Source: a virus
Length of the DNA: 50,933 nt
Strand: one strand, 5' to 3'
IMG/VR virus record: IMGVR_UViG_3300037225_000882
Location: 1-50,933 of that record
A program made the translations under genes and the position numbers. Position 1 is the first letter of the stretch; each line of letters starts with the position of its first letter. This document shows positions 1 to 50,933 of this stretch, piece by piece. The notes beneath the pieces were generated by a model. The model had not been told where the DNA came from, did no database searches, and saw nothing but the letters and a program-made list of their open reading frames with translations.

Positions 1-2145
1 TGTTATACCTGTTTTAAAATAACTATCAATATTTAACCCCCAACTTGTAATATCTGATGAAGGTAATCCATCGTAAATTTCATAAGTATATTTTGTATAT
101 AAATCATCAATAATTGTATTAAGATTATCATTTACTGAAGGTACGTCATTTGGAAATACAATTGTAATTTTTGTTTCTGGAAGATCATTTGGTTCTGCAG
201 GTTTTGTTTTTCCTTTAATTGTTTCAATATCACTTTGTAATTTGGCAATTTTGAATTCATAATTTTCAATTGATACAAATTTATCAATATATGGGTCACC
301 GCCAAATGCAAAAAACTCAGCAATTTCTCTTTGTTTGCCTGTCGTATTAGCATAATTCTTTAATTGCTGTGGATAATCAACAAGTAATGTAAAACTAAGT
401 GTTGCCCCTCTTTCTGAACTTATATAGTTATACATTGGTTCATTTCTACCAATTATCATTGTTGGTTCGAATTTAGCACTACTTGTTTCCTGAATTTCAA
501 GATTATATGGAGGAAACCACATGATTCGCCCATTAAACGGACCGACCTCACACGCAGGTATTGGTGAACCATATTCATCATCAATAATACCATATGTATC
601 TTTACTTAATACCCTAACTGCAAGATTTTCAATTGAAAACATTAAGTTTTTTGGATTAATTGTTCCGTCTTTCTCAAGTGTTGGATGAATACGTGGTATT
701 ACTGATTTATAAATTACAGAATCTTTATTTCCGCCATAAACCTGATTGCCATCAAATCTTATTGCTTTTGCAAATCTGTCATATTGATCTAAAATACTAT
801 GTTGACGTACACCAGTTATGCCAGCAATATTATTATTGGGGTCACTTGCATATGTACTTGAATTAGCTTTCCATAATGCAGAACCGTTAAAACCATCAAC
901 TTTCCCACTATTAGTAAATGCTTTTCTTGTCATGTCAACAACTTTTCCATTTGTTGCATTTAATAAATTTCGGGTATATTCTAATAATCCTGCACGTATT
1001 TTATATTGACTGTTTATTGAGTTAGAAGGAGTTACTTGTCCATCAGCAGCATTATTTGTACCACGCAAATCATTAATATTATTATTTGCATCAGCAGTAA
1101 TACCATCTCTACCCCAGACAAGTTTATTACTTATATTATCATTACCAAATTCTTTGTCATTATTAATCCAAGGATTTTGAGCATTATCATTCCAGACATT
1201 ATTAGTATCAACTGTTTTTTCAGTATTACCAAAATTATTATCTATAAAGTCTTGATTAGGAGCATACTCAGGACTATCGCCTTCTTCATTAATATATGCA
1301 GTAATCATGCTTATATTTGCATTAGTAATTGAAATACTACTTTTTGCAAAATCATGTGATATATAAGCGTTAAAATATTTATTATCAAAATTAAAAAATC
1401 TTTTATCGTCTTGACCAGTACCTACTTGTTTGTCATTTCCACCTAAAACAATACCTCTCGGTAATATTTTTGCACCAGCACTGTTTGCTGCGCTATAAAG
1501 TGCGCTACTATCCAATTTACTTTCTTTATATATGTTTTTATTTATAGCATCATATAGTTTTCCTAATTGTCCAGCACCTGTATTATTGATATAATCATCA
1601 TTTGTTGGATTTTTAGTAAAAGGATTTTTGTTTGTTGGATTATTATATATTAGGTCATCGAGAAAATTTTGAAATCCTGATTGCGGTACTTTAGTTATTT
1701 TATAATCGACATTCTTTTTAAATAATTGTCCACCTTTAAGAAAACCGCCCAAATCAATTTGTGGTAATGTTTGTTGTGCAACATGCGAAGAAAAATTCAT
1801 TGCAAATTGTTTACCTAACATCACCAAACCAATTTCGCTCAATGGTGTACTGTTACCAATAAGACTTGCAACTCTGCCAATTACTGTATTATTTAAGTCA
1901 AATCCTTGAAATGGAGCAAGTGCTGAACCAATACTACTAATAGCATTTACAACTTTTTGTACACTATTTGGACTAAGCGGATATTCAACATCAGGAGTAT
2001 ATAGATTTCTTGATTCCAGTACATTTCTTAAATTAGCTGAATTAGCCAATAATCTTGAATTCCCACCATTATTAGTAAGATCATTACTTGAAGTAGTGCC
2101 AGCAAAAATTGTTTGTGGTTGGTTTATGCTATTATCGTTTGCCAT
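1..2145 (-). CDS. Tail/baseplate structural protein, 3' end missing at window edge
   Basis: The frame is open from an ATG at 2145 to the left edge, giving 715 codons with no stop, so the C-terminus lies outside the window. The start MANDNSINQ follows a late-type promoter motif at 2158-2168. Around residues 555-590 there is a segment with FEPTMIIGRNEPMYNY followed by ERGATLSFTLLVDYP. A 'GR.EP...Y....R..SFTL' arrangement recalls baseplate/tail-tube junction proteins of T4-like phages and LysM-type hub proteins. That resemblance is from memory and is not proof. The gene lies downstream of the tape measure gene, where hub and tube-cap genes are commonly found. The N-terminal half is Asn-rich and I do not recognise it. 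Confidence 0.7.
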   Translation of the reverse strand, partial: MANDNSINQPQTIFAGTTSSNDLTNNGGNSRLLANSANLRNVLESRNLYTPDVEYPLSPNSVQKVVNAISSIGSALAPFQGFDLNNTVIGRVASLIGNSTPLSEIGLVMLGKQFAMNFSSHVAQQTLPQIDLGGFLKGGQLFKKNVDYKITKVPQSGFQNFLDDLIYNNPTNKNPFTKNPTNDDYINNTGAGQLGKLYDAINKNIYKESKLDSSALYSAANSAGAKILPRGIVLGGNDKQVGTGQDDKRFFNFDNKYFNAYISHDFAKSSISITNANISMITAYINEEGDSPEYAPNQDFIDNNFGNTEKTVDTNNVWNDNAQNPWINNDKEFGNDNISNKLVWGRDGITADANNNINDLRGTNNAADGQVTPSNSINSQYKIRAGLLEYTRNLLNATNGKVVDMTRKAFTNSGKVDGFNGSALWKANSSTYASDPNNNIAGITGVRQHSILDQYDRFAKAIRFDGNQVYGGNKDSVIYKSVIPRIHPTLEKDGTINPKNLMFSIENLAVRVLSKDTYGIIDDEYGSPIPACEVGPFNGRIMWFPPYNLEIQETSSAKFEPTMIIGRNEPMYNYISSERGATLSFTLLVDYPQQLKNYANTTGKQREIAEFFAFGGDPYIDKFVSIENYEFKIAKLQSDIETIKGKTKPAEPNDLPETKITIVFPNDVPSVNDNLNTIIDDLYTKYTYEIYDGLPSSDITSWGLNIDSYFKTGIT

Positions 2146-2157
2146 TAATAGTTTTTT

Positions 2158-2168
2158 AATAAATACTT
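2158..2168 (-). promoter_or_regulatory. Late-type promoter motif before the 2145 gene
   Basis: The minus strand reads AAGTATTTATT, ending about 12 nt before the ATG. It matches the AGTATTTAT core seen before other late genes in the window. It lies between the tape measure stop and this start, which suggests a separate transcript. Confidence 0.5.
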
Positions 2169-2194
2169 GTAATATGAATTTTAAAAAATAGAAA

Positions 2195-4726
2195 TTATTG
2201 GTTCACATTTTGGGTACGTAATTCTTCCTGATGCGTAATTGCCGTATTTGCTTTAAAAATTTTATTCATAAATCTTTGACCGTCAATATTTAAAGTAATA
2301 TCATTTGCAAGTTGAACGTTTTTATCTGCAAATTCTACTTTTAATGGAGTTTTTAATAATGATGCTATTTGTGCAAATGCTGAACCACCTTTAGTATTCA
2401 TAGTTGAAATCGCATTAACAGCATTTTCAACAGCAAGAAAATCTTCTTTACTACCATGCATAACAGCATTAATTTCCTTAAATGCTTCACCAACTTGAGC
2501 TATTGCTTCAGAATTTTTTGCAATTCTATTTAATGTTGCAGAAAATGCAATTAAGCCTAATCCACCAACAGTAAATAATGCCATACCTGCAGCCATTGCA
2601 GCAATACCACCACCTAATTCCAACATATCTTTACCAGAACCTTTAGCTGAAACAGACAATTTAGAAAGACCTTCACCCATAACTCCAATACCTGCAGCAG
2701 CAGCACCAATACCTACACCAACTAATGCAACTGCACCACCAAATGCCAAGAGACCGGGGGCAGCAGCCGTTGATGCACCACCAAATAACATAATTGCACC
2801 CGCAACAGCAGCACCAATTCCCACAACTATTGATATTGATTTAACAATACTTCCTAATGTTTTTGCCTGTTCTGGAGTTAATTTAGCCATTGCAGTAGCA
2901 AGTAAACTAATACCTGCAGCAGCAGCACCAATACCAGCACCTACACCTAATGCAGCAGCACCAATACCAGCACCTGCACCAGCAAACATTTTTCCTTTTC
3001 CAGCCATTGCAGCACCTGCACCTATACCTCTGCGTTGATCAGCCAAACCACTAAGACCCTTTTTACCTAAATCTTCAGCAACTGCTTCACCTTCTTTCCC
3101 AGCACCTTTGCCAAGAACACCACCAAGACCTCCACCTCCTCCACCACTAATTACTTTTCCTGCTCCTGTTACAAATCTATCAGCAACACGACCTAATCCA
3201 AGTGTTATAACTTTCCATACTCCACCTGCAGCAAGTAAAGTTAATGCTGCACCAGCTATACCTAAACCGCTTTTACTTAAAAAGTTTGCAAGTGGCACAA
3301 TTGTAACACTCATTACTTTATTAATTGTAGTTAATAATGGTAATAATGATGCTTTAAGCATTTCTATAGTAGCCTTGAATGTTTGATCAAATGTCATTGC
3401 TTGTTCAGCACGTTCCTGTAAAGTTTTTCGTTCCTGTATAAATGAATTTGTCTGATCTGAAGTTAAAGTACTAATGTCTTTCATAGTACCACCAAGAGAT
3501 ACCTGAAGTTGATTAGTCTTTGAATTTAATACCATTGCACCAGTAATCCACTCTTTTTGTTTAGAGGTTAATCCTTTACCACCCATTTGTCTTTCAGATA
3601 AATCTAATTCTGCACGTCTTTGTGCAATTTTAGTCATTTCTTCAGCACTAATACCAAGTGCTTTACCTGCTTGTTCAAGTCTCTGTCTATCTGCAGGACT
3701 TATAAATTTTTCAAATACACCTTCACTATTTTTTTTAAAGGTAATAATACCTTTAGTCATTTTTGAAATTTCTTCCTGCCATTTTTCTGGTTCGTTACGA
3801 GCTAAATAAAACGCTTGAAACGGGTCAGTCTTTGCAAAATTACCACCCATAACCTGTAAATTTGCAAACATATCAATAGCACCTTCAAGACTTTTTGCAA
3901 TTGTTGCAGAATTAAGTGCAGACTCTACACTAACTTGTAATTTTTCAGCATTTTCAGCCATTTTAGCTATACCCTTGACACCGGAAACAAAACTAAATGT
4001 ATTTACTTTTTTAAAATTATCTATAATATTTTTTAATACTTTAGTTGTATTAACACCCATTCTTTCTGAAGTATCAACAATACCCTGTGTATAATCCATT
4101 GCAGATTTAGCATCAGCACCCATAAATTCAAATTGCGCTCCAAGTTTTGTTGCCTGTTCAATACCCAGACCAGTACCTTTACCAATTAAAGTAATATCTT
4201 CAAGCATACTTGCAGTTAAAGCACGTGCTCTACCTGTTTCATCAGCATATCCTTGTTGAATTGTTTGTAAATCGGCAAGACTTCCGCCTATTCTGGCTGC
4301 AAATACTGCAGATTTTTCAAAAGCTGCTCGCATTGCTTCAGCTTTTGCACCACTCATTCCAAGATTAAGAATGGTATTTTTTATTGTTTTATCAGATTCT
4401 TGTAAATATCTCCAACCTTCTTTTATTGCATTACCCAAATCTCTGGCTAAACTAACAACCTTTTCCCTACTTTTTTGTTGTTTAACTAATTCTTCATTAA
4501 TACTCTTTTCATTAGCAATTGCCTTATTTTGTTCGTTAACAAGGTCTTGTAAATATTTCTTTTGATCATCTTCTAAAGTGGCAGCATTAGACAATAATTC
4601 ATTAATTACTTTTTGTCTTTCACTAATAAGTAATTGGGTTTTACTTCTTTCACTTTCCGACTCATTAAGTCGTTTTACCAAATCAAGTGATTTCTGATAT
4701 TCGTCAACTGATCTTGCTGTTGCCAT
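2195..4726 (-). CDS. Putative tail tape measure protein
   Basis: An 843-residue protein. Residues 1-100 are charged and coiled-coil-like, with repeated Lys/Glu/Gln heptads. The middle is alpha-helical. Residues about 470-770 are long Gly/Ala-rich hydrophobic stretches. This is the usual make-up of a tape measure protein, which sets tail length and is threaded through the tube. The gene directly follows a T4 baseplate/chaperone-type gene with a candidate -1 frameshift, the standard position for a tape measure gene. T4 gp29 is shorter (590 aa), so a longer tail is implied if length scales. Start: ATG at 4726 (MATARSVDEYQKS) behind a late-type promoter motif. No lysozyme or peptidase motif was seen. 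Confidence 0.75.
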   Translation of the reverse strand: MATARSVDEYQKSLDLVKRLNESESERSKTQLLISERQKVINELLSNAATLEDDQKKYLQDLVNEQNKAIANEKSINEELVKQQKSREKVVSLARDLGNAIKEGWRYLQESDKTIKNTILNLGMSGAKAEAMRAAFEKSAVFAARIGGSLADLQTIQQGYADETGRARALTASMLEDITLIGKGTGLGIEQATKLGAQFEFMGADAKSAMDYTQGIVDTSERMGVNTTKVLKNIIDNFKKVNTFSFVSGVKGIAKMAENAEKLQVSVESALNSATIAKSLEGAIDMFANLQVMGGNFAKTDPFQAFYLARNEPEKWQEEISKMTKGIITFKKNSEGVFEKFISPADRQRLEQAGKALGISAEEMTKIAQRRAELDLSERQMGGKGLTSKQKEWITGAMVLNSKTNQLQVSLGGTMKDISTLTSDQTNSFIQERKTLQERAEQAMTFDQTFKATIEMLKASLLPLLTTINKVMSVTIVPLANFLSKSGLGIAGAALTLLAAGGVWKVITLGLGRVADRFVTGAGKVISGGGGGGLGGVLGKGAGKEGEAVAEDLGKKGLSGLADQRRGIGAGAAMAGKGKMFAGAGAGIGAAALGVGAGIGAAAAGISLLATAMAKLTPEQAKTLGSIVKSISIVVGIGAAVAGAIMLFGGASTAAAPGLLAFGGAVALVGVGIGAAAAGIGVMGEGLSKLSVSAKGSGKDMLELGGGIAAMAAGMALFTVGGLGLIAFSATLNRIAKNSEAIAQVGEAFKEINAVMHGSKEDFLAVENAVNAISTMNTKGGSAFAQIASLLKTPLKVEFADKNVQLANDITLNIDGQRFMNKIFKANTAITHQEELRTQNVNQ

Positions 4727-4750
4727 TAATAATAAATTTTAGTTATATAA

Positions 4751-4760
4751 TATAAATACA
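4751..4760 (-). promoter_or_regulatory. Late-type promoter motif before the tape measure gene
   Basis: The minus strand reads TGTATTTATA, 24 nt before the tape measure ATG and just after the hairpin at 4761-4791. The pairing suggests the tape measure gene has its own transcript. Confidence 0.5.
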
Positions 4761-4791
4761 AAAGATCGAGTTTTTTATTATCTCGATCTTT
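4761..4791 (-). terminator. Hairpin terminator between chaperone and tape measure genes
   Basis: There is a perfect 10-bp inverted repeat, AAAGATCGAG (4761-4770) and CTCGATCTTT (4782-4791), with an 11-nt loop. On the minus strand it follows the stop at 4805 and ends in a short T-rich tract. It would end or attenuate the chaperone transcript. Confidence 0.65.
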
Positions 4792-4804
4792 CTATTATTT
4801 TATT

Positions 4805-4978
4805 TTATCTTCTTCTATTTGCTTTTCTTTGTGCCTGATCTTGAAGTTTTTCAATTTCTTCATTTTCTTTTTGTAATAAATATAAAAAGTGTCGTCTACG
4901 ATATATGGGTATATTTTCTATATAATCTGCTTGAAACTTAGCGTGCTTGGTCAATATATATATTTCTTCGTTGACCAT
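4805..4978 (-). CDS. Candidate -1 frameshift extension of the chaperone gene (57 aa from its own ATG)
   Basis: A 57-codon frame runs from an ATG at 4978 to a TAA at 4805-4807 and encodes a basic, helical peptide starting MVNEEIYILTKHA and ending QRKANRRR. Its frame is -1 relative to the upstream 304-aa gene. It is open back through the upstream stop as PKNLASEYKK, reaching the T8 run at 5009-5016. A -1 slip on T TTT TTC there would give one protein of about 368 residues. That matches the G/GT-type tail assembly chaperone arrangement just before a tape measure gene. Translation from its own ATG as a separate protein remains possible. Confidence 0.6.
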   Translation of the reverse strand: MVNEEIYILTKHAKFQADYIENIPIYRRRHFLYLLQKENEEIEKLQDQAQRKANRRR

Positions 4979-4995
4979 CTTTTTATACTCTGACG

Positions 4996-5910
4996 CTAAG
5001 TTCTTGGGAAAAAAAAGTCTACGCCCACAGCTAAAGTTGCAGTAAATTTATAATTATCTTTTGTTATAAATTCATATGCCATATCAACATCAGGACTTAC
5101 AGTTAATATTTTTTTACGTATCACATAAGCATCTAATGCTGGCATTGCATCAACAAATTTATCGATGTATGTTCTATCTGTTTTATCATCAATTGCAACA
5201 ATATGTGCTTTTAATTTCATGGTACTATATTCATTAATTTCACTGTGATATGCTTCTTTAATAGCTTCAGCTTTTTTTGAAATTATTGTATCTTCCCCAG
5301 AAGTAAGTAACCTGAGAGTAACTTTTTTCTTACGCATTATAAGATCAACAAAAAAATGACCAGCTTGATCAGGTAGTTCTTCAACCTCTTTATATTGTAA
5401 TTTTAATAAATCAACTACAGTATTAAATGGTATGCCTGTTCTTGGGTCAGATACTGTAACGGTATAATTGGGACCGTAACTTGAACAGCGTAAAAATAAA
5501 ATAATTGCATTCCTATCACCTTCCAATAAATTATCAATTATTACTCCGTCTGTTTTAATTTTTCTTTTAAGAAGCATATTAAGAACATTTCCGCTATCAA
5601 TTAAAGAAGGGGTTGTTAATAAATCTTCATCTTTTGAAGTCATGTATTCAACATTAACTTGAGAAAGACCATCTGGATAAAATACACCTTTTGAGGGTAA
5701 TTTTACAATTTCATACGAAGTCATCAAATCGGGGTCAGTTTCTTTGGACATCGTTTTTTCAAACTCCTGTGGATTAAAATTTGATTTTGGCATTGTAGGA
5801 ATTGCCATTGGTCTGTTTTCATTATCAGAAAGACCATGTTCTTTTTTGTACTTTTCTAATGACGCAGCTATACTTTCTTTTTGAGGTGCGTTTTCTAATT
5901 CGTTTGCCAT
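4996..5910 (-). CDS. T4 baseplate-type protein, likely tail assembly chaperone
   Basis: A 304-residue protein. Residues 60-100 carry the signature 'LPSKGVFYPDG ... EYMTSKDEDLLTTP', and the C-terminus has VSPDVDMAYEF followed by GVDFFFP. These resemble the T4 gp26/gp51-type baseplate protein family, members of which are thought to act as tape measure chaperones in myophages. The N-terminal 45 residues look disordered. The last sense codons lie on a run of eight T (5009-5016), 10 nt before the TAG, and the -1 frame beyond is open into a 57-aa extension. Tape measure follows. The gene is transcribed away from the divergent 6079 gene, with a late-type motif at 5948-5958. Confidence 0.75.
   Translation of the reverse strand: MANELENAPQKESIAASLEKYKKEHGLSDNENRPMAIPTMPKSNFNPQEFEKTMSKETDPDLMTSYEIVKLPSKGVFYPDGLSQVNVEYMTSKDEDLLTTPSLIDSGNVLNMLLKRKIKTDGVIIDNLLEGDRNAIILFLRCSSYGPNYTVTVSDPRTGIPFNTVVDLLKLQYKEVEELPDQAGHFFVDLIMRKKKVTLRLLTSGEDTIISKKAEAIKEAYHSEINEYSTMKLKAHIVAIDDKTDRTYIDKFVDAMPALDAYVIRKKILTVSPDVDMAYEFITKDNYKFTATLAVGVDFFFPRT
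5008..5016 (-). promoter_or_regulatory. Candidate -1 ribosomal frameshift slippery site
   Basis: The minus strand has eight T then C in the frame GAC TTT TTT TTC CCA. It contains the canonical heptamer T TTT TTC in the correct phase, followed 9 nt later by the zero-frame TAG. The -1 frame is open through the stop into the 57-aa downstream frame. Confidence 0.6.
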
Positions 5911-5947
5911 AAAATTATAATTTTTTATACTTTATTATTATTGTTTC

Positions 5948-5958
5948 GATAAATACTG
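5948..5958 (-). promoter_or_regulatory. Late-type promoter motif before the chaperone gene
   Basis: The minus strand reads CAGTATTTATC, 37 nt before the ATG at 5910. It matches the AGTATTTAT core found before other minus-strand virion operons. Confidence 0.5.
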
Positions 5959-6018
5959 CAAAAAAAATTTTTTAAAAATAATTCAAGATTTTTAATTAAA
6001 ATACGTATTAACATATAA

Positions 6019-6078
6019 TGACTATAGATATAGTCACAGAATTATATTTATAGTCAGAGAACTAAATAAATAGTCATA
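6019..6078 (+). promoter_or_regulatory. TAGTCA operator-like array before the 6079 gene
   Basis: A perfect inverted repeat, TGACTATA GA TATAGTCA (6019-6036), is followed by two more direct half-sites. TAGTCA starts at 6031, 6051 and 6071, exactly 20 bp apart, or about two helical turns. The third copy ends just before the ATG at 6079. The arrangement suggests cooperative binding of a repressor or activator in the divergent promoter region. The protein that binds it is unknown. Confidence 0.55.
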
Positions 6079-6369
6079 ATGGAAGCAAAAATTTTGGTAA
6101 TATATATTGGTATTGGCGGTATTAGAAGCGAAGATATTGACACTTATATGAAAAAAGTAACAAAAAAAATCACACCAACTACTTTTGAAGGCGAGATTAT
6201 CGTTCTGCCAACACAGTTATTGGTAGCACCAGATACAAGAATTGAATGTATTAATCCTATTTATATTACTGATGTTGAATTGGTAAAACAACATACAATA
6301 ATGATAAAAAAATTACAAGATGAATTACAAATTCAACTTGATATATTAAAACAAAAGAACAATGAGTAA
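6079..6369 (+). CDS. Hypothetical protein, 96 aa
   Basis: I do not recognise the family. It has a hydrophobic beta-like N-terminus (ILVIYIGIGGIR), a central segment EGEIIVLPTQLLVAP, and a C-terminal amphipathic helix with regularly spaced Leu/Ile (residues 73-92), suggesting a small alpha/beta protein with a coiled-coil tail. The ATG sits 3 nt after the last TAGTCA half-site, so leader length and repression are probably linked. The end overlaps the next start at 6362 by 8 nt, so the two are probably co-translated. Confidence 0.6.
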   Translation: MEAKILVIYIGIGGIRSEDIDTYMKKVTKKITPTTFEGEIIVLPTQLLVAPDTRIECINPIYITDVELVKQHTIMIKKLQDELQIQLDILKQKNNE

Positions 6370-7111
6370 AAAATTAAGAGTGGGGATTGACATTAACGAA
6401 GTCCTACGTGCAAAATGGTTTCAGTTTGATAAATTTTATATAGAAGAATTTGGTGAAGAAGGTGCTCCAAAAGGACAACCATATGTATATGATTATTTCA
6501 ATTCATATGAATTTAAAGACACTGTTGAAGTGGGTAAAGAATTAAAAGAACCTGAAGATATGCCACAAAATATCAATCCTCTGGACTATCAGATAGATGA
6601 AAAACTTGGTGAACCACCAGCAGATATCTTTTTATTTAAAGCACCTGTGAAAACTGAATTAACAGCAAGAGAAGTTTATAATCGTTTTATAAATCAGGAT
6701 TTTCTTTTTGAAATTCATGGTGCTGCAGCAATGATGTATAGAAATATGGATGTAGATGTTAATAAATTTCTTGAAAAATATCAGAAGTTTGCAGACTTTA
6801 CAGTAGTATCGATTGAAAATAAATTTACAATACCACCAACAATGTTTTTCCTGAGTAAAATATCTATGAGATTCAGAAATTACAAATTTGTTGATTATGC
6901 AAGTGAAATGTGGCAACACATGGACGTGTTAATAACAAGTGACCCTGCAATTCTTAGTAGAAAGATTCCTTGGTTTAAAAAATTAATCAAAATAACAAGA
7001 CCTTACAACGAAAATATAACTGCAGGGTCAATTGAAGTAAAGCAAGTTGCCAATTTAATTGACAACAAAATTTTCGAAAAAATAATTAAATATAAAACGC
7101 ATTTAATATAA
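6362..7111 (+). CDS. HAD-like (nucleotidase-type) protein
   Basis: A 249-residue protein. The N-terminus, LRVGIDINEVLRAKW, has the position and pattern of HAD motif I (hhhDxD). The second Asp is replaced by Asn (DIN), so canonical phosphatase chemistry is doubtful. Later segments fit a Rossmann-like core with motifs II-III: ADFTVVSIENKF near residue 145, then DVLITSDPAIL and 'KKLIKITRPYN' near residues 190-220. Such proteins occur in large phages as putative 5'-nucleotidases. It overlaps the preceding gene by 8 nt. The assignment rests on pattern resemblance. The C-terminus ends immediately before the TnpB remnant and may have been altered by that insertion. Confidence 0.5.
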   Translation: MSKKLRVGIDINEVLRAKWFQFDKFYIEEFGEEGAPKGQPYVYDYFNSYEFKDTVEVGKELKEPEDMPQNINPLDYQIDEKLGEPPADIFLFKAPVKTELTAREVYNRFINQDFLFEIHGAAAMMYRNMDVDVNKFLEKYQKFADFTVVSIENKFTIPPTMFFLSKISMRFRNYKFVDYASEMWQHMDVLITSDPAILSRKIPWFKKLIKITRPYNENITAGSIEVKQVANLIDNKIFEKIIKYKTHLI

Positions 7112-7119
7112 TTATTTAA

Positions 7120-7251
7120 TGTTTCTATATTAACGCTGACATTAATGGTAGTATTAACATATTAAGAAAAGAAATTGGAAACGATTGGTTAAAGCCAATC
7201 CTATCCAATAGAGGGTTTGTGGTAGACCCAATAAAGGTAGTGCCTTTATAA
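7120..7251 (+). pseudogene. Remnant of an IS200/IS605-type TnpB (C-terminal 43 codons)
   Basis: A stop-bounded frame with no start codon encodes 'CFYINADINGSINILRK' then 'NRGFVVDPIKVVPL'. This is the characteristic TnpB C-terminus: the third RuvC motif NADxNGAxNI with its catalytic Asp, then W...L..RGFVV.P.K. The first 90% of the gene is missing and the fragment starts 9 nt after the HAD-like gene. It belongs to a different TnpB branch from the intact IS607 TnpB at 37399, which has DRDLNAAINL and no RGFVV tail. Hairpins typical of the element's right end follow directly. Confidence 0.7.
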
Positions 7252-7277
7252 AATAAAACATTATTATAGTGTTTTAT
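7183..7277 (+). ncRNA. Possible omegaRNA / right-end hairpins of the decayed TnpB element
   Basis: Three perfect inverted repeats follow one another: GATTGG/CCAATC (7183-7200), ATAAAGG/CCTTTAT (7231-7249) and ATAAAACA/TGTTTTAT (7253-7277). The first two lie in the last TnpB codons and the third just after its stop. Guide (omega) RNAs of IS200/IS605 elements are encoded over the 3' end of tnpB and the right end, and fold into such hairpins. Whether this one is still transcribed is unknown. Confidence 0.4.
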
Positions 7278-7282
7278 ATACC

Positions 7283-7333
7283 ATTAAATATAAAAAATAA
7301 ATAAAAGAAATAATATTAAATATAAAAAATAAA
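7283..7333 (+). repeat. 19-bp direct repeat before the glycosyltransferase gene
   Basis: ATTAAATATAAAAAATAAA occurs at 7283-7301 and again at 7315-7333, directly before the ATG at 7337. A similar A/T leader (TTAAATAAAAAATAAATAAA) precedes the 8607 gene. It may be a duplication left by the mobile element or an A-rich translation-enhancer leader. Confidence 0.6.
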
Positions 7334-7336
7334 AAA

Positions 7337-8584
7337 ATGAGTGAAGAATTATTAAACAATGAAGCACAAAAAGCTGAATTAGAAAAAATTGAAAAGATCA
7401 AAGTATCTTTAGCTAAAATTACAAATAAGAAATCAAAATTCTTGTTTTGTATACCTGAATCACAAAGTCCAACAGCTTCTGTATATGAACTTTATTTTCA
7501 TGCTACAGTCGTAAAAAACATGGGATATGAGGTAGTTATTATGGTTGAAAAAGGTGATTATGTTCCACCTGTTTGGATTGAAAAAGAATTAACAAATCAT
7601 AAACATGTATCAATGGCAGACCCTAAATTGACGGTAGGTCCTGAAGACGTAATGGTAATTCCTGACATATATTCAAATGTTATGGAACAAACAAAAAAAT
7701 TACCTTGTGTAAGAATTGGTTTTTTACAATCGGCTGATTATATGACTTCGGCTCTAATCCCGGGCACAGACTGGACATCATTTAATATTCAGGATGTTAT
7801 TACAACCTCACCAGTACTTAAAGAATGGCTTGAAACATTTTACAGCAAAGGTAAATATAATATTAGAACATATAATATTGGTATTCCAGATTATTTTGAA
7901 AAATCAGACGTACCTCAGAAACCAATAATATCCATTATGGGTAGAAACGCAAATGAAATTTCAAAACTTGTAAAACTGTTCTTTGCTAAATATCCTCAAT
8001 ATTCTTGGGTAACTTTTGACCCAATGTTAACAAAAAGCAAACCACCACAGGCAATGCGCAGGGTTGATTTTGCAAAAAGATTACAGGGAAATTTTGCTGC
8101 AGTCTGGGTTGATAGAATTTCATCATTTGGTACATTTCCACTTGAATGTATGAAGTCTGGAGTTATTCCAATTTGTCTTAAACCAGATATTATGCCAGAA
8201 TATATGCTCGAAAGAGATGAAAAAGGTGTTGCAACTAAAATTGTTGAAGGTGCTGGTATCTGGACAGAAAATTTTTATGATCTTCCAGTATTAATTGGTG
8301 AAGTACTTGTTAAATTTCTTGATGATGCAATAAAACCTGAATTATATGAGAGTATGAGTAATGTTGCAAGCAAATATTCTCAGGAAGCAAGTGAAAAACG
8401 TCTAAATGAAATTTATGGTGAAATAGTTAATCAAAGAATTGCACTTTTTAACAGTGCACTTCAACCAGTTCAATCAGTTATACCCTCAACACCAGTAGCA
8501 GTAGCAATATTAAGTGGTGATACTGTACAAATACCAACGCAAACGGTTGATATATTATTACCACCAGTTAATGAAGAAAAATAA
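7337..8584 (+). CDS. GT-B fold glycosyltransferase
   Basis: A 415-residue protein. After a charged N-terminal helix it has a Rossmann-like start (KFLFCIPESQSPTASVYEL), and a second domain from about residue 195 (IISIMGRNANEISKLVKLF). The segment 'SSFGTFPLECMKSGVIPICL' at about 262-281 has the Glu-plus-Gly/Pro arrangement of the nucleotide-sugar-binding loop of GT4-like enzymes. The C-terminal 40 residues are Pro/Val/Ala-rich and probably flexible. It sits 22 nt before a second glycosyltransferase (8607), so the two probably act in one modification pathway on DNA, a virion protein or host glycans. The substrate is not evident. Confidence 0.75.
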   Translation: MSEELLNNEAQKAELEKIEKIKVSLAKITNKKSKFLFCIPESQSPTASVYELYFHATVVKNMGYEVVIMVEKGDYVPPVWIEKELTNHKHVSMADPKLTVGPEDVMVIPDIYSNVMEQTKKLPCVRIGFLQSADYMTSALIPGTDWTSFNIQDVITTSPVLKEWLETFYSKGKYNIRTYNIGIPDYFEKSDVPQKPIISIMGRNANEISKLVKLFFAKYPQYSWVTFDPMLTKSKPPQAMRRVDFAKRLQGNFAAVWVDRISSFGTFPLECMKSGVIPICLKPDIMPEYMLERDEKGVATKIVEGAGIWTENFYDLPVLIGEVLVKFLDDAIKPELYESMSNVASKYSQEASEKRLNEIYGEIVNQRIALFNSALQPVQSVIPSTPVAVAILSGDTVQIPTQTVDILLPPVNEEK

Positions 8585-8606
8585 TTTTAAATAAAAAATA
8601 AATAAA

Positions 8607-9434
8607 ATGAATATTACAACAATAATTCCAATACATGAAATTGATGAAAAAATTTCAAGTTTTTTAGATAAAGCAATTGAATCAGTACAGAAACAAGAAG
8701 GTATTGCAGAAAAACCAAAAATTGTGGTTGTTTATGCAGCAAATATAGCAGATAAAATGATGAAATATTTATCACCACTAGCACTTAAACAAGCCGCAGA
8801 TTTTGATGGCGTTGGCATTAATAATTCTCTTGTTGCAAATAGTGGTAAAACCGATTATCAATCACAAGTTAACTTTGCTGTTAAGAAGATAGCTACCGAT
8901 TATTTCTCTGTACTTGAATTTGATGATGAATATAGTACAACATTTTTTAAAAATGCCGAAAAATATATCAACTCATATCCAGAGATTGATGTTTTTTTAA
9001 CAATGATGATTGAAGTTAATGAGAAGAATGAAGGCATAAAAATGACAAATGAAACAGTTTGGGCACAACAGTTTGTTGGAGAAAACGGTGAAATGGGTTA
9101 TTTGAATGTCAAAGCACTTCAGCAATATACTGACTTTAAATTATCAGGTGCTGTTATTAAAAAATCAGAATTCGAAAATCTTGGAGGATATAAATCAAAT
9201 ATTAAATTAACTTTTATGTATGAATTCTTGCTCAGAGCATTAAATAATGCTTGCAAAATATTTTCAATGCCAAAAATTGGTTATAAACATCTTGCAACAA
9301 GAGAAGGTAGTTTATTTGATGGCTATATGAAAACAATGCCAGCAAATGAAAGAAAATTCTGGTTTGAAACAGCAAATAAAGAAGCAAACATAATGGGCGA
9401 CAGAGCAATTGATATGTCAAGACTTCAAAAATAA
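8607..9434 (+). CDS. GT-A fold (GT2-like) glycosyltransferase
   Basis: A 275-residue protein. The N-terminus ITTIIPIHEIDEKISSFLDKAIESV is the standard GT2 opening. FSVLEFDDEYSTTFF near residues 100-115 provides the DxD-like metal-binding position. 'GAVIKKSEFENLGGY' near 181-195 matches the GT2 acceptor-side 'FRRSxFxxxGGF' motif. No membrane segment is present, so it is soluble. It follows the GT-B gene closely and lies 23 nt before the late sigma gene. Donor and acceptor are unknown. Confidence 0.8.
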   Translation: MNITTIIPIHEIDEKISSFLDKAIESVQKQEGIAEKPKIVVVYAANIADKMMKYLSPLALKQAADFDGVGINNSLVANSGKTDYQSQVNFAVKKIATDYFSVLEFDDEYSTTFFKNAEKYINSYPEIDVFLTMMIEVNEKNEGIKMTNETVWAQQFVGENGEMGYLNVKALQQYTDFKLSGAVIKKSEFENLGGYKSNIKLTFMYEFLLRALNNACKIFSMPKIGYKHLATREGSLFDGYMKTMPANERKFWFETANKEANIMGDRAIDMSRLQK

Positions 9435-9457
9435 TCTTTATGTCAATTTGTAATTAA

Positions 9458-10333
9458 ATGAAGAAAAAAGTTAATGATGTAGCTAACGTACCATATTTTG
9501 CAGAAAAGGAAGAACAAGCGGTTATAGATTATATCAATGCAACTACGGCTGAAGAGAAAAACAAGATTTATAACGAAATTTTATTAGTACCTTTTCGTAA
9601 AATGATAGAATCGATATTAAGACGATATCCTATACATATTGGTAATTATGATATTGTGGAAGTAGAATCTAATGCCCGTAGCCATTTGATTGAACATATG
9701 ATTAAGTATAGACCATTTATTATTGAATATAATGAAACTGGCTCTTTAAAATGGATTAAATCAAATATTTATAAGTATTTTCTTGTTGAAGAAGCTAATG
9801 AAAAATTAAAATCTTTAATTAAGAAAAATGATTTTAATTATAGATTATTTAATTCTAAGGCATATAGTTATTGTCAAACAATAATTCGAAATTATTATAA
9901 AGATCATAGCAAAAAAAGCTACATTGAAAAGAAGATAAATTTATCTTTTGATGATCATATCGATGAAATTAATGAAAATATTGAATATTCCTATGAACTT
10001 GAACTGGAAACCCATCAACAATATGAACAATTAATTAATACTGTTGTTGAAAAGATTGAAACAAAAATTAACGATAATGACACCACAATGAAAAGAAACG
10101 AAGTTATTGTAGGTGATGCAATTGTAAATGTTTTGAAAAATTGGCACATATTATTCATGGAAGACACACCAGAAGGAAAATATAATAAAAGAATTACAAA
10201 TAAATTTGCCAAAAATAAGATTTTATTGTTTTTAAAAGAACAAACTGGTTTATCTACTAAAGAAATACGAATTGCAATCAAACCGTTTAAAGAAATGTAT
10301 TTTATAGAGAAAATGGACTACTTAGAGGATTAA
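9458..10333 (+). CDS. T4 gp55-like late transcription sigma factor
   Basis: A 291-residue protein. Its N-terminal region, PYFAEKEEQAVIDYINATTAEEKNKIYNE, resembles the conserved opening of gp55-type late sigma factors of T4-like phages ('Y(F)..E.E.AV..YI......RN.IY..'). The segment 'NSKAYSYCQTIIRNYYKD' near residues 130-147 resembles the sigma-2-like core helix (KAFSYFGTIVKRYL) of that family. It would direct host RNA polymerase to late promoters. It is longer than T4 gp55 (185 aa), with an added C-terminal region that includes an HTH-like segment near residue 265. This is the likely reader of the AGTATTTATAATA motif before virion operons. Confidence 0.7.
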   Translation: MKKKVNDVANVPYFAEKEEQAVIDYINATTAEEKNKIYNEILLVPFRKMIESILRRYPIHIGNYDIVEVESNARSHLIEHMIKYRPFIIEYNETGSLKWIKSNIYKYFLVEEANEKLKSLIKKNDFNYRLFNSKAYSYCQTIIRNYYKDHSKKSYIEKKINLSFDDHIDEINENIEYSYELELETHQQYEQLINTVVEKIETKINDNDTTMKRNEVIVGDAIVNVLKNWHILFMEDTPEGKYNKRITNKFAKNKILLFLKEQTGLSTKEIRIAIKPFKEMYFIEKMDYLED

Positions 10334-10335
10334 AA

Positions 10336-10833
10336 ATGATCAAAGTATATCAAAACATTGTAGATGTAAAACATGGTAATTGTATGCAAGCTGCTATTGC
10401 CAGTCTTTTTGAACTTCCTTTAGAAAAAGTACCTAATTTTCTTGAATTAGGAGAAAATTGGTTTGGAGTATTTTATAAGTTTGTTCGGGAGCAAGGATAT
10501 GAGTTTGATGGTACACTTTATAATTACAATCAATGGCGCATAATTAACAAAAGAGAAAGAGTACCAACAGCAAAGGGACTTAGAAACAGGTTGTATAAGA
10601 TAAAGAAAATGGAAGGTGTAATGGGTTACTTTTTTGCAAGCGTATATTCGCCAAAGTATTATAACTCAAAAGATAAGTCACCAGTAACGCATGCAGTTAT
10701 AATTGATAAAAACTTTAATATTGTTCATGACGTTAATCCTGCTAATGATAGATCAATATCTTATCCTGAAAGTAAAAAATTAAAATATAATGGTATTCTT
10801 GATATTTATATGATAAATCCACTTTCAAAATAA
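10336..10833 (+). CDS. C39-like papain-fold protein
   Basis: A 165-residue protein. The N-terminal 'GNCMQAAIASLFELP' supplies a Cys nucleophile (C16) at the start of a helix. 'THAVIIDKNFNIVHDVNP' supplies H119 and D132. This is the Cys-His-Asp order of C39-type and other papain-fold peptidases. No transport or ATPase domain is attached. It starts 2 nt after the sigma stop, so it is translationally coupled. It could be a processing peptidase, a transglutaminase-like enzyme or an anti-host effector. No substrate can be read from the sequence. Confidence 0.6.
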   Translation: MIKVYQNIVDVKHGNCMQAAIASLFELPLEKVPNFLELGENWFGVFYKFVREQGYEFDGTLYNYNQWRIINKRERVPTAKGLRNRLYKIKKMEGVMGYFFASVYSPKYYNSKDKSPVTHAVIIDKNFNIVHDVNPANDRSISYPESKKLKYNGILDIYMINPLSK

Positions 10834-10836
10834 CCC

Positions 10837-10849
10837 GTATTTATATGTA
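10837..10849 (+). promoter_or_regulatory. Late-type promoter motif before the baseplate gene run
   Basis: GTATTTATATGTA ends about 19 nt before the ATG at 10868. It marks the first gene of a tightly packed run of structural-type genes to 14340. Confidence 0.45.
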
Positions 10850-10867
10850 CTAAAACTATAGACCAAT

Positions 10868-11284
10868 ATGAGACCAATAAGAAAAGTAATAGCGTTTGAT
10901 GAAGAAAGTGCGAATAAACTTCTTCAGGAAATATATAACGATAGTTATAATCAAAAAGCAAAAATTACCAGACTTTTTACTAAATGGGAATTAAAAGTAA
11001 AAGAAGGTGCTGAAATTCAAGCAATCGGTGATCAAATAATTAAAGTAATTGCATTGGAAGCAAAAAACGTTGATCAAAAAATTATGCTTCTTAAATTTTT
11101 AAAAGAAGTGGTTTTTGATAACAATGTTAAATCAGGTAATGCTACAAATGGTAATTCTAATATCAATGCTTCAAAATCTTCTTCTGATGAAGACGGTGAT
11201 ATTACTGCAGAAAGAAGACTTGAATTACTTACTATGGTTCAAGAACATTTTGAAAAAGAAGAAGATAAGAAACTAAAAAAATAA
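10868..11284 (+). CDS. Hypothetical protein, 138 aa
   Basis: I do not recognise it. It is helical and charged, with a Ser/Asn-rich linker (residues 90-108) and a Lys/Glu-rich helix at the C-terminus. It is the first gene after a late-type promoter motif and stops 2 nt before the 440-aa gene. That suggests a small assembly factor or minor component of the baseplate cluster, which is inferred from position only. Confidence 0.65.
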   Translation: MRPIRKVIAFDEESANKLLQEIYNDSYNQKAKITRLFTKWELKVKEGAEIQAIGDQIIKVIALEAKNVDQKIMLLKFLKEVVFDNNVKSGNATNGNSNINASKSSSDEDGDITAERRLELLTMVQEHFEKEEDKKLKK

Positions 11285-11286
11285 AA

Positions 11287-12609
11287 ATGAGCTTAAGTGA
11301 CGACAAAAAAAATATTTTCACAACCATTGGTTCATATACTTCAGTAATTCAAGCAACGAATATACCTGATACTACTAATCTATTTCCTTCAGTTAACAAT
11401 AAAAATGATATTGTACCATTATTGCTCGACATTTTAAAAGTTGTTGCTGGTACTGATGCTTTACAGTCATTAACAGGTGAATTATTTACTAAATTTATTG
11501 ACAAGATTGAACCCGAAATGAAAAGTGCTTTAAAAAATCAAGTAACACAATATAATGCTGGTGACAATCTTCCAAGTTATTTTGTTTCGGGAGGTACTGG
11601 CGTAAGAGTAAAAGTAAAAGATATTGACATTTCAGGTAAATTCAAAGCAAATCCAACTTCTCAGGCAGGTCAATTATTATATGATAATTCAAAACCTAAT
11701 TTCGATAGTTCAGTATATGATGCAATAAAAAATGGCAATGCTGATTTTGGTGTTTTACATATGTCTCATGATGCAATAACTGATGAATTGGTGCTGAAAG
11801 GAAATATTACTCCCAGCACTGCAACGATCGGCACTTGGCTAAATAAACATATTGATAATCTTACAATTATTGACAAAAAAGAATTTTTAAGTAAGGTTAT
11901 GAATAAAATATATGGTACAATTACAAAAAATCAAGGTAGGACTGTTAATGATGCACACAACGAATTGGTAGTTAATCAATTAATTGACCAGTTAGTTAAT
12001 GGTGATGACAGTTTTGAAATTTCACCTGAAGATAATGCAGCATTGCTTCTACGTGCAGAAGAAATAATAAATGGTATTGTTAATTATGATTTAGGTTGCG
12101 GAGTTATGGCAGCAAGTTTACCATTAAGTGGTTTAACCAGTTTAATTGGAAATATATCTGGCACTACTGGACAGGCAACTGACCCAAATTATGTCGGTAA
12201 TCAAATAAATAATACGATTGCTCAGAGTGTAGCTGATAAAGATGTAGCAAATACTAATAAAGAAACGATTAAAGATGGTTTCTTTCAAAAATTAATTAAA
12301 TTAATTACACAGGCATTAGCAGAGGCATTAACGACTAATCCTCAAATACGTGCAATATTGGCAATTGTAAGTGCATTTCAAAATCAGGGCAATGTAAAAA
12401 TTGGTCAGGCAAAAGATGATCTAAAAAATTTTAAAGTATTTTTGAAATGTAGTGCCAATACTGCAATGAAATTAATAAACGAATTTATATTTAATTTAAT
12501 TAAAAAGTTTTTAGTGGCTCTTTTAAAACCACTAATATTAAAAATAATAAAAGAAAAAATAAATCAATTTACAGATATTATTAAAAGTTTAATACCAGCA
12601 AAAACATGA
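11287..12609 (+). CDS. Putative baseplate-cluster structural protein, 440 aa
   Basis: No family recognised. The N-terminal 100 residues are helical, followed by a beta-rich part (GGTGVRVKVKDIDISGKF). The last 60 residues are a very hydrophobic helical stretch (FIFNLIKKFLVALLKPLILKIIKE) that could insert into a membrane or pack in a baseplate. It lies in an overlapping gene run that ends in the gp5-like spike, so a hub or wedge role is likely. The stop overlaps the next start (ATGA-type) at 12606. Confidence 0.6.
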   Translation: MSLSDDKKNIFTTIGSYTSVIQATNIPDTTNLFPSVNNKNDIVPLLLDILKVVAGTDALQSLTGELFTKFIDKIEPEMKSALKNQVTQYNAGDNLPSYFVSGGTGVRVKVKDIDISGKFKANPTSQAGQLLYDNSKPNFDSSVYDAIKNGNADFGVLHMSHDAITDELVLKGNITPSTATIGTWLNKHIDNLTIIDKKEFLSKVMNKIYGTITKNQGRTVNDAHNELVVNQLIDQLVNGDDSFEISPEDNAALLLRAEEIINGIVNYDLGCGVMAASLPLSGLTSLIGNISGTTGQATDPNYVGNQINNTIAQSVADKDVANTNKETIKDGFFQKLIKLITQALAEALTTNPQIRAILAIVSAFQNQGNVKIGQAKDDLKNFKVFLKCSANTAMKLINEFIFNLIKKFLVALLKPLILKIIKEKINQFTDIIKSLIPAKT

Positions 12610-12824
12610 TAGTAGATCAAAAATTAAACAAACAGTTTCTTGGCGTATATCTCATTGATAATGGTGACTTAAACGGCACACAACTCGCAACAACAGTTAA
12701 ACCAAACTGGTTCAGGATACTGATGACAAAATGGCTTTTAGGTTGGAAATGGATAAACATTAGAGAATTAAAAACAACTCAAGCAGCAACAAAAATCGTT
12801 CTTGAAGAAGTAAAAGTAAAATAA
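12606..12824 (+). CDS. Hypothetical protein, 72 aa
   Basis: A small basic protein with several Trp in 'NWFRILMTKWLLGWKWINIREL'. It could be a short amphipathic or membrane-surface helix. The start overlaps the previous stop by 4 nt and the stop is 2 nt before the next start, so it is translationally coupled within the baseplate run. No recognised family. Confidence 0.6.
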   Translation: MIVDQKLNKQFLGVYLIDNGDLNGTQLATTVKPNWFRILMTKWLLGWKWINIRELKTTQAATKIVLEEVKVK

Positions 12825-12826
12825 AA

Positions 12827-13234
12827 ATGGCAACCGATTTCAATAATGTTGATTCAATCATTGGTGCGTTTAATAAAATATTAAACCTATCCTCAATTGG
12901 CGGACCGCCCGTAGTGCCAACTCCATTAATATTAATTGGAGTAGCTCAACGTTCTGGATTATCACCAATAAAAATTGCATCACGTATAATTGCTCGTAAA
13001 AGTGAAGCGGGATTACCAGTTGGTGTTTTACCTTCTGGCGGTGTTGCTCCAGATGAAATTATGGAAAGAATTAGAGCCGAAGAATATATTAAAGCATTTC
13101 AACAAGATGCAGTAATAACAGTAGCAATACCACCCGGAATAACACTAACAGCAGCAGGTATATCACCAACGGGACCCGTTACCGTATTTGGTTCAACTAT
13201 TTATTATGCAAAAGGTTATGGAGTAATACAATAA
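12827..13234 (+). CDS. Hypothetical small baseplate-cluster protein, 135 aa
   Basis: Gly/Pro/Ile-rich (GGPPVVPTPLILIGVAQRSG, then AIPPGITLTAAGISPTGPV). This composition suits a beta-rich virion protein. It lies two genes before the spike in the same run and its stop overlaps the next ATG by 1 nt. I considered a PAAR-like tip but see no metal-binding His/Cys set. Confidence 0.55.
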   Translation: MATDFNNVDSIIGAFNKILNLSSIGGPPVVPTPLILIGVAQRSGLSPIKIASRIIARKSEAGLPVGVLPSGGVAPDEIMERIRAEEYIKAFQQDAVITVAIPPGITLTAAGISPTGPVTVFGSTIYYAKGYGVIQ

Positions 13235-13440
13235 TGGAAAATTTAAGTAAATATACACCAATTGAATTAAATAAAATGCTTAATGATATCAAATTAAAAC
13301 ATGATACGTTAAAACAGGAGATTATTAATTGTACTTATGATGCTGAAGAACTTGAAAAGAAAATTAATGAAAAAATTAAAGTATTAACTGAGATAGAAAA
13401 TTCTTATGTTTTATTAATTGAAGAAATGGAGAAAAGATAA
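13234..13440 (+). CDS. Small coiled-coil protein, 68 aa
   Basis: Nearly the whole chain is a predicted coiled coil, with Leu/Ile at heptad positions from residue 10 to 66. It is packed between the 135-aa gene and the spike, overlapping the former by 1 nt and abutting the latter. A clamp or chaperone for the spike is plausible but not shown. Confidence 0.6.
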   Translation: MENLSKYTPIELNKMLNDIKLKHDTLKQEIINCTYDAEELEKKINEKIKVLTEIENSYVLLIEEMEKR

Positions 13441-14340
13441 ATGGCAGGATTTGATAAACCAATAATACAAACAAGTAATCCTTTTAAGAAAATAGGTACT
13501 TACGAAGTCACCAGAACGATTTATTATGGTGAGGTGATATCTATTGACGACCCGACAGATGGTGGCAGAATTCAAGTTAAAATACCTGATTTGGATAATC
13601 AGACAGGAAATTCTGATTTACCTTATTGTTATCCTATGTTACCAAAATTCTTCTTTCTTCTTCCACAAGTAGGCGAAATGGTTAGAATTTTTATTGAAAA
13701 CATAAAATATCCTCAAAGAAGTAGATTTTGGATGGGTAGTATTATATCACAACCACATAAAATTGGATTCGATACAATTTATACAGCATTATCAACAACA
13801 AATATGGGATTAACTCTTCCAGAAACAGCACCTTCAACACTTCCTGATGCAATTGGAGTATATCCTTTACCAAGCGATGTTGCAATAGTGGGTAAGGTCA
13901 ATACTGATGTTATTTTACGAACAAACGAAGTTCATATAAGGGCAGGTAAACATGAAAATGGCAATGTATTAAAATTAAATACAAAAAATCCAGCATCAAT
14001 TAATCTTGTCTTCGAACCAGAAAATTTGATCGCAACAACTCCTACTTATCAAAGCAGTACCGTTATATTGAGCGGTAAAATTGCTTTAATATCACATACT
14101 GGTAAACCACAATTTAAAGCAGCAGAATTAACAGCAGAAGACAGAGCAAGAATATTTTCTGAAGGTCATCCGGTTGCAAGAGGTGATGTACTGGTGGTAG
14201 CATTAAAAATAATTATAAACGCACTTATCAATCATATTCATGGATATTCAGGTCTGCCAGCAGATAAAAATGCATTAATAAATGACTTGGAAAAAATTAA
14301 TCTTGATAATATTTTACAAAAAAACATTGTGGTTAATTAA
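13441..14340 (+). CDS. Baseplate spike/hub protein with gp5-type OB fold
   Basis: A 299-residue protein. Residues 18-95 form an OB-like domain: 'YYGEVISIDDPTDGGRIQVKIPDLD', then 'CYPMLPKFFFLLPQVGEMVRIF', then 'RFWMGSIIS'. This is the pattern of the gp5/gpV/VgrG N-terminal OB fold, including the 'PxxGEMVxIF' strand. The C-terminal part has beta segments (VILRTNEVHIRAGKH) that could start the spike. Unlike T4 gp5 there is no lysozyme domain, so cell-wall cleavage must come from another protein. Confidence 0.75.
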   Translation: MAGFDKPIIQTSNPFKKIGTYEVTRTIYYGEVISIDDPTDGGRIQVKIPDLDNQTGNSDLPYCYPMLPKFFFLLPQVGEMVRIFIENIKYPQRSRFWMGSIISQPHKIGFDTIYTALSTTNMGLTLPETAPSTLPDAIGVYPLPSDVAIVGKVNTDVILRTNEVHIRAGKHENGNVLKLNTKNPASINLVFEPENLIATTPTYQSSTVILSGKIALISHTGKPQFKAAELTAEDRARIFSEGHPVARGDVLVVALKIIINALINHIHGYSGLPADKNALINDLEKINLDNILQKNIVVN

Positions 14341-14356
14341 AATTTAAGTACTTTTG
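14326..14356 (+). promoter_or_regulatory. Bacteroidota host-type promoter before the PD-(D/E)XK gene
   Basis: ATTG (14326-14329), 19 nt, then TACTTTTG (14349-14356). The Bacteroidota consensus is TTTG, N19-21, TAnnTTTG, so the -7 box is perfect and the -33 box has one mismatch. The ATG at 14362 would leave almost no leader, which is common in this phylum's phages. Confidence 0.5.
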
Positions 14357-14361
14357 CATTC

Positions 14362-15156
14362 ATGAATACTGATTTTCCTATACCCAATGAATTATTTACA
14401 GCATTTAATGATGTAACATTTTATGATGAACCACATAAATATTATCTTGACGGTAAAGAATTAATATCTGTAACTACATTAATACATAAGTATCAAGAAG
14501 AATTTAATGAAGAATATTGGTCTGAATATAAAGGAAATCAATTTGGTATAAATCCTGAAGAAATACTCAGAGCATGGAAATTCATAAATAAAAAAGGTAC
14601 AATCAGAGGTTCGGCAATACATGATTATGCTGAAAACTTATTTCAAAATAAAAAATTTGAATATCCTAAACAATTAATATTAAACGAATTTGGTTTTGAC
14701 CCCGTACAACATACATATGATATCTGTAAAAAACATGTGGATAAATTTTATAATGATGTTCAGGGTAAATTAATACCAATTCGAACAGAAATGATTGTAT
14801 ATGACAAAGAAACATTAATTGGGGGAATGCTCGATATTTTATTTTATAATGTAAAAGCAAAAGAATTTCAAATCTGGGACCATAAAACCAACAAGGACTT
14901 TACATATGAAATGAAAAGTAGACATTTACTTAATGAATTGTTTGTTTTAGAAGATTGCGATCTTGAATTATATTCATTACAACTTGGTCTCTATAAATAT
15001 ATTATAGAAAAAAACATATCAATTAAACTTGGTAAATCATATATTGTTTGGTATTCACACAATAATGACAACTATAAAATAATTGAAGCAAAAGACATGT
15101 CATATTATATTGGTATTATTGCAAAAAATAGAATTAACGAATTATTAACTGCATGA
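14362..15156 (+). CDS. PD-(D/E)XK nuclease (RecB/Cas4-like)
   Basis: A 264-residue protein. It shows the order expected of this fold: G82-x-H87-xxx-E91 in 'RGSAIHDYAENLF', E143, D158 in 'IGGMLDILFYN', and D173-x-K175 in 'FQIWDHKT'. A later Q/Y helix (LYSLQLGLYKYII, near residue 202) matches the QxxxY helix of RecB-family nucleases. It probably acts as a DNA exonuclease in recombination or host DNA breakdown. It has its own host-type promoter and a terminator, separate from the preceding late run. Confidence 0.8.
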   Translation: MNTDFPIPNELFTAFNDVTFYDEPHKYYLDGKELISVTTLIHKYQEEFNEEYWSEYKGNQFGINPEEILRAWKFINKKGTIRGSAIHDYAENLFQNKKFEYPKQLILNEFGFDPVQHTYDICKKHVDKFYNDVQGKLIPIRTEMIVYDKETLIGGMLDILFYNVKAKEFQIWDHKTNKDFTYEMKSRHLLNELFVLEDCDLELYSLQLGLYKYIIEKNISIKLGKSYIVWYSHNNDNYKIIEAKDMSYYIGIIAKNRINELLTA

Positions 15157-15184
15157 AATTTTCAGAAAATTCATGCAATTTTAA
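15150..15184 (+). terminator. Hairpin terminator after the PD-(D/E)XK gene
   Basis: TGCATGAA (15150-15157) pairs with TTCATGCA (15170-15177) and is followed by ATTTTAAT. The stem includes the TGA stop codon. It separates the nuclease from the inserted GIY-YIG gene. Confidence 0.55.
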
Positions 15185-15192
15185 TAGATAAA

Positions 15193-15825
15193 ATGATACT
15201 AACAGGAATATATAAAATATTAAATAAAATAAATAATAAAGTTTATATTGGTAGTGCTACCGATATTAGAAAAAGATGGCGTGATCATAAATGGTATTTA
15301 AATCACAATATACATCATAATTCACATTTACAATCTTCATGGAATAAATATGGTGTTGAAGCATTTGAATTCACAATATTATTGGAATGTTCAATTGATG
15401 AATTATTGGAGAAGGAGAAGGAATATACATTAAAATATAATTCTTTAAATAATAATTGTGGATATAATGTAAATGAACCACAAAAAGTCTTTTTAAACAG
15501 AAAATGTTCTGAATTAACAAAGAAAATTTCATCAAAACGTATGTTAGGTAAAAATAATCCAATGTTTGGTAAATTTGGTATAGAACATCCTAAATTCAAT
15601 ATAAGTCCTTCAATTAAAATGCGAAATCATTTGTCTTTAATAAAAAAAGGAATACCAACCCATAGGCGAACGCACGTTAAATTAATACCAAATGATATTA
15701 TTAATATACGTAAAATGTATAATGAAGAAAAAATTTCACAACCTAAAATAGCTGTAAAATATAATGTGTGTTGTACAACAATAAATCAAATAATTAATAA
15801 TAAAATTTGGGCTGACGTAAAATAA
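15193..15825 (+). CDS. GIY-YIG homing endonuclease
   Basis: A 210-residue protein. G-I-Y at residues 5-7 and Y-I-G at 18-20, with R26/R29 downstream, form the GIY-YIG nuclease core. The C-terminal 40 residues (IRKMYNEEKISQPKIAVKYNVCCTTINQII) form an HTH recognition segment. The free-standing gene lies between the PD-(D/E)XK nuclease and the tail tube genes, like the seg genes of T4. It would cut a homologous unoccupied locus in competing phages. It is convergent with the tube gene. Confidence 0.85.
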   Translation: MILTGIYKILNKINNKVYIGSATDIRKRWRDHKWYLNHNIHHNSHLQSSWNKYGVEAFEFTILLECSIDELLEKEKEYTLKYNSLNNNCGYNVNEPQKVFLNRKCSELTKKISSKRMLGKNNPMFGKFGIEHPKFNISPSIKMRNHLSLIKKGIPTHRRTHVKLIPNDIINIRKMYNEEKISQPKIAVKYNVCCTTINQIINNKIWADVK

Positions 15826-15858
15826 AAAAGCCACAACTAAGTGACTTTTTTATTTTTT
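15824..15858. terminator. Bidirectional terminator between GIY-YIG and tail tube genes
   Basis: AAAAAGCCAC pairs with GTGACTTTTT (one mismatch) around a 5-nt loop. It has an A-rich arm on one side and TTTTTTATTTTTTTT on the other, and lies between convergent genes. Confidence 0.75.
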
Positions 15859-15880
15859 TTCGTAACATGTAACTACTTGA

Positions 15881-16369
15881 CTACATGTTCAATATGCACC
15901 TCCAAGGCTGTAAAGTGAGTTGTATGGTTGTTAAACCATCTTCTTCATAACTGTTTTCACCAAAATCAATTGCTGTAATCATACATTGTTCCAAAGTCCA
16001 TTTTTCAACTTCAACACCTGTTGGGTCAACTGCTTTTAAAAGAACATTTTTCTTATAACCTGCTGCATAACCCATACGACCTGTAAGTGATTCTGCGTGT
16101 AAACGTACCCACTCCATCAATTGTTGTGATGTAGACGGTCCGATTGGGTCATAGAATGTTAATTGCATTTCTTCCCAACTATATCTGCCAGCAACATAGT
16201 CCTGTTCGTTCATGAATTGAATCTGAACTGAGTTAATTTTCATTGAAGGTCTTTTGAATTTTTGGATTTTCCAAACTTCAATACCTAAATCATCACTAAA
16301 TTCTGCGAAGAATCTATTTATCCTCTTGGGTTCATATTGGAAGGGGATACTTCTTATCATTTCTGCCAT
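15881..16369 (-). CDS. Tail tube protein (gp19-like)
   Basis: A 162-residue protein, close to T4 gp19 (163 aa). 'NRFFAEFSDDLG', 'RPSMKINSVQIQFMNEQDYVAGRYSWEEMQLTFYDP', 'LMEWVRLHAESLTGRMGYAAGYK' and the C-terminal beta strand 'LTTIQLTLQPWRCIL' follow the gp19 pattern. It polymerises into the inner tail tube. The sheath gene is immediately upstream in the same direction, as in T4 (18 before 19). A late-type motif lies 37 nt before its ATG, so it may be made from its own transcript as well. Confidence 0.9.
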   Translation of the reverse strand: MAEMIRSIPFQYEPKRINRFFAEFSDDLGIEVWKIQKFKRPSMKINSVQIQFMNEQDYVAGRYSWEEMQLTFYDPIGPSTSQQLMEWVRLHAESLTGRMGYAAGYKKNVLLKAVDPTGVEVEKWTLEQCMITAIDFGENSYEEDGLTTIQLTLQPWRCILNM

Positions 16370-16406
16370 ATCATTGTCTGTTTTAAATTATATATGCTTA
16401 TTTTTA

Positions 16407-16419
16407 TTATAAATACTTA
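16407..16419 (-). promoter_or_regulatory. Late-type promoter motif before the tail tube gene
   Basis: The minus strand reads TAAGTATTTATAA, 37 nt before the ATG at 16369, in the gap between sheath stop and tube start. It is one of the best matches to the consensus. Confidence 0.55.
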
Positions 16420-16434
16420 CGTCTTAAAAATCTA

Positions 16435-19209
16435 TTATGCACCAATATCAGCGAATGATGCTCCAGAAGGAGTAATTGTAAATGTGATTCCAATGAATTC
16501 AACAGCACGTGTTGGTTTCAAGTATAAATCACCATACAATTCATTTCTGTCCATACTTTCTTGACTGTTATTGCTATTATCCATCTTGATTTTGTAATCA
16601 TTCAAACCTCTTTCTCTCTTAATTGTATCAAGAACTGGAGTAGATTTAGTTATGAATTGATCAATTGTTGTTTGGTCACCTTGTTCAAATACAAGTCTGA
16701 TTGCGATATTTGCAATAAGAACTTTAATTTGAAGTAATAATCTACGAACATTGATTCTGTCAAGAGCACTTTCTTTAACTTGTAATGTTTTTTGTCCAAA
16801 TATTGCTGTACCTGCATCTGCAAAATCAGCCAATGGGTTAATTCTACCTTTGTATAAAACGTCACGAGCATCCTGTGACAATTTGAACATTGATTTTCTT
16901 GCATCAGTTACACCACGATTCAAACCAGCAGGTGCGAACCAAGGGAATGCAGTATTGTCAGTAAATGCCATTGCTTTTACAACTTCACCTGTAGGTGGAA
17001 GATATACGTTAACATTATTCTGAGTATCTACTATCTGTATCCAAGGGAAGTATGTACATGAATAACTACTGTCAATACCAGTGTCATTAAGCAATCCAGC
17101 AACGTCTGTTGCAAATTGAACATCTTGTTTTGGTTGACCAACTAATTGTGGATTTCCAATATTTGGAGCATCAATAACATATAATGTATCTGCTCTGTCC
17201 TGTTCAATTACATCAATTGTGTCTTCAACCAAAACAGTATTATCTGACCAGTTAATACCCGGGGTTGCAAAAAGATTGATTGTTACTTCTTCAGGATTTG
17301 AAAAAGTGTTAATTGCAGTCTGCCATGCTTGGAAGTCATTTAATGCTGTTTTTTGTTTTTCACTAATAATATTTCCATCATAAATTGCTCCTTGATTGTA
17401 GAAATCACCATATGAACGGTAACCTCTGTTCACATCCCAGCCATCAAAACCACCAGCAGGAACAAGTGTGAATTTTCTTGAATTAATATCAAAATAAGGA
17501 TTAGCTGGGTCTACAACATCATTAACAGTTTGGAACTTACCAGCACCTGTTTCAAATGTACCAATAACAATAGTTCCTTCAGTATAACCAGTTCCAGTTG
17601 CGCCAGAATCCATATGGAAACCACTACTTTTTGTAAAACCAGATGTTGCGTTACTTCCATCGTTTCTTAAACCATTAAAATTAAAGAAATTTTGATTAAT
17701 GCCGCTTCCAATTGAAGTTGCGGTTGAATATCCATTTTCAGATATGCCCAAATATACTTTTCTAAGTTTATCTGTCTGTGTATAACTTGTTTTATAGAAA
17801 ATTTTAGGTGGAATACCATTTACACCAGATGTTGTTTTTGTTATGGCTGAAGTATAGTTATTAAATTCATATCCTTCAAAACCAGCAGGGAATAAATCAG
17901 GAGAAAGATTATCTGCAAGTTCAACCATAACATAATCACTTACGATATCATATACGCCATCTACAGTACCAATACGCTGTCCGATAAAAGTTGTTAATCC
18001 CTGAATTAATGAACATCTTGTATATGATTCTAATACGATTGGATTTGCATCAGTATCGTTAAAATCACGAATTACTACGTCAAATTCCAAAGTTATTGGA
18101 TTAATGTTTGCTATGCTAATTTTAATTTCTTGGTTAGCAGCATCACCATCTGAAATACTGACAAATTTAAATAATCTGTCAATTTCACTACCTTTTAATT
18201 GAGATACAACCCAAGGAGTTTCAGGAGTTTGAAAAATTGTTTTATAATTTGTATAAACATCAGATTTGCAATCAATCAATTTGGTATTAACGCCATATCC
18301 ATATCCGTTAGCATCTAATAAATTAATTAAATCTGGATATACTTCTTGAACCCAAATTTTTGTGCTCTTATCTTTTGGCAAAGAACCAACTACATTTGGT
18401 AAGAAACTACTTGAATTTGGATTTAAAGTAGCTGTATATTTTGTACCATCTGATGTTGCTAATGTAAATTGTGCAAACAAATCACCAGTACCTAAATTTG
18501 TGTTATTTGCTATTACTGTAAGACCAGTTGTATAAAATGTTGTTGTTGATGGAGCATTTACATTATCAGTTACATTACCTCTACTTCTAATTACAGCGAG
18601 TACCATATTTTCATATTTACTATATGAAGTACCTGTCATTACAGTTACCACATCACTAACAGTACCACTTGTACCACCAGTTATTGTAAGTACTTTAAAT
18701 GTGTGTAAATGTCCAGTAAATTTAGTAGTTCCACTTGTTTTAATGTAACCATTAAATGATGTACCTGTTTGACCAGTTAAACTTAATGAAACACCTAAAT
18801 AACTACCACCAGTAAATCCAGAAGTACCAGTAGTTGCTGTTGATTTTCCTTCTGTTTTTGGATCAATACTAGCACTTAATGTAATTGCCCATGCTTTACC
18901 TGCGTCATATCCAGATAATCCCAATACTCTTGTTACATATAACTGATTGGTTTCTTCCAAATATGCATTTGCCACATATGGTAATTGATATTTAAGACCC
19001 TTATCGCCACTTGCAAATCTTTCAATGCTTTGAGCACCGAATCTTGTTTGAAATTGACCTTTATCTTGAATAAAGATATGTTCAAATGCAGGTCCTTTTA
19101 ATGTTTCACCAACTAAACCTAAAGTGGTTATGCCTACGTTACGTGTTACAAATGTTAAATCACGTTCTCTAAATTTTGCTCCCGGAGAGACAAATACAAA
19201 TTCTGCCAT
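16435..19209 (-). CDS. Tail sheath protein (gp18-like), enlarged
   Basis: A 924-residue protein. The N-terminus 'FVSPGAKFRERDLTF' and the C-terminal 'RRLLLQIKVLIANIAIRLVFEQGDQTTIDQF...KPTRAVEFIGITFTITPSGASF' are the conserved sheath ends that link neighbouring subunits. The core 'GINWSDNTVLVEDTIDVIEQDRADTLYVID' also fits. T4 gp18 has 659 residues. The extra length is mostly a Thr/Gly/Ser-rich insertion at about residues 110-300, and probably decorates the sheath surface. It would form the contractile sheath that drives the tube. Confidence 0.92.
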   Translation of the reverse strand: MAEFVFVSPGAKFRERDLTFVTRNVGITTLGLVGETLKGPAFEHIFIQDKGQFQTRFGAQSIERFASGDKGLKYQLPYVANAYLEETNQLYVTRVLGLSGYDAGKAWAITLSASIDPKTEGKSTATTGTSGFTGGSYLGVSLSLTGQTGTSFNGYIKTSGTTKFTGHLHTFKVLTITGGTSGTVSDVVTVMTGTSYSKYENMVLAVIRSRGNVTDNVNAPSTTTFYTTGLTVIANNTNLGTGDLFAQFTLATSDGTKYTATLNPNSSSFLPNVVGSLPKDKSTKIWVQEVYPDLINLLDANGYGYGVNTKLIDCKSDVYTNYKTIFQTPETPWVVSQLKGSEIDRLFKFVSISDGDAANQEIKISIANINPITLEFDVVIRDFNDTDANPIVLESYTRCSLIQGLTTFIGQRIGTVDGVYDIVSDYVMVELADNLSPDLFPAGFEGYEFNNYTSAITKTTSGVNGIPPKIFYKTSYTQTDKLRKVYLGISENGYSTATSIGSGINQNFFNFNGLRNDGSNATSGFTKSSGFHMDSGATGTGYTEGTIVIGTFETGAGKFQTVNDVVDPANPYFDINSRKFTLVPAGGFDGWDVNRGYRSYGDFYNQGAIYDGNIISEKQKTALNDFQAWQTAINTFSNPEEVTINLFATPGINWSDNTVLVEDTIDVIEQDRADTLYVIDAPNIGNPQLVGQPKQDVQFATDVAGLLNDTGIDSSYSCTYFPWIQIVDTQNNVNVYLPPTGEVVKAMAFTDNTAFPWFAPAGLNRGVTDARKSMFKLSQDARDVLYKGRINPLADFADAGTAIFGQKTLQVKESALDRINVRRLLLQIKVLIANIAIRLVFEQGDQTTIDQFITKSTPVLDTIKRERGLNDYKIKMDNSNNSQESMDRNELYGDLYLKPTRAVEFIGITFTITPSGASFADIGA

Positions 19210-19260
19210 GTCTATAATTATTAATGTTTTCTATTATTATTAACTTTTACTACTTTTTCA

Positions 19261-19270
19261 AATAAATACT
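19261..19270 (-). promoter_or_regulatory. Late-type promoter motif before the sheath gene
   Basis: The minus strand reads AGTATTTATT, about 50 nt before the ATG at 19209, in the long divergent region to the 19605 endonuclease gene. Confidence 0.5.
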
Positions 19271-19568
19271 AAAAAAATATGCAAAAGGTAATTTTATAAA
19301 ATTAATATAACGATGATATTCTCACTCATAAATGCAGATTTTAATGTTTTTGATATTTTTATCTTTAAATTTTAGATTTTTTTGATTTTTTTGCCCCAAA
19401 TTTTTTCAAATTTCGAAGAAAAAAATTTTTTACTTTTTTGAAAAATAATTATTTTTTTTATAATATTTTAGAATGCTGTACATATATCGATTTCTATTAT
19501 GCCAATATTTAAATAAATATGTTATAATTTATAATAAATATTTATTATTGCTTTTTATTTAAAGATAA
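19271..19568. other. AT-rich intergenic region without a gene
   Basis: About 300 nt between the sheath promoter and the endonuclease promoter. It has long T and A homopolymer runs and an imperfect inverted repeat around 19398-19432 (AAATTTTTTC ... GAAAAAAATTT). I see no ORF with a coding look and no tRNA-like fold. It is probably a homing insertion flank and possibly bent DNA. Confidence 0.5.
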
Positions 19569-19582
19569 AGTATTTATCTTTG
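19569..19582 (+). promoter_or_regulatory. Overlapping late-type and host-type promoter elements
   Basis: AGTATTTAT (19569-19577) overlaps TATCTTTG (19575-19582), a perfect TAnnTTTG -7 box. No TTTG stands at the right -33 distance. The gene starts at 19605. The same double arrangement occurs before the 41134 endonuclease. Confidence 0.45.
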
Positions 19583-19604
19583 TAACAGTAAATATTATAA
19601 ACAT

Positions 19605-21467
19605 ATGAAAAATGCTATATTAAATGTGATAAAGGATAATAAAGGAAATATTCAAACACGTAGAATTACAGAATCTTATTTTAAGAAAAATTATTTTGAA
19701 TTATATTTTCAAATAAATAATTCATTTGATTCGTCATTATCATTTAATGCTAAACTCTATCTGATATATAATGAAATAAACGAAAAGCCAAAATGTGTTA
19801 TTTGTGGAAATGATGTTAAATTTAAAAAATTTAGTCAGGGTTTTTCAAAATATTGTTCAATGAAATGTATTGGAAATGACCATGAAGTACAAATAAAAAG
19901 AGAAAACACTACTGAAAATTTATATGGTAGTAAACATATATTAGCATCGCCAAATTTTATTAAAAATATAAAAGAAACTAATCTAAAAAAATATGGTGTT
20001 GAATATCCGCAACAATTAGAATCAATTAAAGAAAAAACAAAACAAACTAATATAGATAGACATGGTGTTGAATATCCGCAACAATCAGAATCAATTAGAA
20101 AAAAAACAATAATAACAAATTTATATAAATATGGTGTTGAAAATGTTAATCAAAATAATGAAATACGTGATAAAGCAAAAAAAACTAAACTGAAAAAATA
20201 CGGTAATGAAAATTATAACAACAAATTAAAAACTAAAAATACCAATCAAGAAAAATATAATGTTGATTTTATATTTCAATCAAAATCTATTCGTGATAAG
20301 ATAAAAAACACTAATCTAAAAAAATATGGATTTGAACAATCATCACGAAATAAATTAATAAAGGAAAAAATAAAAAATACAAATATAGAAACAAAACAAA
20401 TAAATGGCAAATCTTTTTGGTCAAAAAAATTAAATTTGAATAATACTGATATTAACTATAATGAATTTGGTGAAATTATTATATCAAATTTATGTAAAAT
20501 ACATAATACGTTTATAATAAGTAAATCATTATTAAAAAATCGTTTAAGAGAAAATATTGAAAATATTTGCACGCAATGTAATCCTATTAATGAAAATGTA
20601 TCAATTAAGGAAAACGAAATCCGTGATTTTATTGAAAACGAATTAAATATAAAAACAGAAAAAATTAGAATAAATAATAGAGAAATAGATATCTACATAC
20701 CTGATCATAAATTAGGAATCGAATTTAATGGTTTATATTGGCATAGTCATTTATATAAAGATAGTGATTATCATTTGAATAAAACAAAAGAATGCGAGAA
20801 ACAAGAAATACAACTAATTCAAATATTTGAAGATGAATGGGTTAATAAAAAAGAAATTATTAAAAGTATTATTAAAAGTAAATTAGGATTAATTGAAAAT
20901 AAAATATTTGCAAGAAAATGTGAAATAAAAGAAATCAATAATAATATATGTAAAGAATTTTTAGAAATTAATCATATTCAAGGTAATATTAACTCATCCA
21001 TCAAGATAGGTTTATTTTATAATGATGAATTAGTTTCGATTATGACATTTGGTAAAAAACGTGCAAGTTTAGGGAGTAAAAATATTAATAATGAATATGA
21101 GTTATTACGATTTTGTAATAAACTTAATACTACAACTATTGGCGGAGCAGATAAATTATTAAAATATTTTATAAAACATTATCTGCCAAACAATATTTTA
21201 ACTTATGCCGATAGAAGGTATTCACAAGGAAATTTATATAAGCAATTGAGATTTAAATTTATAGGTAATACTAAACCAAATTATTGGTATTTTAATAATA
21301 AAACAAAAGAATTAAAAAGATATTATAGATATTCATATAGAAAGAATATTTTAATTAAACAAGGATTTGATATACAGAAAACCGAACATCAAATTATGGA
21401 AGAAAGAGGATATTTAAGAATTTATGATTGTGGACATATGAAATATGAAATGTTTTTAAAAAATTAA
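19605..21467 (+). CDS. Vsr-like (EDxHD-type) homing endonuclease with zinc finger and KYG repeats
   Basis: A 620-residue protein. Residues about 65-92 form a Cys4 zinc finger (CVICGNDV ... YCSMKC). Residues about 105-255 hold repeats of the type 'N..KYGVEYPQQ...IKEKTKQT'. Residues about 340 to the end are the nuclease: 'REIDIYIPDHKLGIEFNGLYWH', 'IQLIQIFEDEW', 'YADRRYSQGNLY' and 'RIYDCGHMKYE'. This resembles the Vsr-fold homing endonucleases of SPO1-like phages (I-Bth0305I type). A paralogue with the same architecture is at 33941-35647. It is inserted between the sheath gene and the 748-aa gene. Catalytic residues are proposed by pattern only. Confidence 0.7.
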   Translation: MKNAILNVIKDNKGNIQTRRITESYFKKNYFELYFQINNSFDSSLSFNAKLYLIYNEINEKPKCVICGNDVKFKKFSQGFSKYCSMKCIGNDHEVQIKRENTTENLYGSKHILASPNFIKNIKETNLKKYGVEYPQQLESIKEKTKQTNIDRHGVEYPQQSESIRKKTIITNLYKYGVENVNQNNEIRDKAKKTKLKKYGNENYNNKLKTKNTNQEKYNVDFIFQSKSIRDKIKNTNLKKYGFEQSSRNKLIKEKIKNTNIETKQINGKSFWSKKLNLNNTDINYNEFGEIIISNLCKIHNTFIISKSLLKNRLRENIENICTQCNPINENVSIKENEIRDFIENELNIKTEKIRINNREIDIYIPDHKLGIEFNGLYWHSHLYKDSDYHLNKTKECEKQEIQLIQIFEDEWVNKKEIIKSIIKSKLGLIENKIFARKCEIKEINNNICKEFLEINHIQGNINSSIKIGLFYNDELVSIMTFGKKRASLGSKNINNEYELLRFCNKLNTTTIGGADKLLKYFIKHYLPNNILTYADRRYSQGNLYKQLRFKFIGNTKPNYWYFNNKTKELKRYYRYSYRKNILIKQGFDIQKTEHQIMEERGYLRIYDCGHMKYEMFLKN

Positions 21468-21503
21468 TAAAATATGAAACTATTTATTGAAAATGGTTAA
21501 TGT

Positions 21504-23750
21504 ATGAATAAATCACAACGTATTCAATTAAACAGCAATACAATAAATTCAGATAATTATGTAATAGTAAAACTTGATCAGGATGTTGATACTCTTGAAT
21601 TTCTTTCTATGAATCTCAGCACTAAAGATATTTATCAGAGTTTTAACGCAGATTATGGTGTATTGGTAGGAAGAGTTATTGCAAATGGTGGTATTGGTGT
21701 ACCAAATGCTAAAATAAGTATTTTCATTCCATTAGATACCACCGATGCAAACGATAGTGAAATATCCAGCATTTATCCTTATACAACTCCAAGAGATAAA
21801 AACACTGATGGTAAAAGATATAATCTATTACCACGTGTTGCACAGATCGAACAAGCAACAGGTGAATATAAACCAAAACAACCATTTGGCTCGTTTCCGA
21901 TTAAACCAGAATTAGTAACCAATCAAACATTTTTAAATGTATATAAAAAATATTATAAATATACTGCATTAACAAATGACAGTGGTGATTATATGATTTT
22001 TGGCGTACCAATAGGTACACAAACAATTCACCTAAGTGTAGATATTACTGATATTGGTAAGTATAGCATGACACCAACAAGCATGATAACTGCTGGTTAT
22101 CCTGCAAATTTATTTGTTGGTGGTGGTAAATCAATAAAACCAAGCACGGATTTGAGTGATTTACCCAATATCGAAACACAAGAAATTTCTGTTGAAATTA
22201 TGCCGTTTTGGGGAGATACTACAAATTTTACAATTGGTATTACTCGTCAAGACTTTAGAATTCGTGCAATACTTCAAGCAAGTTTCACAATATTTGGTAC
22301 TTCAATGACAATGGGAACCGATGCAGTTTTTGGTGATCCTGATCTTAGTGAAAATGATAAAGCACTTTATTCAATAAGTCAAATTCAAGAAAATAATATT
22401 GATATTAGGGTGAACAGAAGCACACCAATTGATTTTAAAATATTTACATACGGAACAAATGTTGACATGTCACAAGTTGATGAATTTCTTATTAGTGGAA
22501 GCACATTACCAGTTAATCCAGATGTTGATATTCGTGAATTAGATCAGTCAGAATATTTTATCTATAATAATAATGGTAACTTTTTACTTACAGTTCCATG
22601 TAATAGAAATAAAGTTATCACAGACGAATTCGGCAATGAAACACCAGTTCCAGATAATTATTCTTCTGGGGTATTTACTAAATTCTATGGAATGGCACTC
22701 GTAAGATACGATGATAATATCAGTACAATTCCAATAACTAAAACATTCTCAGATGAATACAAAACCAATCACCCGGGTCACACAACACGCTGTAGTTGGC
22801 TTAAAATACCACAATATACTCCGTTTGAATATGAAGCAGACGTTAATTCACCAACAGTAGATAATAGTAAATGGAGATTAAAATATGCAACATTTATTGG
22901 TGGTGAAGTATACAGCGTTGCACAATTCTTTCCAATAAGAAATACAAGAGGGGCAAATACTTTAACTGGCTTATATATTGATACTGGTTTTCAAAACACA
23001 ATTAACTATTTGAGTGCTTCTGAAATGAATGCAAATAGATTTAATATGGCTGGATTATTGATTAAAGTTGGTGGAACTGACGGTGTAACACAGGATAAGT
23101 TGGATGAACAAAATTACCTTGGCACACCACCCTCAGAAGTTCAAACCACTTTCAGATATGATTTTTCGCCTAATGCTAATTTTATTGACACAAATAGTGT
23201 AACCAATTATTATTTTGGAGGGCAATGGTTAAACTTTTGTCTTGCATTTCCACAATTTACATATAACGTCAGTACCGATGTAGAACCTAATAGATATTTT
23301 GGTGTTGCAGACGTTTTTACACAATATTTCTTCGCAGCAGTTTCTAATTATTTCAGAGCAGATAACCAACAGAAATTAATTGGTGGTTATAAGAACTCAA
23401 AATTTGTAATAAGAGGTGATGCTTTTAATACCGATTTTGTAAATATATCGAAAAATGATCTGACCAAACTTAATAATGTACATTTAAAGGGTTTGAATAT
23501 TAGAAAATGGAATTTAAATGCTGAATCTATTTCCAATAACACAAATATTATTATTAGTGCTAAAGGTTTAAAATATTTAAATCCAAGTTCAGTACCCACA
23601 AGTCAGGCAATTTGGAATCAGGCAGGTTGGGATGCGTATTATTCAGGATATGGAACAATACCTGCAGGTGAACCCGTAACAGCGTTTATTTTTAAAGGCA
23701 CATATGATAGTGATTGTGTTCAAATGCTTGCAGATTTTAATGTAATATAA
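21504..23750 (+). CDS. Large structural protein with carboxypeptidase-regulatory-like segment, 748 aa
   Basis: Family not recognised as a whole. Near residues 50-72, 'GVLVGRVIANGGIGVPNAKISIFIPL' has the pattern of a CarboxypepD-regulatory-like Ig fold, and 'GDYMIFGVPIGTQTIHLSVDI' near residue 160 completes it. The rest is beta-rich with many Asn/Thr/Tyr and no signal peptide, as expected of a virion protein. A weak late-type motif (ACTATTTATTGA, 21479-21490) lies just upstream, at the end of the homing endonuclease gene. A baseplate or tail-fibre-network role is inferred from neighbouring structural genes. Confidence 0.6.
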   Translation: MNKSQRIQLNSNTINSDNYVIVKLDQDVDTLEFLSMNLSTKDIYQSFNADYGVLVGRVIANGGIGVPNAKISIFIPLDTTDANDSEISSIYPYTTPRDKNTDGKRYNLLPRVAQIEQATGEYKPKQPFGSFPIKPELVTNQTFLNVYKKYYKYTALTNDSGDYMIFGVPIGTQTIHLSVDITDIGKYSMTPTSMITAGYPANLFVGGGKSIKPSTDLSDLPNIETQEISVEIMPFWGDTTNFTIGITRQDFRIRAILQASFTIFGTSMTMGTDAVFGDPDLSENDKALYSISQIQENNIDIRVNRSTPIDFKIFTYGTNVDMSQVDEFLISGSTLPVNPDVDIRELDQSEYFIYNNNGNFLLTVPCNRNKVITDEFGNETPVPDNYSSGVFTKFYGMALVRYDDNISTIPITKTFSDEYKTNHPGHTTRCSWLKIPQYTPFEYEADVNSPTVDNSKWRLKYATFIGGEVYSVAQFFPIRNTRGANTLTGLYIDTGFQNTINYLSASEMNANRFNMAGLLIKVGGTDGVTQDKLDEQNYLGTPPSEVQTTFRYDFSPNANFIDTNSVTNYYFGGQWLNFCLAFPQFTYNVSTDVEPNRYFGVADVFTQYFFAAVSNYFRADNQQKLIGGYKNSKFVIRGDAFNTDFVNISKNDLTKLNNVHLKGLNIRKWNLNAESISNNTNIIISAKGLKYLNPSSVPTSQAIWNQAGWDAYYSGYGTIPAGEPVTAFIFKGTYDSDCVQMLADFNVI

Positions 23751-23775
23751 TTAAAAAACTTGAATTCGGGGTAGT

Positions 23776-24300
23776 TCACTTAAAATTATTAATTGGTAGA
23801 CTTATCCCCATTATCAATGAAAGTCCTTTTGTAAAGTCTCGAAAACCTGTGGGTGCTTTTCTGAATATTATATCTGTACCTGCTGTAGTTCCGATGTAAT
23901 CAAATTTTTGTCCATTAGCTATATTATATGAAGCATCAAAAAGACTGTATCTCAAGAATGCGTAATCGAGAATATAACCGTACCATTTATGTTTATCATA
24001 TTTCATTAAAAATGGACTTGCTACAAGTGTACCAATACTTAGAGCATTACAAGCATGTCCCCATGTTTTATGATTGTTGTTATTCAAACCATCCCCAACG
24101 CCATTGAGAATTATCGAAGTACTATATATTAGTATAGTCTTTAATGCTTCATCATGATATACTTTAACTGGTTTATAGTCAGAATTGAATTTTTGATTAT
24201 AATAATTATAATCCAAACCTGTTGCTGTTTGTGTTTGCGCAAATAATATTGTTGTTAACACTAACATTGTGGACATTAAAAATAAGATTTTTTTCATCAT
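23776..24300 (-). CDS. Secreted hypothetical protein, 174 aa
   Basis: The N-terminus MMKKILFLMSTMLVLTTILF then AQTQTATG is a signal peptide with the A/Q cleavage site common in Bacteroidota. The mature part has two weakly hydrophobic helices (ILIYSTSIILNGVGDG and ALSIGTLVASPFLM) and no motif I recognise. A periplasmic or envelope role in the infected host is likely. Its promoter is one of two near-identical copies (24327-24363). It is convergent with the 748-aa gene, with no clear terminator between them. Confidence 0.6.
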   Translation of the reverse strand: MMKKILFLMSTMLVLTTILFAQTQTATGLDYNYYNQKFNSDYKPVKVYHDEALKTILIYSTSIILNGVGDGLNNNNHKTWGHACNALSIGTLVASPFLMKYDKHKWYGYILDYAFLRYSLFDASYNIANGQKFDYIGTTAGTDIIFRKAPTGFRDFTKGLSLIMGISLPINNFK

Positions 24301-24326
24301 TATAAATTTAAGTTAATACTATATTT

Positions 24327-24363
24327 ATCTCTTATACGTAATCTGATTCAAAAAAGTTACAAA
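24327..24363 (-). promoter_or_regulatory. Duplicated promoter element, copy 1
   Basis: This 37-bp element matches the copy at 24522-24558 at 34 of 37 positions. On the minus strand it reads TTTG, 19 nt, TACGTATAAGAG, which resembles the host-type promoter layout with a divergent -7 box. It drives the 24300 gene. Confidence 0.5.
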
Positions 24364-24385
24364 TTTCTCGGATTTATTATATATT

Positions 24386-24481
24386 TCAATTTTTACAAAA
24401 TAGTTTCAATAATTGAATTGTTTCTGCATCAGTCAAAAATTGATCGAATGGTTCTGGTTGTAAATAATAAATCTTTTTCAT
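24386..24481 (-). CDS. Possible 31-aa microprotein
   Basis: The frame MKKIYYLQPEPFDQF...LLKLFCKN runs from an ATG at 24481 to a TGA at 24386. It starts after the second copy of the duplicated promoter, with a leader (TATTAACTTAAA-type) also shared with the 24300 gene. That shared arrangement is the main support. Only 31 codons, no recognised family. Confidence 0.4.
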   Translation of the reverse strand: MKKIYYLQPEPFDQFLTDAETIQLLKLFCKN

Positions 24482-24521
24482 AATTTCGATTTTAAGTTAA
24501 TAAAACTGATTAGTAAATAAT

Positions 24522-24558
24522 ATCTCTTATACGTAAAGTAATTCAAAAAAGTTACAAA
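24522..24558 (-). promoter_or_regulatory. Duplicated promoter element, copy 2
   Basis: This is the second copy of the 37-bp element (34/37 identical to 24327-24363), with the same TTTG, N19, TACGTATA layout. It lies about 40 nt upstream of the 31-aa microprotein. Confidence 0.5.
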
Positions 24559-24578
24559 AATCATAAAAAATTTTTAAG

Positions 24579-24593
24579 GTATTTATAATAAAG
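24579..24593 (+). promoter_or_regulatory. Late-type promoter motif before the 24603 gene
   Basis: GGTATTTATAATAAA ends 9 nt before the GTG start. It is a strong match to the AGTATTTATAATA consensus and implies a very short leader. Confidence 0.55.
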
Positions 24594-24602
24594 TCATAAA
24601 AA

Positions 24603-25784
24603 GTGAAGATATTGCTCAATAGCCTAAAAAATGTTGCTTCTGTAAACGTTGATAATTACGAAAAAATTCAATTATCAAACAAATTATCATTAATCAACGA
24701 ATACGATATTAGGAACATACTTAGTGCTACCGAAATATTTGATAGTGAGAGAGAAGCAAGTGAAATTTATAGAATTTACGGTAAAATTGACTATATTTCG
24801 CTATTGAATGGATTAAAAAACAACTACACTCAATTCTCAGACTTTTTTTATCCACAATTCAGTGGTAATAGTAAAAATATTCTTAATTCTTTTGACTTTT
24901 ATCTTGTTAAACCAGCAAGTAGTGGTTATACACAAATTCTTAGCGGAGGAAGTACAATATTATGGACAAGATATTTTCAGGTAATTGCAACACCAAATGA
25001 ATTTGAAATATTTCCTGCTGGTTTTTCAAATAATGTATATGGAGAACAAGCATATGCATTTACATTTAATAAAGATTTTGATGTTTCGCCATATCTTGAT
25101 CAGTTCGGATTTCCATTAACCGAATTATTTTTATATGCACAATATAAGCCAACAGCCAATGGTTTAAACGCACCAGAAATGTTATCAGGTACAGTCTGGT
25201 CAGCAAGTGGTATTTCAAGCAGTTTTGCGTTTGCACCAATAGCATTAAACATCGGTGATTATGTTGAATCATTTTTTGGTGCTAAAATCGGTGATTTAAT
25301 TGAATATTCAAATATAGACTTTCTTCAGGTACAATTATTGCCACAAACATTTTATATTCAAACACCTTATAAAGACATCAGTGGTAATAGCAAAAATCTA
25401 ATCTGGAAATACAATCCATTTATTTCATTTCCATTAAGATATTTTGCAGATGAATTAAATCAGGTAAACACTGGCAGTACCTCATACGATCAAACAATAG
25501 CAATACCATATTATGCAACACCAATTGATATTTATGGTAATTTTGTATGGAGAGATATATTATCACAAGGATATACTGACCCAACAACCAATTTAGGGGT
25601 TAATTATCCTTTCATGAATAAAAAAAGATATTTATTTTCAAATTTTGTATTAGATATAACACCAGATTTGAATGATACGGACACTTTAGCTGCATTTGCA
25701 GAAGTATGGTATAGCAGATATGCCACAAAAATAACAACAGTACCGATTACTGATATTAGTAACATTGGAAAACCATGTCTATAA
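24603..25784 (+). CDS. Hypothetical virion-type protein, 393 aa
   Basis: Starts at GTG (24603), chosen because it lies 9 nt after a strong late-type promoter motif and the frame is continuous from there (MKILLNSLKNVASVN). No ATG fits better. The protein is beta-rich, with many Tyr/Phe/Asn and short hydrophobic strands, no signal peptide and no catalytic motif. It overlaps the next gene by 10 nt. I infer a structural role, probably baseplate or tail fibre connector, from the promoter type and neighbours. Confidence 0.6.
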   Translation: MKILLNSLKNVASVNVDNYEKIQLSNKLSLINEYDIRNILSATEIFDSEREASEIYRIYGKIDYISLLNGLKNNYTQFSDFFYPQFSGNSKNILNSFDFYLVKPASSGYTQILSGGSTILWTRYFQVIATPNEFEIFPAGFSNNVYGEQAYAFTFNKDFDVSPYLDQFGFPLTELFLYAQYKPTANGLNAPEMLSGTVWSASGISSSFAFAPIALNIGDYVESFFGAKIGDLIEYSNIDFLQVQLLPQTFYIQTPYKDISGNSKNLIWKYNPFISFPLRYFADELNQVNTGSTSYDQTIAIPYYATPIDIYGNFVWRDILSQGYTDPTTNLGVNYPFMNKKRYLFSNFVLDITPDLNDTDTLAAFAEVWYSRYATKITTVPITDISNIGKPCL

Positions 25785-26647
25785 TTAGAGAAAAAATAAG
25801 ATTTAATACCAGCTTGGTTAGTATTAGTGGTAACACAGGCAATACATTTACTGGTAATACAATGAATTTAATAATTTCATTAGGTTCAAATGAAAATTTT
25901 ATTGAATATGGAGAAGACATTGATAATTTAACACAATTTATTGCTCTTGATTTAGTAAATCCAGTAATCGATGGAGAAGTACGAAGATTTAAATTAGTTC
26001 CTGCACCAACAAATGATATTTTACTTCAATTTTTCTTTTATAATGTAACTGCAAGCACATATCAGACAACATTTACTGCTGCTGGCTTTACAAATGATGA
26101 AATAAGTAATAATAATGATAATTTACTTAACAGCTTCTTTATTTTAGATTTTTATGATACAGCCGATCTTAATAGTCAAACAAAAATATTCACAACATAT
26201 TTAACAAAAATTTTACAACCATATCATATTTCATTATCAACATACACTCCAGAATATCTCATTGGAACAACTGTAAGCAATCAATTATATCCTTGGTATA
26301 TTCCATTATCATATATAAATGCACAAACTGGTTCGACTGTTATTGGATATGTTAAATTTAGTTTTTATAATGCCAAAACTGGCAACATAACACCATTTTA
26401 TAATCAAGATAATGAAAGTCTGACAACATCTGAAAGAATATTTTTTAAAGCACAATTGGATTTAACCAATATGACTTGGAAAATGTTAACTACTGTATAT
26501 TCGTATATTAAAGCAAAAGAAATTGCTAATAATAATTTATATGTTAATAAGGTTAATAATACTGTAGGTAATATGGATAATTTGCAACAAAATCCACCAA
26601 GCGGTAATACATATAATTATAAGACAAACACTTATATTATTACGTAA
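25775..26647 (+). CDS. Hypothetical virion-type protein, 290 aa
   Basis: The start overlaps the previous gene by 10 nt, so it is translationally coupled. Beta-rich, Asn/Thr-rich, with a 30-residue Asn/Pro/Gly tail that looks flexible. 'IEYGEDIDNLTQFIALDLVNPVIDGE' and 'LYPWYIPLSYINAQTGSTVIGYVKFSFYN' suggest a jelly-roll-like sandwich. No family recognised. It is convergent with the 944-aa fibre-type gene. The 44-nt gap between them shows no hairpin. Confidence 0.6.
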   Translation: MSIIREKIRFNTSLVSISGNTGNTFTGNTMNLIISLGSNENFIEYGEDIDNLTQFIALDLVNPVIDGEVRRFKLVPAPTNDILLQFFFYNVTASTYQTTFTAAGFTNDEISNNNDNLLNSFFILDFYDTADLNSQTKIFTTYLTKILQPYHISLSTYTPEYLIGTTVSNQLYPWYIPLSYINAQTGSTVIGYVKFSFYNAKTGNITPFYNQDNESLTTSERIFFKAQLDLTNMTWKMLTTVYSYIKAKEIANNNLYVNKVNNTVGNMDNLQQNPPSGNTYNYKTNTYIIT

Positions 26648-26691
26648 CCTATTCTTGTTTTCCTTGATGTTTTTATATTTGATAATTTAAT

Positions 26692-29526
26692 TTAAAACCA
26701 CCATAATGTTCTCCACATTTCCTGACCAGTGTGACGCATTATATATACATATTTAAGACCATCAACGGTAGTTAATACTTCCATTCTATTACCAATAATT
26801 GGAGTACTATGATTATATGGTGGTTGACCGATATTATTTACAGTTAATTTATTAACGTCAAGAACAAATGTTCTTTGTGTTGCAGCAGCATCACCTCTGT
26901 GTATTACAATATTATTAACACCATCATAACTATACATACAACCTGTAGTAAAAATTTCTGTTTGTGGTTGAATATAAATTGATAAATCCCAAGTGTTTTT
27001 GGTTATATCATATCTGTCAAAAACATTAGAACTACCACCTCTTGTACACCATATATATCTTCCTTTATTAGCTGTTACTGTTGTTCCATATACCCAAATT
27101 GGTTTTATCGATGCGCCTCTTGCTGGAACACCTAATATTGTATATGTAGATGTTGTATCGGGTGCTGTAATAGAACCAAATGTTAATACTGTTGCCGTAT
27201 TTGAGGCTATTAATGATTCTTGACACAAACCAGTCCCTGAAGTTATTCTGACTTTTTTGGCTGCCCATTGATTTACCGTCCAGTTTTTTGTCGTATCACC
27301 TAATGTAGTTGCAGCAACGTTACCAGTAACTAAGCCAAATGTATCCATTATTATATATTTGGTTGTATTGTCTGGTGTAAATGTTTGAAGACCATATTTT
27401 AATGCGGTTGCAGTATTTCCAGTAATTGCAACTTCGCTACCAACACCAGTACCAGCAAGTATTCTATATTTATAACCATTCCATTGATTTGAATACCATG
27501 CTTTTGTGGTATCTGCCAACGTATATGTAGTACCACTAACTGCTCTACCAACATTAATATAATTACTTGCTTTCCATTGTTCATCTCTACCAAATGCTTC
27601 TGGTTGTGCTATCACATATCTTGACGCAACTGTGGCTGAGGTGATTGTTGCTACAACTAAAGACGTTGCAGTATTTGAAGTAATTCTTCTGATTTGTGTT
27701 GTTGTAGGAGCATAACTTGCATTATATAATGTTACTAATTTACCTGTATGTTCATTAGCTGTCCAGTTTTTTGATGCATCAACAATTAACGTGGTTGTCT
27801 GAGATAATGATGCTGCTGCACTTCCTGCTGCTGTTATTATAATATCAAATGTTGTTATTGAATCACAAGCTAATATTGAATATGTTGTATTCCAAGTAGC
27901 ACCACTACAACCACCAACAGTAATGCTGTTTCCCACATAAAAATTATGACTTGTTGAAGTTGTGATTCTACCAACAGTACCAGTAGTTGTTATGTTTACG
28001 GTTAGTGCATTATCGCCACCACCACTAATTTTTGTTGTTGATTTACCAGCACCAGTTGTATAAGTTAATCCAGCCGAGTATAATTCAACCCCCGTAACAA
28101 CACCAGCAGTCACTGATGTCACCCTGCCTTTACCAACAGTACCACCAGCAGTAATATTAAATGTATCACCCACAGCATATCCTGTGCCACCAACAGTTGG
28201 AGTAGCATTCAATGCTGTTATTCCACCAGTATTTCTAACCCCCGTTGACATTTCAATAGGAGCTTGACTACCATAAATGATTGAAATATTATTAGTATTT
28301 CCATAATCAATATACGGTGAAGTACACCACATATCTGCATTAATCAAATAATTATACATGGATGCTTGCGCATGTCCAGCTAAATGTATTAAATTTGTAT
28401 TACCCCAGATTTCAAAAACACTGGTATTATTTGGTTGAGTTTTCCAAGGTCTGGAAATTTCGAATAAAGTAGATGTGTTTCCAACAATTTTCTCAAACTG
28501 TCCAATACCAACACCACCCGTAATTTTTACTCCATAATTTGAATAAGCATCAACAGTATACGTATCACCACTTTTTGATATTGTTCTTGCACCACCACTT
28601 GTTGCTGTTCTTCCTGTTAAAAATGCGCCACTCTTTTCATCAATTGTTTCAATGCTTGCATCTGTACTTATAACAGCAAGAATATTTTGTGCCAATCCTG
28701 TTTTATTTATCCAAGTATCTGATAAAACATCATAATATTGCAATGCTGCAGTTGTGCCTATTCCACTAAATAACCATATACCTCCAGTTAAAAGCATAAA
28801 TGTTGATGTGGCATCTGGAACAGGACTCATTGTAGGTACTGTAATTGTTGTTGATTCAATATAATATAAGGTTTGTGAAGCAGCAGCAGCAGATGGTACG
28901 GTATAAGGTGTAATAATGCTAAATGACATATTATTCCAATTATCAATATGCTGAAAATTTGCATCATAAAGATATAAGTTTGTTGCATCATTATATATTA
29001 CTTTTCTTATTTGGCTTGCACCACCACCATAAACAAGCCTAACCTGATATCCAACCCATTGATTTATTCTCCATCTTTTTGTTGTATCTGTAAGTTGTGA
29101 AGCAGTTGCTGTTGTTGGTGTTCCGTGGTCTTCAATATTATTAACGGCTGTTGAGGATATTGTTAGTTCTTGACCAAGACCAGTACCTGAAGTTATTCTT
29201 ATTTTATTACCTGTTAATATGTCTGATTGTATTCCTGCAATTTTTAATGTTGTTGACGTAGCAGCTAAAACATTACCACGATTACCCTGTTTTGTTTGAT
29301 ATTTTAAACTTGCCACAACAGTTGGTGTTTGATTGGGTGTGGCTAATTGCTGCCAAGTATCTGCCCATGCATCAAATCTCCAAAATGTTGTACTAAAATA
29401 ATAAAAATATCTAACATCATCACTACATGTTGCTGATATTGCTGCTGTTGCAACTGGAGCAAATCTTGTCCATTCCCAAACAGGTGCATCAACTATTTTT
29501 CTTAAATTATTACTTAAAATACCCAT
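26692..29526 (-). CDS. Repeat-containing tail fibre/baseplate periphery protein, 944 aa
   Basis: It contains at least four clear and two weaker copies of a repeat of about 40 residues with the pattern 'DTTK.W..NQW.GY..RI..GTG.G.E..I..NTAT.L'. Clear examples are near residues 137-180, 590-640, 680-725 and 740-790. Between them are Gly/Thr-rich beta stretches, one with 'ATPTVGGTGYAVGDTFNITAGG'. This style is common in long tail appendages. The N-terminus MGILSNNLRKIVDAPVWEWTRF probably attaches to the baseplate. It is the last gene of an operon with the 178-aa, 751-aa and 461-aa genes. Confidence 0.65.
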   Translation of the reverse strand: MGILSNNLRKIVDAPVWEWTRFAPVATAAISATCSDDVRYFYYFSTTFWRFDAWADTWQQLATPNQTPTVVASLKYQTKQGNRGNVLAATSTTLKIAGIQSDILTGNKIRITSGTGLGQELTISSTAVNNIEDHGTPTTATASQLTDTTKRWRINQWVGYQVRLVYGGGASQIRKVIYNDATNLYLYDANFQHIDNWNNMSFSIITPYTVPSAAAASQTLYYIESTTITVPTMSPVPDATSTFMLLTGGIWLFSGIGTTAALQYYDVLSDTWINKTGLAQNILAVISTDASIETIDEKSGAFLTGRTATSGGARTISKSGDTYTVDAYSNYGVKITGGVGIGQFEKIVGNTSTLFEISRPWKTQPNNTSVFEIWGNTNLIHLAGHAQASMYNYLINADMWCTSPYIDYGNTNNISIIYGSQAPIEMSTGVRNTGGITALNATPTVGGTGYAVGDTFNITAGGTVGKGRVTSVTAGVVTGVELYSAGLTYTTGAGKSTTKISGGGDNALTVNITTTGTVGRITTSTSHNFYVGNSITVGGCSGATWNTTYSILACDSITTFDIIITAAGSAAASLSQTTTLIVDASKNWTANEHTGKLVTLYNASYAPTTTQIRRITSNTATSLVVATITSATVASRYVIAQPEAFGRDEQWKASNYINVGRAVSGTTYTLADTTKAWYSNQWNGYKYRILAGTGVGSEVAITGNTATALKYGLQTFTPDNTTKYIIMDTFGLVTGNVAATTLGDTTKNWTVNQWAAKKVRITSGTGLCQESLIASNTATVLTFGSITAPDTTSTYTILGVPARGASIKPIWVYGTTVTANKGRYIWCTRGGSSNVFDRYDITKNTWDLSIYIQPQTEIFTTGCMYSYDGVNNIVIHRGDAAATQRTFVLDVNKLTVNNIGQPPYNHSTPIIGNRMEVLTTVDGLKYVYIMRHTGQEMWRTLWWF

Positions 29527-29540
29527 TATTATATTATTTG

Positions 29541-30077
29541 TTAATTAAATATTATATTGCTTCTTAATGTATTATACGCAACCCTTGCCCAATCAATAAT
29601 TTGATATCTTGAATCAACTCCTGCGAGTTGTCCCACTGATGTTACAGTACCTGCACTTGTTAATGTACCGCTTACTGCTGTTGTTGGTGCAGAACTTACT
29701 GTTATTGATGGCATTACTTCAACAGCTATTTTTTGTCTATTATTAGAATCAACCGTTCCGTTTGATTCCATTACATCAATTAATCTTCTTAATAATATTG
29801 CTTCTTCTGAACGTTTCGTGTCTTGAAGAATATCATCATAAAATATTTCCAATGCATCATAATTATTCATTGCTGTTGTATTATATCCTAATGTAACAAT
29901 ATTATTAACAACTGTTGCTGTTAATCCTGTATTATTAAATTGATATAATACTGGTTTTGCAGAATTACTTACATTTGTTATCATCAACAAACCTTGTAGA
30001 TATACTAAAGTATAATCATTAAAGACAATTGTTTTTGCTGCTGCGTTAAAATTATAATTGGTTATTAGTAATTTCAT
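29541..30077 (-). CDS. Hypothetical virion-operon protein, 178 aa
   Basis: The ATG overlaps the stop of the 751-aa fibre gene (ATGA-type), and the stop is 14 nt before the 944-aa gene, so all three are co-translated. The first 80 residues are beta-rich (TIVFNDYTLVYLQGLLMITNV). They are followed by a helix (EEAILLRRLIDVME) and a Ser/Thr/Ala-rich linker, then a short conserved-looking tail. A small connector or chaperone for the neighbouring fibres is plausible. No family recognised. Confidence 0.6.
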   Translation of the reverse strand: MKLLITNYNFNAAAKTIVFNDYTLVYLQGLLMITNVSNSAKPVLYQFNNTGLTATVVNNIVTLGYNTTAMNNYDALEIFYDDILQDTKRSEEAILLRRLIDVMESNGTVDSNNRQKIAVEVMPSITVSSAPTTAVSGTLTSAGTVTSVGQLAGVDSRYQIIDWARVAYNTLRSNIIFN

Positions 30078-32329
30078 GACATTGCTATTTGATATGCAAT
30101 CATATTATTATTTATTTGTGCTATACATGAAATAAATACTTGTGTTTGTAAAAAAGAATTGGCTAAATTACCGCCAAGACATAATGAATTTCCAGCAGTT
30201 GTTGCGCATACTGCTGTACCACCAGATAACAAATAACCTGCAGCTAATACTCCATTTAAACAAGTTGCATTAGTAGCAGTTATTGTACTGCCTGTATTAA
30301 GATAGTATGCACTTAAATGATTATTTAATTTATTTGAGTCACTTGCACAAGCAACAGTAATAGTAGAACCTGTATTAAGATAATATGATGCAGATTTATT
30401 ATTTAATTTTGCTGAATCTGCTGCACAAGCATTTATGCCTAAGAAACAAGAAGGTACACATCCATAAAGAGCTAGTGAATTTATACTTGTTGAACCAGTA
30501 TTAAGATAATAAGCAGGTAATTGATTATTTAATTTAGCACTATCACTTGCACAAGCATTTACTCCAAGAAAACAAGTAGGTACACAACCGCATAAACCCA
30601 ATGAATTTGCTGCAGTACTGCCACTTAAAAGAAAACTTGTTGGTACGCATCCACAAAGATTTTTTGCACCGACTGCACAAGTTGCACATATTGCAGTACT
30701 ACCTGTATTAAGATAATATGCGGGTAACTTGTTATTTAATTTTGCTGAATCGGCAGCACAAGCAGTTGTACCAAGAAAACACGATGGTGAACAGTTACAG
30801 AATATTGTTGAACCAGTATTAAGATAATATGATGCACTTTGATTATTTAATTTTGAACTGTTAATTGCCGTGTCACCTGACAAAAGAAATGAAGCAGGTA
30901 CACAACCACAAAGATTTTTAGCACCAACTGCACAAGTAGCGCATATTGCTGTACTACCAGATAATAAAAATGATAATGGAACACAACCACATAATGCTTT
31001 TGAATTAATACTACTTGTCGAACATAATGCTGTTGAACCCGTATTAAGATAATATGATGCACTTTGATTATTTAATTTTGAACTATTAACAGCAGTTCCA
31101 CCTGATAAAAGAAAACTTGCAGGTACACAACCACAAAGTGCTTTTGAATTAATAGAACTTGTTGCACAGATAGCTGTACTACCTGTATTAAGATAGTATG
31201 TAGGTAATTTATTATTAAAACAAGTTGAATTTACAGAATTAGTCGCACAAATAGCTGTACCACCTGATAATAAGAAACTTGCAGGTACACAACCACATAA
31301 TGCTTTTGAATTAATACTTGAAGTTGCACATATCGAAGTACCACCACTAAGTAAAAATGATGCTGGTACACAACCACATAATGTCAATGAATTTATTGCA
31401 GTTGTTGCACATATTGCAGTGCCACCACTTAACAAATATTGATTATGAGTGTGTCCAGTGTTACTTTTACCAGCTAAAGCATTAACAAGTCCCGTTACTT
31501 GATTTTGAGTAATTGTAATTCCTGATTGTTTAAAATGAATTGTTGTATCGCCCGTATGTGAAACAAATGCAATATTAGGTGCATAAATTCCTGTGTGGGT
31601 ATGTCCAGTACTTGATTTTCCTGCTAAATCTAACACTAAATTAGTTACTTGTCTTTCTGCAATAGTTATACCACTTTGTTTGAAATGTATCGTAGAATCA
31701 CTTGTATGCCCCGTTAAATCCGATTCAAGTGCATAGATATCTAAATTTGGTAAATTTGTAAGTCCACTATAAGGATGCGTATGTATTAAATTCGCTTTCT
31801 CTGATAATAAATTTGGAATTGTTGTACCAGTAAAAGCATTAAAATTGATGTTAGTAACACCAGAACCAGCAGCAATGATATTATTAATATTTAATCCACT
31901 ATCAACTAAACTACCGTTTGTAGTGATTGTTGGAATATTATTAATAATTCCATCAGCAATTTTATTGATTTTATTTTCGGTTTTACCACTAATAGATTTG
32001 ATATTGGTATTTAATGGTATTATTGTTTGAAATAATTGATTTAATGTAATATTATCTGATAATACTGTTGTTCCTGTTAATTGATTGTAATTAGTAACAT
32101 CAATAATATTTGATGGTGATATGTGATTTATCCATTCTGATATATTATTTTCTAAATTATTAACAATTGTTGTTCCAACAACTCTCCAGAAATAAATTGG
32201 TTGTATTTCATTCAGAATAAAATCAGAATATAATGATTGTTCTGTTCCACCTGTTGATGTATCAGAACTATTTTTTCTAATAATAGTGTTACCAAAATCT
32301 GTTCTATATATGTAATACAAATTAGTCAT
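30074..32329 (-). CDS. Tail fibre with Cys-rich repeats, 751 aa
   Basis: The N-terminal 250 residues contain an anchor and two copies of 'STIHFKQSGITI...QVT.LV..LAGKS.TGHTH'. From about residue 290 to 720 the protein is built of more than a dozen repeats of two alternating kinds: 'INSKALCGCVPASFLLSGGTA' and 'LNNKLPAYYLNTGSTAICAT'. They resemble the 'ADTLDG...FL' repeats of phage tail fibres, but Cys occurs at fixed sites (ICAT, CGCVP). It is probably a trimeric fibre or its adhesin stalk. The unusual Cys content may mean metal binding or disulfide cross-links. It is within the minus-strand fibre operon, 4 nt after the 461-aa gene. Confidence 0.7.
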   Translation of the reverse strand: MTNLYYIYRTDFGNTIIRKNSSDTSTGGTEQSLYSDFILNEIQPIYFWRVVGTTIVNNLENNISEWINHISPSNIIDVTNYNQLTGTTVLSDNITLNQLFQTIIPLNTNIKSISGKTENKINKIADGIINNIPTITTNGSLVDSGLNINNIIAAGSGVTNINFNAFTGTTIPNLLSEKANLIHTHPYSGLTNLPNLDIYALESDLTGHTSDSTIHFKQSGITIAERQVTNLVLDLAGKSSTGHTHTGIYAPNIAFVSHTGDTTIHFKQSGITITQNQVTGLVNALAGKSNTGHTHNQYLLSGGTAICATTAINSLTLCGCVPASFLLSGGTSICATSSINSKALCGCVPASFLLSGGTAICATNSVNSTCFNNKLPTYYLNTGSTAICATSSINSKALCGCVPASFLLSGGTAVNSSKLNNQSASYYLNTGSTALCSTSSINSKALCGCVPLSFLLSGSTAICATCAVGAKNLCGCVPASFLLSGDTAINSSKLNNQSASYYLNTGSTIFCNCSPSCFLGTTACAADSAKLNNKLPAYYLNTGSTAICATCAVGAKNLCGCVPTSFLLSGSTAANSLGLCGCVPTCFLGVNACASDSAKLNNQLPAYYLNTGSTSINSLALYGCVPSCFLGINACAADSAKLNNKSASYYLNTGSTITVACASDSNKLNNHLSAYYLNTGSTITATNATCLNGVLAAGYLLSGGTAVCATTAGNSLCLGGNLANSFLQTQVFISCIAQINNNMIAYQIAMS
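30250..31440 (-). repeat. Tandem coding repeats of the Cys-rich fibre
   Basis: Units of roughly 60 and 66 nt alternate across this stretch, with near-identical segments encoding LCGCVPASFLLSGG and YYLNTGSTA. This region is prone to recombination and copy-number change between relatives. Confidence 0.7.
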
Positions 32330-32333
32330 TTTT

Positions 32334-33719
32334 TTATATTTTTTCTATTCTTATCCACGATTCGTTCGGTACTGATAGAGCACTTCCACTGTCACCGATT
32401 CTAAAAACCATTAATTCTATATAATCATTAGCATATAATAATTTTGTATATGTGGGTATTTGACTTGTCCCCTCATTATCAAAGGTATTAATATCTCCAG
32501 ATGTGGTCGTTAATTGCGCAACATAATTAATTCCATTTTTTCTTACTGAACTACCAATAAGTTTTATACCCTCTGATTGATTAAGAATAGTTACCGAGTA
32601 TGATATATTATAATGACCAGTAGTTGTTATGTAAATACGAGAACCACCAGTAAAACTTATACTTTTTCCGCTATATTCCTGCGTGTCCCAATTAATTGGT
32701 GTTGGTATAATGTCATTTACTTCCAAATTTCCGACACTATCAACTAATTGAATGAATGAATTTAATGTTGAAGCATTAAATATTAAACTATTTGTTGTGG
32801 CAGATATTGACATATTAGAACCAGCCACTAACGATTTATTATTTACATTATTATTTATAATACCCACACTTAAAACATATCTATTACCTAAATTAGCAAC
32901 ATTTCTAATATTAGAAGCATATATATTTCCAGCATTATATACTGCTCCGTGAGAACTTACTGTTTTAATACTGATTTTTGGTTTTCTTGATGTTTTAACA
33001 ATTTCGAATTCTTTTTCGTCTTGGATAAAACCTAATATTTTCAAAGCATACTTGCTGACAAAAAATCTATCACCGTCAATATTTTCAATTGGATTTGCTT
33101 CAGCAAAACCTTCAAAAAGTAATGGTAAAGGATTACCCTTAATAAAAAGATATTCCTGACGTGAAGCAAAGTTTTTCAAAACTTGTTCATCATATGTGTT
33201 AACATCAACTCTATATTTAGTAAACAACGCAACTTCGTATATCATATCAACATTGGTGGGTTCTGGCATTTTAAATCTTAAATAAATAACTTCACCATTG
33301 TCCAATATTGGCACATCCATATATCTGAATTTACGTGGCTGTGGTATACGATATTTTTTACCAAGACGTGTACCTGCCTGCTTGTCGATACGTCTGATTG
33401 TAATATATGGCGTGGGAACATTGTGGTCTAAATCACTAAATTTCCATGTCTTACTGAATTCACCCCATCTGTCATTATCCATATAAAAAGTAGGGACGTT
33501 TCTATTATCAATAACTAATTTCATTCCGGTATCATTAACATAATCGAATAGTCCCTGATCTAAATCTTCAAGCAATATGGTTCTTGGAAAATATTTGGTG
33601 TTAACATCTGTCAAACGCATCAATTCTTCAATTCTATCTATACCATACTTAAGATATTCAGTACCAATTTTTGGTGGGTTGATATCAAGGGTTAATTTTA
33701 CTTTTTTTGGTAGTGACAT
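32334..33719 (-). CDS. Putative tail/fibre-network protein with C1q-like C-terminus, 461 aa
   Basis: The N-terminal 230 residues are a compact unknown domain (MSLPKKVKLTLDINPPKIGTEYLKYG, then 'NVPTFYMDNDRWGEFSKTW'). The C-terminal 150 residues (GGSRIYITTTGHYNISYSVTI, then 'YANDYIELMVFRIG') have the strand order of a C1q/TNF-like jelly roll, a fold used by phage receptor-binding tips. It is the first gene of the fibre operon, with a late-type motif 11 nt before the ATG. It is probably an attachment or receptor-binding component. Confidence 0.6.
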   Translation of the reverse strand: MSLPKKVKLTLDINPPKIGTEYLKYGIDRIEELMRLTDVNTKYFPRTILLEDLDQGLFDYVNDTGMKLVIDNRNVPTFYMDNDRWGEFSKTWKFSDLDHNVPTPYITIRRIDKQAGTRLGKKYRIPQPRKFRYMDVPILDNGEVIYLRFKMPEPTNVDMIYEVALFTKYRVDVNTYDEQVLKNFASRQEYLFIKGNPLPLLFEGFAEANPIENIDGDRFFVSKYALKILGFIQDEKEFEIVKTSRKPKISIKTVSSHGAVYNAGNIYASNIRNVANLGNRYVLSVGIINNNVNNKSLVAGSNMSISATTNSLIFNASTLNSFIQLVDSVGNLEVNDIIPTPINWDTQEYSGKSISFTGGSRIYITTTGHYNISYSVTILNQSEGIKLIGSSVRKNGINYVAQLTTTSGDINTFDNEGTSQIPTYTKLLYANDYIELMVFRIGDSGSALSVPNESWIRIEKI

Positions 33720-33730
33720 GAAAATAATTT

Positions 33731-33743
33731 ATTATAAATACTT
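33731..33743 (-). promoter_or_regulatory. Late-type promoter motif before the fibre operon
   Basis: The minus strand reads AAGTATTTATAAT, 11 nt before the ATG at 33719. It would drive 33719 to 26692. Confidence 0.55.
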
Positions 33744-33773
33744 GTATATTACTTATATTTTTTGTAATATTGC

Positions 33774-33788
33774 AAGTATTTATGTATA
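33774..33788 (+). promoter_or_regulatory. Late-type promoter motif before the RHH gene
   Basis: AAGTATTTATGTATA ends 16 nt before the ATG at 33805. With 33731-33743 it forms a divergent pair about 30 bp apart. Confidence 0.5.
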
Positions 33789-33804
33789 GCAAATAATAGA
33801 CAAT

Positions 33805-33963
33805 ATGAAAAATTTAAATAAAATCAAAATGCTTACTGTCAGAATTGATTCTGATTTAAATGAAAAATTTCAAAAGCATTGTAAAAAAAATGGATATGCG
33901 ATATCAAAAAGAATAAGAATATTAATGGAAAACGATATAAATGGAAATAGAAATATTAGTTAA
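33805..33963 (+). CDS. Small ribbon-helix-helix (Arc/CopG-like) protein, 52 aa
   Basis: 'MLTVRIDSDLNEKFQKHCKKNGYAISKRIRILMENDI' gives the RHH order: a beta strand (LTVRI), helix A (DLNEKFQKHCKKNG) and helix B (ISKRIRILMEND). These proteins bind DNA as dimers of strands. The gene overlaps the start of the Vsr-like endonuclease (33941) by 23 nt in another frame, so the two are co-transcribed. It may repress the endonuclease or the divergent fibre operon. It is too short to be found by length-filtered gene calling. Confidence 0.65.
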   Translation: MKNLNKIKMLTVRIDSDLNEKFQKHCKKNGYAISKRIRILMENDINGNRNIS

Positions 33964-35647
33964 TGAAAAAGGTGATTGTATTAAAGAAATTTACTTAAAA
34001 AGGGATAATATTACTTTGCATAAGGAAATTAATAAATTTAATTTAATTTTTAATAATAATAATTTTATTTGGAGTCATAAAGTTTATAATTATATAAACA
34101 ATATCACGGAAATACCTAAATGTTCAATATGTAAAAAAGATTTAAATTTTTTATCATTTAAATCTGGATATAGAAAATATTGTTCAATTAAATGTGCTGT
34201 TAATTCTTCTGAGTTTAAAGCAAATAAAGAAAAAACGATGATTAAAAATTATGGGGTTAAAAATCCTTCACAATCTAATATAATTAAAGAAAAAAAAGAA
34301 AAAACGTTATTAAAAAACTATGGTGTTACGCATCCATTAAAATCTGACATAATTAAAGAACGTGTAATTCAAACAAACATTAAACATTGGGGAGTAGAAA
34401 ACGTATCACAATCAGATATTGTTAGTGAAAGAAAGAAAAATACATTCTTAAAAAATTATAATGTTGAATATGGTTTTCAGTCAGAAGAAATCAAAGATAA
34501 AATAACTACAACAATACAAAATAAATATAATGTTGATAATTACGTGCAATCCAAAGAAAATAAATTATGTATTAAAAATAGCATGGATATAAAAAGAAAA
34601 AATTTCTGGTCAGATTATTTAAAAATTGATGCTTCAAACATAATTATTAGTGGCAGTACAATTACAATAAAAAATTTATGTAAATTACATGACAGTTTTG
34701 AAATTAACAGATATAATCTTTACAACAGAACAATTGTGTATTTGCTTGAAAACATATGTACAAAATGTAATCCAATATCTGAACAATCGTCAATTAAAGA
34801 AAATGAAGTTCGTAATTTTATTGAAAACGAATTGGATATTAAAACTGAAAAAATTAGAATAGATAATAAAGAAATTGATATTTATATGCCAGATTATAAA
34901 TTAGGTATTGAATTTGATGGCTTATATTGGCACTCTGATAATCAAAAAGATAGTAAATATCATTTGAACAAAACTGAATTATGCGAAAAAGAAAGAATAC
35001 AATTATTACATATTTTTGAAGACGAATGGATATTTAAAAAAGATATTGTAAAATCAATTATAAGGTCTAAGTTAAATATTATTGAAAATAAAATATTTGC
35101 TCGTAAATGTATAATAAGAGAAATTGATAATAATCTTACAAAAGAATTTTTAATTAATAATCACATTCAAGGTAGTGTAAATAGTAAAATTAAATTAGGT
35201 TTATTTTATAATAACGAGTTGGTTAGTATAATGACTTTCGGTAAAAAACGTATTAGTATGGGTAATAAAATCAGAACTGATGGCGAATATGAGATGTTGA
35301 GATTTTGTAACAAACTTAATACTCAAGTAATTGGAGGTGCAAGTAAACTATTAAGTTATTTTATTAAAACATATAATCCAAAGTCAATTTTAACTTTTGC
35401 AGATAAACGCTATAGTCAAGGCAAGCTATATATAAATTTGGGATTTGAATTTGTCTGTGATACTCAGCCTAATTATTTTTATTTTAAACCAAGCGAAATG
35501 ATTAGGTATTATCGTTTTAAATTTAGAAAAGATGTGTTGGTTAAAGAAGGTTATGATTCATCAAAAACTGAATTTCAAATTATGAATGAACGTGAATATT
35601 TAAGAATTTATGACTGCGGTCACATGAAATTTGAAAAAATTCTTTGA
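33941..35647 (+). CDS. Second Vsr-like homing endonuclease, paralogue of 19605
   Basis: A 568-residue protein with the same order as the 19605 gene: Cys4 zinc finger (CSICKKDLN ... YCSIKC, about 62-90), 'NYGV..PSQS' repeats (about 95-215), and a C-terminal nuclease with 'KEIDIYMPDYKLGIEFDGLYWHS', 'LLHIFEDEW', 'FADKRYSQGKLY' and 'LRIYDCGHMKFE'. Both copies keep all the motifs, so both look active. The zinc finger and repeats probably recognise DNA. The start overlaps the RHH gene. Its end supplies the -33 box of the next gene's promoter. Confidence 0.7.
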   Translation: MEIEILVNEKGDCIKEIYLKRDNITLHKEINKFNLIFNNNNFIWSHKVYNYINNITEIPKCSICKKDLNFLSFKSGYRKYCSIKCAVNSSEFKANKEKTMIKNYGVKNPSQSNIIKEKKEKTLLKNYGVTHPLKSDIIKERVIQTNIKHWGVENVSQSDIVSERKKNTFLKNYNVEYGFQSEEIKDKITTTIQNKYNVDNYVQSKENKLCIKNSMDIKRKNFWSDYLKIDASNIIISGSTITIKNLCKLHDSFEINRYNLYNRTIVYLLENICTKCNPISEQSSIKENEVRNFIENELDIKTEKIRIDNKEIDIYMPDYKLGIEFDGLYWHSDNQKDSKYHLNKTELCEKERIQLLHIFEDEWIFKKDIVKSIIRSKLNIIENKIFARKCIIREIDNNLTKEFLINNHIQGSVNSKIKLGLFYNNELVSIMTFGKKRISMGNKIRTDGEYEMLRFCNKLNTQVIGGASKLLSYFIKTYNPKSILTFADKRYSQGKLYINLGFEFVCDTQPNYFYFKPSEMIRYYRFKFRKDVLVKEGYDSSKTEFQIMNEREYLRIYDCGHMKFEKIL

Positions 35648-35673
35648 ACTTAAAAATTAAATGATTACATTTG
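35643..35673 (+). promoter_or_regulatory. Bacteroidota host-type promoter before the KTSC gene
   Basis: TTTG (35643-35646), 19 nt, then TACATTTG (35666-35673). This is a perfect match to TTTG, N19-21, TAnnTTTG. The -33 box overlaps the stop codon of the endonuclease. The next gene starts at 35692. Confidence 0.7.
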
Positions 35674-35691
35674 CGTAATTAATATAAATTT

Positions 35692-36066
35692 ATGTTAGCA
35701 GAGCGTAAAGAAATTCTTAATGAGGATAAAAGTTTAGGATACATAGAATCAGTATTTGAATCTGATAATGTATTAAAAACTACATATTTCCCTAATAATC
35801 AAAGACTTTATATTGCATTTAATCGTGGCGAAACTTATTCGTATAGTAATGTCACACCAGAAATGTATAAAGAATTTGAAGAAGCGGAATCTCAGGGCAA
35901 ATGGTTTTTTAAACGAATCAACAAGAATCCAAGGCATCCATACCGTAAAGAATTTACTTTATATCCAAATGAAGTAAAAGAACTTAAGGAAATTGTAGAA
36001 GCAAAAAAATTATCTCAAATTGAGAAAGATCAGATAGATAAAATAATGAAAAACGAAAATGAATAG
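35692..36066 (+). CDS. KTSC-domain protein, 124 aa
   Basis: Residues about 25-75 (LKTTYFPNNQRLYIAFNRGETYSYSNVTPEMYKEFEEAESQGKWF, abbreviated) match the KTSC domain: a beta-hairpin 'L.I.F..G..Y.Y..V....Y..F..A.S.G.YF'. These short domains occur alone or next to nucleases and RNA-binding proteins, and their role is not settled. It has its own perfect host-type promoter, so early or constitutive expression is likely. It overlaps the next gene by 8 nt. Confidence 0.75.
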   Translation: MLAERKEILNEDKSLGYIESVFESDNVLKTTYFPNNQRLYIAFNRGETYSYSNVTPEMYKEFEEAESQGKWFFKRINKNPRHPYRKEFTLYPNEVKELKEIVEAKKLSQIEKDQIDKIMKNENE

Positions 36067-36391
36067 TATCGAAGAACTTCAGAATCTTATTGAATTACTT
36101 AAACAGGCATTAAATTTTTATGCTAATGGTGAAAACTATAAAGGTAATAAAAGTGCAAGTAGTTGTTGTAGTGGTATATCAGTATCAAAAGTTGAAATGG
36201 ACGAAGGTATTCAGGCACGCTTTGCGTTAAAACAAGCAGAAGAATTGATTGAAACAAATCGTAAAATGCAAGAAGATTATGATAGACTTATGTCTGCTGC
36301 AGATCAACTTCAAGCAACCGGTGATATGGCAGACCCACAAGAATTAATTAAAGCATTTAAAATATTAGGAAATGAAGATAAAAATGTTTAA
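36059..36391 (+). CDS. Hypothetical protein, 110 aa
   Basis: Mostly helical, with a first helix (IEELQNLIELLKQALNFYANG), a short Ser/Cys segment (SASSCCSGISV) and a second coiled-coil-like helix (residues 50-90). Translationally coupled to the KTSC gene by an 8-nt overlap. No recognised family. Confidence 0.6.
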   Translation: MNSIEELQNLIELLKQALNFYANGENYKGNKSASSCCSGISVSKVEMDEGIQARFALKQAEELIETNRKMQEDYDRLMSAADQLQATGDMADPQELIKAFKILGNEDKNV

Positions 36392-36426
36392 TTAATATAA
36401 TTTTAAATCAATAATAAAAACATACT

Positions 36427-36615
36427 ATGAAAGGCACAACTGGAAAGAAAATGAGAAGGGAGAATGCCAAGAAAATGCTTGAAGCACAACTCCTTAGAGG
36501 TACAAAACCCGAAAAAGTAAATGGTAAAACAACCAATAATATGATACCACTGACTACTGGTGATATCACCCGCATCAATCGTGAGATTGAAGAAATAAAT
36601 AATAAGAAGAAATAA
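36427..36615 (+). CDS. Hypothetical basic protein, 62 aa
   Basis: Rich in Lys/Arg at both ends (MKGTTGKKMRRENAKKML and INREIEEINNKKK), so nucleic acid contact is possible. It lies between the KTSC gene group and the IS607 element. No recognised family. Confidence 0.5.
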   Translation: MKGTTGKKMRRENAKKMLEAQLLRGTKPEKVNGKTTNNMIPLTTGDITRINREIEEINNKKK

Positions 36616-36779
36616 TACCATTACTGATTGAATTTAAAGATGAAATACCAATAATTTTTGATAATATTATAATATAACAATGGGTTGAATGATAGTAACT
36701 AAAATATGGTACAATATTATACAAATGTGAACATTTAATAACTTATTTTTAATAATTGTATAGCATTTCAACTCATTGG

Positions 36780-36794
36780 AGTATTTATAATAAA
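36780..36794 (+). promoter_or_regulatory. Late-type promoter motif before IS607 tnpA
   Basis: AGTATTTATAATAAA is a strong match to the phage motif and ends 8 nt before the tnpA ATG. Its presence inside the insertion element is unexpected. Confidence 0.45.
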
Positions 36795-36802
36795 ATATTT
36801 GA

Positions 36803-37402
36803 ATGATTGGAATTAAAGAAGCAGCAAAATTACTTGGAATTACTCCCAAAACATTAAGAATATGGGAGAAGGAAGGTAAAGTTATCAGTCACAGGACTGA
36901 AGGGGGACATAGAAGATATAATGTTTCTGAACTTATTGGTAGTCATGGAGATAAATTATTAACAATTGCATACGCAAGAGTATCAAGCAGTGACCAAAAA
37001 GAAGATTTAAAAAGACAAGAAATGGTGTTGGAAAATTATTGTGCAAACAAAGGATTTGAATTTGAATTGATTTCTGATTTAGGTTCTGGAATGAACTACA
37101 AGAAAAAAGGACTTGTCAGATTAATAAAATTAATTTGTAGTAATCAAATTGACAGATTAGTAATCACGCATAAAGACAGATTATTGAGATTTGGAAGTGA
37201 ATTAATATTTATGCTTTGTGAAATATTTGCTGTTGAGGTTTGTATAATCAATAGAAGTGAAGATAGTACCCTTGAAGAAGACTTAGCCAATGATGTATTG
37301 GAAATTATAACTGTCTTCAGTGCAAGATTATATGGAAGTAGAAGTCATAAGAATAAACAAATAATACAACAGTTGAAACAAGTAGCCAAAGAATTAAAAT
37401 GA
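36803..37402 (+). CDS. tnpA: IS607 TnpA: MerR-type HTH plus serine recombinase
   Basis: A 199-residue protein. Residues 1-45 (IGIKEAAKLLGITPKTLRIW, then GGHRRY) are a MerR-like helix-turn-helix. Residues 55-190 are a serine resolvase domain, with 'YARVSS' giving the nucleophile S61, then 'DLGSGMNYKKKGL' and 'DRLVITHKDRLLRFG'. This small HTH-first layout is the IS607 type. It cuts and rejoins DNA at GG dinucleotides. All key residues are present. The stop overlaps the tnpB start (ATGA). Confidence 0.9.
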   Translation: MIGIKEAAKLLGITPKTLRIWEKEGKVISHRTEGGHRRYNVSELIGSHGDKLLTIAYARVSSSDQKEDLKRQEMVLENYCANKGFEFELISDLGSGMNYKKKGLVRLIKLICSNQIDRLVITHKDRLLRFGSELIFMLCEIFAVEVCIINRSEDSTLEEDLANDVLEIITVFSARLYGSRSHKNKQIIQQLKQVAKELK

Positions 37403-38574
37403 AATCAATTAAAGTAAGATTGGAACTAAATAATAAGCAAATCACACTTGCAAATAAACACGCAGGAGTGACAAGATATGCTTATAATTGGGGAAAATCT
37501 GTTTGTGATTTGGCAATACAAAATGGTGAACACCGACCATCAGCAATTGATTTGCATAAGAAATTTGTTGCAGAAGAAAAAAGCGTTAAACCTTATTTAT
37601 ATGAAGTTTCTAAATGGTCTTCTCAACAAGGTTTGAGAAATCTGGATGAAGCATATAAAAGAATATTTAAAGTTAAAGGTAGTCGTTTTCCTAAGTTCAA
37701 AAAGAAAGGACAATATGATAGTTTTTACTTGGAAGGTGATATCAAAACAAATAACAATAAAATTAAAGTGCCTAAGTTTGGTTGGTTGAGATGCTCAGAA
37801 ATATTACCAGAATGTCAGATTAAAAATGTGGTTATTAGTAAAACGGCTAATCAATGGTTCATTGCTTTTAAAATACCTTTTGAACCAGAAATAATTAATA
37901 AAACAAATGGTATTGTCGGTATTGATTTAGGTATTAAAACATTAGCAACATTATCAGATAGTAAAATATTTGAAGCAGTTAAACCATATAAAAAGAACAA
38001 GAGAAAATTAAAAATATTACAAAGAAAATTAAGTAAGAAACAGAAAGGTAGCCAAAACAGAAAAAAAGCAGTATTGAAAGTTGCAAAATTGCATTATAAA
38101 ATTAGTTGTATTCGTAAAGATACCACACATAAATTGACAACATATTTAAGTAAAAACCACACTGAATGTGTAATTGAAGACCTTTGTGTTCGTGGTATGA
38201 GTAAAAATCACAAACTTGCATCAGCCATATTGGATGGTGGATTTTCAGAGTTCAGAAGACAATTGGAATATAAATGCCAATGGTATGGTAGTATTTTGAC
38301 CATTGTTGATAGATTCTATCCGAGCAGTAAGACATGTTCAAATTGTGGTAATATTAAAAAAGAACTGAAACTATCTGAGAGAACTTATGTTTGTGAGAAT
38401 TGCGGTCTGGTAATTGACAGAGATTTAAATGCTGCAATTAATTTAAGAAATAAGTCGGCAAGTTATGCCGAATCAGCCTGTGGAGTGCCTAAACAATTAA
38501 ACTCTTTTGAGTTTAATGGTGCAATGAATCAGGAAGTAAACAGCAATGTTCAACATTGTGTAAGTTTTATATAA
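37399..38574 (+). CDS. tnpB: IS607 TnpB, RNA-guided RuvC nuclease
   Basis: A 391-residue protein, the usual TnpB length. RuvC motifs are intact: D176 in 'GIDLGIKTLATL', E260 in 'CVIEDLCVRGM' and D342 in 'DRDLNAAIN'. The zinc finger is 'CSNCG ... CENCG' (313-336). The N-terminal part is the RNA/DNA recognition module. TnpB cuts DNA using a guide RNA made from its own 3' end, which helps the element persist. It is translated with tnpA by a 4-nt overlap. No catalytic loss is visible. Confidence 0.92.
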   Translation: MKSIKVRLELNNKQITLANKHAGVTRYAYNWGKSVCDLAIQNGEHRPSAIDLHKKFVAEEKSVKPYLYEVSKWSSQQGLRNLDEAYKRIFKVKGSRFPKFKKKGQYDSFYLEGDIKTNNNKIKVPKFGWLRCSEILPECQIKNVVISKTANQWFIAFKIPFEPEIINKTNGIVGIDLGIKTLATLSDSKIFEAVKPYKKNKRKLKILQRKLSKKQKGSQNRKKAVLKVAKLHYKISCIRKDTTHKLTTYLSKNHTECVIEDLCVRGMSKNHKLASAILDGGFSEFRRQLEYKCQWYGSILTIVDRFYPSSKTCSNCGNIKKELKLSERTYVCENCGLVIDRDLNAAINLRNKSASYAESACGVPKQLNSFEFNGAMNQEVNSNVQHCVSFI

Positions 38575-38577
38575 CGG
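38455..38577 (+). ncRNA. Possible omegaRNA region of IS607 TnpB
   Basis: Three hairpins lie in the last 120 nt of tnpB: TCGGCA/TGCCGA (38455-38471), AAACTC/GAGTTT (38499-38514) and CAATGTT/AACATTG (38544-38558). They are followed by GTTTTATATAACGG at the right end. TnpB guide RNAs normally overlap this part of the gene and end with a guide copied from flanking DNA, here starting about 38578. RNA evidence would be needed. Confidence 0.45.
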
Positions 38578-38844
38578 AAATATCAATTTTCATTTGATAT
38601 TCCAATCGATTCAGATTTATTATTGGCTATCAAACTTGCTATAGAAAAACGTGATAGAACATTTGATGATTTGGCTACATGTATAAAAACAGGTGGAATG
38701 CTTAAAGAAAATAGAAACGAAATGATTGTTAAACTGGATACTATTTTAGAGCAGAATGAAAGTATTAAATTAATGGAAGATGCTCTGGTTGCAGTAAGAA
38801 CATATAAACTTGAATTGAAAAATAATGAAGAAAATAAAAAATAA
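38575..38844 (+). pseudogene. Gene fragment possibly beheaded by the IS607 insertion
   Basis: The frame is open from directly after the tnpB stop (RKYQFSFDIPIDSDLLLAIKLAIEKRD) to a TAA at 38844, with no ATG near its start. The first possible start is a TTG at 38623. The protein-like residues before that TTG suggest the original start was lost or separated by the insertion. A related sequence (ATG AAA TAC CAA) occurs on the left side at 36640. The product is helical and charged with no recognised family. It may still be translated from TTG as 73 aa. Confidence 0.45.
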
Positions 38845-38853
38845 TTACGTTGA

Positions 38854-39108
38854 ATGATAATACTATACATATTGCTTATATTATTAGCATTAGCCGTTCT
38901 CTTTCTTTCTCTTGCAATATATTATTTTTTAAAAAAGGGAGTATTTATTTCTGATAAGGAAAAAGAATTTATTGTATTTGTTATTGATATATTTGAGCAA
39001 TATGGTGATGATCTTGGTATTCAATCAAAAGAACAACAGAAAAAATTGGTTGATGAACTTGAAAAGATAAAAAATAAATATTTTAAAATAAAAAAGGAGT
39101 CTAATTGA
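38854..39108 (+). CDS. Single-pass membrane protein, 84 aa
   Basis: Residues 2-28 (IILYILLILLALAVLFLSLAIYYFL) are one transmembrane helix, followed by a charged cytoplasmic helix with KKLVDELEKIKNKYF. The size and order fit many small phage membrane proteins, including holin-like and superinfection-exclusion proteins. No specific family is evident. The stop lies inside a strong terminator hairpin shared with the convergent 39141 gene. Confidence 0.6.
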   Translation: MIILYILLILLALAVLFLSLAIYYFLKKGVFISDKEKEFIVFVIDIFEQYGDDLGIQSKEQQKKLVDELEKIKNKYFKIKKESN

Positions 39109-39115
39109 CTCCTTT
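39093..39115. terminator. Bidirectional terminator between 38854 and 39141 genes
   Basis: AAAGGAGTC (39093-39101) and GACTCCTTT (39107-39115) form a perfect 9-bp stem with a 5-nt loop. The minus-strand exit reads TTTTTATTTT, which suits the minus operon. Confidence 0.75.
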
Positions 39116-39140
39116 ATTATTATTTATTATAGTTTCATTG

Positions 39141-39392
39141 TTAAATCGGAGTATTTCCAACATAAAAATCTTTACTTTGATCATAAGAACCTACTGTATC
39201 TCCTGAAGTAACAAAATCTGCATCAAGTGCAATCTTTTTTTGATTTGCTACATTCAGTGCATCTATTGCTGCAAGTTCAGTATCAAAATCTGTTTGTGCC
39301 TGTACAGGATTAGTTTCAAAATCAGCAATTTTTCCCGAATAAATACCTGTTCTAAGAAAAAATCTATCTGTTATTATTGTTAATGCTTTCAT
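39141..39392 (-). CDS. Small virion-type protein with LYLRTG-like module, 83 aa
   Basis: 'DRFFLRTGIYSGKIADF...DTELAAIDAL' is shared in outline with the C-terminus of the 438-aa protein and with the 58-aa protein upstream. It is the third gene of a minus operon ending at a strong terminator. It is probably a small virion or decoration protein that uses the same attachment module as its neighbours. No database family recognised. Confidence 0.55.
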   Translation of the reverse strand: MKALTIITDRFFLRTGIYSGKIADFETNPVQAQTDFDTELAAIDALNVANQKKIALDADFVTSGDTVGSYDQSKDFYVGNTPI

Positions 39393-39400
39393 AATTATAA

Positions 39401-40717
39401 TTATAAACCCATTGCTGTTAATTCTTCAGGTGTATATGTTACTGCAAGATAAACAGTATGAGCAATTGCAGCAAATTCAGCATCAAATGCTGATATATCA
39501 CCAATACCTGTTCTTAAATATAAATCGTAACCAGTTGTTGACACTTCTGTTGTCATTGCAAGAAATTTTATTTGATCTCCATAAGAAGTTCCGTCAGAAT
39601 TTGTAACATAAGCACGTGCATAATATGTAGCATTTTTTGTTAATCCAGTTAATGTACTTATAAAAATACCCGTAGTACCTGTTTGAATAGTTTTACTATT
39701 TCCAGTTGTTGGATTAGAAGATGTACCCCAAACAACACCACGATGAACTATTGAAGCACCTACTGTAACATTACCACCACCACTTGCATTTATTTCTGTT
39801 ATTTTTGTTATTGGTGTTGTAATAATTGTTGCTAATGCTGGTAATGTTGTAAATGTTACTTGATTTCCATAAGCAGTTCCCACACTATTGGTTGCATAAG
39901 CACGAACATAATATAAAGTATTTAATGCTAATCCTGTTAATGAACTTGTAAATATTCCACTTCCTGTACCGTTTGTTGTTTTACTATTACTTATTGTTGG
40001 TGTTGCGCCTGTACTCCAACAAACACCTTTTGCTGTTATTGTTGTACCTCCACTTGCCGTTACATTACCACCACCAGTTGCAGTAGTTTGTCCTATCGAA
40101 GTTATTGTTGTTGTAGTAACCGTTGGTATTGTTAATGTTGTAAATGTTACTTGATTTCCATAAGTAATTCCACCAGTATTAACAGCATAAGCACGAACAT
40201 AATAAAGTGTGCCTCCTGTTAATCCAGTTAAAGAACTTGTAAACGTACCAGCTCCTGTACTATCAGAGGTATGACTACCTGATATTGTTGGAGTTGAACT
40301 TATACTCCAAGCAACACCACGAGCAGTTATTGAACTACCAGTGACATTACCACCGCCTGTTGCAGTAGTTTGTCCTATTGTTGATATTACTGTTGTCGTA
40401 ACTATTGGTATTGTTGCTAATGTTGTAAATGTTATATCACTAGCATAAGTAGTTCCCGTGCTATTGGTTGCATAAGCACGAATATGATATAGAGTATTTT
40501 GTGTTAATACAGTCATTGGTGTTGTAAATACACCAAGAGTATTACCAGTTAAAGTAGTATAACTACCTCCACTAATCGCTGGATTTGAACTTATACCCCA
40601 AGCAACGCCACGAGCTAATATTGTACCACCACCATTACCAGTAACGTTACCACCACCAGTTGCAGTGGTTTGCAATATCGAAGTTACTGTTGTTCCAGTA
40701 ACTGTAGGTTTTGTCAT
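39401..40717 (-). CDS. Ig/FN3-like repeat protein with C-terminal LYLRTG module, 438 aa
   Basis: Four tandem domains of about 95 residues share the pattern 'PTV.TT.ITSIGQTTATGGGNVT...ITARGV.WS....PTIS....T...G.GTFTSSLTGL...TLYYVRAYATNS.GT.YGNQVTFTTL'. This is an Ig/FN3-like repeat very common in Bacteroidota extracellular proteins. The last 50 residues (YDLYLRTGIGDISAFDAEFAAIA) match the small neighbouring proteins. No signal peptide is present, so it is probably displayed on the virion rather than secreted. Such domains may bind host surface polymers. Confidence 0.75.
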   Translation of the reverse strand: MTKPTVTGTTVTSILQTTATGGGNVTGNGGGTILARGVAWGISSNPAISGGSYTTLTGNTLGVFTTPMTVLTQNTLYHIRAYATNSTGTTYASDITFTTLATIPIVTTTVISTIGQTTATGGGNVTGSSITARGVAWSISSTPTISGSHTSDSTGAGTFTSSLTGLTGGTLYYVRAYAVNTGGITYGNQVTFTTLTIPTVTTTTITSIGQTTATGGGNVTASGGTTITAKGVCWSTGATPTISNSKTTNGTGSGIFTSSLTGLALNTLYYVRAYATNSVGTAYGNQVTFTTLPALATIITTPITKITEINASGGGNVTVGASIVHRGVVWGTSSNPTTGNSKTIQTGTTGIFISTLTGLTKNATYYARAYVTNSDGTSYGDQIKFLAMTTEVSTTGYDLYLRTGIGDISAFDAEFAAIAHTVYLAVTYTPEELTAMGL

Positions 40718-40760
40718 TATAGTAAATTTTTAATTTATAAAATTATTTATATTTCAAAAA

Positions 40761-40937
40761 TTAGTCTTGAGAATCAAGTGAGTTTCCAGTAGTAAATGCT
40801 AATGCGTCTATTGCTGCAATTGCTGCTATTGCTGCATCTATTAATGTACCACTTGCATATCCAGTCTGAAAAGTTAGATAGGCTGCTGAACCTGTTTGTC
40901 TCAAATAAAGTCTGTAAGATGTTTGATTTAATTTCAT
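40761..40937 (-). CDS. Small virion-type protein with LYLRTG-like module, 58 aa
   Basis: 'YRLYLRQTG...AAIAAIAAIDAL' is the same module as in the next two genes of the operon. The frame extends upstream to an ATG at 40994. I place the start at 40937 (MKLNQTSYRLYL), because the upstream stretch reads through a late-type promoter motif at 40971-40983. Confidence 0.6.
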   Translation of the reverse strand: MKLNQTSYRLYLRQTGSAAYLTFQTGYASGTLIDAAIAAIAAIDALAFTTGNSLDSQD

Positions 40938-40970
40938 TGTCGTAAATTTTAATTGTTTAAAGTTATTTTT

Positions 40971-40983
40971 AATATAAATACTG
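40971..40983 (-). promoter_or_regulatory. Late-type promoter motif for the LYLRTG operon
   Basis: The minus strand reads CAGTATTTATATT, 33 nt before the ATG at 40937. It decides the start choice for that gene. Confidence 0.55.
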
Positions 40984-41068
40984 AAGAATCTCAAGAATAT
41001 TCTTATTCTTAAAATTATTTCATTAATTTCCTTTAGTTTCGCTTAAGAAAGGAGTAACGTCCTTTTTA

Positions 41069-41082
41069 ATTATAAATACTTT
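41069..41082 (-). promoter_or_regulatory. Second upstream late-type motif
   Basis: The minus strand reads AAAGTATTTATAAT, about 90 nt upstream of the first motif. No gene starts between them. It overlaps the -33 box of the divergent GIY-YIG promoter, so the two promoters may exclude each other. Confidence 0.45.
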
Positions 41083-41110
41083 GTTTTTATTCCAATTTAA
41101 ATTATCTTTG
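41080..41110 (+). promoter_or_regulatory. Bacteroidota host-type promoter before the second GIY-YIG gene
   Basis: TTTG (41080-41083), exactly 19 nt, then TATCTTTG (41103-41110). This is a perfect consensus match. It is followed directly by GTATTTATATTA (41110-41121), a late-type motif. The gene starts at 41134, so it may be expressed both early and late. Confidence 0.75.
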
Positions 41111-41133
41111 TATTTATATTAAAAATAACAAAC

Positions 41134-42174
41134 ATGGATAATCAAAATTTAAACTGTTGTGGAGTTTATAAAATAACTAACAGTATTAATAATAAATTTT
41201 ATATTGGTTCATCATATAATATTAAAGCAAGAATTAGAAAGCATTTTGAATTATTAAAAAGAAAATCACATCATAGTATTCATTTTCAAAATGCATATAA
41301 TAAATATGGCAAAGAGGTATTCACTACATGTGTATTAGAAACCTGCGAAAAAGATGATATATTATCTCTCGAACAAAAATATCTAGATAATATAATTGAT
41401 TGGCAACACGTATACAATATGTCTAAAATTGCAAGTGGTTGTAATTATGATTTATCAACACATTCAAATCGAAACGAAATTATAGAAAAAATGAGTATTG
41501 CAAATATGGGCAAACATACTAAACCGTTTTATATTGATAATGTGCGATACGAGACACTTCAGAATGCAGCAGAAGTTTATAGTATTGACATTAAAGCAAT
41601 ATCAAGTAAATTAAAAAATTGGAAAAATAAAAATTATTATTATGAAAATAATCCTAAGATTGGTGAATATAATGTAGATATACACAAATCCTATTTTTAC
41701 AGACCAATAAAGAATAAAATATTGTATTATTGTGATTGTGGTACTGAGATAACTAAAGATTCTAAATATTGTAAAGAATGTCGTAAACTCAGAAAAGATA
41801 AGAGAAAATATATCAATCCTGTTATAATTAATGGAGTAAAATATGATTCAGCAAAAATAGCTTCAAAAATTGTTGGAATTGAATATGCTACTTTAATATA
41901 TAGAATCAATGCAAATACATTAATATTTAAGGATTATTATTATGCCAATAAACCAAAAGATATTACCAAACTGGTAACAATTGAACAGATAAATAAAAAA
42001 ATATCAATTAGTAATACTGGTAATAAAGGACCTGCTAATAAAAAACCCTTTACAATAAATAACGAGCATTTTGAAACATTAGGAAATGCATCAATAAAAC
42101 TTAACATAAGAAAAAACAGAATCTGGTCGAGATTAAATAATCCAAATTTTATTGAATATAAATATGTTAATTAA
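41134..42174 (+). CDS. GIY-YIG homing endonuclease with NUMOD-like repeats
   Basis: A 346-residue protein. G-V-Y at residues 10-12 and Y-I-G at 23-25 start the nuclease. Three later segments of the type 'PF.I.N..YETL..A......I....I..KL' (near residues 128, 228 and 305) resemble NUMOD/HTH DNA-binding modules. A Cys cluster (YYCDCGTEI...YCKECRK, about 198-222) forms a zinc finger. It lies between the LYLRTG operon and the neck genes. Its stop overlaps the stop of the convergent gp14-like gene by 2 nt. Confidence 0.85.
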   Translation: MDNQNLNCCGVYKITNSINNKFYIGSSYNIKARIRKHFELLKRKSHHSIHFQNAYNKYGKEVFTTCVLETCEKDDILSLEQKYLDNIIDWQHVYNMSKIASGCNYDLSTHSNRNEIIEKMSIANMGKHTKPFYIDNVRYETLQNAAEVYSIDIKAISSKLKNWKNKNYYYENNPKIGEYNVDIHKSYFYRPIKNKILYYCDCGTEITKDSKYCKECRKLRKDKRKYINPVIINGVKYDSAKIASKIVGIEYATLIYRINANTLIFKDYYYANKPKDITKLVTIEQINKKISISNTGNKGPANKKPFTINNEHFETLGNASIKLNIRKNRIWSRLNNPNFIEYKYVN

Positions 42175-42728
42175 ATAGAATCACCTTTAGTTCCATCATC
42201 AAAGGGAAATACATCGGATTTTGCGGGAATTCCTGTTACCTTTTTCCAGTAGGGAGCGAACCCACCAATAGTTTTTTTAGTTTCGTCAGTCACATTATTG
42301 GCACTTTCAAGTTCATAGTATCTGCTTTTTTCACCACTCATATTATATTCAATAATGTCACCACGAGTAAGTTCTAAATTCTTTTCTTCCAATTCTTTAA
42401 GATACACACCAAATGAGATCACGCCTGTGTCATCACGAGCAATACCTCCGGGGTTTGTACCATAGTTTTCCTGCTTGCCTTCTTCAACATTAACCATTAC
42501 CGATATTCGAACAGGTGGAAGATATTTTTTATCTTTTGCTTTTGTCTGACCGTATAAATTATGTGACTTTGTTTCAATAATGTTAATTCTATGTATTGTA
42601 ACTTCACCCACGTTATCAGTTTGCAAATAATTTCTACCATACATAACATCAAGATCAAAAGAATTCTGGGTCATAAACATCCCATATCTATTATCCTCTA
42701 AATCAATTATTTGTTTTTTCTTTTTCAT
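42171..42728 (-). CDS. Neck protein, gp14-like
   Basis: The protein starts at MKKKKQIIDL (42728) and has 185 residues. The longer frame from 42803 would overlap the gp13-like gene by 73 nt and is unlikely. 'MFMTQNSFDLDVMYGRNYLQT' and the C-terminal 'GDIIEYNMSGEKSRYYELESANNV' follow the gp14 neck pattern. It lies directly after the gp13-like gene, as in T4 (13 then 14). It would join head and tail. Confidence 0.7.
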   Translation of the reverse strand: MKKKKQIIDLEDNRYGMFMTQNSFDLDVMYGRNYLQTDNVGEVTIHRINIIETKSHNLYGQTKAKDKKYLPPVRISVMVNVEEGKQENYGTNPGGIARDDTGVISFGVYLKELEEKNLELTRGDIIEYNMSGEKSRYYELESANNVTDETKKTIGGFAPYWKKVTGIPAKSDVFPFDDGTKGDSI

Positions 42729-42729
42729 A

Positions 42730-43848
42730 TTAAATTGATATAATTGGGAAAGTTGGTGGTTGATATCCACGTTCTCTATTAACATTTTCAGCAATATCAG
42801 CACGAATTTTTGTTAAACTCTCCTGTGTTATATATGATAATTGTTCTAACAATTCTTTTTTAGTATCTTCTAATAATTTTGTACCTTCATCAAGCAAATG
42901 ACGATAATCCATTGTTAATTGTTTATCTGTTACACCAAGTTCACCAGTATAAAACCCCCTCACTCCACCAATAACAATTTTTACCTGTGCAATAAGAAAA
43001 TTTCTTATTTGCTGACGTGCAACATCATTCATTTTAGTCCAGTCCAATACTTTTGTTGGAGCATCTGAAGGCAATTTAACAATATCACTATTTTCTTCCA
43101 AACATTTATCCCTACCCCCCTGATTTGTATCATAATACCAATACCAAACTTTTCTTCCAGCATAGTGATTACCCCATACTCCACTGATTTCATGACGACT
43201 ACCCGGGATTGGGTACAAATGCAACACCTTTTCTCCACTTGCCAGACCTGTAATACGATATGTTAAAATTGACTGCATAACTCTTTGTTTCATTCTTCTG
43301 TCTTGTGCAGAAAGTAATGTTGAAAAAGTTGGTTGGACGTACATGGAGGGACGACCGAGGTATGACCATCCGACCATACCCGGTGACCAAGCATTCAGAG
43401 CAAACGGGTCTACCAGACCACCATCAATTTCTGCAGGTGTTTCCCACAACACTTCATTAACTTCTCTGCCTTTAGGTATGATATAATGTTGTGTATTTGC
43501 CAGTGTTATGATGAAATCACGTTTAAGTTCCCAACCAGTAGCTGCAGGTGCATTAGTACCTAAACCTACTTGTCTTGAATAAGCATATGTGAATGATTCC
43601 ATATAAGTATTTGGTTTTGTTGTGAAAGCACTAACAAAATCACTATATTCCAAACTTAAACCTTCTAATCCAATCCATTGCTGTTGAATTAACCAACTAT
43701 TTACTATTGATGAATAATCTTCAATAGCCATTTCAAAATATGAGTCCATCATTTCATCTTTGATTTCAAAGGGTCTCATTGGATATCCCAGCACATGTTT
43801 AACATGTGTGTATAATTTATTTTTATCAACTGTTGCAATTAACGCCAT
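42730..43848 (-). CDS. Neck protein, gp13-like
   Basis: A 372-residue protein (T4 gp13 309). 'GYPMRPFEIKDEMMDSYFEMAIEDYSSIVNSWLIQQQW' is the conserved N-terminal helix set of gp13-type connectors. 'ILTYRITGLASGEKVLHLYPIPG', and 'QVKIVIGGVRGFYTGELG' with the following helical 'LLDEGTKLLEDTKKELLEQL', fit the rest. It binds below the portal and completes the head. A late-type motif lies 24 nt upstream. The gp14-like gene follows immediately. Confidence 0.72.
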   Translation of the reverse strand: MALIATVDKNKLYTHVKHVLGYPMRPFEIKDEMMDSYFEMAIEDYSSIVNSWLIQQQWIGLEGLSLEYSDFVSAFTTKPNTYMESFTYAYSRQVGLGTNAPAATGWELKRDFIITLANTQHYIIPKGREVNEVLWETPAEIDGGLVDPFALNAWSPGMVGWSYLGRPSMYVQPTFSTLLSAQDRRMKQRVMQSILTYRITGLASGEKVLHLYPIPGSRHEISGVWGNHYAGRKVWYWYYDTNQGGRDKCLEENSDIVKLPSDAPTKVLDWTKMNDVARQQIRNFLIAQVKIVIGGVRGFYTGELGVTDKQLTMDYRHLLDEGTKLLEDTKKELLEQLSYITQESLTKIRADIAENVNRERGYQPPTFPIISI

Positions 43849-43863
43849 AATTACTTATATTTG
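43832..43863 (+). promoter_or_regulatory. Probable host-type promoter before the 43901 gene
   Basis: GTTG (43832-43835), 20 nt, then TATATTTG (43856-43863). The -7 box is perfect TAnnTTTG, and the -33 box has one mismatch. It lies over the start of the divergent gp13-like gene. Confidence 0.45.
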
Positions 43864-43872
43864 TATTCAAAT

Positions 43873-43886
43873 TTATTATAAATACT
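43873..43886 (-). promoter_or_regulatory. Late-type promoter motif before the neck genes
   Basis: The minus strand contains AGTATTTATAATAA, 24 nt before the gp13-like ATG at 43848. It is a full consensus match. Confidence 0.6.
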
Positions 43887-43900
43887 TTAATAGTCTTATT

Positions 43901-44356
43901 ATGTATACAATTGACTTCGAAATTAATTTAAATGAGAGAGGCAGACCTTGTATTGGATTACCAGCAAGCTATAAAGATAAACCAGAAGACAAATTTTTTG
44001 CAATTGAAATAGCAAGATATGTTTTACAAAATACATATAATCGATTAAGTGAACACTTTGATGAAGATACTGCAAAAAAAATTGATCTTACTATTCGTGT
44101 ACTTGGACAAGTTAGCGATGAAATGGCAGAATTACTCTGGAACACTATGAAAGCATATGGAGATACTGAAATGATATTAGGCAAACCATATTATGTATCT
44201 GTTGATACTATTGAAGAAAGAGATAGTCTTGCAAGTACTGGTATTCTTGAAGGAGAAAAAATATATTTACGTGAAGACGAATTGAAAGTTCTTGTCAAAA
44301 GCGAAAATAAAATATATAAATTAACTGGTGGTAATGATTGGATTGAAATATTATGA
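43901..44356 (+). CDS. Hypothetical protein, 151 aa
   Basis: The start is taken at MYTIDFEINLNERGRP (43901). The longer frame from 43760 reads across the divergent promoters and the gp13-like start. The protein has a helical middle (FAIEIARYVLQNTYNRLSEHF) and a beta-rich C-terminus ending in YKLTGGNDWIEI, as in small phage adaptor proteins. It overlaps the next gene by 4 nt. No family recognised. Confidence 0.6.
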   Translation: MYTIDFEINLNERGRPCIGLPASYKDKPEDKFFAIEIARYVLQNTYNRLSEHFDEDTAKKIDLTIRVLGQVSDEMAELLWNTMKAYGDTEMILGKPYYVSVDTIEERDSLASTGILEGEKIYLREDELKVLVKSENKIYKLTGGNDWIEIL

Positions 44357-44559
44357 ATTGTATTGGTTGTGGTAAATGTTGTAAAAAACATTGGCTTTTA
44401 CGATTAACAAGTGAGTACGAAAAGTCATTATTTCAAGGTTTAATAGTATATGGTGATTATATCTGGACTGACGAATGCCCTTATCAAAAAGATAATAAAT
44501 GTACAATTCAAAATGATAAACCATATAAATGCAAAGAATATTTTTGTGAAAAATATTAA
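44353..44559 (+). CDS. Small Cys-rich metal-binding protein (YkgJ-like), 68 aa
   Basis: 'CIGCGKCCKKHW' (CxxCxxCC), with later 'CPYQKDNKCTIQNDKPYKCKEYFC', matches the short zinc/iron-chelating CxxCxxCC family (YkgJ type). About eight Cys in 68 residues makes metal or Fe-S binding very likely. The substrate is unknown. It starts 4 nt inside the previous gene. Confidence 0.7.
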   Translation: MNCIGCGKCCKKHWLLRLTSEYEKSLFQGLIVYGDYIWTDECPYQKDNKCTIQNDKPYKCKEYFCEKY

Positions 44560-44589
44560 AATAAATAAATTAATAATAAAATTATAATT

Positions 44590-44596
44590 AGGAGGA
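44590..44596 (+). promoter_or_regulatory. Strong Shine-Dalgarno sequence
   Basis: AGGAGG occurs about 7 nt before the ATG at 44603. Most genes here lack a recognisable SD, as usual for Bacteroidota, so this one stands out. Confidence 0.6.
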
Positions 44597-44602
44597 ATTA
44601 AA

Positions 44603-44860
44603 ATGATACACAACATTACTGTTTCGATTGAAGTTGACCTTATCAACGTTTCTGAAGAAAAATATCGTGAAATTCATGCAAAACTCACGAAAAATATTTT
44701 TGATGCTAATCCAGAGAGACTTTCTTTTGATGAATTGAATGAAATCTTATGTATAAAAAAGAGAAAATATCTTACAAAAAGTATTCAATTTCCTGAAATG
44801 GATAGCTCGGATGATAATGAATTTACTATTAAAACAACACATATTGAAATTCAAGGATAA
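44603..44860 (+). CDS. Hypothetical protein, 85 aa
   Basis: A strong AGGAGG precedes the ATG. The N-terminal strand (HNITVSIEVDLINVS) and the following helix (EKYREIHAKLTKNIF) suggest a small alpha/beta fold, and the C-terminus has a Ser/Asp-rich strand. No family recognised. It ends 2 nt before the 57-aa gene. Confidence 0.55.
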   Translation: MIHNITVSIEVDLINVSEEKYREIHAKLTKNIFDANPERLSFDELNEILCIKKRKYLTKSIQFPEMDSSDDNEFTIKTTHIEIQG

Positions 44861-44862
44861 TT

Positions 44863-45036
44863 ATGAAAAAATTTAAAATTGCATTTTTTGAGGGTGATAA
44901 AATCATTTATTCTAAGAAATTTGATTTAGATGCTCAAGGCATTAAATCTGCTGCTATAGAAATGAAATTATGGGAAAAGGGCAATGAATATGATAAATTT
45001 ACATACACATCAATTGTATTAGAAGATGAATCATAA
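44863..45036 (+). CDS. Hypothetical protein, 57 aa
   Basis: The frame MKKFKIAFFEGDKIIYSKKF... ends LEDES at a TAA (45034-45036). It starts 2 nt after the previous stop and overlaps the helicase start by 11 nt, so it is part of a coupled run. The alternating hydrophobic/charged pattern suits a small alpha/beta protein. It is missed by length-filtered calling. Confidence 0.6.
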   Translation: MKKFKIAFFEGDKIIYSKKFDLDAQGIKSAAIEMKLWEKGNEYDKFTYTSIVLEDES

Positions 45037-46513
45037 ACCAACTGCTGAACAAGAAAGAATTTTCTTATTTACCAAAAAACGTCAGGAAAATATTTTAGTT
45101 AAAGCACGTGCAGGAACTGGCAAAACATATACAGCAATTGAATGTGCTAAATTATTGCCACAAGATAAAAACATTATGTTCTTGGCGTTTAATAAACATA
45201 TTCAGGAAGAACTTAAAACTAAACTACCAGAACATATACGCTGCTACACAACTTATGGCATTGGTACTGGGGCAATTAAAAGAAAATATGGTGATAGCAT
45301 TCAATTCGATGAATTCAAAGCAGATAAAATTATTCAAAAGAAAGCAAAATCATGGGGGTTAGATGATGAATTTAATGATGAAGAAGAAATAAACTTTTAT
45401 CTTAATTCAATAAAAAAACTTGCTAACTTATGTCGTTTAACATTAACCACAAAACCAGAATTTATACCTTATATTGCTGACAGATATGAGATTACAAATT
45501 TGAGAAAACCACAAGACATAAAAAGAGTGCTCAAAGTGCTTGATGAAATGAGCACTGATAGAAAAACATATGATTTTACAGATATGATTTATCTACCTGC
45601 GATTGATAATGGTATTTGGTTTTTTCCACAAGATTATGTGTTAGTTGATGAATTTCAAGATTTAAATCGTTGTCAGATAAAAATTGTTGAAAAAGTTTTA
45701 AAAAAAGATAGAATAAGTAAAAAAATCACAGGCAGATTATTTGCTTTCGGGGACGAATTCCAAGGTATTTATGCCTTCAACGCAGCAGATGATAAAGTAA
45801 TACAATGGTTCGAAAAATTTCAAAATACAAAAACGTTACCCTTAACAATTTCTTTCAGATGCTCTCAAAATGTGATAAAAGAGGCACAGAAGATAGTACC
45901 AGATATCAAAGCACTCCCAGATGCCCCAGATGGTATCGTAAGAGATGGTAGCGTGCTCGCAGAAGCACAAAGTGGTGACTTTGTTCTTTGCAGGACAACA
46001 ATGCCTCTGGTGAAGCTATTCTTTGAATTTCTGACACAGAAGAAAAAGGCAATCATTAAAGGCAGTGATATTGGAGTACATTTAATTGAACTAATCGGCA
46101 AAATCAATACAATAGAAAAATTAGTTACTTTCTGGGAAAAAGAACTGGCTAAATTCAAAAAAGATTTAAAGGCAGATGGTATATTAAATCCTTATGAACA
46201 TAGTGGTTATTCTGCACTTGAAGATAAAGTTATGACGTTATTATTTTTAGCCAGACTTACTGATAGTATTGAAGGATTAAAAACCAGTATAAAAACAATA
46301 TTTACTGATGAAATTCAGGGTATTGTACTCAGTACAGTACATAAAATTAAAGGTTTAGAAGCAAAGAGAGTATTTATAATACGTCCTGATTTATTACCAA
46401 TGAAGAACGTAAAAGGTTGGCAATGGATTCAAGAACAAAATTTACATTATGTTGCGATTACGAGAAGTTGTTTAGAACTTATTTATGACAGAACATGGAC
46501 AGACGAAGAATAG
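45026..46513 (+). CDS. SF1 (UvrD/PcrA-type) DNA helicase
   Basis: A 495-residue protein. 'KPTAEQERIF' (Q motif) near residue 4, Walker A 'ARAGTGKT' (27-34), motif Ia 'NIMFLAFNKHIQEEL', Walker B 'VLVDEFQD' (205-212), motif III 'LFAFGDEFQGIYAFNAA', motif IV 'LPLTISFRCS', motif V 'GIVLSTVHKIKGLEAKRVFI' and motif VI 'HYVAITRS' are all in order. It would unwind DNA in replication or recombination, as T4 Dda/UvrD-like helicases do. It lies in the accessory plus-strand run. Confidence 0.9.
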   Translation: MNHKPTAEQERIFLFTKKRQENILVKARAGTGKTYTAIECAKLLPQDKNIMFLAFNKHIQEELKTKLPEHIRCYTTYGIGTGAIKRKYGDSIQFDEFKADKIIQKKAKSWGLDDEFNDEEEINFYLNSIKKLANLCRLTLTTKPEFIPYIADRYEITNLRKPQDIKRVLKVLDEMSTDRKTYDFTDMIYLPAIDNGIWFFPQDYVLVDEFQDLNRCQIKIVEKVLKKDRISKKITGRLFAFGDEFQGIYAFNAADDKVIQWFEKFQNTKTLPLTISFRCSQNVIKEAQKIVPDIKALPDAPDGIVRDGSVLAEAQSGDFVLCRTTMPLVKLFFEFLTQKKKAIIKGSDIGVHLIELIGKINTIEKLVTFWEKELAKFKKDLKADGILNPYEHSGYSALEDKVMTLLFLARLTDSIEGLKTSIKTIFTDEIQGIVLSTVHKIKGLEAKRVFIIRPDLLPMKNVKGWQWIQEQNLHYVAITRSCLELIYDRTWTDEE

Positions 46514-46586
46514 ATATTGAAGAAGAACGCAACATAACAAATGACCATCGTTCAAAAAAAGAAAAAAATAAAAGAAAAGTATTAAA

Positions 46587-46826
46587 ATGGCTAAAGAAAA
46601 AACAATCGAACAACTTGAAAAAGAGTTAGAAGACTTAAAAACATCCCATAGAAGTCAGTGGGACACTTACGGTAGCGAACTTTGTGCTGGTGATATGATC
46701 AGACAAGAAGAAGAACTTGAAAAAAAGATAGCAAATCTAAAAGCTACAAATATTGGTTTAAAACAACTTCGTGAAATAAAAGAAGAAACTAAAAAGCGTT
46801 GGGAAAAATTAGGACTATTAAAATGA
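46587..46826 (+). CDS. Small coiled-coil protein ending in a copy of the capsid N-terminus, 79 aa
   Basis: Residues 5-55 are a Glu/Lys coiled coil. Residues 54-79, 'ATNIGLKQLREIKEETKKRW' then EKLGLLK, closely match the first part of the major capsid protein ('GNIGLKQLREQREITTNRW' then EKIGLLE, residues 11-35). DNA identity over this stretch is also high, so it is a recent copy rather than convergence. It may interact with the head core or capsid propeptide-binding site. Its stop overlaps the next start (ATGA). Confidence 0.65.
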   Translation: MAKEKTIEQLEKELEDLKTSHRSQWDTYGSELCAGDMIRQEEELEKKIANLKATNIGLKQLREIKEETKKRWEKLGLLK

Positions 46827-47173
46827 AAGTAATTATAGCTGGCAGTAGAGATTTTGATGATTACGAATTGCTTCGTAAATATTGCGATTTTTATTTACAA
46901 AATCAAACAGAAATTGAAATCGTTAGCGGGACAGCAAAAGGTGCTGACCAGTTAGGTGAAAGATATGCAAAAGAAAAAGGATATCCAGTAAAACAATTTC
47001 CTGCTGACTGGAGTAAAGGAAAATCAGCAGGTTATATCAGAAATGAAGAAATGGCAAAATATGGTGATGCATTAATTGCTTTTTGGAACGGAATGAGTAA
47101 AGGGACCGAACATATGATTAATTTGGCAAAACAATATAATTTAAAAATAAGAATTTGTAATTATACAATTTAA
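46824..47173 (+). CDS. SLOG/DprA-like (YspA, DUF2493-type) protein, 116 aa
   Basis: The start is at ATG 46824, overlapping the previous stop. A longer TTG frame from 46799 lies inside that gene and is unlikely. 'MKVIIAGSRDFDDYELL', 'IVSGTAKGADQLGERYAKEKGYPVKQFPADW', 'AGYIRNEEMAKYGDALIAFWNGMSKGTEHMI' is the full SLOG pattern of phage and bacterial DUF2493 proteins (Rossmann-like, nucleotide or nucleoside ligand binding). Its function in phages is not settled. It may sense nucleotides made during infection. Confidence 0.85.
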
Positions 47174-47178
47174 TAATT

Positions 47179-47490
47179 ATGGAATGGGTAATACATATTG
47201 AGGGAAAAAATGATCGAAGAATCATGATTTGTTTTGAACCATTGAAAGAATCGATACGATTTATTGGTCAATTCAAACCACTTGCAAGAGACACTATAAT
47301 TAAAGACCTTAAAGCTGGTTTTACTTGGTCTGATATTTCTGAAGAGATGCATTCAATGGATATGGATTTGGATACTCTTAAAGAATATATATCAAAAGTA
47401 TATGACAAAATGGAAGAAAGATTGAAAGTTCAGGATGATCTTTCAAAAACCTTTACTGTTTTTAAGAAAATTGAAATAAAAGAAGATTAA
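47179..47490 (+). CDS. Hypothetical protein, 103 aa
   Basis: A beta-alpha start (MEWVIHIEGKNDRRIMICFEPL) and a long C-terminal helix (residues 68-90). Its stop overlaps that of the convergent 47487 gene. No family recognised. Confidence 0.6.
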   Translation: MEWVIHIEGKNDRRIMICFEPLKESIRFIGQFKPLARDTIIKDLKAGFTWSDISEEMHSMDMDLDTLKEYISKVYDKMEERLKVQDDLSKTFTVFKKIEIKED

Positions 47491-47858
47491 TGATTGCCAT
47501 TAACTGTAGTGTTTTTAATTGATGTAGAATCACTACTATTACCGCCAAACGAACCACCTGTATTTGGAACGTTTTGTTTACTTTGTATATAACCAGAATT
47601 ATTATTTAAAGCATTTACAGATGCACCTAATGCTCCAATTGAAGTGTTGATTTTTCCAAGTTCCTGATAAAATATAGTATTTTGTGCTTTTTGGTCAGTA
47701 AACATCATTTGATAATTTGTTTCAGTTAAATTTACTTTAGGCACTACGACAAGTTGATAAAATCCATAAAATAAACCTAACATAGTTCCAATTAATGCAA
47801 AAAAACTTTTTACAGTAAAAATAATTTGAGTAGCTCCGCTAATTTGTTTTAATCCCAT
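47487..47858 (-). CDS. Single-pass membrane protein, 123 aa
   Basis: Residues 16-38 (VKSFFALIGTMLGLFYGFYQLVV) form one transmembrane helix, followed by a Thr/Asn/Gln-rich C-terminal domain and a disordered Gly/Ser/Asn tail. The layout recalls small phage envelope proteins and spanin-type components, but there is no lipobox or second component to confirm this. It follows the secreted 154-aa gene in the same direction. Confidence 0.55.
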   Translation of the reverse strand: MGLKQISGATQIIFTVKSFFALIGTMLGLFYGFYQLVVVPKVNLTETNYQMMFTDQKAQNTIFYQELGKINTSIGALGASVNALNNNSGYIQSKQNVPNTGGSFGGNSSDSTSIKNTTVNGNH

Positions 47859-47882
47859 TATTGTTGTAATTTTATTTTCTTT

Positions 47883-48347
47883 TTAATTATTATCTTTAAA
47901 ATAAATTGAATTTTTCCAAGTGATTTTAATATTAATTGTATCTAAGCTGCTTTCATACCAATAAATTATTGTTGGTGTTGTTTCTATTATTGCTGTAAAC
48001 CCATCTGGAAATTGTGAATGTGTTACTTCTGTACTATCAATAAATACTTTTGCATTATATATCCATGTTTTAGTTAATTTACCGTTATAAATAGAATTAC
48101 TTGTTAATATTAATTGATATCTATATTTTGGCAATTTAGTTACAGTTTTTTGTATTTGTGCAAAATTTTCGTATGTTAAAATTTTTTCCTTGGTAACATA
48201 TGATGAAATTGTAATTTTATTTCCTGAAGGTAATTCTTTATCCCATGTACCAAAATCTTTAACTGTTACACTTTTACTATACGTTTGTGCGTTAAGGGTA
48301 ACAAATCCAAAAAACAATAAAATAATAAACATTAATTTCTTCATCAT
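47883..48347 (-). CDS. Secreted hypothetical protein, 154 aa
   Basis: MMKKLMFIILLFFGFVTLNA then QTYSKSV is a signal peptide with the Bacteroidota A/Q cleavage site. The mature part is beta-rich (KITISSYVTKEKILTY, YRYQLILTSNSIYNGKLTKTW) and has no recognised family. It shares style and signal peptide type with the 24300 gene. A late-type motif is 14 nt upstream. A role in the host envelope, such as lysis or exclusion, is possible. Confidence 0.6.
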   Translation of the reverse strand: MMKKLMFIILLFFGFVTLNAQTYSKSVTVKDFGTWDKELPSGNKITISSYVTKEKILTYENFAQIQKTVTKLPKYRYQLILTSNSIYNGKLTKTWIYNAKVFIDSTEVTHSQFPDGFTAIIETTPTIIYWYESSLDTINIKITWKNSIYFKDNN

Positions 48348-48361
48348 ATTAATATTACAAC

Positions 48362-48373
48362 CATAAATACTTA
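48362..48373 (-). promoter_or_regulatory. Late-type promoter motif after the capsid terminator
   Basis: The minus strand reads TAAGTATTTATG, 14 nt before the ATG at 48347 and just downstream of the capsid gene terminator. The envelope-protein genes therefore have a separate transcript. Confidence 0.55.
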
Positions 48374-48377
48374 TATA

Positions 48378-48408
48378 ACAAAAAAAGGTAACCTATCGAT
48401 TACCTTTT
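48378..48408 (-). terminator. Rho-independent terminator of the major capsid gene
   Basis: AAAAGGTAA (48383-48391) pairs with TTACCTTTT (48400-48408) with an 8-nt loop. On the minus strand it is followed by a T-rich tract and lies 19 nt after the capsid stop. Confidence 0.75.
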
Positions 48409-48426
48409 CTTTTATTTAGCTATTGA

Positions 48427-50106
48427 TTACTGTAAGTCACCAATTCCGAAAGTCTGAAGACCATCGCAGAAGATTCTACCATAGTATCTGTTCAATACCA
48501 TTTTCTTTGCATATCTTGTCATGATACCACGAATCGGTGTGAAATCAAAAGGATTATACATGACAGGCGTAAGTTGCATTGGTACGTAAGGAGCGTAAAT
48601 ATAGCCGGTCTCTAAGATACTTGTTCCTTTATGTCCAACTAACACTGTGTTAGCAGGAGCATATGGGTCACGATATACCTGATATCTGCCACTAAGAGTA
48701 CCGATTTTTTCAATACCCATATTGTATTTATCCTGCTCTGGAGCAGCATTAGATACATGGAAGTATTCAAGGTCATCGAATACTGCACTCACTTCAGGAG
48801 ATACTACAACCCAAGAAGCACCACCACGAAGGGTTGCTTTATGAATCTGTGCTGAAATCTGGTTGATCTTTGTGATCAATGTCTGATTCCAGTCTTTCTG
48901 TACACCATAATAAGTGTTAGTTCCTTTACGAAGTCCGTTGTAGTCCCAACGAGCTGTCCAAGCTGCACCACGTCTTAAATCACGAAGGATTTCACGGTCA
49001 ATTTCAGCAGCCATTTGTTCTGACAATAAAGCTGTTAATTCAGCTTCTGCGTCAATGTTATGGAATGCACTAACGTCCTGTGCCAATTCAGGTGTCCACA
49101 TAGCACGCATTTTACGTGTTTCTACAGATACTGTTACTTGGTCAAGAACGAAGGTTACTTCAGCCATTCTTGAATCTTCTTCAAGATCGCTGTATACTCT
49201 GTAAGTAAAGTAGAATGTTATACCAGTTGCAACTGTAGTTGCACTAAGTGGTAGATAACCACCAGTTCCAGCGTATTGTATGTCAGCTAAAAGTACAATT
49301 GTACCTGTTTTGCCAACAATTGCTTGACCGTATTTTTGAACCTTTACGTTGAAAGGAATTGCTGTACCTGCAGAAATACTACCATCTGTAGCATAAGGAG
49401 AAGGAGCAACAAAATTAGTTTTTGAAGTGATTCTCAAACCAGCAAGGAATGATTCGGTATCCATTGGCACGCCAGCAGGACCGATCAATTTACCTTCACT
49501 TGTAGTAGTGAAACCACTAAGTGTGAGTGTAACGAATTTATCAGTACCAACTACCCAAGTAGAAGCAGCAGTTTTACCGGTTATAATTGTCATTTCACCT
49601 TTTGAACGATCAAACAATGATGTACCTTCTTCATTATATTTAGTTGCATAGAATGCATCGTACAATGAACGACTTTCGAACTGTGTTTTTGCACTAAGTG
49701 CTTTTTCAGCAGAGTTTCCATATGCACCATCAGGTGATGTTTGATTGAAATTAGGAGCATTATCTACTCTTACGCTTGCTTTCGGATTGATGTAGTACAA
49801 TTTACCAATCGGTAAGTTAAGTGCCTGTACAGACACGATGTCATTTGCTAACAATTTAGCAAATACTCTACGAATTACGGGGAATGCAACGGTTTCGAAT
49901 TGTCCACTTGAAGACGAATCTGACGATTCATTGATCATGTGTGATAACTGGTTTTCGAAAAGCTGTGCGCAATTCTCTTTCACGTTACCTTCAAGACCTT
50001 CAAGAAGACCGATTTTTTCCCAACGATTTGTTGTTATTTCTCTTTGTTCACGGAGTTGTTTTAAACCAATGTTACCAACTTCCGCACTTTCCATTAAAAA
50101 TCCCAT
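48427..50106 (-). CDS. Major capsid protein (gp23-like)
   Basis: A 559-residue protein (T4 gp23 521). 'GQFETVAFPVIRRVFAKLLANDIVSVQALNLPIGKLYYINPK' (abbreviated here by start and end) is the conserved gp23 N-arm/HK97 core entry. 'WTPELAQDVSAFHNIDAEAELTALLSEQMAAEIDREIL' is the spine helix, and 'LTPVMYNPFDFTPIRGIMTRYAKKMVLN' the C-terminal P-domain region. The first 40 residues resemble the gp23 propeptide (RWEKIGLLEGLEG), removed by the prohead protease in T4. A copy of this propeptide segment ends the 46587 protein. The core protein gene lies upstream. Confidence 0.92.
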   Translation of the reverse strand: MGFLMESAEVGNIGLKQLREQREITTNRWEKIGLLEGLEGNVKENCAQLFENQLSHMINESSDSSSSGQFETVAFPVIRRVFAKLLANDIVSVQALNLPIGKLYYINPKASVRVDNAPNFNQTSPDGAYGNSAEKALSAKTQFESRSLYDAFYATKYNEEGTSLFDRSKGEMTIITGKTAASTWVVGTDKFVTLTLSGFTTTSEGKLIGPAGVPMDTESFLAGLRITSKTNFVAPSPYATDGSISAGTAIPFNVKVQKYGQAIVGKTGTIVLLADIQYAGTGGYLPLSATTVATGITFYFTYRVYSDLEEDSRMAEVTFVLDQVTVSVETRKMRAMWTPELAQDVSAFHNIDAEAELTALLSEQMAAEIDREILRDLRRGAAWTARWDYNGLRKGTNTYYGVQKDWNQTLITKINQISAQIHKATLRGGASWVVVSPEVSAVFDDLEYFHVSNAAPEQDKYNMGIEKIGTLSGRYQVYRDPYAPANTVLVGHKGTSILETGYIYAPYVPMQLTPVMYNPFDFTPIRGIMTRYAKKMVLNRYYGRIFCDGLQTFGIGDLQ

Positions 50107-50124
50107 TTTATAAATTTTTAGATT

Positions 50125-50933
50125 TTATGATATTATTTTTTTGCCTCTGTGTTCTATGGTTTCGATAATTTTCCTCATTCTCTGAATATGTTTATCGTCT
50201 GCATAAGCTGTTTTTTCGATTACTTCATCAAGTTTTTGTTTTGAAGACGGCTGTATAGAAGCTGATACTTTAGTCTCAATACTTTCAGTAAGTGTTTTCT
50301 TTCCACCTTTCATTTCTGTAAGGAAATTCTTATACACTTTCTGTGATGAAATGATATTATCAACTTTTTTAAATTCGTTGATAATTTTAACTTTATCCTC
50401 TTGTGTTAATGCCAATTCTTCGTTTACCAATAAATTATTTACATGAGATAAATTGGTATTGAAAACTGCCATTTCTTTTAACTGTCCACGATATTTGTCC
50501 AGTGCGGATTTGTATTTTTCTACTAAAACCGTAGCGGTTTCTTTATATTTCTTAGTTTCGTTTATTTTTTTGGTCAACTTTTTGTTTTCCTCAATTAAAC
50601 CACTAATCTTTTTCTCTGATTCTGTTCTAAGACCACTACGCATTTTTTCAGCAGCAGCCGTAGATTTATATTCTTTGCCCGGTATTGATGTTGAAGGAAC
50701 TTTTTTCATATTTCCTAAAGTCTGTGTTAAACTTTCTTCAACAGGTGCTTCATTTGCACCACCCAATACTGCATCAATGTCGGCTTCTGATATTTCCATA
50801 TTTCCGCCTAATTCATCAATAAGTTTTGAATCATATTGACCCTGATGCATTTTATCTAATGGGAAATTACCAGCATGCATTTCATCGACTGATTTTTCAT
50901 CAATCATTGCTGTGGTCGGTCCGCCAGCATTTA
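50125..50933 (-). CDS. Putative head core/scaffold protein (gp22-like), 5' end missing
   Basis: The frame is open to the right edge. An internal ATG at 50907 is not taken as the start, because eight in-frame codons precede it without a stop. The protein is acidic and Gly-containing at the N side (DEMHAGNFPLDKMHQGQYDSKL). It then has a long Lys/Glu coiled coil (about 95-165 from the internal Met) and a helical C-terminus ending in HRGKKIIS. Composition, and location 19 nt before the capsid gene, fit the gp22 scaffold. No direct motif confirms this. Confidence 0.6.
   Translation of the reverse strand, partial: NAGGPTTAMIDEKSVDEMHAGNFPLDKMHQGQYDSKLIDELGGNMEISEADIDAVLGGANEAPVEESLTQTLGNMKKVPSTSIPGKEYKSTAAAEKMRSGLRTESEKKISGLIEENKKLTKKINETKKYKETATVLVEKYKSALDKYRGQLKEMAVFNTNLSHVNNLLVNEELALTQEDKVKIINEFKKVDNIISSQKVYKNFLTEMKGGKKTLTESIETKVSASIQPSSKQKLDEVIEKTAYADDKHIQRMRKIIETIEHRGKKIIS

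Follow-up and report, generated by a model that had tools for sequence, protein, structure and literature searches.

In bacteriophage T4, a 65-residue region at the N-terminus of the major capsid protein gp23 is removed by the prohead protease gp21, and the N-terminal regions are located inside the prohead, facing the core (PMC9958956). Diverse internal proteins of T4 have only a capsid-targeting sequence in common (PMC3012670), an N-terminal tag of about 10 residues that is cleaved off. The Gol region of gp23, situated near the N-terminal segment, binds EF-Tu and is connected with the activation of Lit (PMC3014915). CpmA and CpmB of SaPIs, like other proteins that redirect capsids, are described in passages of PMC5644958 as small accessory proteins working on assembly via scaffold-like interactions.

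The window, that is the whole 50,933-nt stretch of viral DNA analysed here, encodes a 79-residue protein with a tail that resembles the N-terminus of the phage's own major capsid protein (MCP). The tail and its relatives have a helical stretch and the W..(G)LL[DE]G motif in common with the N-termini of Gp23-type capsid proteins, the family (PF07068) of T4 gp23. Unlike in capsid proteins of the Gp23 type, the segment occurs here in small proteins that have no capsid fold, it may be N-terminal, C-terminal or in the middle, and the ENQ motif is absent. The T4 capsid-targeting sequence of IPII and IPIII and the head propeptides of SPN3US and phiKZ are likewise short shared segments on diverse, variable small proteins (PMC3012670, PMC9958956). 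However, the segment described here is similar to the N-terminus of the capsid protein itself and often lies at the C-terminus, as in the 79-residue protein, or within the chain. CpmA and CpmB differ in being satellite-encoded and in having other sequences, whereas the small proteins considered here are phage-encoded and similar to a capsid N-terminus. With regard to Gol, a helical family among these proteins copies a capsid region that aligns with the T4 VRRAIPNLIAFDI stretch, a part which the 79-residue protein lacks.

The capsid-like tail of the 79-residue protein

The features of the locus are as follows.

45026–46513, plus strand: UvrD-type helicase, the fixed left border of a variable site (Pfam UvrD-helicase, E 1.8e-17; synteny)
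46587–46826, plus strand: 79-residue small protein, with a coiled-coil YGSELCAGDM domain (residues 1–52) and an MCP-N-like tail (residues 55–79)
46587–46745, plus strand: YGSELCAGDM domain, occurring in 12 of 80 related records and joined to differing C-terminal partners
46749–46823, plus strand: MCP-N-like tail (72% identity to MCP residues 12–36; E 1.2e-6 with the profile of MCP N-termini)
46823–47173, plus strand: YspA-like SLOG protein, the right neighbour, translationally overlapping the 79-residue gene (Pfam YAcAr, E 3.7e-19; synteny)
47179–47490, plus strand: 103-residue protein, the right border of the variable site (synteny across relatives)
48427–50106, minus strand: MCP, Gp23 family (Pfam Gp23, E 3e-74)
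49999–50073, minus strand: MCP residues 12–36, the propeptide-like N-terminal stretch to which the tail corresponds
50125–50907, minus strand: coiled-coil ORF resembling a scaffold protein, immediately upstream of the MCP gene and placed as T4 gp22 is relative to gp23

Residues 55–79 of the small protein (NIGLKQLREIKEETKKRWEKLGLLK) align without gaps with MCP residues 12–36 (NIGLKQLREQREITTNRWEKIGLLE), and 18 of the 25 positions are identical (72%). The preliminary description had noticed this resemblance, which is borne out, although the match begins at residue 55 and not at residue 54; the position of the copy on the strand opposite the MCP gene, about 3.2 kb away, was also correct. The match has an E value of 4e-8 in a tblastn search of the window only and of 7.1e-7 in the record search. 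In 7475 six-frame frames, a profile built solely from 52 MCP N-termini recovered the 79-residue ORF at E 1.2e-6, whereas the reversed profile yielded no E value lower than 0.58. The resemblance is therefore not a chance one. The stop codon of the 79-residue gene overlaps the start codon of the next gene (ATGA), and the frame is intact.

An AlphaFold2 (AF2) model of the protein (mean pLDDT 80) contains a helix at residues 7–28, a turn and a helix at residues 32–74; the predicted fold is a helical hairpin in which the tail lengthens the second helix. The motif W..(G)LLEG...ENQ is found again at the N-terminus of the capsid proteins of T4, RM378, immuto and Mel-JY01. The full W..GLLEGL...ENQ motif is absent from the 79-residue protein. 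Its tail ends at RWEKLGLLK and comprises the first half of the module only (the helix plus RWEKLGLL), stopping before the EGL...F half. Because only this first half is present, the tail may amount to a reduced, or a weaker, form of the module. It is the shortest MCP-N-like segment seen, and since it is without the second half, the activity of this particular copy is the least certain.

Pfam Gp23 had no match in the 79-residue protein; the HK97-fold Gp23 domain is absent there and present in the MCP of the window. The curated PADLOC models matched neither this protein nor a 118-residue form from relatives, and searches of Pfam, PHROGs, NCBIfam and PADLOC gave no match accounting for the small MCP-N-like proteins. 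Among GenBank phages, no relative of the 79-residue protein or of its coiled-coil domain was found. The Bacteroidota promoter pattern showed no excess over shuffled sequences and no site near the 79-residue gene.

The segment of the MCP that the tail matches is 98% conserved in 64 relatives. By analogy with T4, the N-terminal segment of the MCP is probably a cleaved propeptide that is trimmed during head maturation.

MCP-N-like segments in related phages

The interval between the helicase gene and the 103-residue gene, next to the MCP gene, differs in content among relatives. At the same site, G001 (L003) encodes a 157-residue protein that consists of the same coiled-coil domain, an MCP-N-like segment and a further domain. 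An identical 118-residue protein in G056, G021 and G019 combines the segment with the further domain of G001 and is without the coiled coil. L173 encodes a free peptide of 54 residues with little beyond the MCP-N-like segment, its start lying within the last part of the helicase gene, and in G043 a fusion of the coiled coil with the segment is found downstream of the same helicase, the SLOG gene being absent. Absence from all relatives, which the preliminary description, together with a lack of interaction with head proteins, would have taken as the mark of a neutral recombination product, is thus not what was found, since these genomes have a segment of this kind at the site; it also occurs elsewhere in relatives. 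The dN/dS of the segment is 0.15–0.40, with a bootstrap P(dN>=dS) of at most 0.004 (38–42 codons), and the segment in the relatives' small genes is under purifying selection.

The profile of 52 MCP N-termini detected small ORFs of relatives at E values from 2.5e-10 to 1.4e-4, and single-sequence scans of whole records had the same outcome. Four small-protein families were found partly by profiles that included their own members, and this profile of MCP N-termini is the non-circular test. All the sequences come from metagenomic contigs, a good number of which are fragments, and several contigs sharing identical small proteins were counted once. Outside the site next to the MCP gene, in G041 and G023, the segment interrupts a CPxC-type protein as a stretch of about 50 inserted residues, L144 having the uninterrupted form of this protein, and in G077 it is the C-terminal end of a different protein of 108 residues. 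The core of the module reads [RK]W..(G)LL[DE]GL....N.A..F; the small proteins of relatives keep GLxGN..A..F, whereas the ENQ motif of the MCP is absent. Since several mutually unrelated small proteins of relatives show this resemblance too, the sequences indicate that the segment is a building block that recurs rather than the product of a single accident of copying.

A helical family of about 115–150 residues matches MCP N-terminal positions of about 20–89, including the ET..FPVIRR helix, and is carried by G013, G015, G021, G048, G055, G056, G083–G087, G001 and G004. Members were observed in L139, L144, L147 and L156, L144 having two adjoining paralogues beside dUTPase and thymidylate synthase. 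The family is predicted to form a compact six-helix protein (pLDDT 89.7). A fold search with it gave no match in the PDB and, in BFVD, one uncharacterised phage protein; in PADLOC, only CARF_HEPN was matched, at E 0.0075, which was taken as noise.

Most large relatives (e.g. G003, G038, G042 and G068) have the segment in the MCP only, and the same is true of T4, RM378, immuto and GAP32. The segment is therefore an accessory feature. A general head-targeting tag borne by many head proteins was considered and ruled out, as the MCP carries the only copy in most large relatives and, apart from a weak candidate in LR756508, in the reference phages searched.

The YGSELCAGDM motif is almost invariant in the coiled-coil domain. 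Three of the 12 carriers of this domain (the window, G001 and G043) bear an MCP-N-like tail, whereas the fusion partner of the domain is a Mom DNA-modification protein (Pfam E 2.4e-25) in L078/L164 and an ASCH domain in L006; in L008 the YGSELCAGDM domain is placed C-terminally. Judged by these arrangements, it is a shuffled domain without a family of its own, and since it is fused elsewhere to Mom or ASCH, the coiled-coil half is not head-specific.

Origin and possible roles of the segment

The preliminary description had called the tail a recent copy and had pointed to its similarity to the MCP gene at third codon positions. A recent duplication of MCP DNA onto the coiled-coil gene by recombination would suit the 81% DNA identity over 68 nt with its long run of identical bases, and the first nine codons of the tail are the closest to the MCP. 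Yet 12 of the 18 identical residues share a codon where codon usage leads one to expect 10.8 (P 0.35), and the third-position similarity, being no greater than codon bias gives, is no evidence of recency. The tail DNA is identical to its own MCP gene at 58 of 75 positions and to the same-site small genes of two relatives at 57 and 56 of 75, and dS between tail and MCP is about 0.66, with a dN of 0.19 (24 codons). The codon agreement, the equal similarity of the syntenic small genes and the dS value led us to reject a recent duplication, which is very improbable. In a tree of 72 nt (24 codons), the tail takes a place intermediate to small genes and MCPs, the branches concerned having support values no higher than 69, and because of this low support the tree fixes no direction of descent. 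The intermediate position in this weakly supported tree would also fit a 79-residue gene that has shrunk from a fusion of the L003 type, its tail having no present function; compared with L003, it is without the 18-residue linker and the last 63 or so residues, and the tail ends just past RWEKLGLL. Such a remnant seems unlikely, given that the tail has kept 18 of 25 MCP residues, that its reading frame is unbroken and still shares the ATGA overlap with the next gene, and that the dS and dN values suggest constraint, 24 codons being too few for firmness.

The other alternatives assign the segment a different function. It could direct its carrier to the host GroEL or to a phage co-chaperonin, for folding or in order to tune or occupy the chaperonin. 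The T4 gp23 N-terminus strongly targets fusions to GroEL, according to passages in PMC3012670 and PMC10052503 that cite Snyder and Tarkowski 2005, and a short N-terminal-type segment on fused carriers is the pattern observed. Nevertheless, the carriers are small (54–177 residues) and predicted to be helical and should therefore not need GroEL, which makes this role quite unlikely. Slightly more doubtful is a competition with the MCP N-terminus that slows or blocks the heads of a co-infecting phage or satellite, or delays the phage's own assembly until late: the genes are sporadic, variable and accessory, and PMC5644958 and PMC12409344 describe satellite proteins that redirect the capsid assembly of a helper, but MCP residues 12–36 are 98% identical across the group, so that a competitor would poison its own phage too, unless the timing differs. 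It is improbable, finally, that the proteins act as decoys occupying a host sensor of the N-terminal region of the capsid protein. The helical family does copy the ET..FPVIRR helix, aligned with the T4 MVRRAIPNLIAFDI region, which we take to lie within the Gol region of gp23. Capsid proteins moreover trigger Lit/EF-Tu, CapRel and Thoeris (PMC3014915, PMC9712102, PMC11312562). However, any sensor that responds to the segment would be set off by a decoy as well, the 79-residue copy has no FPVIRR part, and PADLOC matches for the small proteins were none beyond noise.

A role in head assembly is the leading reading for the 79-residue protein. More broadly, it is quite possible, if still short of probable, that in large phages of the Bacteroidota type the capsid N-terminal segment is a mobile docking module of many small accessory proteins, with head assembly or capsid-sensing host factors as its target. 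In this phage group, the segment is found both on its own and as a fusion or insertion in several unrelated small accessory proteins, and it is under selection. With a little more reserve, we propose that it would bind the same prohead partner as the MCP N-terminus, the scaffolding core being the most likely one; we infer both the binding of a partner and the scaffold as that partner. In the window, the proposed binding partner would be the scaffold-like ORF at 50125–50907, whose homologue in L130 has 559 residues. Through docking, small accessory proteins would reach the head while it is being assembled, or would tune assembly there, by analogy with the T4 internal proteins, which are recruited through their own short capsid-targeting sequence. 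Docking fits a segment that resembles the capsid N-terminus, is under selection and occurs joined to a variety of small proteins. Several findings count against it: Mom and ASCH, the partners of the coiled-coil domain that belong to known families, are not head proteins; the small MCP-N-like genes are opposite in strand to the structural genes; the small proteins are without the ENQ motif, and the copy in the 79-residue protein also lacks the EGL...F half; and the segment is confined to the MCP in most large relatives and in T4, RM378, immuto and GAP32.

If the segments do bind the partner of the MCP N-terminus, they would be natural, varied probes of the encounter between capsid protein and scaffolding core, which is the step of Gp23-type head assembly that is understood least, and the 54-residue peptide of L173 is small enough to be synthesised for direct binding or competition tests. 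If GroEL or a host sensor is bound instead, they would represent a new phage route for managing capsid folding or capsid-triggered immunity.

Host assignment and further observations

In bacterial genomes, only two contigs matched, both with capsid genes in Bacteroidota MAGs, and the closest cultured capsid protein by coverage is that of Flavobacterium phage immuto. On the basis of these contigs and of the nearest cultured capsid protein, the phage is assigned to hosts of the Bacteroidota.

The gene of the UvrD-type helicase is split in L025, L032, L040, L052, L063, L075, L085 and L087 by inserts of about 0.9–1.1 kb at a few recurring points; the inserts are possible introns or homing elements. 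Residues 106–300 of the MCP (about 49207–49791, minus strand) are 60–70% conserved in the 64 relatives, compared with mostly 94–99% elsewhere in the protein, and this region is probably an insertion domain under diversifying pressure, as far as its conservation indicates. A pair resembling IS607, named from sequence features as a MerR-type serine resolvase and TnpB, lies at 36803–38574 of the window. At this stretch, relatives have MazG, dUTPase and thymidylate synthase, often with a helical MCP-N-like gene. In the distant jumbo phage LR756508 (L196), a weak D-like small-protein candidate was seen at about 69.5 kb. Its WEPTGLLAGFE is nearer to the WSPTGLLEGLE of its own MCP than to that of the window's group, a hint that this small protein may track its own capsid protein.
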